This document shows positions 1-41,783 of a stretch of DNA of 41,783 nucleotides, in pieces; position 1 is the stretch's first letter; every line of letters begins with the position of its first letter. The translations under genes and the position numbers were made by a program. The stretch spans positions 1-41,783 of IMG/VR virus record IMGVR_UViG_3300007363_000036; one strand, written 5' to 3'. The DNA is from a virus. Below the pieces are notes generated by a model, which was not told where the DNA came from, made no database searches, and saw only the letters and a program-made list of their open reading frames with translations.

Positions 1-3000
1 TAAAGCCCGTCTAAGGGTTCCAAAGCCTTATTGCCCTCGGCAGAAAGTTTCACGGAATAACTCTTATCACCCTGCTTGAACGCCTTATTGTAGAGAAACT
101 TCTGCGGATCGCCTACCGAAAGGCTTTCATTGAATCGCGCAATACCTTCTAAGAATTTCCGGTTCTCTACCTGCTCAATAATCTTTTTGGCGGTGATATA
201 AAAATTTACATAGGGGTCTTTTACTTCGCCGTAAAGGTCGCGGATAGCTTCGTCAATATCCTTGCGCCGCTTTAGGTTGTTTAGATTAACCCTGCCCATT
301 GGTGTTCCCTGGCGGAAATTAGCCTTATCCAGGTCTTTTGCCAGGAGTTCATCAATACGCCCCTCAATTCTGTTGGGGATTTCACCCAAAAGCCTTTGCG
401 CTTCGGCTATGTCGTCGGCGGCCTTTGCGGTAGTATAGCCCTTAGTATTAATTGCGTAAACTAACTCATCTGGTGTCGCTCTTGCTATATCTTCAACGGT
501 TTCAAAGCCTGCGTTACTCAACTTTACCCTGCGCCCTACATAATTCAGGTTCGGCAATTCTCCCACCATTTCGGATGGTATCGTATGAGTAAACAAAGCC
601 CTCGCTGCCTGCGTTGCTTCATCGGTCGGCTTATACCCTTTTTCCAGAAACTTGCGGTAAGAGCGGGTAATATACTGCCCAAGATTATCTTCAATCGTCA
701 ATTGCAATTTCTCAGACGGTATGCCGCTTCGCATCAATTCGCGGGAAAGATTGTCTATTTCATCTCTCATTGCATCCAAATTGACCTTGACGTGATTGGG
801 CAAATTGACCGAACGGTCGCCTTTTAGATAGGCATCCATTTTTTGCAATCCCGCCTCGGTGCGAAGTTCCGGCGTTTCTTTGGCAACTTGCCGCAAGGTA
901 TTCAAGTGGCGGTCAATATCACGCATTCTCACCGCAATCCTGCCGCGCAGTTTTTCACCTTCCCGCACAACCTCTTTTGGCAAGTTCCCGCCGGATTTAA
1001 AGTATTTGCGTAAGAAATTGGCCGCTCTTTTCTTTAAATCGGGAGATATACCTAAACCCGCTTGTTTTGGTGCGGTTTGGCCAACAACATCAGTTCCAGC
1101 CTCCATTAAGCGGATTGCTTCGTTTTGGTCAACTACCCCAGAGAAATGGCTTGTCTTGAATGCTTCATCAATCTTTGCTTTTTCTGCCGGGGAAAGATAA
1201 TGTGCCGCTTCATCCAGGCCAACGGTAGAGCCATTGGGCAAGTCAACAAGCGGAACAGCCTTATCGGTTCCGGGGACATGCTGCAAGCCTTTAAACGTAA
1301 CTGGCGTTTTCCCGCCTTTCGTCAACTGCTCAAGCGGCGTTTCCTTCGGCGGCTCTAATAGCGAAGTCTGCTTTGCCCGTTGCGCCTCGACAAACATATC
1401 CCCTTCGTATTTGCCCTTTTCCAGCTTTTCGGCAAACTTCTCTTTCTTCTGCTGGCGGGTTAGCTTTTCAAGCGGTCTGCCTTCTTTAGCGGCTTCTTCG
1501 GTAAATTCTTTCGTTCCGCGCTGCAAGGGGATGGATTCGCCTTCTTTGAGGGGCTTGGAATAGAAGTCATCTATTTTCCTTTGAAGAACATTTTTTGCTG
1601 CTGGTGATAATTCTTCCCACTTCGATTCCGCAATTTTCTCACCAAGCCTTGACAATCCACCTTTGTTAGTCGTCCAACCTGCCTGTTTTACAATTTCTAC
1701 CTTTCTTCCCAATTTTATCTGATTATCCCAAGTATCAGGGTAATTCCTTCCGGTTGTTGTTTGCTTCGCCACCTGCTCGATGGGCGTAGGCTCGGCTTTC
1801 TTCACCAAATCGGGGTAATCTTTGAGCACTTCATCGGGAACGGGCTTGCCTTCGGATAGGGCTTGCTCTACTGCATTTTTATGTATTTTCTCAATTCCTT
1901 TAGGAAGGTAGGCTAATTCGTTCCCTATATCATAATCCATCTTGACTAAATCAGATTTTTTAACATTCTCTTGTATAACCTCCCCCCAATCCTTGCCACG
2001 TCGGAAAAAAGCAACATCGTCTGCTAATCCTTTATTCATTGTTACCCAGTCACCTGGCTTGATTTTCCTTGTTGCACCTTTTTTGATACCTCGATAAATG
2101 GTTACAATCTCATCTCCTTCTAAACGGGGAAAATTTAATGCAGTATAATAATTTGGAGCAAATTCGTCAGATGTATAAAACTCACCCTTAGTCATCTCCC
2201 AGGGTTCTTTTGCCGTCGGCTTCGCAAGCTGTTCAAGCGGCTCGGCTTTCGGTGCAGGTGCGGCTTCTCCCGCCTTCTTCAAACTCCCCGCGTCAAACGA
2301 CACGCCGGTTTCAAAGTCGCCCCAATCCTGTTCATAGTTTTTCCGGTCTTTCAGCTTGATTCCCCACGCTCGCCCGGTTTCATCGTCAACCATCTTGGCC
2401 GTTACGGTAAACTTTTCCCCGTTGATCGTAAATTCGTCTCCCACGCTCAGATCGTCATACATGAGCTTTTCGGCGTTGCTGGTCGGCTTCGGTGGCACAG
2501 GCCGTTCCTTGATAGGCGGCGCTTCCTTTGCCATTGGGCCGTAAATTTCATCGGCCTTTTTTGCCAACTCGCGTTCTGCCTGGGCAATAGTCGGCGCATC
2601 TTCCGAAATCAAGTTGATAAGGTGCTGTGAGTTATAACCGCCCGGCGCTGGCGGGATGGTTCCCGCTTCCTGCAATTGCAGGCTCACGTCGTCAAGGGTT
2701 TTATTGCCCCCGCCAATCTGCTTTATCAGCTTCTTGCTTTCCTCTGTGCCTGCGCCGTAAATGCTTTCAACCTCACTGTCTTTCAGGCGCAAGTTTGGAT
2801 CGCGCCCGATTGCGGTTCTAACCTTCTGCGCTCCGGTGGGTGCGCCTTTGGGCACAGAGAGCGATTTTGCATATTCAGCGATTTTTGGATATGCTTTTAA
2901 AATATCGTCTGACAGGGAATCTATAACTTCTTTAGGAACCTTTTTACCTCCCCTTATGGCATCTATTATTTCTTGTATATGTGAATTTACTATATTATAA

Positions 3001-4661
3001 GTTCTTCTGCTCTCTAATGGCTCTTTTCTAAATGCCGGGTGCTCCATATACTTATTGATTGCTTCTTGTTGCGTCATCTGCCAAAATTCTTTTTCTCCTC
3101 CCTTTATGACACTTGTTCTTGTAGCAATCTCGTTACCTCTTTCAACCGCTAAATACCCTCGCTTCTCAGCTTCTTCCAGCCATTGTAATTTGCTATATCC
3201 CTGATCGGGTGCAGCATCTAATATCTCTTTATAAACAGGATCGCCTTCTTTTAATATTTTGGCTTCGGGTATCTCAAATTCAAGCGTGTTCGTTCCATAT
3301 CCTTTAGACCAATCCTTATCTTTCGTTACCCAAAATATCCCGTCTTTGTCGGGCTTCAATTCACCTTTAATGTCACGCCTGGAACCATGATAAACTTTGA
3401 TATTCTTCCCGGTTTCGGCTGTCCCTTTCGCGGTTGCAATGGGCACTTGCGGCTTTTTCCCGCTTGCTTGCGTTAGTATATCAATCCCCTGGGAGAGATT
3501 GCCCTGCTCCGGTGAATCATTGGCAGCCTGTTTGAATTCCTGACGCAAGGTTGCCTCAGCTTCATCAACAACGGCTTTCGGTTGCTCCTGGGCAAACTGT
3601 TTTATATCTTTGCCAGTGGCTTCGCCTGATTTGATTTTGGCAATTATTTTTTGTGGTGCTTGAACCACTCCACCTGTTTCAGCCTTCGCACCGCCGCCGC
3701 CTTCGATTTCAGCTTCCGGCTTAATGGCTTCCCTTTGTGGCTTACTACCCGCCACCCGCCTTTGACGCGCTTTACCACCTGGAGCCTCCTTTGTTATATC
3801 CGGCAATTCTTCTACATTAACCCGGAACAAGTCTTTTTCCAATTCCTCCGGTGTAAAGATAGTGCGTTTCCCTTTTACATCCGGCAGTCTGGTCACATCT
3901 ATATTTTCACGCGCCGCCCGTTCAACAATCTCGTTCGGATCAACGCCCTCTTTTATATCATTGAGAATCTTCTTGAGTGCGCTTTCTTCTTTCGACTTGC
4001 CAAGCGATGCAACGAAATCGTCGATGTTCACGGTCTTTGCCGCTTCTGCCACTTCCGCAACGGTCTTTGCCGCATTCGCCGCTTTCCCCGCTTTGGCAAG
4101 CCTGATAACATCCATTGCCTTTTTGCCAAGCCCCCAACCGGCAAGGTTGAGCGGATCGACTATAACATCCGTTGCCAATGCCCCTAATGCCTGCTCCTGC
4201 TCCGGCAAGGCTGCCTGATATTGCCCGGTGGCGGTTCTAAAAGCCCTTCCGATTCCCTGCAATTCTTCCGGGGATAATGCTTCGGCGGGGAATTTGCCAC
4301 GTGCCACTTGTTCGGCATAAGTTTCTTCTTTGCCAGCCATTTCACCGCTTCGAGTTGGTAACGCTGCGGCCAAAAGATTGGCAGGTAATGCCAAAGTTTT
4401 TAAAATTGTTTCTACCGCCGCCCCTCTTCCACCTACAGTCGGCTTTATCCGTTCGACAACCGCCTCACCCAAACCCATTTTTGGGAATAACCTGTTCTCG
4501 AAGGCAGAAAAATCCCCAAGATCGTAGTTCTCCGAAAAGGTGTCGTAAAAGAACCTGCGATTCTTCTCGCTCTGCATCTTCTTGGCAAAGGTCTCATAAT
4601 CGCCAACGTCATGCGTCTGCGAAACGGTATCATACAGGTATTGTAGATTCTTCTCTGGCAT
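1..4661 (-). CDS. Giant polyvalent phage protein with two ADP-ribosyltransferase-like domains (C-terminus beyond window)
   Basis: Open without a stop from the ATG at 4661 to the window edge, so at least 1553 residues. The start overlaps the upstream stop as TAATG. Residues ~8-60 hold two ~37-residue repeats of the type YDxxSxxYDLGDF. Residues ~420-520 look like an ADP-ribosyltransferase fold (KVYHGS, FWVTKDKDWSKGYG, then RGNEIATRTS). Residues ~736-800 are a small beta domain (VGDEFTINGEKFTV). Residues ~830-925 are a second ART-like domain (VTIYRG, GDWVTMNKG, NELAYLPKG). Around 1380-1415 is a helix-hairpin-helix-like segment (LSNAGFETVEDIARATPDEL). Four PLEQL-type linkers separate the central blocks. 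Position directly after two small ejection-type proteins suggests a virion protein delivered with the DNA, as for T7 gp16 or known phage polyvalent proteins; that role is inference. Confidence 0.8.
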   Translation of the reverse strand, partial: MPEKNLQYLYDTVSQTHDVGDYETFAKKMQSEKNRRFFYDTFSENYDLGDFSAFENRLFPKMGLGEAVVERIKPTVGGRGAAVETILKTLALPANLLAAALPTRSGEMAGKEETYAEQVARGKFPAEALSPEELQGIGRAFRTATGQYQAALPEQEQALGALATDVIVDPLNLAGWGLGKKAMDVIRLAKAGKAANAAKTVAEVAEAAKTVNIDDFVASLGKSKEESALKKILNDIKEGVDPNEIVERAARENIDVTRLPDVKGKRTIFTPEELEKDLFRVNVEELPDITKEAPGGKARQRRVAGSKPQREAIKPEAEIEGGGGAKAETGGVVQAPQKIIAKIKSGEATGKDIKQFAQEQPKAVVDEAEATLRQEFKQAANDSPEQGNLSQGIDILTQASGKKPQVPIATAKGTAETGKNIKVYHGSRRDIKGELKPDKDGIFWVTKDKDWSKGYGTNTLEFEIPEAKILKEGDPVYKEILDAAPDQGYSKLQWLEEAEKRGYLAVERGNEIATRTSVIKGGEKEFWQMTQQEAINKYMEHPAFRKEPLESRRTYNIVNSHIQEIIDAIRGGKKVPKEVIDSLSDDILKAYPKIAEYAKSLSVPKGAPTGAQKVRTAIGRDPNLRLKDSEVESIYGAGTEESKKLIKQIGGGNKTLDDVSLQLQEAGTIPPAPGGYNSQHLINLISEDAPTIAQAERELAKKADEIYGPMAKEAPPIKERPVPPKPTSNAEKLMYDDLSVGDEFTINGEKFTVTAKMVDDETGRAWGIKLKDRKNYEQDWGDFETGVSFDAGSLKKAGEAAPAPKAEPLEQLAKPTAKEPWEMTKGEFYTSDEFAPNYYTALNFPRLEGDEIVTIYRGIKKGATRKIKPGDWVTMNKGLADDVAFFRRGKDWGEVIQENVKKSDLVKMDYDIGNELAYLPKGIEKIHKNAVEQALSEGKPVPDEVLKDYPDLVKKAEPTPIEQVAKQTTTGRNYPDTWDNQIKLGRKVEIVKQAGWTTNKGGLSRLGEKIAESKWEELSPAAKNVLQRKIDDFYSKPLKEGESIPLQRGTKEFTEEAAKEGRPLEKLTRQQKKEKFAEKLEKGKYEGDMFVEAQRAKQTSLLEPPKETPLEQLTKGGKTPVTFKGLQHVPGTDKAVPLVDLPNGSTVGLDEAAHYLSPAEKAKIDEAFKTSHFSGVVDQNEAIRLMEAGTDVVGQTAPKQAGLGISPDLKKRAANFLRKYFKSGGNLPKEVVREGEKLRGRIAVRMRDIDRHLNTLRQVAKETPELRTEAGLQKMDAYLKGDRSVNLPNHVKVNLDAMRDEIDNLSRELMRSGIPSEKLQLTIEDNLGQYITRSYRKFLEKGYKPTDEATQAARALFTHTIPSEMVGELPNLNYVGRRVKLSNAGFETVEDIARATPDELVYAINTKGYTTAKAADDIAEAQRLLGEIPNRIEGRIDELLAKDLDKANFRQGTPMGRVNLNNLKRRKDIDEAIRDLYGEVKDPYVNFYITAKKIIEQVENRKFLEGIARFNESLSVGDPQKFLYNKAFKQGDKSYSVKLSAEGNKALEPLDGL

Positions 4662-5425
4662 TATTCAGGCCATTCGAGTTTGGTTTTTTCTTTCGTCGGC
4701 GCTTGCTGGTTCGGCTGTATTAACTCTCTGCCGCCTTCCCCCATAAAATCAAAAGGCGATTGCTGCCCGGTTTGCTGCTGTTTGAACGGATCAAAAGGAA
4801 ATCGGTATCCTTCCCGAAAAGGCCCTGCTTCTTCGGGTATGTTTACTCCCTGCGCCTGCAAGAACGCTCTCCGTTGCCGTCTGAGATTTTCCGCCTGCTC
4901 AAGATAGGGCATAGGATCAATCCCGGTTTCGTAAGGTACTTTGATAAGTGTTTCATAGGTATTAAGATATGATTCTACCGGATAAAGCGACTTGGCTGCA
5001 TTAATAAAATTTATATCGCGGTTCGATTGAGATTCCTCGATGTCACGCTGCATCCGTTCGATCTTTAGCTTGTTCTGTGCATCTCTCAATTCTTGCAAAC
5101 GTTTCAAGTGCCCTATTTCGGCGGCCTGATCGTCTTTGGCTTTCATTTGATCAAGTTTTTGCTGCTCAATCGCTTTTTGCTCTTTCCAACGCAATCCTTC
5201 GTCGGCAAGTTTGGTTTGCAGGTTGGCAAAGTCGGCGCGGATTTTCTCATCTAAGCGGGCATCTTCGGCGGCCTGCATTTCGCGCACTTTATCCAATGCC
5301 TGCATTTCGCGTTGCTTCTGCATTTGATTTTGCAAAGTGAAATCAAGTACCCGCGCTACGGCAGAAGCCATATTCTCCGCGCCGCGCAAGCGGTCAGGTG
5401 TGCGTGTCACTTCTTGCTTTGCCAT
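4661..5425 (-). CDS. Coiled-coil phage protein, probable ejected internal virion protein
   Basis: 254 residues from the ATG at 5425, which overlaps the upstream stop as TAATG and has AGGTGG just upstream; an in-frame GTG at 5434 is less likely. Residues ~25-150 are very rich in Q, K, E, R and A with heptad-like spacing (long helix or coiled coil). The C-terminal third is Pro/Gln rich (FKQQQTGQQSPFDF, PNQQAPTKEKTK). No catalytic motif is visible. Its place between a glycine-rich hydrophobic protein and the giant polyvalent protein resembles the T7 gp14-gp15-gp16 order, so a DNA-ejection or internal core role is inferred from synteny only. Confidence 0.75.
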   Translation of the reverse strand: MAKQEVTRTPDRLRGAENMASAVARVLDFTLQNQMQKQREMQALDKVREMQAAEDARLDEKIRADFANLQTKLADEGLRWKEQKAIEQQKLDQMKAKDDQAAEIGHLKRLQELRDAQNKLKIERMQRDIEESQSNRDINFINAAKSLYPVESYLNTYETLIKVPYETGIDPMPYLEQAENLRRQRRAFLQAQGVNIPEEAGPFREGYRFPFDPFKQQQTGQQSPFDFMGEGGRELIQPNQQAPTKEKTKLEWPE

Positions 5426-5985
5426 TATCCCCACCTTTCACCAGGTTCACCATAAGGGGTATCATAAATACCCGTTCCTTGCTGTGCTTGCTTCTTTTTC
5501 TCAGGCCGGTTTAGAAAATAGTTCAATCCCGCCCCGAACAAATCTGCAAAACCGCTTCCATAGAAGCTTTTAAATTCTTCGCTGCCAAACATAGGGGCTA
5601 TTTGCGCCAATGCCATCATTGCCTGCTGCTTGGCCTGTTCATCAGCTAACCCCACGTCGATTGTCGCAGAACCTATGCCTTTTAGGCGTTCTGCGTTAAT
5701 GCGATTCAAGGCGGTCTGTTGAACACCGGTTCCGGCTCCGGCGCGAGTTAAACGGGATTGCGTGAGGGAACTTAATGCGCCTGCTTCGTTACCCAATCCA
5801 ATTTTTGCGCGTTGCAACATCTGGCTCACTGCCTGATCGGACAGCCCTTGCTGTGAACGCTCCAAAAGCATTTTATAAATCTTCCGCAATTCCGGCGGAA
5901 TTTCTGTCTTGCTTCCGCTTCCGAATAATGAACCAAGTGCCCCTATGCCCGTTGCTACCCCTGCAATGATTCCTGGTAGTGCCAT
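5425..5985 (-). CDS. Glycine-rich small virion protein, DNA-ejection-like
   Basis: 186 residues; ATG at 5985 follows GAGGTTGTGAC on the minus strand. The N-terminus (MALPGIIAGVATGIGALGSL) is a Gly/Ala hydrophobic segment that could cross a membrane. The middle is helical, rich in Q/A/L with many small residues (LSSLTQSRLTRAGAGTG), and a second Gly/Phe segment (GSGFADLFGAGLNYFL) precedes a charged tail. This layout is common in phage proteins ejected early into the cell envelope (T7 gp14, P22 gp7-like), but there is no diagnostic motif. TAATG coupling to the next gene suggests fixed stoichiometry. Confidence 0.7.
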   Translation of the reverse strand: MALPGIIAGVATGIGALGSLFGSGSKTEIPPELRKIYKMLLERSQQGLSDQAVSQMLQRAKIGLGNEAGALSSLTQSRLTRAGAGTGVQQTALNRINAERLKGIGSATIDVGLADEQAKQQAMMALAQIAPMFGSEEFKSFYGSGFADLFGAGLNYFLNRPEKKKQAQQGTGIYDTPYGEPGERWG

Positions 5986-6046
5986 GTCACAACCTCTTTA
6001 ATTATATGCTTGCCATTGACTTTGATTTTAAAATGATATTTATACA

Positions 6047-7345
6047 TTAGCGTAGCTCTCTCCAAGTTAAACTTCCTTCAACATCCACGTTTGTACTGCC
6101 GCCAATAGGACGCACGACAACGAATATCGAATCAGATACCCCGGCGATGGTTGAGCCTAAATACCGCGCATTGGTAATATTCCCCGCCACGCTTCCCGCC
6201 CCGCCCGTCGCCACGCCGCTTGATTCGACATATCCCCCGGTTATAGCGTACCCTCCCGTTACGGTATTCGCGGTTGCGCCTAAGCAGGTTTGCACTCCGC
6301 TATTTGTCTCGTTATTCCAGGTTAGCGTTCCCGCTACGGTAGGATTGAAATAAATTGCCCACTCGCAGCGATTGCTTGCCGTTTGCAGTTGCAAAGCCAC
6401 GTTGACAAGTTTTACAACCGTATCAAGATGATCGGATTTTAGCTTTATTCCAATCAGGGCATAGACTGTATTTTCGGTGTTTGCGTCTAAATGCGTTCCC
6501 GCCGTTGATTTATAACGTAATACTCCATTTTCCTGTTGTCCGCCTTCGCTCATAACGCTTGAGCAGATATGATACATGCTGTCTGCCATTGCGGTCGAGT
6601 CGTTTGAGATCGCATAACGCAAGGGCAAATTCGGCGTGCTCATGTAAACAGTGCCCAGGCTGTTGGCGTTGTTAAATTCATGCACGTAATAAATAAGCCC
6701 ATCAACCACAAAGCCACATCTTACCCGCCCCACGCCAAGCCATTCCAGATCAATCAGGAATATCTGCGTTTTGGTGAAATCCAGCGTCACCCCGGAAACG
6801 CCTGTGCCCTTCATGGTGTCAAGATTCCAACTTGTTTGATAAACCTCATTGTCAACTGCGCTTCCGGTTACATAGGTGCGCCGAACCACAAACACGCTAT
6901 CATTGCGACTTTCCAGGAATATCCCATTCTTGTCATCGAAATAGCCTACCTGTTTGGTTATCCCCGCCTTGCTTTTAATGTTGGAAAAGGTCAAAAGAAT
7001 TAATTGGGATTTCCCCGGTTGATAATTGAATCTCATAAACGTCTGCCGGGTGCGCGTTCCCAAAGTAGTATCCGCCACTTTCATCTTGGTAGCGGCGTAA
7101 TTGTCAACGTATTCGGAAATAGAACTATCCGTTTCCTGATCGTCCCAAAACAAGGCGGAAGAATCGGTCAACTGCTTGCTGTCGAACAGGGTAAACGGCT
7201 CGGATACCCGCCAGCGCCCGAATGCATCAATAGAATAGGAATCCTGCGCCCGCACTTCCCGGTCTTTCGTTTCCGGCACAATGATACTGCTTTGCGCGTA
7301 AGCAACCGCGCTCAGTAGCAGGAAGATGTATAGTCGTTTCATCAT
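6047..7345 (-). CDS. Virion surface or fibre-type protein with N-terminal signal peptide
   Basis: 432 residues from the ATG at 7345 (ATGATGA overlap with the upstream stop). The longer in-frame extension to 7483 runs through the upstream gene and is Cys-rich noise. The N-terminus MMKRLYIFLLLSAVAYAQ reads as a Sec signal peptide ending AYA-Q. Next comes a block I associate with a widespread environmental-phage structural family (FGRWRVSEPFTLFDSKQL, FNYQPGKSQLI, LEWLGVGRVRCGFVVDG, PNLPLRYAI). The C-terminal ~130 residues are Gly/Thr/Val-rich beta structure. Likely an exposed beta-sandwich involved in attachment or decoration; the exact role is not determinable from sequence. Confidence 0.72.
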   Translation of the reverse strand: MMKRLYIFLLLSAVAYAQSSIIVPETKDREVRAQDSYSIDAFGRWRVSEPFTLFDSKQLTDSSALFWDDQETDSSISEYVDNYAATKMKVADTTLGTRTRQTFMRFNYQPGKSQLILLTFSNIKSKAGITKQVGYFDDKNGIFLESRNDSVFVVRRTYVTGSAVDNEVYQTSWNLDTMKGTGVSGVTLDFTKTQIFLIDLEWLGVGRVRCGFVVDGLIYYVHEFNNANSLGTVYMSTPNLPLRYAISNDSTAMADSMYHICSSVMSEGGQQENGVLRYKSTAGTHLDANTENTVYALIGIKLKSDHLDTVVKLVNVALQLQTASNRCEWAIYFNPTVAGTLTWNNETNSGVQTCLGATANTVTGGYAITGGYVESSGVATGGAGSVAGNITNARYLGSTIAGVSDSIFVVVRPIGGSTNVDVEGSLTWRELR

Positions 7346-7677
7346 GTCTTTACAACACCAAACACCGTTATCGTTAGTGCATTCGCAACGCTTGAGCGAT
7401 ATGCAAAATTCCCCGCCGCGTTGTTCATGCAAATTGTTATACCCCTGTCCCAAACGCTGTTGGCGGGGATTGCCACATCCCATGCTATTGCGGTCGATTC
7501 ATCGTAAGTTGTTCCGTCGTTGTCAATAAATATTCTCACCGTTGCCGCTGCTCCGCTTGTATTTGCTACAACAATCTGCTTAATGATAACTTCTTCGCTT
7601 GCTCCCGGCGAATACACGCTTACCGCGTTTGTGCTGTTCTCTCTGGCCTGCCCCAATAGTTGATAAGTATTCGCCAT
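7342..7677 (-). CDS. Small beta-sandwich virion protein
   Basis: 111 residues, starting MANTYQLLGQ. The central pattern VVANTSGAAATVRIFIDNDG-TYDESTA and the closing ALTITVFG are typical of small phage structural proteins that form Ig-like or jelly-roll decorations near the tail or fibres. Its stop overlaps the ATG of the signal-peptide-bearing fibre-type gene, so the two are probably co-translated. No enzymatic residues are seen. Assignment to head decoration versus tail is uncertain. Confidence 0.68.
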   Translation of the reverse strand: MANTYQLLGQARENSTNAVSVYSPGASEEVIIKQIVVANTSGAAATVRIFIDNDGTTYDESTAIAWDVAIPANSVWDRGITICMNNAAGNFAYRSSVANALTITVFGVVKT

Positions 7678-7679
7678 GA

Positions 7680-8189
7680 TTAACCCATGAAAAACGCAAA
7701 CAATTCCGCGTTGAGTTGCACCGTATCGGCATACGCCTTGACCGATTGCTGCGTTGGCAAATGTGCAGCCGAATTGCTTGCCATGTTATCTTCATCCTTG
7801 ACCGGCACAACGAAATCAATGGTTCCGTCGCTATCCTCGTAAGTGACTGCAATAAACGTCTCGGTATTCCCGGTAAGCATTGCCCCGACTATATCCTGCA
7901 CATCTTCAATGACAGGGGAAGCTTTTTCTTCGTAGGTGAATTTCTTATTAACCCGGTCATATTGCAGATAGAAACCATTGTCATCGAATACCGGGGCGCT
8001 TAATTTGATGCCGTTGATATAAATCGAATCGCCTTCTACATAGATACTCCGGCAATGCACATCACGGTCGATATATACATCGCCTTCCCGGTTTGCTGAG
8101 ACAAAGTTATCCTCTATGTCTTGAAGCCGTTGATCTACCTTGCGATCTCCGGTGCGCTCCGGGAATTTATATTTCTTACGTGCTGACAT
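7680..8189 (-). CDS. Tail or fibre-associated structural protein
   Basis: 169 residues; ATG at 8189 overlaps the end of the upstream hub gene by 14 bases. The N-terminal ~30 residues are charged (SARKKYKFPERTGDRKVDQRL), followed by short beta segments (DVYIDRDVHCRSIYVEGDSI). Near the C-terminus is the phrase DNMASNSAAHLPTQQSVKAY, a recurrent motif in phage fibre and appendage proteins just before a helix. Probably a fibre or adaptor subunit; partner proteins are the neighbours at 7342-7677 and 8176-10995. Confidence 0.65.
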   Translation of the reverse strand: MSARKKYKFPERTGDRKVDQRLQDIEDNFVSANREGDVYIDRDVHCRSIYVEGDSIYINGIKLSAPVFDDNGFYLQYDRVNKKFTYEEKASPVIEDVQDIVGAMLTGNTETFIAVTYEDSDGTIDFVVPVKDEDNMASNSAAHLPTQQSVKAYADTVQLNAELFAFFMG

Positions 8190-10995
8190 TTAATATCCGG
8201 TCATGTTTTTTGACAAGGTACTCAATACCGATTGAATCAATATAGAGTTTATCCGCTATTGCTTCACTGATTTCAAATCTTACCACCTGCCCCCAAACGC
8301 CGGATAGATATTTTGTTTTCGTTTCATCGGCGGTGGGAGAAGAATCAAAGGTATAGCTCTTATTGTGCCATCCATCTTCGTTTAAATAGTAAATTGTTAC
8401 TGTTAAATCTTCTGTCCCGCTGGTGTTGTGAAAAGTCACAAATAGACGGGTAATAACCGCGTTCAGAAAGCTGTCGCCAAGCGGTATGTCGGCGCTTTTG
8501 AAGATAACCGTCATATCAGGGGAAGCGTCGTCAATGCTCGAATCAAATTCCCATACTTTTTCATCAACGTCATTCGAGCCAAATATCTTATTATCCAATG
8601 CCAGCCCCACATAGGCGAAATTGAACGCTGCGCCGTTGTTCACGTCATATATATCCCATGTTCCTTCATCATGGTTGAACAGATAAGACTTCGATGAGGG
8701 AACATGAAACCACAACTTGCGCTTGTTTTTGTAATACACTGCGGAAACGGAAGTCAATGTTTCCGCCGCTAACAGTTCATCAACCGGCATGGATATTCGA
8801 TTATACCCGGAAGGGGTAAGCGCATATATCCCATTCCTGTATATGAAATAAACCACGTTGTTATGGGTAACAATGGAATTGGGCGCGGATGTTCCGATGT
8901 CATAATTATTCTCTTTATCCAACCCGTAATACACCATGCAGCGATGACCTTTGAATGCAATAAAACGGTTCCATGCCGTTGCAAAGCCCTTGATTTCATC
9001 GCCGTCGTTAGGATGGAAGTAATCAATGTTTTGGTCATGCTGATAGGCAACATCCGGCGCGTTGATGGGCGTTTCAATAATTTCGTGCGCGTTGAGTTCA
9101 TCAGTGAGAACATTGCCGTAGTAATAGCGATCCTGAAATTCAATACCGTATTGCCAGTTGGTGTAATAGGGTTTAAAGGTTTCCGGCAATCCGCTCGATT
9201 CTTCGTAGGTGACGGTAGAAATAGACTTTTGTGCGGTTCCGTCGTAAAATTCAAACGTATAGAGCGCATTAGCGGTTACTTCTGTCCAGTCAACATCATT
9301 TATATCTATTTCCCGCAAAAAATTAAAATCAGTGGTCGGCTCCTGAGATGTTGATGTTTCATTGTATGCCCGGTAAACCCTGATTTTCTTGATACGTCGA
9401 AATTCATTCCATACCGATAACGCATCATCGGGGTCGGTCGATGGGGAAGTCATTTCGGCGAAAGCCTCAGAATTAACATTGACGCTTATCGTTATCTTGC
9501 TGGTTTGCACCCCATCGACACGGGTCACAACACATCCCTGATGTAAGTGGGATTCCTGCCCGTAAATATCAATAAGCGAAAAGGCGTAGAAAAATGTAGA
9601 ATTACTTGCATGAGTAATGGGAATATTCTGCAAAGGGCAGCTCATGGAAATTTTCGTCGGGATATACCCGGCTACATTAAAGTTTGTTACTCCATCAAAT
9701 TTTACAACTCTGCCGCTCTTTTGGGCAAGATAGGGGATTGCACTGTTAAAGTTGATCGCATTGAAATCCTGGTTTGCATCGGTATATTTGACGGAATCGC
9801 TGTTAAACGTCGCGGTTGCCGTTACATTAATAGTAGTCTTGTTGATGTAATACAGATTCCCGTCATAGTGGGCAATGTCAATCATGTTAGTTACGCCGGG
9901 ATTATAACTGTCTGCGGTATATGGTGATGCTTTTAACATTCTTATAATCAACCCATTATCCTGGTCAATGGCATACACATAAGTAGAATCAAAGGTAATC
10001 CCCAAAAGATGAACGCCTACCGAATCATAGCGGGTTGCCGCAGAACCCAGGGTAAGGGAATATTCCTCAATGCGAAAATTGACCGTATTTGTCCACGTAG
10101 CATAAACTTTGGTTCCGTCACAAGTAACAAAATGAAAATATTCATTGGATGCCGCGCTTTTTGTTACCGAATTGAGCACGTTAAAATCATCGGTGAGATC
10201 GTATTGCACAATTTTGGTATCATCGCTTTCGGGAATTGCCCCTGCTGCATAGAGGGAATCTCCGCTTATACATAATCCTCCGAATACCGCAGATACCGTC
10301 GCGGTGATATTATCCCGCCAGGTTCTTACGTCATCCAATATTCTTTCAACATAAAAATCACTATCCCGAATTTCTAATCCGCGACTGGTTAAAACATAGT
10401 ATCTCTCACGGGTTGAATCGTATAAAATATGCGTGGCTTCATTCAACAGGCTTGATTGCTGCACCCATTGTTGTTTCAACAAGAAGAAATCCGCAAAAGC
10501 AATGGCATCATTAAACATCGCTCCGTGCTTACTTCCTACCGCCCGGTTGATATACCCTGCGAACATCGCCCTGTTTGTCGCTGCTGTCCCTGTTCCGATT
10601 CTTACCCCGTTTCGATGCACCAGGAATTGCAGGTTATCGCCAAAGCGCAATGAACCGTATCGGTAGGTAGGGGTTGAATGCGCTACATAAGTTATGGCTG
10701 CGCCTAATGTCCTGGTGAAAACATAGAGGTCGCGGTTGGCGGCGGTAGAATCTTTATCGTAAACTATCAAAACATCCTTATTCCATTCCACATCACGGTA
10801 ATTGACAAATTTATCTATATTGGCGGCGGCAGAGGAAATAATGCCAATCGCTCCCCGGCTGATCAACTTACCGGCTTCAAGGTTGCTATCGAAGTTCTCA
10901 GCCTGTAGCGCGTAATCAATAGCATCGCGCTCGGATACTGCCCGGTTTACCCCTTTGAAATTGCTGAGTTTCAGGTATCGTTTTTCGCTTGCCAT
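8176..10995 (-). CDS. Large beta-rich tail hub / nozzle-like structural protein
   Basis: 939 residues from the ATG at 10995 (MASEKRYLKLSNFKGVNRAV), 8 bases after the upstream stop; the in-frame start at 11046 would lie inside the previous gene. The N-terminus matches the usual opening of podovirus hub proteins (NFKGVN followed by DYALQAENFD). The body has repeated short beta units rich in Tyr, Asp and Val, suggesting a propeller-like fold, and YYGNVLTDELNAHEI plus NSIVTHNNVVYFIYRNGIYAL resemble T7 gp12/P22 gp10-type tail proteins. Likely plugs or lines the tail tube beneath the adaptors encoded just upstream. Confidence 0.72.
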   Translation of the reverse strand: MASEKRYLKLSNFKGVNRAVSERDAIDYALQAENFDSNLEAGKLISRGAIGIISSAAANIDKFVNYRDVEWNKDVLIVYDKDSTAANRDLYVFTRTLGAAITYVAHSTPTYRYGSLRFGDNLQFLVHRNGVRIGTGTAATNRAMFAGYINRAVGSKHGAMFNDAIAFADFFLLKQQWVQQSSLLNEATHILYDSTRERYYVLTSRGLEIRDSDFYVERILDDVRTWRDNITATVSAVFGGLCISGDSLYAAGAIPESDDTKIVQYDLTDDFNVLNSVTKSAASNEYFHFVTCDGTKVYATWTNTVNFRIEEYSLTLGSAATRYDSVGVHLLGITFDSTYVYAIDQDNGLIIRMLKASPYTADSYNPGVTNMIDIAHYDGNLYYINKTTINVTATATFNSDSVKYTDANQDFNAINFNSAIPYLAQKSGRVVKFDGVTNFNVAGYIPTKISMSCPLQNIPITHASNSTFFYAFSLIDIYGQESHLHQGCVVTRVDGVQTSKITISVNVNSEAFAEMTSPSTDPDDALSVWNEFRRIKKIRVYRAYNETSTSQEPTTDFNFLREIDINDVDWTEVTANALYTFEFYDGTAQKSISTVTYEESSGLPETFKPYYTNWQYGIEFQDRYYYGNVLTDELNAHEIIETPINAPDVAYQHDQNIDYFHPNDGDEIKGFATAWNRFIAFKGHRCMVYYGLDKENNYDIGTSAPNSIVTHNNVVYFIYRNGIYALTPSGYNRISMPVDELLAAETLTSVSAVYYKNKRKLWFHVPSSKSYLFNHDEGTWDIYDVNNGAAFNFAYVGLALDNKIFGSNDVDEKVWEFDSSIDDASPDMTVIFKSADIPLGDSFLNAVITRLFVTFHNTSGTEDLTVTIYYLNEDGWHNKSYTFDSSPTADETKTKYLSGVWGQVVRFEISEAIADKLYIDSIGIEYLVKKHDRILNVST

Positions 10996-11002
10996 AGCAG
11001 TA

Positions 11003-11689
11003 TCAATATTCTCCGTTATCGTATTCGTCAACGGTAGAAATATCATCTAACGAAAAGGCGCTGCTGTCTATATTGGTGCTCGCAACCATTTCCAAATATT
11101 CATCCCGCGCTTCCCGCGCCTTTTCCCGTATTGCCCTGCTTTTATGAGCATAGGCATTGCACATTTTCCAAACCGGATAAAGCACTAAGGCTTCGTGATA
11201 GGCTTCATGGATTACCGGAACGGAACTGTCTAACCCCATCGCCGCAGGGAGTTTATAACCGAATACCCGCAAGGTTTCAGAACTGGTTGAAATAATCGGA
11301 ACAGTGCCGATTTCAACGGCAGTATTGTCGCCGTGATAGCGGGTCCAATAAAAACAGGGTATTCCGAATTCTTTTTGCTGCGGCAATCCGGCATATCCGC
11401 CGGGATAAAGTTTCAACGGTTCTCCGTATTCGGTAGTGGAATCTTCGATATAGCGCACGTGCTGAATGTGCAGGAACGCCCCGGTAACAAGAGAATAACT
11501 TTCCTGATCCGCTACAGTGGTAATGTCGTAATTGTCGGAAAGAATCTTGGTTCTGCGGCAGAAATCATTATAGCCCATATTGATATATTTGCGGATTTTC
11601 GCGCCGGTCATGTCGGTTGCGGCCAAGACTTCCTGCAACTGATCCTGCACCAAATCCTGAATTTCTTTATAGGTAAGCGTAGTAGGCAT
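11003..11689 (-). CDS. Head-to-tail adaptor-like protein
   Basis: 228 residues; ATG at 11689 overlaps the upstream stop (TAATG). Helical N-terminus (YKEIQDLVQDQLQEVLAATDMTGAKIRKYINMGYNDFCRRT), a central beta domain, and a C-terminal helical region with HEAYHEALVLYPVWKMC and KSRAIREKAREARDEYL. This helix-beta-helix layout, and the position between portal/capsid genes and the hub, fit the gp11/gp4-type adaptor ring family of T7 and P22-like phages. The parallel with the next gene upstream suggests two adaptor-like rings. Confidence 0.66.
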   Translation of the reverse strand: MPTTLTYKEIQDLVQDQLQEVLAATDMTGAKIRKYINMGYNDFCRRTKILSDNYDITTVADQESYSLVTGAFLHIQHVRYIEDSTTEYGEPLKLYPGGYAGLPQQKEFGIPCFYWTRYHGDNTAVEIGTVPIISTSSETLRVFGYKLPAAMGLDSSVPVIHEAYHEALVLYPVWKMCNAYAHKSRAIREKAREARDEYLEMVASTNIDSSAFSLDDISTVDEYDNGEY

Positions 11690-12279
11690 TAGACTTTAGC
11701 TCCCTGTAAATGGAATCCCCGTTCCTTCGCTATCATTGCCGCAATATCCATATCCCCACGCTGCGTATTCATGCACTTGTAGAATGCGAAATCGACAACC
11801 ATGTCATCAACGTCAGGCGGTAATTCGGTGCTATCCGTGCCGCTCAGGTCGGTCGGCTTTTTGATAAACTGAAAAGTCATGGCAGAAGCGGTAGTCGGGT
11901 AAACCAATACTCCGGTAGTGTGCCAAAAGTAATATTTGTCGGTCGTGCCGCCTTTTATGAGATCATTGGCGGAAAGGAATTTCAATCTCCATCTCTCGCC
12001 CGGCGGGATTTCCCTGGCCTGCACGGAATCGACAAGCTGCTGCCCATCTTCCACGTGGCGCAAGAAAGTAGAGGGGAATGCACCTGCCCCGGATGTCAAA
12101 GTAATCGAAGCAGTGGTTTTCAATCCCGGTATCATCTCCTGCGGCAAAATCCTGGCAAACAAACGCCGCCCTTGATTAAGCAAATTCCCAATCATGGTAT
12201 CTGAGAATTGCGTATCGGTATTATCGGTCTGATCTAACAATGCCCGAACCTTAGTGATTTCGCCGGTAAGAGTTGCCAT
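11689..12279 (-). CDS. Adaptor or head-completion-like protein
   Basis: 196 residues. Begins with a helix (LTGEITKVRALLDQTDN) then FSDTMIGNLLNQGRRLFARIL, a beta core (TFQFIKKPTDL), and ends LPPDVDDMVVDFAFYKCMNTQRGD. The final motif is characteristic of a phage adaptor-like family in which a conserved proline-acidic turn precedes the last helices. TAATG overlap with the next gene indicates coupling. Function as the upper adaptor ring at the portal is inferred from fold pattern and gene order. Confidence 0.66.
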   Translation of the reverse strand: MATLTGEITKVRALLDQTDNTDTQFSDTMIGNLLNQGRRLFARILPQEMIPGLKTTASITLTSGAGAFPSTFLRHVEDGQQLVDSVQAREIPPGERWRLKFLSANDLIKGGTTDKYYFWHTTGVLVYPTTASAMTFQFIKKPTDLSGTDSTELPPDVDDMVVDFAFYKCMNTQRGDMDIAAMIAKERGFHLQGAKV

Positions 12280-12302
12280 AGAATTGAAATCCTATAAGCG
12301 GG

Positions 12303-12327
12303 GCAGGGGAGATAGTGGCTCCCCTGC
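12303..12327 (-). other. Strong intergenic hairpin without a U-tract
   Basis: A 9-bp perfect inverted repeat (GCAGGGGAG / CTCCCCTGC, 7-nt loop) lies between the head protein at 12348-13151 and the adaptor gene at 11689-12279. Read on the minus strand it is not followed by a T-run, so it looks like an mRNA processing or stability element rather than a terminator, perhaps lowering adaptor output relative to head proteins. Confidence 0.6.
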
Positions 12328-12347
12328 GCCCACCGTGTTCTGTTTGC

Positions 12348-13151
12348 TTACAGTTCGCCGTAGATATACGCGGGAACGCGGGCAACGGTATTCAGTGCCA
12401 ATGCTTCCAGGGCGATCAAACGGATACCGCAAGCCTGCAATACTTCCGCTTCCGAAGCAGAGCTAAAATCCACGCCCTCAACGGAGCCTGCGGGAGTCGC
12501 AAGCGGAACAAGCGGTTCGTTCAGAACGATTGCCGCGCTGGTGGAATGCCCGGCCAGCACATCGGGAACAAACCCGCCGGTCTGGATAAACCCGTAGCTT
12601 CCTGCGTCGATGGTGTTCACCACTACCCCGCGAATGATTTCGCTGGTCGCGTCGCACAGTTCAACCTTCCAGGGATGGAAGATCAAGAGCGCCACGTCGT
12701 TTGCAAACGCTTCGGCTGCCGGGGTGGAAGGATCAAGAAGAATATCCCCTTCCCCGGAGGCGGCCAGGGCTTCGTGGCCGAGAATCTTATGAAGTGCGCC
12801 CTTGCCGGTGGCGGCGGGAGCCTGCCCGATCCAGTAACCGCTCCAATATCCTGCGGCAACCGCAGTGGTTACGGTGTCAACGTGAATCTTGGTATCACCG
12901 GCAGTCACCGCGCCGTCAACCAGGATACCGCTATCCCATGCAGCCAGGGCGGTAGCCGTTACTACCTGCCCTCGCGCCAGGGCTTCGGTCGCCAGAACGT
13001 AACGGTAAACATTTCCGTCAACGTCATAGGCTTTCTGCCCCAGGCTGAATTTGCGAACGGTATCATTGGTGTAAAGCCCATCCGGGCTGATAAGAATAGC
13101 AGGGCCGGCTGCGCGGGGCTTCCGGTACGCTGCTTGGGTTCCTTGTGCCAT
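12348..13151 (-). CDS. Head-associated structural protein (decoration-like)
   Basis: 267 residues; ATG at 13151 preceded by AGGAG. Composition is Ala/Val/Gly rich, and GQKAYDVDGNVYRYVLATEALARGQVV resembles the start of small beta-barrel decoration or accessory capsid proteins. It continues with beta-strand-rich repeats and ends near RVPAYIYGEL. Placed immediately downstream of the major capsid gene and separated from the adaptors by a stable hairpin. Probably a capsid accessory or cement protein; no catalytic motif. Confidence 0.62.
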   Translation of the reverse strand: MAQGTQAAYRKPRAAGPAILISPDGLYTNDTVRKFSLGQKAYDVDGNVYRYVLATEALARGQVVTATALAAWDSGILVDGAVTAGDTKIHVDTVTTAVAAGYWSGYWIGQAPAATGKGALHKILGHEALAASGEGDILLDPSTPAAEAFANDVALLIFHPWKVELCDATSEIIRGVVVNTIDAGSYGFIQTGGFVPDVLAGHSTSAAIVLNEPLVPLATPAGSVEGVDFSSASEAEVLQACGIRLIALEALALNTVARVPAYIYGEL

Positions 13152-13202
13152 TTCTTATTACTCCTCTTGGATATGCGTTTTGATGTTCAGTTGATTAACC
13201 GC

Positions 13203-14213
13203 TTAATTCTTGAGGTCTGACCAACGGTAAAACATCCGCCGGTTGCTGACTGCGGTCTGGCAGGTATAGGTAAGCATTGCTACCCGCGCCTGCTGATTGG
13301 CCGGTTTCACCCATTCGGACATCTTGAAGTTATTCTTGGGATGATAATACATGGTGAAGCCTTCGGCGAAGTTCCCCATATACATCGGGTAACTGGAGGT
13401 AGAGATGTAGCGATCCACGATCAGGGGGATGCTTCTCCACATCAGCACCGAAAAACCCATGTCGGCCAGGGCAGCGCCTTTGCTGCCAGCAACGGGCTGG
13501 TTAAACCGCTTGTCATCGGCGGCAATCAATTCAGCAATGTCCCATACTTCCTGTGTCATCAGCACATGGGTCGGTGCGGGATTGCCCAATTGGGTACAGG
13601 CCGCATAGCCGGTCGCCAAAATCGTAGGCAGGTAGCTGGTGCTGGTTGAATCTTTCATGTTCGCGGCGGTGTGCGCGGTTGTATCCACGCCAGACTGCCA
13701 CCAGGAATAGGAAGCCCCGGCGATTCCGCCGTAGGTTCCGGTTGAGATTGCGGTATCCAGGCCGATCAAACCGTTAGCGCCGGAGCCGGTGTAAAAATCG
13801 GTTGCCAACTGTTTGAGCATTCCTTTTTTCGCGTTTTCCATTTTGGCGTTCAGCAAATCCAGGACTTTCAGATCATCGCCGTCAACCTTGAGTTCCTCAT
13901 CCTGGCTAATGGAAATCGGCACAGCGATATTGCGCATGACATATTCCGCCGCGGTGATGAATTCCGGGGGAGTGGTATCAATGGTATCGTAATAGCTGTA
14001 ATACTGCGCATTCGATTCGCCGTATTCCAAAGGCTGGATAACCTTTGTTCCGCCGCCTACAGCCATCGTTTCCAGGCGGGGGCCGGGGTCTTTAATGCGA
14101 TCATCAAGCCCAAGCAGGGCAAGCGCCGCGCTTCCTTTGTGAACCTGATCTTTCAGGGTAGGGATGTACTTGTCACGCACAATCGCGGTGACATTATCAT
14201 AATTCAGAGCCAT
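13203..14213 (-). CDS. Major capsid protein (HK97-type fold)
   Basis: 336 residues, start ATG at 14213 with GGAGG nine bases upstream. Starts with MALNYDNVTAIVRDKYIPTL, a helix like the N-arm of many non-cleaved capsid proteins; then VIQPLEYGES, an E-loop-like Tyr/Ser/Thr-rich stretch, and a P-domain helix (DDLKVLDLLNAKMENAKKGML). Later blocks (PTHVLMTQEVWDIAELI, DMGFSVLMWRSIPLIVDR, PMYMGNFAEGFTMYYHPK) match the A-domain layout of phage capsid proteins. Scaffold-like gene directly upstream and decoration-like gene downstream support the call. Confidence 0.85.
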   Translation of the reverse strand: MALNYDNVTAIVRDKYIPTLKDQVHKGSAALALLGLDDRIKDPGPRLETMAVGGGTKVIQPLEYGESNAQYYSYYDTIDTTPPEFITAAEYVMRNIAVPISISQDEELKVDGDDLKVLDLLNAKMENAKKGMLKQLATDFYTGSGANGLIGLDTAISTGTYGGIAGASYSWWQSGVDTTAHTAANMKDSTSTSYLPTILATGYAACTQLGNPAPTHVLMTQEVWDIAELIAADDKRFNQPVAGSKGAALADMGFSVLMWRSIPLIVDRYISTSSYPMYMGNFAEGFTMYYHPKNNFKMSEWVKPANQQARVAMLTYTCQTAVSNRRMFYRWSDLKN

Positions 14214-14244
14214 TTCGTTGAGCCTCCGTCAACGAAAAGCAACC

Positions 14245-15063
14245 TCATTCGGTAAAGAACGATGTTTTTCCAGCTTTTATATCTTCCATGATCGCACCGC
14301 CAACGTCCTCTAATTTCTTAAATTTCTTTGGCGGTTCTTTCAAGTCTGCCGGGCTTGCATCGCCCTCCGTTGCTGCCGCTTTTCGTTTTTCTGTTAGTTG
14401 TTTGTATTCCTTTTCGATTTTATCCCGTTCGTGTTGAAGCAAATCCTCACGATTGAGATACCAATAAACCATATCAAAATCAGTAGTACCCGCTTGCCGC
14501 GCAGCTTCATAGACTTTCTCCCGGTCGAATCCGGGGTATTTTTCTTTGTTGCTTTCCATTGAATCGAGTTTTGCAATCAACTGCTTGGCGGTTTCTTGAA
14601 TACTCGCTTCCTGGCGCAAACGGTCTTGCTGTTCCCGGTAGGTTGTGAACTCTCGTTTTAAAGACACCAGTTCTTTCATTACCGGGTCGCTGTCGTCAGC
14701 ATCACTGCTCATCAAATCTGCCTTTTCCTGGCGGGTCAAAGGCTTGCCGATGTAGCCCTCAAGGTCTTTGATCAGGGCATTGAACTCATCGGGGTCGCTC
14801 TTGGCCGCTTCCAGACGGCTATTCCAGGCATCTACCGTGTCCTGCAACTTCTTGGCTTGCTCTCTCAGCTTGTTTCTTTCTTCCGCAATCTTTTCCATGT
14901 TATGCCCTTTGCTCAAACGATCCTGGGCTAACTTGACCTGATCGGGATTGGAAAGATCAACCGTGATCTGCTCGCCTGCGTAATTGTAAGTCAGCGTTGT
15001 CGGTGCATTGCTCCCGCTGCCGGAAGTTGCATCCTCTGGCGCAAAAAACTGATTGGATTTCAT
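14245..15063 (-). CDS. Scaffolding-like coiled-coil protein
   Basis: 272 residues; ATG at 15063 follows CAGGAG. After an N-terminal segment, residues ~60-240 are strongly helical and charged (KIAEERNKLREQAKKLQDTV, SLKREFTTYREQQDRLRQE, YKQLTEKRKAAA), with low hydrophobicity, as in phage scaffolds. The C-terminus is basic-amphipathic (PPKKFKKLEDVGGAIMEDIK), where scaffolds bind coat protein. Position between portal and coat is the classical scaffold slot. Confidence 0.78.
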   Translation of the reverse strand: MKSNQFFAPEDATSGSGSNAPTTLTYNYAGEQITVDLSNPDQVKLAQDRLSKGHNMEKIAEERNKLREQAKKLQDTVDAWNSRLEAAKSDPDEFNALIKDLEGYIGKPLTRQEKADLMSSDADDSDPVMKELVSLKREFTTYREQQDRLRQEASIQETAKQLIAKLDSMESNKEKYPGFDREKVYEAARQAGTTDFDMVYWYLNREDLLQHERDKIEKEYKQLTEKRKAAATEGDASPADLKEPPKKFKKLEDVGGAIMEDIKAGKTSFFTE

Positions 15064-15100
15064 AAGACGCTCCTGTTTGAGTTGGTCTATAATTCAGCCG

Positions 15101-15445
15101 TTATGACCGGCTGGTAAACGGTCTTACCAAAATACTTGCTTCTTCGAGACTGGGCGCCTTGCCATCAACCGTGAAACAGTCTGCTACCAAATGATTGCCA
15201 AAATTCGCGCCGTTGCCATAAGGCGTAAACCTTCCCGATTTCAACCGGGCTACCCACACAAGCAGCTTTTGCGGGTCAACGTGTATGGCAGGCTCGACTT
15301 TTTCGGGCTTTTTCGGCGCAGGTACTTCTGCTGCCGCAACCGGGGCTTCGACTGCAACAACCTCAACCGGAGCAACTGGTTCTTCTTTCACCGCCGGTTG
15401 CGGTTCTGCGCTCTTTTTTCTACCGCGTCGTTGGAATTCCGACAT
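15101..15445 (-). CDS. Small Ala/Pro/Glu-rich protein of the head module
   Basis: 114 residues from the ATG at 15445 (MSEFQRRGRKK), which has AAGGAG upstream and overlaps the portal end by 26 bases; the longer version starting at 15481 is less likely. Residues ~12-60 are low complexity (VAPVEVVAVEAPVAAAEVPAPKKPEK), probably disordered, followed by a short ordered C-terminal domain (LLVWVARLKSGRFTPYGNGANFG). No family recognised. May be a head accessory or minor scaffold factor, judged only from position. Confidence 0.6.
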   Translation of the reverse strand: MSEFQRRGRKKSAEPQPAVKEEPVAPVEVVAVEAPVAAAEVPAPKKPEKVEPAIHVDPQKLLVWVARLKSGRFTPYGNGANFGNHLVADCFTVDGKAPSLEEASILVRPFTSRS

Positions 15446-17393
15446 TTCCTTCTCCTTCTTGCGCTTGTGCGCGATTGACAAAAGTATTGAGTTGCTTTTG
15501 CTGTTGATCTATAACCTGCATAGCCTGTTGCAGATTACCTTTTAGTATTTCGATTTCATTCATGCGCTGTAAGATTGCGTATTTATTGGGAATATCCATC
15601 GTTTCTAAAACCGCCTGGCGATCCACAATCCCGACTTGAGCCAATTGAATCATAGCATCCTGATCCTGGCGGCGGCTGGTGCTGGATATACTGCGCACGT
15701 CAACCCGGATATTCTTCATGGCGCTGCTTCCCCGTAAAGTTTCCCGCAATTGCCTCCATTGAATCAATTGCATTTGCCCATTTTCTCCCAAAATTTCAAA
15801 TTCTTCCGCGGGGTCGGTAAATTCGCACATGATTTGTATTGCCAATCTTCCCATTTTATTCAGCGCATTGGTATAATGCCGCAAGGCAAGCCGTATTCGC
15901 GCCGTGCCCGTCTGCACAAGCTGGTCAATCGTAACCCCTGCCGGGCTGCCTTTGGGTAAATGGCCAGACATCACATCGGTATTCCCCGCCTGCCGATCCA
16001 TGAAATTACCGATAGTTATCAGATTGTTGAAATGCGCGGCTGGCAGTTCCCGCCCGAAATCGACCGTTAAATCCGCCGGATCGTCAACCAATACGTTCTT
16101 GCCGATTAAGTTGGTAATGCGCTTCAAATCATCGACTTTAAAACGCCCTCTCCGCCACTTGCGGATGCCGTTTAAAAGCAGCTTGATATTTTGCGTAATT
16201 GCATTTTGCTGATAATTGAAATCATCCTGCGGGTCAAAGAGGTCATGCGCTAAAGGCTTTCCCCAATAGTAGTTCCGGCTTTTAGTGTAATCGAATTTTA
16301 TCCAGAAGTTTTTCCAATCCGTTCCAATAGATTCCGCCAGGCGGTTCGGTTCGTCTCTTAATAATTTACCCTGACATACCGTAACAATGCGCCCATAGGG
16401 ATATTTGTACTGTTTCGTTTCCTGGGGAAGTTTTTCGGTAAGAGCGATATGCTCTTTCAGTAAAGTAATCTGGTCTTTATCCAATTCGGGATTGAGGGTT
16501 GCAAGATACTCGCGGTGCTGCTGCAAGTGTTTGGGGGAATTTTCCCCAAGCTGCGGCGCTACCGGCTGCAAGGCGGCCATTAATGAATGTTCTATGTTGG
16601 TTTCTTCTATTGAGAATGGAATAACTTCTAAGGTATAGTCATCCATCCACAACTCGCAAACAATCGCCTGCCCTAATACGTCATTCAACGCTCCCTGGCG
16701 CTGCGCCCCGCTTCTCAGCATTGCCCACACGTTCGGAGCGTTATACCCGCCGCTCGATTGCTGATAAGACAAAATCGGCGCATTGAAATTACTGCCGTTG
16801 TTCTGGCGCTGGAAATCTGCCTCCGGTGCAACCTTCACTCCATATTCTTTGAGGATATATTCAGGGGAGCGGGCGATGAAATGCCCGATAAAACGCAATT
16901 GGCGATGTTTTGCGGCCTGCGTGTCAACAATAATAGATTCTGCCTGAACAATCGTAAAAGTAGGCCAGCCGTCAATTCCCACCCCTGCCTTGATATGGCA
17001 GGAGCCACAGGCCGCCGCTTCTAATACTGCATCTTCGCCCTTTTCATCCCATTCGATTTTATCCCAAAGATAGTCACCCAGGATCGCATTGAGCGCCCTG
17101 GAAGTGAACAGGTCGCCTTCTTCCTGGGGGCCGAAAACCCATTTCGGGCGATTATCGGTAAGGTGGGCAATGCGGGTTTCTACAATTTCGGAAAATTTGT
17201 TATAGGTTTTCCCCTTGCGCCCGAAGTCCTCTTTTACCGGATGATCGCCCCAACTGTAATCGTCGAACTTCTGCGCCCGGATCAGCACGTTTGAATTCTT
17301 GCGCCCTTCCAATCCCTGGAAAATAAGTTTTTCAGCCAAACGCAAAATTTCGGTCTGATCTTTTTTCTCGGTTGTCATAACCTTAGCGGGCAT
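15420..17393 (-). CDS. Portal protein
   Basis: 657 residues; ATG at 17393 overlaps the upstream stop (TAATG). Length, order (terminase, small proteins, portal, scaffold, coat) and several blocks fit a podovirus portal: an N-terminal region with HLTDNRPKWVFGPQEEGDL, a wing containing IIVDTQAAKHRQLRFIGHF, the crown/stem-like LVQTGTARIRLALRHYTNAL, and the C-terminal coiled helix (LKGNLQQAMQVIDQQQKQL). It forms the dodecameric DNA channel and terminase docking site. Alternative start at 17378 (MTTEKK) possible. Confidence 0.82.
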   Translation of the reverse strand: MPAKVMTTEKKDQTEILRLAEKLIFQGLEGRKNSNVLIRAQKFDDYSWGDHPVKEDFGRKGKTYNKFSEIVETRIAHLTDNRPKWVFGPQEEGDLFTSRALNAILGDYLWDKIEWDEKGEDAVLEAAACGSCHIKAGVGIDGWPTFTIVQAESIIVDTQAAKHRQLRFIGHFIARSPEYILKEYGVKVAPEADFQRQNNGSNFNAPILSYQQSSGGYNAPNVWAMLRSGAQRQGALNDVLGQAIVCELWMDDYTLEVIPFSIEETNIEHSLMAALQPVAPQLGENSPKHLQQHREYLATLNPELDKDQITLLKEHIALTEKLPQETKQYKYPYGRIVTVCQGKLLRDEPNRLAESIGTDWKNFWIKFDYTKSRNYYWGKPLAHDLFDPQDDFNYQQNAITQNIKLLLNGIRKWRRGRFKVDDLKRITNLIGKNVLVDDPADLTVDFGRELPAAHFNNLITIGNFMDRQAGNTDVMSGHLPKGSPAGVTIDQLVQTGTARIRLALRHYTNALNKMGRLAIQIMCEFTDPAEEFEILGENGQMQLIQWRQLRETLRGSSAMKNIRVDVRSISSTSRRQDQDAMIQLAQVGIVDRQAVLETMDIPNKYAILQRMNEIEILKGNLQQAMQVIDQQQKQLNTFVNRAQAQEGEGNVGIPTTR

Positions 17394-17599
17394 TAAACTT
17401 TTTCCTCATCGTAAATGCCGTGTATATCCTTCGGCCAGATTTCGTTATACTTATCCTTCGGCTCATCCGGCTCAATGACTTCTAACCTTCCGGGGTGAGG
17501 AATGACATTCTCCCCGCGAGCAAGGCGGGTTCCCATCCAGAAAGAAAAGGCGTTGAATACCCCAAACAGCGCAAGAATTATAATCATGCTCCAATCCAT
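17393..17599 (-). CDS. Small single-pass membrane protein
   Basis: 68 residues. N-terminal hydrophobic helix (IIILALFGVFNAFSFWMG, residues ~5-22) followed by basic TRLARGENV and an acidic C-terminal tail. It sits between terminase and portal and is coupled to the portal by TAATG. Function unknown. Confidence 0.6.
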   Translation of the reverse strand: MDWSMIIILALFGVFNAFSFWMGTRLARGENVIPHPGRLEVIEPDEPKDKYNEIWPKDIHGIYDEEKV

Positions 17600-17955
17600 C
17601 AGCGGAAATCCTCAAAATCTTCAACAGGAACATCGTTGGCAACGGTTATGGAAAATCCTTCAATGCAGGGGTGATGCCACGTGAAAGAGAAACGATAGTA
17701 TTGCACTTCTTCCGTTTCATCTGTCCCGGCAATCTCTTTGGTTTTTACAATCACTTCCGGCTTTAAAGGCAAGCAGGTAAAAAAGAATACGACCGAATTT
17801 TGCAGAAGGGGAGTGATATACCCGCCTAATCTTTTATACATCGGGTCTTGTGCGAATAGCTGCAAAAACATCTGAGCCAGTTTATTCTTTTGGGTATTAC
17901 TGGCCTGCAAAGCAGAGCCGTTTGCTTCAACAACAGGGGTCTTACGCGGTCTCAT
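17599..17955 (-). CDS. Hypothetical protein of the packaging module
   Basis: 118 residues from the ATG at 17955, which has GAGGTGA just upstream; a GTG at 17961 overlaps the previous stop and is a weaker option. Basic N-terminus (RPRKTPVV), a helical block (KNKLAQMFLQLFAQDPMYKRL), then beta strands with FTWHHPCIEGFSITVAND. No family recognised. It lies in a run of small genes linking terminase and portal. Confidence 0.55.
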   Translation of the reverse strand: MRPRKTPVVEANGSALQASNTQKNKLAQMFLQLFAQDPMYKRLGGYITPLLQNSVVFFFTCLPLKPEVIVKTKEIAGTDETEEVQYYRFSFTWHHPCIEGFSITVANDVPVEDFEDFR

Positions 17956-17957
17956 TG

Positions 17958-18191
17958 TCACCTCACGTTAGGATTTGTGGAAAATCCGCTTATCCGGTAA
18001 ACGAAGTTTTTTTCTTCGGTATTGGATAAACCGGCTTCTTCAACAATCTTGTCGATTATAATGTCAGGTTTATCCACAGCAAAATATTCTTCTACCCTTG
18101 CGAGACGTTGCGATTTTTCGAGTCCGGCATCGCTTCGGCTAAGCATGCCGCGAAAAATCAATTCAACCGGATAAAGTCTTTCAAATTTCAT
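17958..18191 (-). CDS. Hypothetical small protein
   Basis: 77 residues, MKFERLYPVELIFRGMLSRS, mostly helical and charged with a short beta end (NFVYRISGFSTNPNVR). No family recognised. Its start lies only about ten bases past the U-tract of a hairpin terminator, so its expression may depend on read-through or on re-initiated transcription. Confidence 0.55.
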   Translation of the reverse strand: MKFERLYPVELIFRGMLSRSDAGLEKSQRLARVEEYFAVDKPDIIIDKIVEEAGLSNTEEKNFVYRISGFSTNPNVR

Positions 18192-18200
18192 GTTTTCCCC

Positions 18201-18258
18201 TAAATAAAAAAACCGCTAAGACAGGGGAGTATGATTACTCCACAGGTCAAAGCGGCTT
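18201..18258 (-). terminator. Two-tier hairpin terminator inside the packaging operon
   Basis: On the minus strand an outer stem (AGCCGCT... AGCGG) encloses a perfect 6-bp hairpin (GGAGTA / TACTCC with a 4-base loop at 18226-18241), followed at once by seven T. It lies between the 63-residue gene and the 77-residue gene, so it should attenuate transcription from the terminase into the portal and capsid genes. Confidence 0.75.
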
Positions 18259-18296
18259 CAAGTTTGTTTTGTAAGCCTGAAAACTATTTCATAATA

Positions 18297-18488
18297 TCAA
18301 TTTATCCAATCGGTTCTGCAAACCTTAATCAATCCATCCTTGCAATTTATTTCAACCCTCCCAAATTCCCGGTTCATAAACCACTGCCTAATATGTTCTT
18401 CAACAAATTCGTGAAATAATTCCTTGTTTTCAACAGAAATCTTCACTTTTTGTTCGATTTTTACAAATTTTGATCGTTTTTCATTCAT
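18297..18488 (-). CDS. Small charged protein after the terminase
   Basis: 63 residues, MNEKRSKFVKIEQKVKISVE, with an aromatic/charged centre (ELFHEFVEEHIRQWFMNREF). No family recognised. It follows the terminase by 20 bases and is the last gene before an intrinsic terminator, so it probably shares the terminase transcript. Confidence 0.55.
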   Translation of the reverse strand: MNEKRSKFVKIEQKVKISVENKELFHEFVEEHIRQWFMNREFGRVEINCKDGLIKVCRTDWIN

Positions 18489-18508
18489 TTTCGATCAATT
18501 CCTTTTGG

Positions 18509-20722
18509 TTACGCCCCTATCAACATTGATTCTTCTTCTTCAAAATTAACTTCTATTTCCTTGCCGTTTGCGGCAAATCTCAATTTTTCAACTTCGTATT
18601 CCGGGGTGTCAAATATCTCAAATTTCTGGTCGCGCATCCATTCCACGCCCCGCCGGATATTTTCGATAAAGTGGTCATCTTTGTCAACCGGCTTCTGCGG
18701 CGCTTCTTTGCTGTCCCCCGTGCGGGTCATCGGCGGCGGCTGCCAGCGATAATTCTTGAACTCAAAGCGATGATGCTCAAGATCGGAAAAGATCATCAAT
18801 TGCGGAAACTGGCGGGTAATCTTTTCCTGTTCGCCCTGCATGTTCAAAATCACTTCCCATTCAAGATCAAGGGTTTCTTTCATCTTTACCAACCCGCCCA
18901 TAAGGTTCTTGCTTCCCTGGATCGGGTAGATAGCGGCATCGTTCAACTGCTCAACGATGCTTTTGGCATTAACATCTTCTTGTGACTTTTGCCAGCCACG
19001 CGGATCGCATATACACAAATCATGCTTGCGCCCCAGGCGATTCTCTAATAGTTCGATATATGACGCTAATTTGAATCCTCCGCCTTTCTCGAACAATTCC
19101 CCGCAAACATACATATACGGCAAATCCCGGAAAGGCGGATATTTCTCTGCTGTTTGTCTTTCCAGGTCTATCCACATCCAGGAAACGGCATGGGGTAGTT
19201 GCGGGTGCGGGTCGATCATCATTACTAACATTCCCCCTTCCGGCGGGATGGGGAAGCGGTCTATCACGAAAGGATGTTCATCTTTCCAACTCTCGAAGAT
19301 GCTACCACCTTTTGCAACTCGCTTCCCATAAATTCTGATGTCTATTTCCGCTTGATTGAGACACAGGGATTTGATCGTATTAATCATTTCCGGGGTGGCA
19401 ATGGGGTTGTCGTAGGTGCTCATTTCCATTGCGAAAACATGAGGATCGCCTTTTTCGGCAGGCTCGAATATCTTTTGCTCTGTCCAGGACACGCCTTTTT
19501 CTGCGGTCATTCCGCAAAGAATACGCCCGTTTGTGGAAATGATACGCATTAGCGCCTGTTGATAATGCCCTTCGGTCGGTTCTTCGTCAAGATGATAAAC
19601 GTGGATAGCTGCGCCGCCGTGTGCAATCACTTCTTGCGCATAGGTCATAAATTCAACCTGGCTCTTGTTTTTCCAGACGATCTTGCGGCGCTTTTCGTTG
19701 TCGTAGGAAACTTCTTTCAATTCTGCCTGGGTTGCCCATCTCTCGTATTCGGGTCCCAAGACCTTATCAACAAAATTCGGAAAATCAATGCCAACGCACC
19801 GCGCCTTTATCGGCGGTGAAGGAATCCACAGCTTTTTTTCCAGGAGTTTTTTGCACTGCTCCCTTACCCATTCATCGACCGCTTCCTCACTTAACCGGAT
19901 AAGATTCTCCCGTTGAAGGGGATGCCAGCCCTCGCATTGCGCAACTATGTCAACGATGCAAGCTGTACTTTTGCCGGAATTACAAGTAGGAATACCATTG
20001 GCAAGTATAAATATATGGCTTGGATTGTCAATCTTTAGACAGGCAACTTTTTTTACGCCGATATAATTTATAGTTTGTATCCAAAAATCTATTGGGTGAA
20101 TAAATTCAGAGTCAATATGATTGACCGGAAACCCGACATACTTACCACTGCGGATGTAATTCCTTAATTCTACTGGAGTTAATCTTTCAATTCGATGATC
20201 TTTTGGCGTTCTATCAAAATTATAAAGTTCATCAACAATAAGGACGGGCGAGGGGTGGTCATAAGAAACGTCAATACTGGAACCATTACTAACCTTGATA
20301 CGAAAACATTCTTCGTATCCAACATCAACATATTCAACAACTTTTGCCGGAACAGAAACCAAAGTTGCAGGATCAAGAGAAAGAACGGAATCGCCTTTTT
20401 CTATATCCGACAATCTTTTTATGCTTCCATCTGCCATTCTTATTTCCGAGTCAACGGAAATCGGTCTATTTCCACCACTGATAAATTTCAAGGTATGGGG
20501 TTGTAGATGAAAGCGGCGCTCTTTTTCGTTAGGGAAATACATCCATTTCCCTTGCGCTGCTTCAATGGGGCGGATAGCTTTATATAAATCTTGGATGAGT
20601 TTGTCTTGCGGATGCTCTGTGCCGGTTTCATTAACCGGAACAAGTTTACCTTCTTCCCACAACTTGCGAGCTTGTTGCAGGTATTTCAAGGTTTCCGCGT
20701 GTTCCGGCAAATACCAATACAT
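18509..20722 (-). CDS. terL: Terminase large subunit (ATPase-nuclease) interrupted by a mini-intein
   Basis: 737 residues; ATG at 20722 overlaps the upstream stop (TAATG). Exteins make a normal ~575-residue terminase. Walker A is split: ISGGNR (residues 81-86), then the intein, then SGKSTA from residue 249. Walker B with catalytic Glu is VYHLDEEPTEG (~376-386). The C-terminal RNase H-like nuclease begins with GGMLVMMIDPHPQ (Asp ~504) and continues with DLCICDPRGW. It packages DNA through the portal. Because the intein splits the P-loop, terminase activity should require splicing. Confidence 0.9.
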   Translation of the reverse strand: MYWYLPEHAETLKYLQQARKLWEEGKLVPVNETGTEHPQDKLIQDLYKAIRPIEAAQGKWMYFPNEKERRFHLQPHTLKFISGGNRPISVDSEIRMADGSIKRLSDIEKGDSVLSLDPATLVSVPAKVVEYVDVGYEECFRIKVSNGSSIDVSYDHPSPVLIVDELYNFDRTPKDHRIERLTPVELRNYIRSGKYVGFPVNHIDSEFIHPIDFWIQTINYIGVKKVACLKIDNPSHIFILANGIPTCNSGKSTACIVDIVAQCEGWHPLQRENLIRLSEEAVDEWVREQCKKLLEKKLWIPSPPIKARCVGIDFPNFVDKVLGPEYERWATQAELKEVSYDNEKRRKIVWKNKSQVEFMTYAQEVIAHGGAAIHVYHLDEEPTEGHYQQALMRIISTNGRILCGMTAEKGVSWTEQKIFEPAEKGDPHVFAMEMSTYDNPIATPEMINTIKSLCLNQAEIDIRIYGKRVAKGGSIFESWKDEHPFVIDRFPIPPEGGMLVMMIDPHPQLPHAVSWMWIDLERQTAEKYPPFRDLPYMYVCGELFEKGGGFKLASYIELLENRLGRKHDLCICDPRGWQKSQEDVNAKSIVEQLNDAAIYPIQGSKNLMGGLVKMKETLDLEWEVILNMQGEQEKITRQFPQLMIFSDLEHHRFEFKNYRWQPPPMTRTGDSKEAPQKPVDKDDHFIENIRRGVEWMRDQKFEIFDTPEYEVEKLRFAANGKEIEVNFEEEESMLIGA
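19979..20464 (-). other. Mini-intein in TerL Walker A, class-3-like (Pro1, block F Cys, block G Thr)
   Basis: 162 residues between GGNR and SGKST. Block A-like start PISVDSEIRMADGSIKRLSD then GDSVLSLD; block B-like GSSIDVSYDHPSP; block F-like KKVACLKIDNPSHIF; block G-like NGIPTCN followed by Ser+1. Residue 1 is Pro, so the usual Cys/Ser1 chemistry is impossible. Cys at the fourth block F position, Thr at the fifth block G position and Ser+1 match class 3 inteins, but the expected block B Trp appears to be Ser. No homing endonuclease domain fits in this length. The coding DNA is visibly more AT-rich than the exteins. Confidence 0.85.
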
Positions 20723-20940
20723 TATTTTACCATCTCAGGTGTCACGATTCGGTTATCCGGCACTAACAAATTGCTCTGCGCGTGTTTCTGCGCCTTATCC
20801 ATTTCATAATAAAACTTCTTGAAAATCTCAAAGGGTATCTCGAACATCGCGGCGGCAGATACCCATATCAAAACCGTTTTTCGTTCCGGCACATATTGGC
20901 AGGTAAGCCGGATTTCGTGTTGTGTCTGTTCAGTCATCAT
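20722..20940 (-). CDS. Hypothetical small protein upstream of terminase
   Basis: 72 residues (MMTEQTQHEIRLTCQYVPER), ATGATGA overlap with the gene before it and TAATG overlap with terminase. Mixed alpha/beta look: beta hairpin (KTVLIWVSAAAMFEI), then a helix (FEIFKKFYYEMDKAQKHA). No family recognised. Tight coupling on both sides suggests it is expressed in proportion to the terminase. Confidence 0.6.
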   Translation of the reverse strand: MMTEQTQHEIRLTCQYVPERKTVLIWVSAAAMFEIPFEIFKKFYYEMDKAQKHAQSNLLVPDNRIVTPEMVK

Positions 20941-21926
20941 CGTTCCGAAACAAATTTTATCCAGTCGATAAACACCGTTTTATCCGCCGCACCATTTTTT
21001 AAGGCTATAATGGGGGAGAGTTCTTCGGCATCGGGGAACAAGGCGCTTTCTGTGCTGGAAGTAAATGATTCTACGACACCATTTTTGTAATAACTAATGG
21101 TCGTATCTCCGTCAAAATATATCCCAAACGAATAATACGTTCCTGCGGCAATCGTATCCGTTGCGGTTCCAACGGTATCCAATGCTCCCCCGGATGTCTG
21201 CGCCACGACAAGGGTAGTATCCGGGTTGCCTTCCCAAATCACAAAGCCGATCAAATCCTTGTCTGCAAAATCGTTACCGTCGTCATGTAAAAAATTGGCG
21301 GCGGCGCTTCCTTCTTCCGCCAACCCTACAAAGATATTCCCGGCATCGGTTGTCGCATCGGTTGTTATGCGAAATTCTACCCACAGCTTTTTACCGCTGG
21401 CGCTATCAATTTCAACAAAGGTTTCTGTGCCCAACTCTCCAAGCTGAAAATAAACCTCATTGTTTGAGCCGGTTACGGGAGTCAGTGATACAATCCCGCC
21501 AAGCGTTCCGGCTGCACTGGCAACTACATAAGAGGCATCCCCCGCAGCCTTCCAGCCCTCCCAGGCGTTTGTGGTGACGACAAACGGCGTTCCGATAAAA
21601 TCCTCAAAGTACTGAAAACTGGCGGTGGGGTCGGAATTCGGCAACGGCGCACCCGCCCAAAAACCTGTACCGGAAGTGATACCGCCGGTGATATTCAAAG
21701 AATCAATGCTCGTAATACTTGTTGCGCCGCTAATAGTCGTCGCACCGCTAATGGTAGTTGTACCGCTGAGGGTAGTCGTGCCATTATTGGTAAAAGTGGC
21801 TTCCGGGCGCAGTTCTAACAACGTTCTCACATATACTGTCCAGAAGTAATTCGATTGTGCCATCGCGTACGTAATCAGGGCAACCGTTAATACTATTGCC
21901 CCTAAGACCGTAAATCGCTTTTTCAT
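20937..21926 (-). CDS. Secreted lectin-like beta-sandwich protein with hexapeptide-type stalk
   Basis: 329 residues from the ATG at 21926 (MKKRF), which is correctly spaced from GAGG; the ATG six bases earlier is too close. The N-terminus is a clear signal peptide (MKKRFTVLGAIVLTVALITYAMA). Residues ~40-75 are short repeats (TTTLSGTTTISGATTISGAT), as in a beta-helical or trimeric stalk. The rest looks like a concanavalin-like jelly roll (FQYFEDFIG, KLWVEFRITTD, YYSFGIYFDGDTTISYYKNG, FIDWIKFVSE). Possibly a surface-binding protein exported by the host during infection, or a virion lectin. Confidence 0.68.
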   Translation of the reverse strand: MKKRFTVLGAIVLTVALITYAMAQSNYFWTVYVRTLLELRPEATFTNNGTTTLSGTTTISGATTISGATSITSIDSLNITGGITSGTGFWAGAPLPNSDPTASFQYFEDFIGTPFVVTTNAWEGWKAAGDASYVVASAAGTLGGIVSLTPVTGSNNEVYFQLGELGTETFVEIDSASGKKLWVEFRITTDATTDAGNIFVGLAEEGSAAANFLHDDGNDFADKDLIGFVIWEGNPDTTLVVAQTSGGALDTVGTATDTIAAGTYYSFGIYFDGDTTISYYKNGVVESFTSSTESALFPDAEELSPIIALKNGAADKTVFIDWIKFVSER

Positions 21927-21945
21927 TTCCATTCCTCTTGTAATT

Positions 21946-22479
21946 TTAGAAAAGAACGTTTAGCCTCAACCCTGCCTGTGAGAAATTCTCGTTCCACATA
22001 TATTCTACAAGCGGTTCGAGCCTCAACCCCTGGAAAGGGAACACCACGCCAAAGCCCGGCGCAAGGCTTCCCTGGGTAGTTTCATCTTCATATTCAAACG
22101 GTTCGCCGTTCCGCACTTCTTTTACTTTCAGCTTTACCGGGTAGATACCCGCCAGCGCGGAGACAAAGAAACTTCCGAAATACTTTCGCGCCCCGACAAA
22201 CAGAACGGGGAAGTTGGTATATTCGATTGTGGTAAACACGCTATTGGCGGTATCCTCCACATTCTTTTCATCCCACAGCCCATAACTGAGCGAAAGGATG
22301 GTATGAACGCCGAACACGGGGACGTGCAAGGTAACATTGGGGGAATAACCGAAATTCACTCCCTCTTTAAATTCGCCGGTAGGGTAGCTGATTCCGCCGC
22401 CCACGCCAAAACCAAATTCCGGGCTTTGCGCATAAAGCGCAAAACACAGCAAAACGGATAACAGCAATTGCTTTATCAT
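21946..22479 (-). CDS. Putative outer-membrane beta-barrel protein
   Basis: 177 residues with signal peptide (MIKQLLLSVLLCFALYAQ) followed by alternating amphipathic strands (FGFGVGGGISYPTGEF, HTILSLSYGLW, FFVSALAGIYPVKLKV, GLRLEPLVEYMW) and a final strand ending AGLRLNVLF. The C-terminal Phe with alternating hydrophobics is the BAM-recognised beta-signal of Gram-negative outer-membrane proteins. Size suits an 8-stranded OmpX/OmpA-like barrel. In a phage this could alter the host surface (superinfection exclusion). Coupled by ATGA to the small gene upstream. Confidence 0.72.
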   Translation of the reverse strand: MIKQLLLSVLLCFALYAQSPEFGFGVGGGISYPTGEFKEGVNFGYSPNVTLHVPVFGVHTILSLSYGLWDEKNVEDTANSVFTTIEYTNFPVLFVGARKYFGSFFVSALAGIYPVKLKVKEVRNGEPFEYEDETTQGSLAPGFGVVFPFQGLRLEPLVEYMWNENFSQAGLRLNVLF

Positions 22480-22640
22480 TTTGATTTTCCTTTCGGTTTT
22501 CTGGCATAATCTTCTAACTGCTGCAAGGTCATCGACTGCATGACCTGTTTAACCTTTTTGCTGGAAGGCTTGCCTTTCCTTTTTTTAGCAACATAAGCCA
22601 TTGCCATTAAACGGCGCTGTTTTTCTGATACGGCAGGCAT
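22476..22640 (-). CDS. Small basic phage protein (DUF3008-like)
   Basis: 54 residues starting MPAVSEKQRRLMAMAYVAKK, Lys-rich, with QVMQSMTLQQLEDYARK near the end. The opening MPAVSEKQRR is the hallmark of a small phage protein family I recall as DUF3008, of unknown role. Stop overlaps the ATG of the barrel gene. Too short for many gene callers. Confidence 0.7.
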   Translation of the reverse strand: MPAVSEKQRRLMAMAYVAKKRKGKPSSKKVKQVMQSMTLQQLEDYARKPKGKSK

Positions 22641-22641
22641 A

Positions 22642-22788
22642 TTAATTCTCCGTCGGGTGATTCAATTCCGCCCACTTCTGGAGCCATTCTTTAAAACGCT
22701 CCATTACAAATTCTTCGTATTTGGCTTCACCGTAAACGTCTCTGATGTATTCCAGGAATTCCTTTATCAGTTCATCCAGATCGGTCAT
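22642..22788 (-). CDS. Small acidic helical protein
   Basis: 48 residues, MTDLDELIKEFLEYIRDVYG, with Trp residues near the end (FKEWLQKWAELNHP). AAGGA precedes the ATG at 22788. It ends one base before the next ATG, so it appears to be the first gene of the long virion operon. No family recognised. Confidence 0.55.
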   Translation of the reverse strand: MTDLDELIKEFLEYIRDVYGEAKYEEFVMERFKEWLQKWAELNHPTEN

Positions 22789-22808
22789 GCTAAAATCCTT
22801 TTAAAATA

Positions 22809-22835
22809 CCGGGGAACGCCCGTCACGCTCCCCGG
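22809..22835 (-). other. GC-rich leader hairpin ahead of the virion operon
   Basis: CCGGGGA / TCCCCGG 7-bp stem, about 20 bases upstream of the first minus-strand start at 22788, in the 5' leader of the operon. On the opposite strand the same stem precedes AAGGAGAAACC and an 11-codon ORF at 22862-22897, which is probably chance. The gap 22789-22904 holds nothing else I can support, and no convincing promoter. Confidence 0.45.
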
Positions 22836-22903
22836 CTAACCCTTAACCACAAGGAGAAACCATGTTACCGGCAGAAGTTATGGAAAATTTTCACTGAAAA
22901 GCA

Positions 22904-22938
22904 ATAAAAAAAACGGCTGCCTTGTTCAAGGGCAGCCG
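22904..22938 (-). terminator. Strong intrinsic terminator closing the accessory operon
   Basis: On the minus strand CGGCTGCC (22931-22938 reversed) pairs with GGCAGCCG (22914-22921) around a short loop and is followed by eight T and TTGC. It lies just after the stop of the gene at 22971 and separates the accessory genes from the virion operon. Confidence 0.85.
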
Positions 22939-22970
22939 CATTCAGGAGAGAGGAGGGATGATGAGGAGGG

Positions 22971-23579
22971 TTATACTGTTCTATACTGTTCTATAAATGC
23001 AATGACTTCTTGCGCAGTCACATCTTCCCGGTTCGACCAGAATACCGGAATGTTGTTGATTCTGCATTCGCGCACAAGGCAAGGTGCGCCGTCGTGCCGG
23101 GTAGGTCTGATATATACATCTATTACCGGGAAAACCTGGTTCATGTTATACTTCCCATCGGTATAAATGAAATTTATGCCATACCCAGGCCAGCCGCAAT
23201 TTTCTTTTGCATAATGCGCTTTGACCGCCTCATAAATATCCACTCCGTAAACCCACCGCTTGAATTTATTATTCGTGCCGTCGCCCATGCTGGCATAGAA
23301 CAATACATTAAAGCCGTCATGGGGTATCTTTTCCACCGGGTTTTTATATTTTACCGGAACCGGGCAAATTATTATCCTGTCCTCAGGTATTCCGAACTTT
23401 ACCAGATTGCGCACAAGCGGGGAGTCTTTGCTTTCCGCACAGGCAAAATGAACAAAGCGCCGCCAAAACAGCCGCCAGAATATCCGTCGTCCCCATATCC
23501 TGAACCGCCAAATAAACTTCCCCGGCGGAAGTTTCACCAGCGTCAACGCATCTGTGCCTACCCAATAAGAAGCAATCAT
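22971..23579 (-). CDS. Glycosyltransferase-like protein (GT-B C-terminal half type)
   Basis: 202 residues; ATG overlaps the nitroreductase stop (ATGA). Contains FGIPEDRIIICPVPV, then DGFNVLFYASM and NKFKRWVYGVDIYEAV, and near the C-terminus VIDVYIRPTRHDGAPCLVRECRINNIPVFW, where the DG-P-E pattern is the GT4 donor-binding motif. Only about half the length of a full GT-B enzyme, so either a compact variant or a single-domain protein. Paralogous to the gene at 24091-24729. Could glycosylate phage DNA, virion or host surface. Confidence 0.68.
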   Translation of the reverse strand: MIASYWVGTDALTLVKLPPGKFIWRFRIWGRRIFWRLFWRRFVHFACAESKDSPLVRNLVKFGIPEDRIIICPVPVKYKNPVEKIPHDGFNVLFYASMGDGTNNKFKRWVYGVDIYEAVKAHYAKENCGWPGYGINFIYTDGKYNMNQVFPVIDVYIRPTRHDGAPCLVRECRINNIPVFWSNREDVTAQEVIAFIEQYRTV

Positions 23580-24154
23580 TCGCCGTCTTTATAGCCGATT
23601 GCCAACGCTCCACAATAAAGTTTATCATCATCCTTAACAAAGGCATCGTAAAAATATTTGTCATGTGCAACCCGGATATTCGGATTTACATAACAACAGG
23701 CAAGCCCTAATTCAGTACAAATCATATAAATCGTCATAACCAGCACTCCGGCATCAATGTAGGGCATATAAAATACATTTTCTTTATAGGCAAAGCGATC
23801 TCCGAATAATAAAAAAATCTTCGCCGCCCGGTGAAGCCAGCCTACCCCGCCCACAAGCAGGCCGGATAACAACTGTTTGTCGTCCCTGGATTCAATTACT
23901 TTGATTTGGATTGCATGGCGATTGCAGCTTGAAGGAGCCAGACTTACCAAATCTAATATTTGCTGTATTTTTTCCGGCTCTACCGGTTTATCGCTAAATA
24001 TTCTCTCCGAATACCGGAGTTTCATCAGTTCCAGCAATTGCAGTTTCTTGCGCTGCTGATGTGCTTTGTAACGTCCCTGGTAAATATCTATTATTTCAGG
24101 TTCAGGCTGTTTATCCAATCGACTATTTCCTCTATTTTGAAATCCTTTTCCCAC
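23576..24154 (-). CDS. Nitroreductase-family protein
   Basis: Up to 192 residues; the annotated GTG at 24154 overlaps the upstream gene by 64 bases, so the true start is probably further in, perhaps near 24090-24020. Core motifs: LELMKLRYSERIFSDKPVEP (FMN phosphate-binding Arg region), LVSLAPSSCNRHAIQIKVI, and IDAGVLVMTIYMICTELGLACCYV. These are standard for FMN-dependent nitroreductases. Finding it coupled between two glycosyltransferase-like genes is unusual for a phage and suggests sugar or cofactor modification, or simple cargo. Confidence 0.75.
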   Translation of the reverse strand: MGKGFQNRGNSRLDKQPEPEIIDIYQGRYKAHQQRKKLQLLELMKLRYSERIFSDKPVEPEKIQQILDLVSLAPSSCNRHAIQIKVIESRDDKQLLSGLLVGGVGWLHRAAKIFLLFGDRFAYKENVFYMPYIDAGVLVMTIYMICTELGLACCYVNPNIRVAHDKYFYDAFVKDDDKLYCGALAIGYKDGE

Positions 24155-24729
24155 ACGTCGAATGCACGTTCGGGTATGTTGTTATAAGCACATTCCTTGC
24201 TTATGCGGTTGCGGTCGGAATGCTTGCACCGGTTGATTTTCACGTAGCAATCTATTGTCTTGTAGGTTTCCGGCATGTTCAGACTACTGTCGGCCACCAC
24301 CCAATTCACATCCGGGCACAATACTCGCAACTGATCCAGGTATTCCTTGCCGTAAATCCAGTTGCGGTATTTCGTATTCGTGTAGCGTTCGGGGAGGTAG
24401 AAAAGGGCATTGAAGCCTTTATGTTTTATTCTTTTCACCTTGACCTTCTGCCATGGGACTTCCCTGAGTTCGATACGGTCTTTCCTGAATCCGAATTGCT
24501 CAAGATAGGGGCGCAGCTTTTCACTGTTGATAAAGGCGTATATGTGGTTGAGTTTCAGGAAGCGGCGAATATACCAGCGATAACAGGCGAGTTTTAACCT
24601 GCTGTATCCCGGAACATTGTTTTCATAAAGCCATAGCACGTCGGAGCCTTGAAAGTGAAGGTATATCCAAACTCCGTTCGCACCGAATACCCCGCTTACC
24701 AAAAACCTCGTAAGGCTTCTTTTCTTCAT
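24091..24729 (-). CDS. Glycosyltransferase-like protein, paralogue of 22971-23579
   Basis: 212 residues. Shares with the downstream paralogue the blocks HKGFNALFYLPE, NTKYRNWIYGKEYL, VNWVVADSSLNM and IDCYVKINRCKHSDRNRISKECAYNNIP, aligned to DGFNVLFYASM, NKFKRWVYG and VYIRPTRHDGAPCLVRECRINNIP. The DG of the donor motif is replaced by SD, so activity may be altered. ATGA overlap with the membrane-protein gene upstream. Function inferred only at family level. Confidence 0.62.
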   Translation of the reverse strand: MKKRSLTRFLVSGVFGANGVWIYLHFQGSDVLWLYENNVPGYSRLKLACYRWYIRRFLKLNHIYAFINSEKLRPYLEQFGFRKDRIELREVPWQKVKVKRIKHKGFNALFYLPERYTNTKYRNWIYGKEYLDQLRVLCPDVNWVVADSSLNMPETYKTIDCYVKINRCKHSDRNRISKECAYNNIPERAFDVWEKDFKIEEIVDWINSLNLK

Positions 24730-24971
24730 TTTTGAACATCCTTGAGTATTTCTGTCAGTACCGGCGATTTGCGGTGCAGGTAATCCATCTCCTGCCGCAA
24801 GATGTATTTGCTGTCAAAATACGCCACTATCACTATTACCGGGATTATCAGCAAGTACCACCAATGCCACCCGGCTTTGTCGATAAACAGATAGCCGACC
24901 ATAAAAAAGTTAATGTATGAGATATAATTGCGCTGACGGTCAAGAATTACTTTTAACTTCCCAATGCTCAT
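24726..24971 (-). CDS. Small membrane protein
   Basis: 81 residues with two hydrophobic stretches (YINFFMVGYLFI and WWYLLIIPVIVIVAYF) and a charged C-terminal helix (LRQEMDYLHRKSPVLTEIL). Coupled by ATGA to the glycosyltransferase-like gene. May anchor that enzyme at the membrane; this is a guess from context. Confidence 0.6.
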   Translation of the reverse strand: MSIGKLKVILDRQRNYISYINFFMVGYLFIDKAGWHWWYLLIIPVIVIVAYFDSKYILRQEMDYLHRKSPVLTEILKDVQK

Positions 24972-24980
24972 TCCCTGCCC

Positions 24981-25178
24981 TCAATTCAGGCATATCCGGC
25001 TTACCCGAAAATAGCTTGTTCTGTTTTGCCGGATATAGCACCAAATAAAAATTCCCGGCTCTGCACTGGAAATCAGCAAGCGTGAATTGATAGACGGGAA
25101 CAGGTAAGCATTGCGCCCTGCCACAACAAAAAGGTTCATCCCGTCTAATTTCCCGCCAATGAGTTCTATTGTTTCCAT
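24981..25178 (-). CDS. Small phage protein with ELIGGxLDG motif
   Basis: 65 residues. The opening METIELIGGKLDGMNLFV matches a recurring small phage family (IELIGGPLDGxxV) of unknown function. TAATG overlap with MazG stop. The C-terminal half is Ile/Ser/Arg-rich without clear features. Confidence 0.58.
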   Translation of the reverse strand: METIELIGGKLDGMNLFVVAGRNAYLFPSINSRLLISSAEPGIFIWCYIRQNRTSYFRVSRICLN

Positions 25179-25486
25179 TATACAGCCTTCCCGCCGTGCC
25201 GGTATCCCCGGCCTTTATTCTTTTCTAATTTCTGGCGCACCGCTTCTTCAATGTCTATTCCCATTCCGCCGGTCAAATCTAAAATGCGAATGATTGCGTC
25301 GGCCAATTCCTCTTTGAAATTGTCAATATCCCTGTGGCGCACAGCTTCCAGGGCTTCACTGATTTCGGAATGAATTAAGGCCAGTATGCAACCAACCCGG
25401 TTTACATCATCCCAGGTTGCCGGGGTCGCAACATTCCAACCGTTCGCCTTGTTTATTTCAACAATCTCTTTTGCCAAATCGTTCAT
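25178..25486 (-). CDS. mazG: MazG-like nucleotide pyrophosphohydrolase
   Basis: 102 residues from the ATG at 25486 (MNDLAKEIVEINKANGW), preceded by GAGGA; the in-frame ATG at 25564 lacks a good ribosome site and would overlap a small gene. Motifs: LALIHSEISEALEAVR (the helix with paired acidic residues), FKEELADAIIRILDLTGG (EELAD metal site) and IDIEEAVRQKLEKN, then RGYRHGGK. Phage MazG-type enzymes hydrolyse (d)NTPs or alarmones; here it probably adjusts nucleotide pools or (p)ppGpp signalling. Confidence 0.85.
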   Translation of the reverse strand: MNDLAKEIVEINKANGWNVATPATWDDVNRVGCILALIHSEISEALEAVRHRDIDNFKEELADAIIRILDLTGGMGIDIEEAVRQKLEKNKGRGYRHGGKAV

Positions 25487-25608
25487 TGTTTCCTCGAAAT
25501 CCAACAGTCTTTGTTTATTTTTATCAGTTTCCCGCCAATCCTGATCACTGCGACCAGGATACATATCAAGACGATCAAGATACTACACAGTAAAACAGCC
25601 AACCACAA
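25483..25608 (-). CDS. Short transmembrane peptide (TTG start)
   Basis: 41 residues from a TTG at 25608 with GAGGGTGTC upstream; its stop overlaps the MazG ATG (ATGA). Residues 2-24 are one hydrophobic helix (LWLAVLLCSILIVLICILVA) followed by a basic tail. The coupling and clean helix argue for a real gene, but a TTG start keeps confidence modest. Confidence 0.42.
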   Translation of the reverse strand: MWLAVLLCSILIVLICILVAVIRIGGKLIKINKDCWISRKQ

Positions 25609-25620
25609 GACACCCTCATT

Positions 25621-25743
25621 TCACCCCGGTTTTTTCTTTACCGTTCTTTTGCGTTTCCCGAATGCCTTTTCCCAATTCTTTGCAAACCGTTTCGCCGTTA
25701 CCTTCATCGGGCGGCGCTTGCTGCCTTTACCGTTCACTGTCAT
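25621..25743 (-). CDS. Small basic phage protein (NGKGSKR motif)
   Basis: 40 residues, MTVNGKGSKRRPMKVTAKRF, Lys/Arg-rich throughout. NGKGSKxRP is a recurrent motif in small phage proteins of unknown role, perhaps nucleic-acid binding. The gene overlaps the end of 25727-25993, whose own N-terminus repeats NGKGSKR. Confidence 0.65.
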   Translation of the reverse strand: MTVNGKGSKRRPMKVTAKRFAKNWEKAFGKRKRTVKKKPG

Positions 25744-25993
25744 TGTCTCCGTTAAGAACCTTGCACAATTCTTTTGCCATATTAATAGCAAGCTCTTTTT
25801 TTTCTGGTGTCATAGGATTAATATGGTTGCAACCCAAATTCGTACCAAAAAGGATTATCTTGTGCTCACATCCCCAACCCCACGATTTCAAGCCCATGGA
25901 ATAGTCTTTCCTCACCACCGACAGTTCATAACTGCCATTCCAGTCACCCTTAAACAAAACCTTCCAATGACGCTTTGAGCCTTTGCCGTTCAT
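25727..25993 (-). CDS. Hypothetical protein with N-terminal NGKGSKR motif
   Basis: 88 residues: MNGKGSKRHWKVLFKGDWNG, then beta-like ELSVVRKDYS, a Trp/Gly/Cys stretch (GLKSWGWGCEHKIILFGTN) and a helical end (EKKELAINMAKELCKVL). Sharing the NGKGSKR start with the next gene suggests duplication of a short motif or a common leader. Function unknown. Confidence 0.6.
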   Translation of the reverse strand: MNGKGSKRHWKVLFKGDWNGSYELSVVRKDYSMGLKSWGWGCEHKIILFGTNLGCNHINPMTPEKKELAINMAKELCKVLNGDNDSER

Positions 25994-26057
25994 GGTTTTT
26001 TCTCATACACTGTCAAGGTTTGCCTCCGACTTCCAGCGTTTCGGAAACGATATATCC

Positions 26058-27002
26058 TTATACCCCCAAATATTGAGTTGCCCGGATTTGCTTGCCGCGC
26101 CGGATATAGCCGTCGAACGCGGCGCTTTTCCAGTCGCCGTAAGTCTTTGCAGCATCAACGGGCATACCCCCTACAATCGCCTGAGTCACCCCACCTGACC
26201 GGAGGGAGTGGCAGCCGATCTTTGCCGGATTCAACCCTGCCAGCAATGCGTATTTTTTTAGAATTTTCAGGATTCCGTCATAACTGATGGAGCCGTTTAC
26301 GTTGCCATGCCGGTCAACCGACCGGAACACACACCCCGATTGAATACCGGCCATCGCCAGCCATTGCTTCAAATTCTCTACCGGGCAGGTTTCGGTATTC
26401 TTGCCATACTCTATGATGATTTCACGGCCTTTCCGTGCCTGATCCTGTTTTTCCTTGCGCACCTTCACAGAAAGCCCGTCGCGTAAAAAAGCAATATCTT
26501 CAAATTTCAGGTTGTGCAGGTTTTCCGCCCGCAACCAGGTCGTAAAAGCGAACAGAATCATTGCCCGGTCACGCGCTCCCTTGATTCCTTCCGGCGTAAG
26601 CGCCAGGATTCTTTTCACATCATCCAGCAAAAGCGCCTGCTTCTGTTCTACCTTTGCGCCGACTTTGCGCTTGACGCTCTCCTTGTAGTCTTTTACAGTC
26701 TGGTCGATAGGGGAGGGGTGGCATTTTACAGCATGAATAACGTTGATCGCCGCCACGCGCCGCTTTATGGTACTCCATCGTGCATGACGGGCAAGAAAAG
26801 TGAGATACAACACTACCGTTTCCGGGGCGGCAGGCAAAAACTCTAAATCGTTATCCCGGCAGAACTGCGCGAAATCCCGGAAATCCGATTGGTAAGCCCG
26901 CCGGGTATTTGCGGCAAAACGCCCATGCGCAATCTCCCGCGCTTCCGCCAATAACAACGGATCGACTTTGGCAACGTTGCTATTCTTGACAGCTATCTTC
27001 AT
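26058..27002 (-). CDS. Tyrosine recombinase (phage integrase or resolvase)
   Basis: 314 residues; ATG overlaps the upstream stop (ATGA). N-terminal SAM-like DNA-binding domain (ANTRRAYQSDFRDFAQFCRDN). Catalytic domain: Arg I in TTWLRAENLHNLKFEDI, Lys in KVRKEKQD, HSLRSGGVT (His and second Arg), a later WKSAAF box, and the Tyr nucleophile in GYIRRGKQIRATQYLG. This arrangement differs from integron integrases, which carry an extra helix near the patch region that I do not see here. Suggests a temperate life style or genome resolution; no att site was identified. Confidence 0.85.
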   Translation of the reverse strand: MKIAVKNSNVAKVDPLLLAEAREIAHGRFAANTRRAYQSDFRDFAQFCRDNDLEFLPAAPETVVLYLTFLARHARWSTIKRRVAAINVIHAVKCHPSPIDQTVKDYKESVKRKVGAKVEQKQALLLDDVKRILALTPEGIKGARDRAMILFAFTTWLRAENLHNLKFEDIAFLRDGLSVKVRKEKQDQARKGREIIIEYGKNTETCPVENLKQWLAMAGIQSGCVFRSVDRHGNVNGSISYDGILKILKKYALLAGLNPAKIGCHSLRSGGVTQAIVGGMPVDAAKTYGDWKSAAFDGYIRRGKQIRATQYLGV

Positions 27003-27217
27003 AATTCCCCATCCATTCTATCAATAAATTTTCTCAATTCATCAATGTTCTTTGCAATGAAGTCATCAATCAACGCCAGAACCGGCGCAGAAGCGCCCTT
27101 CCCAAGTAACACCTGCGACACCATCTGTCTGGAAGGGCTTCCCTCACCGGCAAATCGTTCATAACTGGTTTCCTTGAAGCAAATCAAAATGTCGAATATT
27201 CTCTTACGATCTTCCAT
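26999..27217 (-). CDS. Small helix-turn-helix-like regulator
   Basis: 72 residues. KRIFDILICFKETSYERFAG-EGSPSRQMVSQVLLGKGASAPV resembles a short lambda-repressor-type HTH: a first helix, a Ser-rich turn, then MVSQVL in the recognition helix and GKG in place of the usual GxR. A helical C-terminus could dimerise. It is first in the minus-strand transcript with the recombinase, directly downstream of a good promoter and twin palindromes, so autoregulation or lysogeny control is plausible. Confidence 0.55.
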   Translation of the reverse strand: MEDRKRIFDILICFKETSYERFAGEGSPSRQMVSQVLLGKGASAPVLALIDDFIAKNIDELRKFIDRMDGEL

Positions 27218-27241
27218 TTTTCTCTCTCACTTTACGGGGTA

Positions 27242-27271
27242 AATATAATATCCCCAAATATACTTTGTCAA
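27242..27271 (-). promoter_or_regulatory. Sigma70-like promoter for the regulator-recombinase pair
   Basis: On the minus strand TTGACA (27266-27271) and TTATAT (27243-27248) are 17 bases apart. The ATG at 27217 follows about 25 bases downstream with GAGAGAG ahead of it. Confidence 0.7.
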
Positions 27272-27331
27272 GTCTTTTCTTATTGGGTGATAATGGGAAA
27301 AAAGAATAAATCTGACTAAAAAATCTCAAAA

Positions 27332-27401
27332 ATCAAGCCTATAGCCTTGATAATTTATTTTTTTTGGCACGAAACATAAAAATCAAGCCTATAGCCTTGA
27401 T
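27332..27401. promoter_or_regulatory. Twin 20-bp near-palindromic operators
   Basis: ATCAAGCCTATAGCCTTGAT occurs identically at 27332-27351 and 27382-27401, exactly 50 bp apart. Each is a near-perfect palindrome (one mismatched pair) centred on CTATAG. They lie between the minus-strand regulator promoter and the plus-strand gene at 27500, where a repressor could control both. The A/T runs flanking the second copy also allow a weak terminator reading. Confidence 0.75.
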
Positions 27402-27421
27402 TTTTTACGGGTGTGCAAACT

Positions 27422-27451
27422 TTGCGCTTGACTTCACCCCATTCGTATAAC
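27422..27451 (+). promoter_or_regulatory. Possible promoter for the 27500 gene
   Basis: TTGCGC (27422-27427) and TATAAC (27446-27451) are 18 bases apart on the plus strand, about 50 bases upstream of the ATG at 27500 and just past the second operator copy. Confidence 0.45.
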
Positions 27452-27499
27452 ATTTTCTGAGAACTGAGCCGTAGAGGGAAAACGAAAACGATAGGTTAC

Positions 27500-27790
27500 A
27501 TGAGCGCTTTATCGCAATCATCCATCGTCAAAGCAAGGCAAATCCTCCAACTCACTCAACTCGTCTCGCAATGGGAAACCGACTTCATCCGCAACTGCCT
27601 CAAATTTCCCAACCGCCTCTCTAAAAAACAACTCTCCCGCCTCGAATTTATTATCTCCAAATACCATCACCCCTCAACAAACAACTCACCCCTCAAACGC
27701 ACCGATACCATCAAACTACGCTTCTCTAAAAAAGAAATCGTCTCCGGTAAAGCCCTCCGATTCTTCCCACTGAAAAAAAATCGCCCCTGA
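27500..27790 (+). CDS. Small basic protein with a WE-DFI / LSKKQ motif
   Basis: 96 residues. The segment LTQLVSQWETDFIRNCLKFP-NRLSKKQLSRLEFIISKY matches a short helical module seen in phage and helicase-associated proteins (L..WE.DFI.....LS.KQ...L..I). The C-terminal half is Lys/Arg-rich (KLRFSKKEIVSGKALRFF). Ribosome site is weak. It lies alone on the plus strand beside the operators, so an early regulatory or nucleic-acid-binding role is possible. Confidence 0.6.
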   Translation: MSALSQSSIVKARQILQLTQLVSQWETDFIRNCLKFPNRLSKKQLSRLEFIISKYHHPSTNNSPLKRTDTIKLRFSKKEIVSGKALRFFPLKKNRP

Positions 27791-27794
27791 TCTA

Positions 27795-28065
27795 CCTATA
27801 TGTAAAATAGTGCCGGGGGATGATCCATTAACGCACGTATCCGCATCCGCATTGCGCGGGGCGCGTTTTCCTTCCTGGGGCGGGTCGCGTGACACACACG
27901 GGGTCGCGTGTAGCAAAACAACGACAAGCGCAAGGCATCCGGGCGCAAGTGCGCACCGCAGCACCGCAGCGACGACGCGCCCGGATCGCCCAGCATCCCT
28001 GCCGTTTTTGCGGTGGCTTTTCGCGGCTGGTTCTTGATAACCGCCCTTATCAATACCCAGAAAAT
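27795..28065. other. GC-rich CpG-dense non-coding island next to terS (possible packaging site)
   Basis: About 270 bases whose composition is much richer in GC than both flanks, with a repeated GGGTCGCGTG (two copies around 27884-27910) and clustered GCAGCACCGCAGCGACGACG. The reading frames here code for improbable proteins on either strand. It sits immediately downstream of the small-terminase-like gene, where cos or pac sites often lie. Alternatively an inserted host fragment. Confidence 0.4.
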
Positions 28066-28527
28066 CTACTTTTCGGAAGTGGCATTTTGGGGGATTCGGG
28101 CCAGCGCCGCTGCAAGTTCGCCGGTAGCTTGAAGATTGTTAACGTTGATTTGCAGGGCTATTTCTGGATTGCGCCCATAAATGTCTTTTCGGTGGGCTTC
28201 GAGCATTAAGCGCCTATCGTTAAAGCCTCGCGCGTCGGGGCGTAGTGCAACGGTTATACTTGCCTCCTCTACCGTATCAAGATAGGCATCTTTGACTTGC
28301 TGAAACGCAGCGGCGAAATCTGAATCAGTTTGCAACAATTGATAAATGTTAACTCTATGAATTCCTACGACTTGCGCCGCTTTAGTGAAGTTAAAATGTT
28401 TCGCAAACTCTTGCAAGAATTGTTTGCGCTTTGCCGGTGTAAATTTGGCGCGTGAAGGTCGTTTGAGCGCCTTGCCTACATCGACACTAATGTCGCAAGT
28501 GGCAATTTCTGTTGATTTGTGAGGCAT
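28066..28527 (-). CDS. terS: Terminase small subunit-like protein
   Basis: 153 residues. FLQEFAKHFNFTKAAQVVGIHRVNIYQLLQTDSDFAAAFQQVK is a helix-turn-helix of the small-terminase kind (xTxAA..vGi.r..vY...). It is followed by DAYLDTVEEASITVAL, FNDRRLMLEAHRKDIYGR, the usual oligomerisation region. It would recognise the packaging site and recruit TerL. Unusually it lies about 8 kb from terL and in a separate transcription unit. Confidence 0.72.
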   Translation of the reverse strand: MPHKSTEIATCDISVDVGKALKRPSRAKFTPAKRKQFLQEFAKHFNFTKAAQVVGIHRVNIYQLLQTDSDFAAAFQQVKDAYLDTVEEASITVALRPDARGFNDRRLMLEAHRKDIYGRNPEIALQINVNNLQATGELAAALARIPQNATSEK

Positions 28528-28695
28528 TTTCCGCTCTTTTTTCTAAAAATTCGCCAATTTTCAGGCATTTTGCAAGCGTTTTTTCACGTTCACCCTTTCC
28601 CCGCCTTAGTAAACGAATTGTTACATTTCTGTTACATTTTTTCTCTGGAAGTGGCTTCAAATCGACATTCCTGATTTTTTCTGTTTGTTCACCTA

Positions 28696-28723
28696 TTGAC
28701 AAACGCGATAAATGTATTATATT
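28696..28723 (+). promoter_or_regulatory. Sigma70-like promoter, first of two ahead of the plus-strand operon
   Basis: TTGACA (28696-28701) and TATATT (28718-28723) spaced 16 bases. The stretch 28528-28966 holds this and the next promoter plus a structured leader; apparent reading frames over it on both strands begin with TTG or lack ribosome sites and I do not accept them. Confidence 0.6.
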
Positions 28724-28832
28724 ACCGGTGGATTTTGAATTGAGCGCAACCCGATAACGCGCTATACCTGAAAGCGGCTTGTGCGGCGTGAGTAGGGCAA
28801 ACGATCATTGAAATCGCAATTTGCGGCGTGAC

Positions 28833-28860
28833 TTGACAAGCGTGTGTTGTCCGTTATCCT
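28833..28860 (+). promoter_or_regulatory. Second sigma70-like promoter
   Basis: TTGACA (28833-28838), 16-base spacer, TATCCT (28855-28860). The following leader to 28966 can fold (GCCCCT ... AGGGGC at ~28897-28936) before TAGGAG and the ATG at 28967. Confidence 0.5.
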
Positions 28861-28966
28861 TGCGGGGATTGGTTACGGTCTGCATGTCCTTAGATGCCCC
28901 TCGCTTTAGGCGTGCGCTTCGATGCGGAAGGGGCGCTATTCAACCCTTAACCTTATAGGAGATATT

Positions 28967-29143
28967 ATGAATCGCAAATATCGTCGGGCATTCGCTGCCT
29001 ATCATCGGGCATTAATCGCCGGTAGTTTGTCGGCTTTGTGGCTCTATCGGAAAGCACACTACATTGCAAAGCGGCATTATACCCGCTTATATGCTATTGA
29101 CAATCCCGCTTTTGAAGGATATACGCCGTTTGGCGATGAATAA
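28967..29143 (+). CDS. Small basic protein, first of the plus-strand operon
   Basis: 58 residues from the ATG at 28967 preceded by TAGGAG. MNRKYRRAFAAYHRALIAGS, then LWLYRKAHYIAKRHYTRLY and an acidic end NPAFEGYTPFGDE. Arg/Lys/Tyr-rich amphipathic helices suggest RNA or membrane-surface binding, but no family is recognised. Confidence 0.6.
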   Translation: MNRKYRRAFAAYHRALIAGSLSALWLYRKAHYIAKRHYTRLYAIDNPAFEGYTPFGDE

Positions 29144-29148
29144 TCCCC

Positions 29149-29196
29149 CTCCCTGCCCGGCAGCAGTACGGCCGTGAATCAAATTCAGGCAGGGAG
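29149..29196 (+). other. Structured leader before the 29242 gene
   Basis: Nine-bp perfect stem CTCCCTGCC (29149-29157) / GGCAGGGAG (29188-29196) enclosing two smaller stems (CGGC/GCCG and GAAT/ATTC), i.e. a three-way junction that begins 6 bases after the previous stop. It is followed by CTAACC and GGAGGTATTAACA-ATG. Confidence 0.65.
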
Positions 29197-29241
29197 CTAA
29201 CCAATTCACTAATCTATCACTATTATTTGGAGGTATTAACA

Positions 29242-29703
29242 ATGGCAAAATTAGAAATCCGGGAGGAATACTCCCACGACACCCGCGAAGGATGGGCATG
29301 TGTAAGCTGGTGGCTTGGCGACGTATTGGTTGCCGAAAATGACGGCTCACATACGACGATTCACGCGCCGGAGTACAAAGAGGCGATTGAAGAATATTGG
29401 GAAGAAAACGGAAAATCTGATCCCGATTGGGAAGCTTACGATGATGCGCTATTGATTGACCAGGCAGCCCAAATCAGGGAAGATCATGGTGACGATTGGG
29501 TGATATTGCATAACGGATACGAGCAAGAAACATCCCGAGGATTTGCAAACACTTACAGCATCGACGATGCCGAAGAAGGCGATACATCCACTCATGGATG
29601 GTTTGAAGCTGAGCAGGTCAAAGATATTGGCGAAGAGTTTAATGCCGAGTTGGTGGCCTGGGCAACCGCAAAGGGATTGGATACCGTTAAGTATTGGTTT
29701 TAA
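29242..29703 (+). CDS. Very acidic protein, possible DNA mimic
   Basis: 153 residues from the ATG at 29242 (MAKLEIREEYSHDTREGW); TTG at 29227 is part of the ribosome site. I count 38 Asp/Glu against 10 Lys/Arg, net about -28, spread evenly, with many aromatic residues (WW, YW, WF). This is the profile of phage DNA-mimic anti-restriction proteins such as Ocr or ArdA, though no sequence motif links it to them. Ends DTVKYWF. Early position in the operon also fits an anti-defence role; that is inference. Confidence 0.6.
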   Translation: MAKLEIREEYSHDTREGWACVSWWLGDVLVAENDGSHTTIHAPEYKEAIEEYWEENGKSDPDWEAYDDALLIDQAAQIREDHGDDWVILHNGYEQETSRGFANTYSIDDAEEGDTSTHGWFEAEQVKDIGEEFNAELVAWATAKGLDTVKYWF

Positions 29704-29763
29704 CCCGTCTAAGCGGGTCTAAACAGGTTTTAGGCTTAGAGCGGCCTCCCTTAACCGGGAGGC
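29703..29763 (+). other. H-type pseudoknot plus hairpin before the 29793 gene
   Basis: ACCCG (29703-29707) pairs with CGGGT (29714-29718); its loop TCTAAG (29708-29713) pairs with CTTAGA (29735-29740); a small CTAAA/TTTAG hairpin lies between. A second stem GCCTCCC/GGGAGGC (29744-29763) follows, then GGAGGTATTAACA-ATG. It starts on the last base of the preceding TAA. Confidence 0.6.
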
Positions 29764-29792
29764 GTAACACTTAACCGATGGAGGTATTAACA

Positions 29793-29930
29793 ATGGTAAC
29801 TTTGATTTTTTTGGATAATGGTAGTTGTGTAAAAGTCAGATGCAGCATTGAAGACGCCGCTTATCTCGTGTCAATTTGCTCAAATATCCCTGCGGAATTG
29901 ATCGACATTGTTTTTGAGGTGCAACCATGA
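29793..29930 (+). CDS. Small hypothetical protein
   Basis: 45 residues: MVTLIFLDNGSCVKVRCSIE, then DAAYLVSICSNIPAELIDIV. A short beta hairpin followed by a helix; three Cys. Strong GGAGG start and ATGA overlap with the next gene make it credible. Confidence 0.62.
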   Translation: MVTLIFLDNGSCVKVRCSIEDAAYLVSICSNIPAELIDIVFEVQP

Positions 29931-30442
29931 ATAATTTTTATCGCTGCCTCGATTGTCTAACCGTTTTTACAACGGAAACAAAAGAAACAAATCCCCTTTG
30001 CGGTATTTGCCAGGGTAAAACCGAGTACTTAGGGGAAGTGAATGGCGGGAAATTGTATAAATACCATTATGAAACCCCTTGTGATGGCCGTTGTACTCAC
30101 GCAACCGGCCCCGAATGTGAGTGTTCTTGCGGAGGCGCAAATCACGGAAGCGGTAAACTTGTAAAAGTGGCAACGGTGAATAATATCCCGGTGCTGCAAG
30201 CGGAAAATCCTAAAGCCTTGGAAATTGCAACGGAATATCGAAAATTGGTTGAATCTGTGCGTAATGCTATTCACGCCCTGCCGTTTTACGAAGATTTCCG
30301 CCGCGGGAATTATATAAAAGATAAAGCGGCATGGTGGAAAATTGAATCTTCCCGGCGCAAATTGTCAAAAGCGGCCAGTTACAAAACGCATTCCCGGCGT
30401 ATGAAAGAACTCAATAAAATTCTTGGGGAGGTGCAACCATGA
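29927..30442 (+). CDS. Cys-rich zinc-ribbon phage protein
   Basis: 171 residues. An N-terminal zinc ribbon (CLDC and CGIC, residues ~7-28) is followed by a second Cys cluster, CDGRCTHATGPECECSCGG (residues ~52-70), which recurs in many phage early proteins. The C-terminal half is helical and basic (RKLVESVRNAIHALPFYEDF, SRRKLSKAASYKTHSRRMKE). Probably a nucleic-acid-binding protein. Linked to both neighbours by ATGA. Confidence 0.68.
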   Translation: MNNFYRCLDCLTVFTTETKETNPLCGICQGKTEYLGEVNGGKLYKYHYETPCDGRCTHATGPECECSCGGANHGSGKLVKVATVNNIPVLQAENPKALEIATEYRKLVESVRNAIHALPFYEDFRRGNYIKDKAAWWKIESSRRKLSKAASYKTHSRRMKELNKILGEVQP

Positions 30443-30657
30443 CAATGGCCGAAAAGATAAACGATCATCTTAAACAAGGCGGAGTTGTGCAAATCACCAC
30501 TTATCTAAAATCCGTTCTCTACCGCTCTAAACATGCCGGAATGTTTTTCATGCATGGTGAAAATCTGCATGTGAAAAACGGTAAATCCGATTGGTGTTTA
30601 TCGCATGGCGAACGGGTTTTAGTCGGAATCAAATTTGGCCGGGAGGTAAAAAAATGA
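30439..30657 (+). CDS. Small hypothetical phage protein
   Basis: 72 residues, MTMAEKINDHLKQGGVVQIT, then KSVLYRSKHAGMFFMHGENL and WCLSHGERVLVGIKFGRE. A compact beta-rich fold of unknown role that I associate with the early regions of other phages. ATGA overlaps both before and after. Confidence 0.62.
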   Translation: MTMAEKINDHLKQGGVVQITTYLKSVLYRSKHAGMFFMHGENLHVKNGKSDWCLSHGERVLVGIKFGREVKK

Positions 30658-30698
30658 GCAGCAAAAACAAACTCCTCATCGCAAGCAAATTTAATTAA
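30654..30698 (+). CDS. Possible 14-residue coupled peptide
   Basis: MSSKNKLLIASKFN, ATG at 30654 overlapping the previous stop (ATGA) and preceded by GGGAGG. Could be a coupling peptide that carries ribosomes to the pseudoknot just downstream, or fortuitous. Confidence 0.3.
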   Translation: MSSKNKLLIASKFN

Positions 30699-30700
30699 CC

Positions 30701-30723
30701 CACTGCCCGGCCAGTGCGCCGGG
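30701..30723 (+). other. H-type pseudoknot before the 30753 gene
   Basis: CACTG (30701-30705) pairs with CAGTG (30712-30716); the loop CCCGGC (30706-30711) pairs with GCCGGG (30718-30723). A simple 7-bp hairpin GCCCGGC/GCCGGGC is the alternative. It starts 2 bases after a stop and is followed by GGAGGTGTTTATC-ATG. Confidence 0.6.
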
Positions 30724-30752
30724 CTTAACTTAATTTAACGGAGGTGTTTATC

Positions 30753-30971
30753 ATGTCAGTTCGCAATATCGGAAGCAATCAGACAGAAGTTGAAACCAAA
30801 AAAGGCCGGATTCTGGTTTCCTATTCAACGCCGGTTGCCGCCTGGATCAATGGCCGGGCATATCGCACCGATAAAAAGTGGAGCAAAACCACTTCCAAGC
30901 ATATTAACGCCTGGCTTGCTGACGCAAAAGCGGAAGAAAAACCGCAATCGTTCTTTGATAATCTTTTATAA
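30753..30971 (+). CDS. Small early phage protein (TSKHIN motif)
   Basis: 72 residues from the ATG at 30753. VETKKGRILVSYSTPVAAWINGRAYRTDKKWSKTTSKHINAWLAD is a pattern I recognise from small early proteins of diverse phages; function unknown. Beta-rich N-terminal part, helical end. Its TAA stop forms part of the pseudoknot element that follows. Confidence 0.65.
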   Translation: MSVRNIGSNQTEVETKKGRILVSYSTPVAAWINGRAYRTDKKWSKTTSKHINAWLADAKAEEKPQSFFDNLL

Positions 30972-31046
30972 CTCTGTGGCAGGGGCAACCCTGCCGGGGA
31001 TAATGCGCTTGCATTAAGAGTTGAAAATCCCTAAAAAGCAAGCGCA
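30970..31046 (+). ncRNA. Covarying multi-helix pseudoknot element, copy A
   Basis: P1 AACTCT (30970-30975, including the AA of the stop codon) / AGAGTT (31017-31022). Hairpin GGCAGGG-GCAA-CCCTGCC (30978-30995). P3 GGGAT (30997-31001) / ATCCC (31027-31031). P2 TGCGCTTGC (31004-31012) / GCAAGCGCA (31038-31046). P2 and P3 cross each other and both cross P1. Unpaired AA and AAAAA linkers are conserved with copy B. It ends about 15 bases before GGAGGTATT and the ATG at 31072. Confidence 0.78.
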
Positions 31047-31071
31047 ATAAATCAATTTTGGAGGTATTGTC

Positions 31072-31311
31072 ATGGCTGATTACAATGGTTGGAAAAATTA
31101 TCAAACCTGGAACGTTGCGCTCTGGATAGGCAACGATGAAGGGATTTATTTTTCGGCAAAGGATTTTATGAGCTCTTATAAGGGCAAAGCACCCTACGCC
31201 GCTTTTGTTAAATGGGCAGATTTAAACGGCGAAAAAACACCCGATGGAATAAAGTGGAATGGTTCCCGCCTCGATTATCGCGCACTTAATGAAATGATGC
31301 GCGAATTATAA
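31072..31311 (+). CDS. NGWKNYQTWNVALWI-motif phage protein
   Basis: 79 residues. NGWKNYQTWNVALWIGNDEGIY is a well-known opening of a small phage protein family of unknown function. Rest: FVKWADLNGEKTPDGIKWNG and a C-terminal helix. Start ATG at 31072 with GGAGGTATT. Flanked on both sides by copies of the pseudoknot element, its stop codon being part of copy B. Confidence 0.72.
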   Translation: MADYNGWKNYQTWNVALWIGNDEGIYFSAKDFMSSYKGKAPYAAFVKWADLNGEKTPDGIKWNGSRLDYRALNEMMREL

Positions 31312-31388
31312 CTCTGTGGCCTCCCTCACCGGAGGCCGGGGGCAACCCGCCTGAAATAAGAGTTGAAAGCCCCGAAAAAACAGGCGGG
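31310..31388 (+). ncRNA. Covarying multi-helix pseudoknot element, copy B
   Basis: Same architecture as copy A: P1 AACTCT (31310-31315) / AGAGTT (31359-31364); hairpin GGCCTCC-CTCACC-GGAGGCC (31318-31337); P3 GGGGC (31339-31343) / GCCCC (31369-31373); P2 CCCGCCTG (31346-31353) / CAGGCGGG (31381-31388). Three P2 pairs and two P3 pairs change on both sides relative to copy A, preserving pairing. Followed by GGAGGTATTGAGAA-ATG at 31415. Confidence 0.78.
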
Positions 31389-31414
31389 GAAAAACTAAAT
31401 GGAGGTATTGAGAA

Positions 31415-31744
31415 ATGTATAAAACCCGAAAAGTAAATGGTAAATGGCAAATTGCCCGCCCGTCAACAATGAAACAAGAGTACCATGGCAACGGGGAAAA
31501 CGCCTGGAACGGCCATACTGACAATATCAATGGTCATATGGAATATGTATATAAAACCAGTACGCGGGCTTTGCCCGTTTCGCACTATATTTTGGCAGAT
31601 GAAGAATTTACCGAAGAACAAGCGCGTGATGCAATCGAAGAAAGTACCGATTGCCAAGTTGAATTCGTGGAATTTGACCGGGCAGTTGCTGAATTCTACG
31701 GTTTTAATTATTGCGCAATTTTCCATGCAACGGAGGTAGAATGA
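31415..31744 (+). CDS. Hypothetical early protein
   Basis: 109 residues, MYKTRKVNGKWQIARPSTMK, with LPVSHYILADEEFTEEQARDAIEE and FDRAVAEFYGFNYCAIFHA. Mixed alpha/beta, mildly acidic. No family recognised. Ribosome site GGAGG; stop overlaps the next ATG. Confidence 0.6.
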   Translation: MYKTRKVNGKWQIARPSTMKQEYHGNGENAWNGHTDNINGHMEYVYKTSTRALPVSHYILADEEFTEEQARDAIEESTDCQVEFVEFDRAVAEFYGFNYCAIFHATEVE

Positions 31745-31935
31745 TGACCCGCAAAGAATTAAATGGAATGTTGGTGCAGGCAACAATTGAGCACGAAAAA
31801 CATTACGCCGCCTGGTTCTGCGGCGATAACCCAACCCCGGAAACGCTCAAAAAGCTATCGCAGGCGCAAGAGAATCTCCAGGCAATCCGGGAGAAAATCA
31901 GACAACTATCAAAACAGGAGGCAAAAAATGCCTGA
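31741..31935 (+). CDS. Small helical protein
   Basis: 64 residues, MMTRKELNGMLVQATIEHEK, then KLSQAQENLQAIREKIRQLS, a probable coiled coil. Start overlaps the preceding stop; stop overlaps the next gene by 8 bases. Function unknown. Confidence 0.58.
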   Translation: MMTRKELNGMLVQATIEHEKHYAAWFCGDNPTPETLKKLSQAQENLQAIREKIRQLSKQEAKNA

Positions 31936-32122
31936 ATCTAAAACTATCCACATCGGCAGGCAGTTGCTTGCCGATTTCAACGCCGCCGTAGGGGATAACG
32001 AATCGGCAAATGCAGTGATCCGCCGGTTTATGCGGCACTATGTGAACCCCGAAACCCGCGCGAAACTGCTAACCGTTTTTTGGGAGGCGGAAAAACCAAA
32101 AACGGAAAGTGAGGCGGAATAA
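31928..32122 (+). CDS. Ribbon-helix-helix-like small protein
   Basis: 64 residues. KTIHIGRQLLADFNAAVGDNESANAVIRRFMRHYV resembles a ribbon (KTIHI) plus two helices as in Arc/MetJ-type DNA-binding proteins; the tail is acidic (AEKPKTESEAE). AGGAGG precedes the ATG at 31928. May regulate the operon. Confidence 0.5.
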   Translation: MPESKTIHIGRQLLADFNAAVGDNESANAVIRRFMRHYVNPETRAKLLTVFWEAEKPKTESEAE

Positions 32123-32201
32123 CGGCCTGGGCATAACCCGTGCAGAACATGCTATTTAGCATTATATTTATAGTGAAAGTTAAATGAAAAAGGAGAAAGA
32201 A

Positions 32202-32504
32202 ATGGAAAAATTCTGGAAAGAAGTTACAAACGAAAGCAGAAGTATTAATACAGTACCGCAAGGCGCAATTTGCCGACGCCGCCCTAATGGGATTGAGCTT
32301 CGATACGCGCTCCCGACAACCCCGGAAGAAATTAATCCGAAATACTTGCCGGATGGTCCCGACGATGATGGAGATATTTTCCTGGTACTAATCGAAGAAA
32401 ATACTTCCAAGACGCAGGATGATATTGACATCGCGGAATATAGAGTGTACGACGGGCACTTGCTCCGAGTGCTCGATAAGCAAAACCACAAAAACTATTT
32501 ATAG
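32202..32504 (+). CDS. Hypothetical acidic protein
   Basis: 100 residues from the ATG at 32202 after AAGGAG; an in-frame ATG at 32184 is less likely. MEKFWKEVTNESRSINTVPQ, ELRYALPTTPEEINPKYLPDGPDDDGDI, then an acidic helix. No family recognised. The gap 32123-32201 holds a 6-bp hairpin (ATGCTA/TAGCAT). Confidence 0.58.
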   Translation: MEKFWKEVTNESRSINTVPQGAICRRRPNGIELRYALPTTPEEINPKYLPDGPDDDGDIFLVLIEENTSKTQDDIDIAEYRVYDGHLLRVLDKQNHKNYL

Positions 32505-32513
32505 GAGGTTGAG

Positions 32514-32708
32514 ATGCAAGACGGTAATATCTACACTACTGAGCAATTGAAAAAGGGTGAAGGGCTTTACGCCGACCGCCCCACCCAAATTGCCAGCTAC
32601 GATGGTGGCAAAACATGGTACACCGCCAGCCTTTCCGAAGGATTTCGGGGAAACCCGACTCATCAATATACAATTCCCGCGGGGGGCACGTGGAAAGATC
32701 GGCAATAA
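32514..32708 (+). CDS. Small protein preceding the HTH gene
   Basis: 64 residues, MQDGNIYTTEQLKKGEGLYA, with PTQIASYDGGKTWYTASLSE (beta hairpin). ATAGGAGG before the ATG. Overlaps the HTH gene by 19 bases. Function unknown. Confidence 0.58.
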   Translation: MQDGNIYTTEQLKKGEGLYADRPTQIASYDGGKTWYTASLSEGFRGNPTHQYTIPAGGTWKDRQ

Positions 32709-32914
32709 AGCCCAAACTTTGGCGCGGGGCGGATGTCAAAGCCCTGCGCCTTAAATACAACCTTTCTCAAAACCAATTTGAGATGATAACCGGAATAGGC
32801 CAGAGCCGGATCAGCGATTGGGAAAACGGGATTCGGAAGCCCGGCAATCTGGCCTGCTGGGCGCTGGATATGATAGAAATTAAATTGGCTGAACACTTTG
32901 AAACGCAAGCCTAA
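32690..32914 (+). CDS. XRE-family helix-turn-helix regulator
   Basis: 74 residues from the GTG at 32690 with GGGGGG upstream; the longer frame to 32615 runs through the previous gene. LKYNLSQNQFEMITGIGQSRISDWENGIRKP is a typical Cro/CI helix-turn-helix (S-Q-x-F, the G-x-S-R-I-S-x-W-E-N-G recognition turn). Ends with MIEIKLAEHFETQA. Last gene of the plus operon, just before a terminator; a candidate repressor of early transcription. Confidence 0.78.
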   Translation: MERSAIKPKLWRGADVKALRLKYNLSQNQFEMITGIGQSRISDWENGIRKPGNLACWALDMIEIKLAEHFETQA

Positions 32915-32940
32915 CAATCGGATAGTTGCCCAAAAAACAC

Positions 32941-32974
32941 AATCCCCGGTTCTAACTGAGCCGGGGATTTTTTA
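32941..32974 (+). terminator. Intrinsic terminator of the plus-strand operon
   Basis: AATCCCCGG / CCGGGGATT 9-bp stem followed by TTTT. A second weaker one, AGGGC (33016-33020) / GCCCT (33028-33032) with six T, follows. The rest of 33041-33173 shows nothing I can support. Confidence 0.88.
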
Positions 32975-33173
32975 TTGCCAATAATATCAATAAGTTAGAT
33001 AGGATCGTGGCTTATAGGGCATTTAAAGCCCTCGTTTTTTCAAAAAATCCTTATTTTGCAACACTTTTCAAAATATCCAGTTCTCCCGCACTACCCATTA
33101 ACTACTTGCGTTCAACCTACCCCCCAAAGCTACCCGAATTTGATAGGTTTAACCAAAACCCCGGATTGCATTT

Positions 33174-33542
33174 TCACTTTACCACCAATTGCACTAAAAA
33201 CAAAACCACCCCTACCACTATTCCCCCGATAATCGTATAGCGGAGCCTTATTGCTTCCCGCTTGTTCTCCGCTATTGCTTCCCGGCGCTCCCGCTCCGCT
33301 TCTTCCAAGTCCTCAACTCGCCCCAATAACCCCTTTTTGCCGTTCGTCAATTTCCCGGCGACGACCTCATATAGTTTCTCAATCGCAGCTTGGTTCTTCT
33401 GGATTTGGCGCTGATTCTCTTCGATCTGGCGCTGGTTTGCGATTGCTAATTTTTCGATTGCGGCGAGCGAGCCGAGCCGTTGCTTGGCATCCTTAATGTA
33501 ATCCACAATTGTTTTAACGTCCGTGTGCGTAAATTCCGGCAT
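33174..33542 (-). CDS. Coiled-coil protein with C-terminal membrane anchor
   Basis: 122 residues from the ATG at 33542 (MPEFTHTDVKTIVDYIKDAK). Residues ~25-60 are Gln/Asn/Ile heptads (QRQIEENQRQIQKNQAAIEKL), then an ERERREAIAE helix, then one membrane segment (TIIGGIVVGVVLFLVQLVV) at the C-terminus. In phages such a layout occurs in lysis cassettes and in superinfection or membrane-tethered factors. Function inferred from the membrane genes around it. Confidence 0.62.
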   Translation of the reverse strand: MPEFTHTDVKTIVDYIKDAKQRLGSLAAIEKLAIANQRQIEENQRQIQKNQAAIEKLYEVVAGKLTNGKKGLLGRVEDLEEAERERREAIAENKREAIRLRYTIIGGIVVGVVLFLVQLVVK

Positions 33543-33693
33543 CGCCAATTACCTTAATCTTTTCCCATTTCGCCGCCAGCTCTTTCTCCCGGCGCAGAAT
33601 CGACCGGCACACCGAACATAGTTCAGTATGCCGGGTAAATATGCTTTGGCGGCATACTTTACACCGCCGGAGGCGTTTTTTCTTCTGGCTCAT
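33514..33693 (-). CDS. Small zinc-finger protein
   Basis: 59 residues: MSQKKKRLRRCKVCRQSIFT, then TELCSVCRSILRREKELAAK. Two CxxC pairs 12 residues apart form a treble-clef or zinc-ribbon site. Overlaps both neighbouring genes (29 and 35 bases), which is unusual, but the Cys pattern makes it credible. Confidence 0.6.
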   Translation of the reverse strand: MSQKKKRLRRCKVCRQSIFTRHTELCSVCRSILRREKELAAKWEKIKVIGDAGIYAHGR

Positions 33694-33982
33694 TGGTTGC
33701 CTCTGGTGCAGAATAAATCCATTTGTTTAATCCGGGGATTTTCCTGGCAAGATGAAACGCTCCAACGGATGCAAGGGTATTTTTGAAAATTTCATTTCCG
33801 ATAACTTGCCACCCTTCATTGAAGTTGATGATAAAAATCTGCGCCATTGCCGTTAAACCCGCCACCAAACCAAAATAAACCAATGAATGGAATTTGGTAT
33901 TGGCTTTGATAGCTTGAACAATCAAAACGACAATAACAATCGTCGCGGCGTTTTTGATTCCGAATGCTTCAAAGAATTCCAT
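33659..33982 (-). CDS. Putative holin (multi-pass membrane protein)
   Basis: 107 residues. Segments NAATIVIVVLIVQAI, LVYFGLVAGLTAMAQIFII and possibly NTLASVGAFHLA could span the membrane, with a charged Pro/Glu C-terminal tail. Size and topology fit small phage holins. No recognised endolysin gene accompanies it in this window. Confidence 0.55.
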   Translation of the reverse strand: MEFFEAFGIKNAATIVIVVLIVQAIKANTKFHSLVYFGLVAGLTAMAQIFIINFNEGWQVIGNEIFKNTLASVGAFHLARKIPGLNKWIYSAPEATNEPEEKTPPAV

Positions 33983-33989
33983 TTCGACC

Positions 33990-34226
33990 TCACAAGGCTT
34001 TAATGCGGTGCGGCCCCAGGTTGGCTACGCCGGATTTCTTGATGTTATATGTCAATCGCCCCTTTAGCAACTGCCATCCGCCGAAAGGCAGGCCGACCAG
34101 CCATAGAACGGTGGCAATGAATGATTGTAAATCCATCGGAAAATCCGGGCGCTCGTTGGTAATTGCCGTATAGAGCAAGGGCAATAATGCGCTCAGAATT
34201 GCGAACATAATCTCTTTCAGTGTCAT
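33990..34226 (-). CDS. Small two-helix membrane protein (holin-like)
   Basis: 78 residues: MTLKEIMFAILSALLPLLYT, a Pro/Asp turn, FIATVLWLVGLPFGGWQLL, then a basic tail. Typical of class II holins or antiholins. Adjacent to the other holin-like gene. Confidence 0.55.
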   Translation of the reverse strand: MTLKEIMFAILSALLPLLYTAITNERPDFPMDLQSFIATVLWLVGLPFGGWQLLKGRLTYNIKKSGVANLGPHRIKAL

Positions 34227-34227
34227 T

Positions 34228-34482
34228 TCACTTTACTCCTTTTTTGCTTCGTTCATGGATTAATGGCGGCAATCCTTCTTGCGCCGCCGCCCAATTTATT
34301 CTTATTCTTGCTACTTCCTCAACCGCTTCTTTTAGTTTTCTGGTTAGGGTATCAATCTGAAATTGACGTGCCCCTAATTCCTGCCGCAATTCAAAATTAT
34401 CCGCTTCAAGTTCTTTTATCCGGGCTTTTTGCCGCTCAAAAAGTTCTTTTAATTTGTCGGCGGCATCTTTGTTTAAGGCCAT
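34228..34482 (-). CDS. Coiled-coil protein of the lysis region
   Basis: 84 residues from the ATG at 34482 (MALNKDAADKLKELFERQKA), which overlaps the previous stop (TAATG). Residues ~8-60 are continuous heptads (RIKELEADNFELRQELGARQ). No signal peptide or anchor is visible. May pair with the 27-residue membrane peptide just upstream. Confidence 0.58.
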   Translation of the reverse strand: MALNKDAADKLKELFERQKARIKELEADNFELRQELGARQFQIDTLTRKLKEAVEEVARIRINWAAAQEGLPPLIHERSKKGVK

Positions 34483-34565
34483 TATATCAAATACCAGATT
34501 GTGATTGCGATGAGTGCGATAATCATCAATCCATTGATAAACCACATAATTTCCCACTGCTTCAT
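34482..34565 (-). CDS. 27-residue transmembrane peptide
   Basis: MKQWEIMWFINGLMIIALIA with the hydrophobic run continuing to the C-terminus. ATG at 34565 with AAAGGG upstream; stop overlaps the next ATG. First gene of the minus-strand membrane/lysis unit. The longer frame to 34724 is not supported. Confidence 0.55.
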   Translation of the reverse strand: MKQWEIMWFINGLMIIALIAITIWYLI

Positions 34566-34626
34566 ACGCAAATCCCTTTTGCTGTAAAGAATATACGGCT
34601 TGTTTTTTGTGAAAAGCAAGAAAAAT

Positions 34627-34653
34627 GCGCCCGGCGGAAGGGGAACCGGGCGC
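34627..34653 (+). other. Leader hairpin before the 18-residue plus-strand ORF
   Basis: GCGCCCGG (34627-34634) / CCGGGCGC (34646-34653), then AACACTC, GGAGGTATT and ATG at 34671. Same architecture as the leaders in the 29-31.4 kb operon, far from it and on the strand opposite to the neighbouring genes. Confidence 0.6.
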
Positions 34654-34670
34654 AACACTCTGGAGGTATT

Positions 34671-34727
34671 ATGAATGATGAAGAACTGCACCACCAATGT
34701 AATCAATCCGGCGCTATTTGTCAATAA
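34671..34727 (+). CDS. 18-residue peptide ORF with strong ribosome site
   Basis: MNDEELHHQCNQSGAICQ, preceded by GGAGGTATT and a GC hairpin. The only plus-strand ORF in an otherwise minus-strand region. It overlaps the promoter for the lysis genes on the other strand and is followed by a hairpin, so it may be a regulatory peptide or act through transcription interference. Confidence 0.4.
   Translation: MNDEELHHQCNQSGAICQ
34696..34724 (-). promoter_or_regulatory. Sigma70-like promoter for the lysis-type genes
   Basis: On the minus strand TTGACA (34719-34724), 17-base spacer, TACATT (34696-34701). It follows immediately after the terminator of the upstream methyltransferase transcript and precedes the ATG at 34565. 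Confidence 0.65.
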
Positions 34728-34775
34728 AAATCCCCCGCCAAAATTCCTGTATCCGAAGTGAAAAAGGCGGGGGAT
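34722..34775 (-). terminator. Intrinsic terminator after the 34865 methyltransferase
   Basis: ATCCCCCGCC (34766-34775 read on minus) pairs with GGCGGGGGAT (34730-34739), followed by TTTTATT. Loop of about 26 bases. The rest of 34776-34864 shows nothing I can support. Confidence 0.75.
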
Positions 34776-34864
34776 TGACTTTTAGACTCATCGAACGCGA
34801 ATAAAACGGCTAAAATGATAATTCTTGTTCCTCCTGGTTAGGGTTTGCGCCCCGCGGGACGCGG

Positions 34865-35563
34865 TTAAAAATCAAATTTTATCTGTTCAATTTCTCTCTT
34901 TTCATCAAACAGCGGCAGGCTGCGCCAGTTTTCCAGACGTTTTTTTGCCGCTTCGTAGTAATCTTTGTCTATCTCCCATGCCACATATTCAAAGCCCAGG
35001 GCTTCAAAAGCTATCAAACTGCTGGCGCTGCCAACATGGGTGTCAACTAAAATATCGCCGGGTTTGGCGTAGTTTTCCAATAGCCATTGATAAAGCGCAA
35101 TCGGTTTTTGACAAGGATGGGTTCTATTCTTATTATCAAGAGCCAAATCATAACGATAATAACGGATTTTGTGCTTGAATGATGTATAAGCTATCTCTCC
35201 GTTTGAATAATTTGGTGCGCCCATATTTTTAAACCAAAAAATTAATGATTCAGATGAACCAAGATATTCTGTATAGAAATTCCATCCCCAAATAATCTGA
35301 TTTCTTGATATTCTTTTCAGTTCAAGAAAATATGATTTATCTGGCGTTGCACTATTCCAATTCCGTTCGTTTTGGCGAAGTGATTTTATTTTAGGTTGTG
35401 CGGTTGTATCTCCACCATTCCAAAATGCTCCAATACCATACGGCGGGTCAACAATCGCCAAATCAAAAAACTTGTCGGGGTATTCGGCCATGCCTTCCAT
35501 ACAATTCCGGTTTTCAAATAGTCTTAGCATCCCCATTTTCCCTGATTTTCGCCGTTTGCTCAC
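34865..35563 (-). CDS. DNA methyltransferase (DPPY type)
   Basis: 232 residues from a GTG at 35563 with GGGGAG upstream; ATG at 35536 (MGMLRLFENRN) is an alternative. Motif IV IVDPPYGIGAFW near residue 40, and a C-terminal SAM-binding motif (GDILVDTHVGSASSLIAFEALGFEYVAWEID), the beta-class order. HPCQKPIALYQWLL lies between. The usual D-x-F-x-G-S-G-T is DTHVGSAS, a variant. Probably an N6-adenine or N4-cytosine methyltransferase that masks phage DNA from restriction. No cognate endonuclease is seen. Confidence 0.82.
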   Translation of the reverse strand: MSKRRKSGKMGMLRLFENRNCMEGMAEYPDKFFDLAIVDPPYGIGAFWNGGDTTAQPKIKSLRQNERNWNSATPDKSYFLELKRISRNQIIWGWNFYTEYLGSSESLIFWFKNMGAPNYSNGEIAYTSFKHKIRYYRYDLALDNKNRTHPCQKPIALYQWLLENYAKPGDILVDTHVGSASSLIAFEALGFEYVAWEIDKDYYEAAKKRLENWRSLPLFDEKREIEQIKFDF

Positions 35564-35792
35564 TCTGCTCCCCTTTGAATCTCTCCTGAGTCATCGCCCA
35601 TTTCTTCGCCGGGTCATCTTCCAGGCGAATTGCCGCCCGATCCGGCGCAATAGGAGCAACACAGAGCTGGCCACCGCAATTGGGGCATTTCCCCCCGCTT
35701 TGAGCGTAATCAACATAATACATCTTGATTAAACTCATCCCCCCATTGCAGGAGAAACAAAAGAATATTTCCTTCGCGTGATAAGTCTGCAT
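35514..35792 (-). CDS. Zinc-ribbon protein
   Basis: 92 residues. CFSC (residues ~12-15) and CPNCGGQLC (~36-44) form a zinc ribbon, followed by a charged tail. It overlaps the methyltransferase start. Likely nucleic-acid binding; specific role unknown. Confidence 0.62.
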   Translation of the reverse strand: MQTYHAKEIFFCFSCNGGMSLIKMYYVDYAQSGGKCPNCGGQLCVAPIAPDRAAIRLEDDPAKKWAMTQERFKGEQSEQTAKIRENGDAKTI

Positions 35793-35802
35793 GAAATCCC
35801 TT

Positions 35803-35886
35803 TCATTTTCCCGCCAAAATCATTAGCAAGCATCCCACAATAAAAAATACAAGCAAAATCACAATACCTATCCCAATACCGGTCAT
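35803..35886 (-). CDS. 27-residue transmembrane peptide
   Basis: MTGIGIGIVILLVFFIVGCL followed by LMILAGK. Starts on the last base of the preceding TGA (TGATG) and is almost wholly hydrophobic. The longer frame to 36000 is a shadow of the zinc-ribbon gene. Confidence 0.5.
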   Translation of the reverse strand: MTGIGIGIVILLVFFIVGCLLMILAGK

Positions 35887-36023
35887 CACTCCCCCTCTTT
35901 CTTTTCCTCTTCCCCCTGCCCATCGATGTTTTCTTCCCGGAGCGTTCCGGGCTTCCCACAGTTCGGGCAGTTCGGGGATGTTCCTAACCCGCCGCAGCAA
36001 GGGTAATAATATTCGTTTTTCAT
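35886..36023 (-). CDS. Short zinc-ribbon peptide
   Basis: 45 residues: MKNEYYYPCCGGLGTSPNCP, NCGKPG, then an acidic tail (GEEEKKEGE). CC and CPNC pairs suggest one zinc site. ATGA overlap upstream, TGATG downstream. Confidence 0.58.
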   Translation of the reverse strand: MKNEYYYPCCGGLGTSPNCPNCGKPGTLREENIDGQGEEEKKEGE

Positions 36024-36187
36024 CTGATAAGCCTCCTATATTTTCGTCTTGTTGCCCTGATTCTTTTGCTTATCGCCCGCCTATGCGCTTCCAGGTTTTC
36101 ACCCTCGAGCGCATACTCATAATGCTGCAATAAGCGATAATATTTGACCTCATCGGCCAATAGCCTTTTGAGCGTTTCAAACTTCAT
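36020..36187 (-). CDS. Small basic helical protein
   Basis: 55 residues: MKFETLKRLLADEVKYYRLL, then EAHRRAISKRIRATRRKYRR. Strongly basic C-terminus, as in DNA- or RNA-binding peptides. ATGA overlap with the nuclease gene and with the next gene. Confidence 0.58.
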   Translation of the reverse strand: MKFETLKRLLADEVKYYRLLQHYEYALEGENLEAHRRAISKRIRATRRKYRRLIR

Positions 36188-36507
36188 GGCTTAATTTCCT
36201 CGTAAACCCATTCCCGATTTTCCCACTGAACAGCAATAAAGTTAAACCAGGGGAACATCCTTGCTGCAACCTTGATTTTTACACGCGCATCTTCACGCCA
36301 GAATCCCTTGACCTCAAAAAACACAAAACGGTCTTTATAGATCACAAAAAAATCCGGCGTATAGCTGGTGTTATTGGCAAGGATAAGGCGCACGGCCTCA
36401 AATCGCCAATCGACAATTGATTTTTCGAGTTTCTTAGTCTGTAAAAACTCAGCAAATCGGGCTTCGGTTTTATTCATTTGTGGTTCAACAAAAATAGGTT
36501 TCATCAC
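36184..36507 (-). CDS. PD-(D/E)XK nuclease (DUF1064-like)
   Basis: 107 residues. NKTEARFAEFLQTKK (helix with Glu), SYTPDFFVIYKDRFVFFEVKGFWREDARVK (PD-x9-ExK catalytic core), then FPWFNFIAVQ. This is the compact PD-(D/E)XK arrangement of phage DUF1064-type and resolvase-like nucleases. Lies among replication genes, so branch resolution or DNA processing is likely. Confidence 0.78.
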   Translation of the reverse strand: MMKPIFVEPQMNKTEARFAEFLQTKKLEKSIVDWRFEAVRLILANNTSYTPDFFVIYKDRFVFFEVKGFWREDARVKIKVAARMFPWFNFIAVQWENREWVYEEIKP

Positions 36508-36513
36508 TGCCTC

Positions 36514-37071
36514 TCAAAATGGCACATCATTCAATACCGGCTTAATTACCGCCGGTTTCTGTTGTTCGGTTTTCAAGATTTCCTCAATTAGCTGCATCAT
36601 CCAGGCTCTAATCTCCTCTCGTTTCGTATCTGCGACATTCTCTCCCATAACATGAGCCAAATACTCCCCGCTCCATCCGGTTTTTTTCCACAATTCCCGG
36701 ATATTCCCGGCAAATACCGCCGGGTCTTTAGGTCTGTTTTTACGGGCCTCAAATCCGGCCATAATGATTGCCAGAAAAAGCGCCCCAACCGGGGTCTTGG
36801 AAATTTCTTCCGGTTCCGCCGGGCGGGTTTCTTCGCGGCGCTTGATATTGTGATAAAACTGTTCAAAGATATTCGGAGAGGGGATATTGCGACGTTTAAT
36901 ATATTCATCAAGATACCCGCCGGTATAGGCCAATTGAACGGCCTCATTAACTTGAGTATAGTCACGGTAAAGCATTACCGCCTTATATGCGGCAAGTTGG
37001 TCATCATTCATTTCGCAATTACAATAATTTTTGATTTGCAATACAATCCGGCCAAATTCTTCATTTTGCAT
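36514..37071 (-). CDS. Replication-linked helical protein ending in an SSB-like tip
   Basis: 185 residues, helical: MQNEEFGRIVLQIKNYCNCE, then KRRNIPSPNIFEQFYHNI, WKKTGWSGEYLAHVMGEN. The C-terminus KPVLNDVPF resembles the D-[DI]-P-F tip of bacterial SSB that recruits many partner proteins. Follows the replication initiator with an 11-base overlap. May be a helicase loader or partner recruiter; no ATPase motif is visible. Confidence 0.55.
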   Translation of the reverse strand: MQNEEFGRIVLQIKNYCNCEMNDDQLAAYKAVMLYRDYTQVNEAVQLAYTGGYLDEYIKRRNIPSPNIFEQFYHNIKRREETRPAEPEEISKTPVGALFLAIIMAGFEARKNRPKDPAVFAGNIRELWKKTGWSGEYLAHVMGENVADTKREEIRAWMMQLIEEILKTEQQKPAVIKPVLNDVPF

Positions 37072-37930
37072 TTTCTGTTTCTCCTAATACTCTTTTGACC
37101 TGTTCCATTGTTTCGCGTTCCCGGCGTTGCTGAAAAGTCTCTTTACCGTTATCGGAAGATTCAGTATATTCTAACCAATCCCGCCAGTTATTGAACCAGG
37201 TAGAACCGTTTTGAACAAATCCCCGCTTGAAACGATCACAAGTTTTGTATTTTTCTAAAGCGGTTTTAAGGTCTGTGTAATCCTTTTCGTTTTTGACCGT
37301 TGCCCTATAATGTCGATAAGCATTCTTTTTCCCAACCTTCATTTGAGAGGGCAGGATTTCCCAAAATGCTTCAAAATTCTTGGAATATTCAACACGCGCG
37401 GTCGGATTCGGTTTTTCAGAATCCGACAATATGTTTTTAGTGGTTTCGTGATATAGTGGTATAGTGATTGTATTTGTGCCCTCAGTGTGCCCTCGGTTCG
37501 CCCTCAGTTCGCCCTCGGTTCGCCCTTTGCTGTGCCCTCTATTTTGATAAGATGCAAAATTACATATAGTTATGTGCGTCATTTGCTGCGTCAATTTTCG
37601 GCTTATCATAGATAAATTTTCTAAATTTTCCAGAAAGGTACGAACTTTTTTCTCTGTCCATCCCCAGGCTTTGGCTAAAAATCTTAGAGAATAAACTATT
37701 TCCCCGTAATTCAAAATAAACAGCTTATTTTCGATTACAATTTCACCCTTCTTGTTCGGATTTCCCCAGGCGTTAAGTATTAACCACATCCAGGCCTCTG
37801 AGCGTTTATAGGGTTTCTCAAATCCGATATACCCATGTTCGATTATACTTTTATAGATAAGCCGATAGCCGGAATTATAGCTTTCCTTGTTCTCGTTTAT
37901 AGAAAGGTTATCCTGTTCCGGGTAGTTCAT
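37061..37930 (-). CDS. Replication initiator (O/DnaD-like), with iterons inside the gene
   Basis: 289 residues. N-terminal winged-helix type block: EAWMWLILNAWGNP, FILNYGEIVYSLRFLAKAWGWTEKKVRTFLENLENLSMI, as in phage replisome organisers. A central low-complexity stretch encoded by the iterons (GRTEGELRANRGHTEG). The C-terminal part has FWEILPSQMKVGKKNAYRHY and STWFNNWRDWLEY, a module seen in replication proteins that contact DnaB or DnaC. Together with the embedded repeats, this mirrors lambda gene O and its origin. Confidence 0.75.
   Translation of the reverse strand: MNYPEQDNLSINENKESYNSGYRLIYKSIIEHGYIGFEKPYKRSEAWMWLILNAWGNPNKKGEIVIENKLFILNYGEIVYSLRFLAKAWGWTEKKVRTFLENLENLSMISRKLTQQMTHITICNFASYQNRGHSKGRTEGELRANRGHTEGTNTITIPLYHETTKNILSDSEKPNPTARVEYSKNFEAFWEILPSQMKVGKKNAYRHYRATVKNEKDYTDLKTALEKYKTCDRFKRGFVQNGSTWFNNWRDWLEYTESSDNGKETFQQRRERETMEQVKRVLGETENAK
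37441..37470. other. AT-rich segment next to the iterons (candidate unwinding element)
   Basis: The strip beside the repeats (read on minus as ATCACTATACCACTATATCAC) carries a direct repeat CACTATA and is AT-rich relative to the repeats. In lambda the AT-rich region also flanks the iterons. Unwinding function is inference. Confidence 0.45.
37472..37538. repeat. Five to six 11-bp tandem iterons, candidate replication origin
   Basis: On the plus strand, units at 37472, 37483, 37494, 37505 and 37516 end in GCCCT, with central copies CGGTTCGCCCT, CAGTTCGCCCT, CGGTTCGCCCT; a sixth imperfect 12-base unit follows. Period 11 is not a multiple of three, so the repeats are read in successive frames by the initiator gene. 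Confidence 0.75.
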
Positions 37931-37933
37931 TGC

Positions 37934-38335
37934 TCATTCTCCCAAACAAAGACCATCCATTGCTTTATTATGGAGATATTCGGCAGCATCGGCGCAAGCA
38001 TAATTGATCTTCTCTATTGCCATGACCTGAAATAATTTCTCTACTGCCAAATAAAAATTATCCAATGTTTCGACATCGACAACATCCCACGACATATAAG
38101 AACAGCCGAATTTGCAAACCATCGTTTGAATCGTATATTTACCATCTTGATGCAGGATACTATGACTGAGATTGTCATGTCTCAGCTCATAACTCCCATA
38201 TTTATCAAGAACCTCAACCTCAAAAGGCTTTGCCCCCGGAAAGAGGTCTTTTACAACTAAATTTGCAAACTCCAATTGATCATCTTTAATGCTGTTTTGG
38301 GGGAAATTATTCCGATCCGATTTTACGGTTTTCAT
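37934..38335 (-). CDS. Hypothetical protein, first gene of the replication operon
   Basis: 133 residues: MKTVKSDRNNFPQNSIKDDQ, VVKDLFPGAKPFEVEVLDKYGSYE, then MVCKFGCSYMSWDVVDVETLD, and a helical end with YACADAAEYLHNKAM. Four Cys. No family recognised. It has an unusually long, highly foldable 5' leader. Confidence 0.6.
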   Translation of the reverse strand: MKTVKSDRNNFPQNSIKDDQLEFANLVVKDLFPGAKPFEVEVLDKYGSYELRHDNLSHSILHQDGKYTIQTMVCKFGCSYMSWDVVDVETLDNFYLAVEKLFQVMAIEKINYACADAAEYLHNKAMDGLCLGE

Positions 38336-38340
38336 AACGA

Positions 38341-38500
38341 CCTCACTTTCTTATGAGTTAGATCAATCCCTTTGCTGCGGTGATTGCGAAGGGAGGGAAA
38401 AACCCACTTGCGGGAGCCTTGCTATCGGGGCAAAGGCGCTAAGGCAGGACCCGGTCATAACGTCGCCGTTATAACAGACTCCCGCAAGTCGATTTTTTTA
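38341..38500. ncRNA. Long structured leader or small RNA (strand unresolved)
   Basis: ACTTGCGGGAG (38406-38416) pairs perfectly with CTCCCGCAAGT (38479-38489). Inside are CCTTGC/GCAAAGG, a central arm, and ATAACG-TCGC-CGTTAT, giving a multi-branched fold of about 84 nt. On the plus strand it is followed by seven T (38493-38499), as a terminated small RNA would be; on the minus strand it is the 5' leader of the 37934 gene, with a CCCTT/AAGGG stem crossed by CAATC/GATTG nearer the start. Not a tRNA: no T-loop. Confidence 0.5.
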
Positions 38501-38538
38501 TGTTTTAGGAACATAACGCCTCAATTTTTATAGCGATT

Positions 38539-38569
38539 CAAATATAACACCAAACCCTTATAAATCAAA
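38539..38569 (-). promoter_or_regulatory. Bacteroidota-type promoter match
   Basis: On the minus strand TTTG (38566-38569), 19 bases, TATATTTG (38539-38546), matching the TTTG-N19-21-TAnnTTTG consensus. It would start the replication transcript through the structured leader. Confidence 0.5.
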
Positions 38570-38592
38570 GAAAATTAGTTAAAAATGACCGG

Positions 38593-38838
38593 CTAACCTA
38601 CTTTATCGCCGCTACGCCGGAAGGTCACGGCTCCAGTTTCATCCACCGGCAAGTTAAACGGCATATCATCAACATCCCCATCCCACCGCCAGCCACTATC
38701 GGAAGCAGGTATAACAATGCCCTCGCGTTGCATCTTCTCCCGGATCGCCGCCTCGATAAAGGCGGTGTATGGGTTACAGTGCTCGCGCAAAGCCACCAGG
38801 AGGTTGGGCGGGAGCTTTATGTTGACCTGTTGTCGCAT
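38593..38838 (-). CDS. Ribbon-helix-helix-like DNA-binding protein
   Basis: 81 residues. RQQVNIKLPPNLLVALREHCNPYTAFIEAAIREKMQREG fits ribbon-helix-helix: a beta strand (QVNIKLP), helix, turn, helix. The C-terminal half is acidic/aromatic (DSGWRWDGDVDDMPFNLPVD). Could be a repressor or an orphan antitoxin; no toxin gene is adjacent. Confidence 0.55.
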   Translation of the reverse strand: MRQQVNIKLPPNLLVALREHCNPYTAFIEAAIREKMQREGIVIPASDSGWRWDGDVDDMPFNLPVDETGAVTFRRSGDKVG

Positions 38839-38890
38839 ATATGACGTATATACGGTTGAATTTATCGGCTCAATAAAAACAACGCTTTAA

Positions 38891-38922
38891 GCGGCCTAAT
38901 GGTTAGTATATAGTTAGGCCGC
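38891..38922. other. Intergenic hairpin after the second methyltransferase
   Basis: GCGGCCTAA / TTAGGCCGC 9-bp stem with a 14-base AT-rich loop, 6 bases past the methyltransferase stop on the minus strand. No immediate T-run. It contains GTTAGGC but lacks the arm pattern of the attC sites to the right, so I do not call it attC. Confidence 0.5.
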
Positions 38923-38927
38923 CTGCG

Positions 38928-40127
38928 CTATCCCGCAAAATTAAGCATTCCCTGTTTCATCCGCTTTTTAGCGGTTCGGCAATCTTTCTCGTTTATCTCG
39001 ATCCCGATGGATTTGCGCCCCATTTCCCGCGCTGCCAGCAGGGTAGTTCCCGATCCCATAAACGGATCGAGAATAACGCCGCCCAAGGGGGTGGCGGTCA
39101 GCCTGCAAAGGTATTTCATTAAATCCAGGGGCTTTACCGTGGGGTGGTCGTTATCTTCGCCGCGCTCATTCGGGGCAGCTTTGGCGGTGTAGAAGAAGCG
39201 GGAAGCGCCGCCGGAATCGCCAAAGCAACTGATAGGAGTTCCCGTCTCAAAACGCCCATATATTTTGTTATTTGCTTTCCTGATACCAACAGGCTTACCA
39301 CTTGTCAAAATCCCGCTTTGTTCATCCAGCAATTCCGCCGCGTATTCGTCTAAAATAACATTGGCAGGCCAGCGGCCTTCTATACTGCCGTTGATGTGTT
39401 GTTTCTTACCCATTCCCCACCCGTCGCCATTAGTGCCAGCATTACTATTACGTATCGTGCTTTCAATCCCTATCCGGCATCCCTCAATATTCAACCCCGC
39501 CACGCCCCAGGTAAGGGCATTGTTTGCAAAAGTTCCTTCAATCGGCTTCATCGCTACAATGATCGGCTCCCAGGCGGGCTTTAAGCCCGTGCCCCAGCCG
39601 TGCCAGGTTTGGGCGGCTTCGGATACAGGAAGCGTCTTATTAAATTCCGCTCTTTCTCTAAACCCCATTTGCATAATATCACCATCATGTATCTTACCCT
39701 TAGATGGTTCGGCCCCTCTGTTCCTGCCATCGGCGGAAAAGTTTGGTACAAATTCTTTTCTTTCCGCCCCCGCCGCCTTGTCAATCGCCTTGCTAATATC
39801 ATGGCTTTTCGGAAAGCTGGAGCCATAAAGCCAATTGATGCAATCCCGGATTTCCCAACCGGCATCCTCAATGGCGCAAGTCAGGCGGTGATAAGTGCGC
39901 GTTCCCCCAAACGCCAGGAGATACGCGCCCGGCTTCGCCACCCGCAGCGCCTCCGCCCAATAGGGCACGCCCGGCACGCTGTGATCCCAATTTTTGCCCA
40001 TGAATTTCAGGCCGTAAGGCGGATCGGTTAGGATCGTATCAACGGAGTTTTCGGGAAAGACTTTCATAACATCTAAGCAATCCCCGGTGTATATGGTCAC
40101 TAAATCATCGGTAAAATACGGTTGCAT
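38928..40127 (-). CDS. Second DNA methyltransferase (DPPYG, beta class)
   Basis: 399 residues. Motif IV VDTILTDPPYGLKFMGKNWD near residue 30; a target-recognition-like middle; C-terminal VILDPFMGSGTTLLAAREMGRKSIGIEI (motif I, D-P-F-x-G-S-G-T) and an NEKDCRTAKKRM helix. Order IV then I is beta class, usually N4-cytosine or N6-adenine. Also contains a HPTVKPLDLMKYLCRL block. The attC site at 40158 begins 31 bases upstream of its start, so it may be cargo of a cassette. Confidence 0.86.
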   Translation of the reverse strand: MQPYFTDDLVTIYTGDCLDVMKVFPENSVDTILTDPPYGLKFMGKNWDHSVPGVPYWAEALRVAKPGAYLLAFGGTRTYHRLTCAIEDAGWEIRDCINWLYGSSFPKSHDISKAIDKAAGAERKEFVPNFSADGRNRGAEPSKGKIHDGDIMQMGFRERAEFNKTLPVSEAAQTWHGWGTGLKPAWEPIIVAMKPIEGTFANNALTWGVAGLNIEGCRIGIESTIRNSNAGTNGDGWGMGKKQHINGSIEGRWPANVILDEYAAELLDEQSGILTSGKPVGIRKANNKIYGRFETGTPISCFGDSGGASRFFYTAKAAPNERGEDNDHPTVKPLDLMKYLCRLTATPLGGVILDPFMGSGTTLLAAREMGRKSIGIEINEKDCRTAKKRMKQGMLNFAG

Positions 40128-40157
40128 TATTTCCCTGTAATCTTTTAACCTCTGGCG

Positions 40158-40223
40158 GTATAACTACGCATCCACCTGAACCCGCCACAATACGGTGGGT
40201 CAGGTGATGCAAGTTCGTTAGAA
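40158..40223 (+). other. attC site 1 of the integron-like cassette array
   Basis: R'' GTATAAC (40158-40164), stem GCATC/GATGC, extrahelical C (40173), stem ACCTGA/TCAGGT, extrahelical A (40180), stem CCCGCC/GGTGGG, then R' GTTAGAA (40217-40223). The C and A lie in the 5' arm six pairs apart, exactly as in aadA1-type attC. Nearly identical to site 4 outside its central loop. Confidence 0.85.
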
Positions 40224-40230
40224 CGCTGAT

Positions 40231-40968
40231 TCAGCGATTGCAAAACAATCCGCACTCTAAACCTACATCGTCATTTTTCATTGCGGATTGATAAACTTCG
40301 TTGGCGCTAAACAATTCACCTTGCGCCTGAATAGCTTGGATTGATTTACCCGCATTCGGGAACATTAAAGCAAATTTTCCACGCTGGTCTTGAACTTCTT
40401 TTTCAAGTTCCTTCAAGCCTTCCGCCACTTCCGGGAGAAGATTAACAATCGCGGATACTTCCGCCTTGCGTTTGTAAAAGCATCCGATACAGCCGCCACG
40501 CGCCATGTAAAGCGGAAAGCGGGGCAGTAATCCAGTGTCGGCGCAAATCTTCAAACAATCAACCCGGTCTAATCCTTTTTCGCGTAATGGATAGCGAATT
40601 TTTAACCCTTCCAAATTTGTTATATTCCCAATTCGTTCCGGTTCGTCTGCTCTTAAACCAATTAGCAATTCAGCCGGCAGATGATTTTTAATAAATTCAT
40701 TATAGGGCTCAATCTTGAAAAGACGGGTGCAGTATCTTGATCCATGCCCCGGAAAATAATTTTGTTTTTTGATATAATCGGGTAAACTGCCATGTTTTGA
40801 TTTAAGCCTTATCACATTGCGCCCCGTCATTTTCTCAAATTTGTTTATGTGCGCGTAAAGTTCCGGGAATTCCCAACCCGTGTCAGTAAACACAAGTTGT
40901 GCATCCGGGCAAATTAAGGCAAGTGCTGTGCTGTCAACTCCACCGCTAAAAGCTACAAATCTTTCCAT
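40231..40968 (-). CDS. PP-loop / PAPS-reductase-like protein (cassette gene)
   Basis: 245 residues. AFSGGVDSTALAL is the N-type PP-loop; TDTGWEFPELYAHIN follows. Cysteine motifs RYCTRLFKIEP, GGCIGCFYKRK and a final LECGLFCNR suggest an iron-sulfur site, as in phage PAPS-reductase and DndC-like proteins. Such proteins may serve sulfur metabolism or DNA phosphorothioation or other modifications. It fills a 832-bp attC-bounded cassette and is antisense to the usual cassette orientation; its stop is 8 bases from attC 1. Confidence 0.82.
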   Translation of the reverse strand: MERFVAFSGGVDSTALALICPDAQLVFTDTGWEFPELYAHINKFEKMTGRNVIRLKSKHGSLPDYIKKQNYFPGHGSRYCTRLFKIEPYNEFIKNHLPAELLIGLRADEPERIGNITNLEGLKIRYPLREKGLDRVDCLKICADTGLLPRFPLYMARGGCIGCFYKRKAEVSAIVNLLPEVAEGLKELEKEVQDQRGKFALMFPNAGKSIQAIQAQGELFSANEVYQSAMKNDDVGLECGLFCNR

Positions 40969-40991
40969 AATATTAACTCCGTGCCACGCTG

Positions 40992-41055
40992 TTCTAACTC
41001 CACATGCACCCGATGCCGCAAAAGCGGCGGCACGGGTGATGCCTGGTCGTTATAT
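40992..41055 (+). other. attC site 2 of the array
   Basis: R'' TTCTAAC (40992-40998); CAT, extrahelical G (41006), CACCCG, extrahelical A (41013), TGCC; loop; GGCA, CGGGTG, ATG; R' GTTATAT (41049-41055). Its R'' is the reverse complement of the R' of site 1 over 8 bases. Confidence 0.82.
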
Positions 41056-41063
41056 TTCTCCGC

Positions 41064-41267
41064 TTAGTTTGTTACCCTTATTTCAACTTTTACTACTCTA
41101 TCGCCTTGTCTTTTGCATCGCTTCCATAACTTGTCACGTCTCTTCATATCAATAAAAAATCCCGCCCCAAATTTCATCCTTACGTGTTCCGTAATTGCAT
41201 CCCGGCGAGTCAACCAAGTGCCAATATAAAGCCCGTGTACTCCTATTATTGCCCACATTGTTTCCAT
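41064..41267 (-). CDS. Small cassette-borne protein
   Basis: 67 residues: METMWAIIGVHGLYIGTWLT, then KFGAGFFIDMKRRDKLWKRC and VVKVEIRVTN. A short alpha/beta protein with a basic middle; no family recognised. Sole gene of a 366-bp attC-bounded cassette. AAGGAGAAAG lies ahead of the ATG on minus. Confidence 0.55.
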   Translation of the reverse strand: METMWAIIGVHGLYIGTWLTRRDAITEHVRMKFGAGFFIDMKRRDKLWKRCKRQGDRVVKVEIRVTN

Positions 41268-41293
41268 TTCTTTCTCCTCAATGTCGCTCCAAA

Positions 41294-41421
41294 ATATAAC
41301 AATTTAATCAACGCGACGGCGGGATTGGGTAGCCTCAGAAAATTGGTCGGCATATTCATCTTATCTACCCATTCTGCCGTGGTAGGTAAAATCCCGCCGC
41401 GCGTTATCAAAGCCGTTATAT
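41294..41421 (+). other. attC site 3 of the array (long form)
   Basis: R'' ATATAAC (41294-41300); extrahelical C, stem AACGCG/CGCGTT, extrahelical A, stem CGGCGGGATT/AATCCCGCCG; larger central loop with an internal TGGGTAG/CTACCCA stem; R' GTTATAT (41415-41421). Its R'' matches the R' of site 2 in reverse complement over 9 bases. Confidence 0.82.
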
Positions 41422-41423
41422 GG

Positions 41424-41690
41424 CTAAGGCCGATTTTTTGACCAAAACCATTCCTTTAAATACAAATCCCCACTCGGAGAAAACCCGATAACACTTTTGG
41501 GTATCCATTCAGACCGATTACCTAAACCATCATTCAGAAATGTAATTAAAGCAGCTTTTTGAGTAACTTGTTCCGTCACCCATTCGTTCGATTCGGCAAC
41601 GTGAACAAATTTCCCATCGTGCATATCAAAATCGCTTACCATCTGCGTTAATGGATCATCTAATAGTTGCTCATGGATTTGCGATGCCAT
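41424..41690 (-). CDS. Hypothetical cassette-borne protein
   Basis: 88 residues: MASQIHEQLLDDPLTQMVSD, then FVHVAESNEWVTEQVTQKAA, and IGFSPSGDLYLKEWFWSKNRP. Mixed, mildly acidic, no family recognised. Sole gene of a 361-bp cassette; its stop lies 2 bases from the R' box of attC 3, and GCGGAGAG precedes the ATG. Confidence 0.55.
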   Translation of the reverse strand: MASQIHEQLLDDPLTQMVSDFDMHDGKFVHVAESNEWVTEQVTQKAALITFLNDGLGNRSEWIPKSVIGFSPSGDLYLKEWFWSKNRP

Positions 41691-41718
41691 ATTTTTCTCT
41701 CCGCTTGGTTGCTACGCC

Positions 41719-41782
41719 ATATAACTACGCATCCACCTGAACCCGCAAAAGACGCGGGTCAGGTGATGCAAGTTCGTTGGGC
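41719..41782 (+). other. attC site 4 of the array
   Basis: R'' ATATAAC (41719-41725); GCATC, extrahelical C, ACCTGA, extrahelical A, CCCGC; loop AAAAGAC; GCGGG, TCAGGT, GATGC; R' GTTGGGC (41776-41782, a perfect GTTRRRY). Its R'' matches the R' of site 3 in reverse complement over 10 bases. The array evidently continues past the window. Confidence 0.85.
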
Positions 41783-41783
41783 T

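Follow-up and report, generated by a model that had tools for sequence, protein, structure and literature searches.

A probable phage-borne array of integron gene cassettes at the right end of a viral contig

The right end of the viral contig described here probably represents a phage-borne array of at least four integron cassettes, of the kind termed CALIN, i.e. two or more close attC sites with cassette ORFs and no integrase. It would lie in the early operon of its phage, a tailed and probably temperate one of ~60 kb. The window under analysis is the whole of IMG/VR record IMGVR_UViG_3300007363_000036, a linear viral fragment of 41,783 bp. A preliminary description, made by reading the sequence, had proposed a CALIN-like array in, or directly beside, a phage genome, and this proposal is supported by a covariance model of attC sites (R1), by the lack of an integron integrase in the contig and by synteny with the related viral contig G034.

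The proposal was built on four hairpins with AAC and GTT boxes, each said to carry two extrahelical bases in the same arm, six pairs apart. All four exist, are attC-like and lie in cassette orientation on the minus strand according to both a geometry scan and the covariance model: attC1 at 40155–40226, attC2 at 40989–41058, attC3 at 41291–41424, which is of a long type with ~120 bp between its boxes, and attC4 at 41716–41783, whose 5' flank is cut by the contig end. The detailed bulge geometry holds for sites 1, 2 and 4, where the bottom (plus) strand DNA folds show two single-base bulges six pairs apart; at attC3 it is found by the geometry scan only, and in minimum-energy folds the bottom strand of this site has a single bulge, its top strand two. 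The scan, purpose-written to find AAC/GTT boxes together with two extrahelical bases in one arm, returned these four sites as the sole matches of 30 or more in the window (44.0 for attC4, and 42.5, 39.5 and 37.8), while 16.7 Mb of dinucleotide shuffles gave just two matches of 37.5 or more.

R1 was trained on 45 attCs of bacterial GTDB arrays, mainly from Acidobacteriota, and the window and the Brocadia contig discussed below were left out to reduce circularity, with the caveat that the training arrays had been located by a pattern taken from the attC arms of the window and their sites chosen by the geometry scan. Run over the whole window, a check of the kind that the preliminary description had called for, it accepted all four sites, with 38.5 bits for attC1, 42.1 for attC2, 31.7 for attC3 and 38.9 for attC4 (E 1e-7 to 6e-5 over 445 kb). 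The next-best place in the window, at 16.3 bits, is the opposite strand of attC1. Two plasmid integron loci, taken as yardsticks, score 36.3 and 28.4 bits, and an array in a Shewanella phage scores 27.8 bits. In the published phages TJE1 and P12002L no site was returned by R1 at E 1, so the model covers the broad attC type of the window and is not universal. At the level of sequence, the four hairpins are confirmed as attC sites, and their recombination by an integrase is predicted.

Similar sites were sought by pattern in both bacterial and viral sequences. In GTDB genomes a strict attC pattern had no match, whereas relaxing it brought up 36 loci, most of them arrays of Acidobacteriota and one of them the informative Brocadia contig. 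Exact patterns of the attC1/attC4 type and of the attC3 type were run over 2.9 million viral contigs, where the former occurred in seven stretches and the latter in none. Among the seven, a single one (L008) had attC-like geometry at the match, scoring 14 in a first scan and below 30 in a second; it was set aside, and this GC-rich match is probably due to chance. By these exact patterns, no second phage with the attC type of the window was found among the 2.9 million contigs.

Read along the minus strand from the contig end, the order is attC4, an 88-aa ORF (41424–41690), attC3, a 67-aa ORF (41064–41267), attC2, a 245-aa ORF (40231–40968), attC1 and a 399-aa methyltransferase ORF (38928–40127). 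The observation of a single ORF between each pair of sites thus stands, four attCs alternating with three ORFs within 1.6 kb, and the resulting cassettes measure 425, 302 and 834 bp; in this layout the array resembles CALINs. The 88-aa product had no match in PADLOC, Pfam, NCBIfam or phage records, and its PHROGs matches all lie above E 0.03; the 67-aa product had no family or phage match. The 245-aa product resembles PAPS reductases and SspD (PF01507, 2.8e-12; phrog_424, 1.6e-41; PADLOC SspD, 9.9e-38) and has 50–54% identical counterparts in two viral contigs; a comparison with solved structures gave no match. Genes for methyltransferases and PAPS/SspD-like proteins are common phage cargo, and the nearest viral relatives of the two cassette products (three contigs for the methyltransferase, two for the PAPS-like protein) were negative for attC in the scans applied to them. 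Between 37.9 and 41.8 kb, predicted promoters and terminators did not exceed chance.

Whereas the array had been delimited at 40158–41783, it actually extends to 38891, with the methyltransferase cassette and a collapsed attC added. All four ORFs, the methyltransferase included, begin 28–35 nt past the preceding GTT box, each with a Shine-Dalgarno-like sequence ahead of its start, and the methyltransferase (N6_N4_Mtase, PF01555, 7.7e-31) thus has the position of a cassette. The closest relative found for it shares 57% identity and is itself a cassette between two attCs on L018, a 3-kb contig of the metagenome-assembled genome (MAG) of the anammox bacterium Candidatus Brocadia sp. WS118, in the order of an attC with arms nearly identical to those of attC1 and attC4, the methyltransferase and a full attC. 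The DNA similarity between the window and L018 extends beyond the stop codon of the methyltransferase gene as far as the AAC of an R'' box, which in the window is part of the collapsed terminal attC (38891–38922, minus strand), consisting of R'' GCCTAAC and an inverted R-like ATTAGGC 12 nt apart and scored by R1 at 11 bits on the minus and 15.2 bits on the plus strand. The reading of the methyltransferase as a plain phage gene beside the array was dropped after this comparison.

The same MAG shares a second attC type with the window, as the arms of attC3 recur in another of its attCs (L089:4465–4526). It contains an integron integrase at 364 bits and 14 attC matches, and R1 finds matches in 32 of the 33 genomes of its family. 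In those 33 genomes the 67-aa and 88-aa cassettes have no match, the PAPS-like cassette has one at 34% identity and the phage portal a single weak one. The MAG is thus a relative of the cassette pool, not a proven host, and it may include co-binned contigs. On one of its loci (L062, G001:C36:50000-69000), attCs at 5743–5808 and 6397–6526 of the plus strand lie 1.2–1.9 kb upstream of the integron integrase (~7681–8604), which is on the same strand and hence reads in the cassette direction. Between two attCs of L018 (1850–2550), ORFs that by sequence appearance are PIN-domain toxin-like and small antitoxin-like run against the cassette direction.

The remainder of the contig is that of a tailed phage, with PHROGs for a terminase small subunit, a portal, a major head protein, an integrase, a DnaD-like replication protein and a Holliday junction resolvase. 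Nearly all PHROG-recognised genes, plus the large terminase, are on the minus strand. The large terminase (18509–20722, minus strand), for which there is no Pfam family, was identified via tblastn to annotated terminases and 79% identity to that of G034. Its residues 87–233 (~147 residues) are missing in G034, and as this insertion starts like a Hint/intein domain, a mini-intein in the large terminase is probable. Moving towards the array, the phage tyrosine integrase (26058–27002, minus strand; PF00589, 6.6e-13, phrog_1) is followed by the DnaD-like gene (37061–37930, minus strand; phrog_270 and phrog_2514, E ~1e-15; 47% identity over 130 aa at G034:56669–57082), a 133-aa early gene in common with G034 (37934–38335, minus strand; 32% over 106 aa at G034:54041–54385) and, as first gene past the array, an 81-aa ORF without family at E 1e-3 (38593–38838, minus strand). 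A long stable hairpin (ACTTGCGGGAG ... CTCCCGCAAGT) occupies 38400–38510, between the 81-aa and 133-aa genes.

The position of the array within the phage genome can be read from G034, a 61-kb viral contig that is co-linear with the window and related to it at 88% in the major capsid protein, 78% in the portal and 79% in the large terminase (outside the 147-residue insertion). In G034 the homologue of the 133-aa gene is at 54.0 kb, that of DnaD at 56.7 kb and the terminase small subunit at 3.9 kb, so that DnaD and the small subunit are ~8 kb apart across the two contig ends, against ~8.5 kb in the window. From these matching distances we infer that G034 is a circularly permuted, near-complete genome of ~61 kb, and roughly 20 kb of phage would then be missing to the right of the window. 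Near the array, the 133-aa and DnaD genes are the only ones matched in G034, where further early genes of the same strand (51–54 kb) and then a repressor-like region follow upstream of the 133-aa gene. Since this synteny places the corresponding spot inside the early operon, the array would lie in that operon and along its transcription, and the earlier statement that it is in line with phage transcription is borne out, as it points in the same direction as the replication genes. In the window itself, phage genes are seen on one side of the array, and the contig ends inside attC4. Neither of the relatives, G034 and G035, was found to have an attC; the array is hence not a trait of the lineage.

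Among the other explanations, the one that survives best, although unlikely, is a host integron beside a prophage, perhaps integrated in the attC of the methyltransferase cassette, with the prophage–host border at ~38.9 kb. Integration into an attC would give the stop of similarity to the bacterial methyltransferase cassette at the R'' box, the phage has an integrase, and a Vibrio anguillarum prophage with attC-flanked excision sites is known (PMC9892861). However, the integrase lies ~12 kb from the proposed border, has phage genes on either side and stands between the genes for the small and large terminase subunits in both phages, hence away from the array, and the corresponding spot of G034 is internal to the early operon, with more early genes upstream; these two facts make such a border unlikely. 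Moreover, the window contains no tRNA and no repeat of more than 12 nt between the ~38.9-kb border and the rest of its sequence, and the array is co-oriented with the early genes.

A complete phage-borne integron, with intI and attI just past the right end, appears a little less likely still, and it would refine the phage-borne CALIN rather than wholly exclude it. In its favour, the contig breaks off within attC4, a few temperate phages are known to carry complete integrons (PMC9892861), and the integrase of the Brocadia MAG has attCs upstream on its own strand. On the other hand, the model of integron integrases (TIGR02249) has no match in the 41.8-kb contig, whose one tyrosine recombinase falls into general phage/Xer integrase families, far below the level of integron integrases. 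The intI gene that marks a complete integron was thus not found in the window, and the description of the array as integrase-less holds for these 41.8 kb, which end within attC4. In addition, the related phage lacks attC, and among published phages CALINs (17) outnumber complete integrons (3) (PMC9892861).

An assembly chimera, in which a bacterial cassette array was wrongly joined to a phage contig, is very improbable. Although the array sits at a contig end and attC repeats are present, the two sides of the border share no repeat above 12 nt that could have caused a false join, array and early genes are co-oriented, and phages with the same arrangement have been published. Composition is the same on both sides, the tetranucleotide value of the array (0.247, against a mean of 0.253) lying within the phage range, and it did not separate array from phage. 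Finally, that ordinary hairpins or terminators, frequent as they are in phage intergenic regions, carry AAC/GTT boxes by chance can be discarded, being refuted by the covariance scores and shuffles, by arms near-identical to the attCs of a bacterial array and by a terminator scan that lists none of the four sites.

The phage-borne CALIN fits the published description of such arrays. In a screen of 10,705 phages, Qi et al. (2023) reported 17 CALINs, three complete integrons and one integrase that lacked cassettes; five methyltransferase genes were present in cassettes associated with phages, and five of six phage attCs recombined with IntI1 (PMC9892861). The view that cassette arrays are rare in phages therefore needs qualification: they are uncommon, but phage CALINs with methyltransferase cassettes were already published in 2023 (PMC9892861), including those of Tetrasphaera phage TJE1, Polaribacter phage P12002L, Pseudoalteromonas phage PH101 and phage MW202573. 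Like these, the present array has at least two attCs with cassette ORFs, an N6_N4_Mtase cassette and, within the 41.8 kb of the contig, no integron integrase, as well as inverted GTTRRRY boxes at its border (PMC9892861). In contrast to them, it belongs to an unrelated phage, exact patterns revealed no other viral contig with its attC type, one of its cassettes and two of its attC types can be traced to a single bacterial MAG, an SspD/PAPS-reductase-like cassette is present, and it is known solely from metagenome sequence. The case thereby contributes a new lineage of phages, together with a cassette pool that can be traced to bacteria.

When compared with other cassette systems, the closest likeness is to the arrays of Candidatus Brocadia sp. 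WS118 (PHFX01000274.1 and others), through the near-identical attC arms, the methyltransferase cassette and the long attC type, but those arrays have their own integron integrase and a full attC after the methyltransferase, and contain no close relative of the 67-, 88- and 245-aa cassettes. With class 1 and class 2 mobile integrons (plasmid loci L065 and L066) the window has in common an attC architecture recognised by R1 and promoterless cassettes in one direction, whereas neither an intI nor a resistance gene is seen in it, nor an attI or Pc. Integron cassettes are also carried by the temperate Vibrio anguillarum phage Va_90-11-286_p16 (MK672802), but that phage has a complete integron acquired from the array of its host, and attCs lie at its excision sites; the window shows no intI.

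As a mechanism, the cassettes may have been captured in a host cell by the integron integrase of that host, acting on folded bottom-strand attC hairpins and recombining them with an attC or a secondary G|TT site, the single strands arising in replication or entry of the phage DNA. Once in place, they would be expressed by read-through from upstream phage early promoters, and the methyltransferase and the SspD/PAPS-reductase-like enzyme could modify DNA such that the phage escapes host restriction. Gain, loss or hand-over of cassettes would be confined to hosts supplying IntI. A wider and considerably more tentative proposal is that phages use the early operon as an integron-like platform, capturing anti-restriction cassettes (methyltransferase, SspD-like) from integrons of anammox bacteria and their neighbours, expressing them early and transporting them from host to host, while a collapsed attC would fix the border on the phage side. 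The cargo is in keeping with a use of integron cassettes by phages as a source of DNA modification that counters host restriction, and viruses may help to move such genes between cells. The window is one more uncultivated but well-supported case among the small number of phages known to have integron cassettes. Its overlap with one anammox MAG, in one cassette gene family and two attC types, opens the traffic of cassettes by phages to testing.

Some further features were observed in the contig. The 17-bp sequence TGCGTTAATGGATCATC at 27819–27835, near the phage integrase, has an inverted copy at 41644–41660 within the 88-aa cassette ORF; a repeat of this length exceeds chance expectation. At 29703–29769 (plus strand), a Pistol self-cleaving ribozyme of 66.8 bits overlaps the stop of an ORF at 29227–29703, amid small plus-strand genes. 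Finally, a different sample (IMGVR 3300025635) contains a 7.3-kb viral contig whose encoded portal is 100% identical to that of the window, so the same or a very close phage is present elsewhere.
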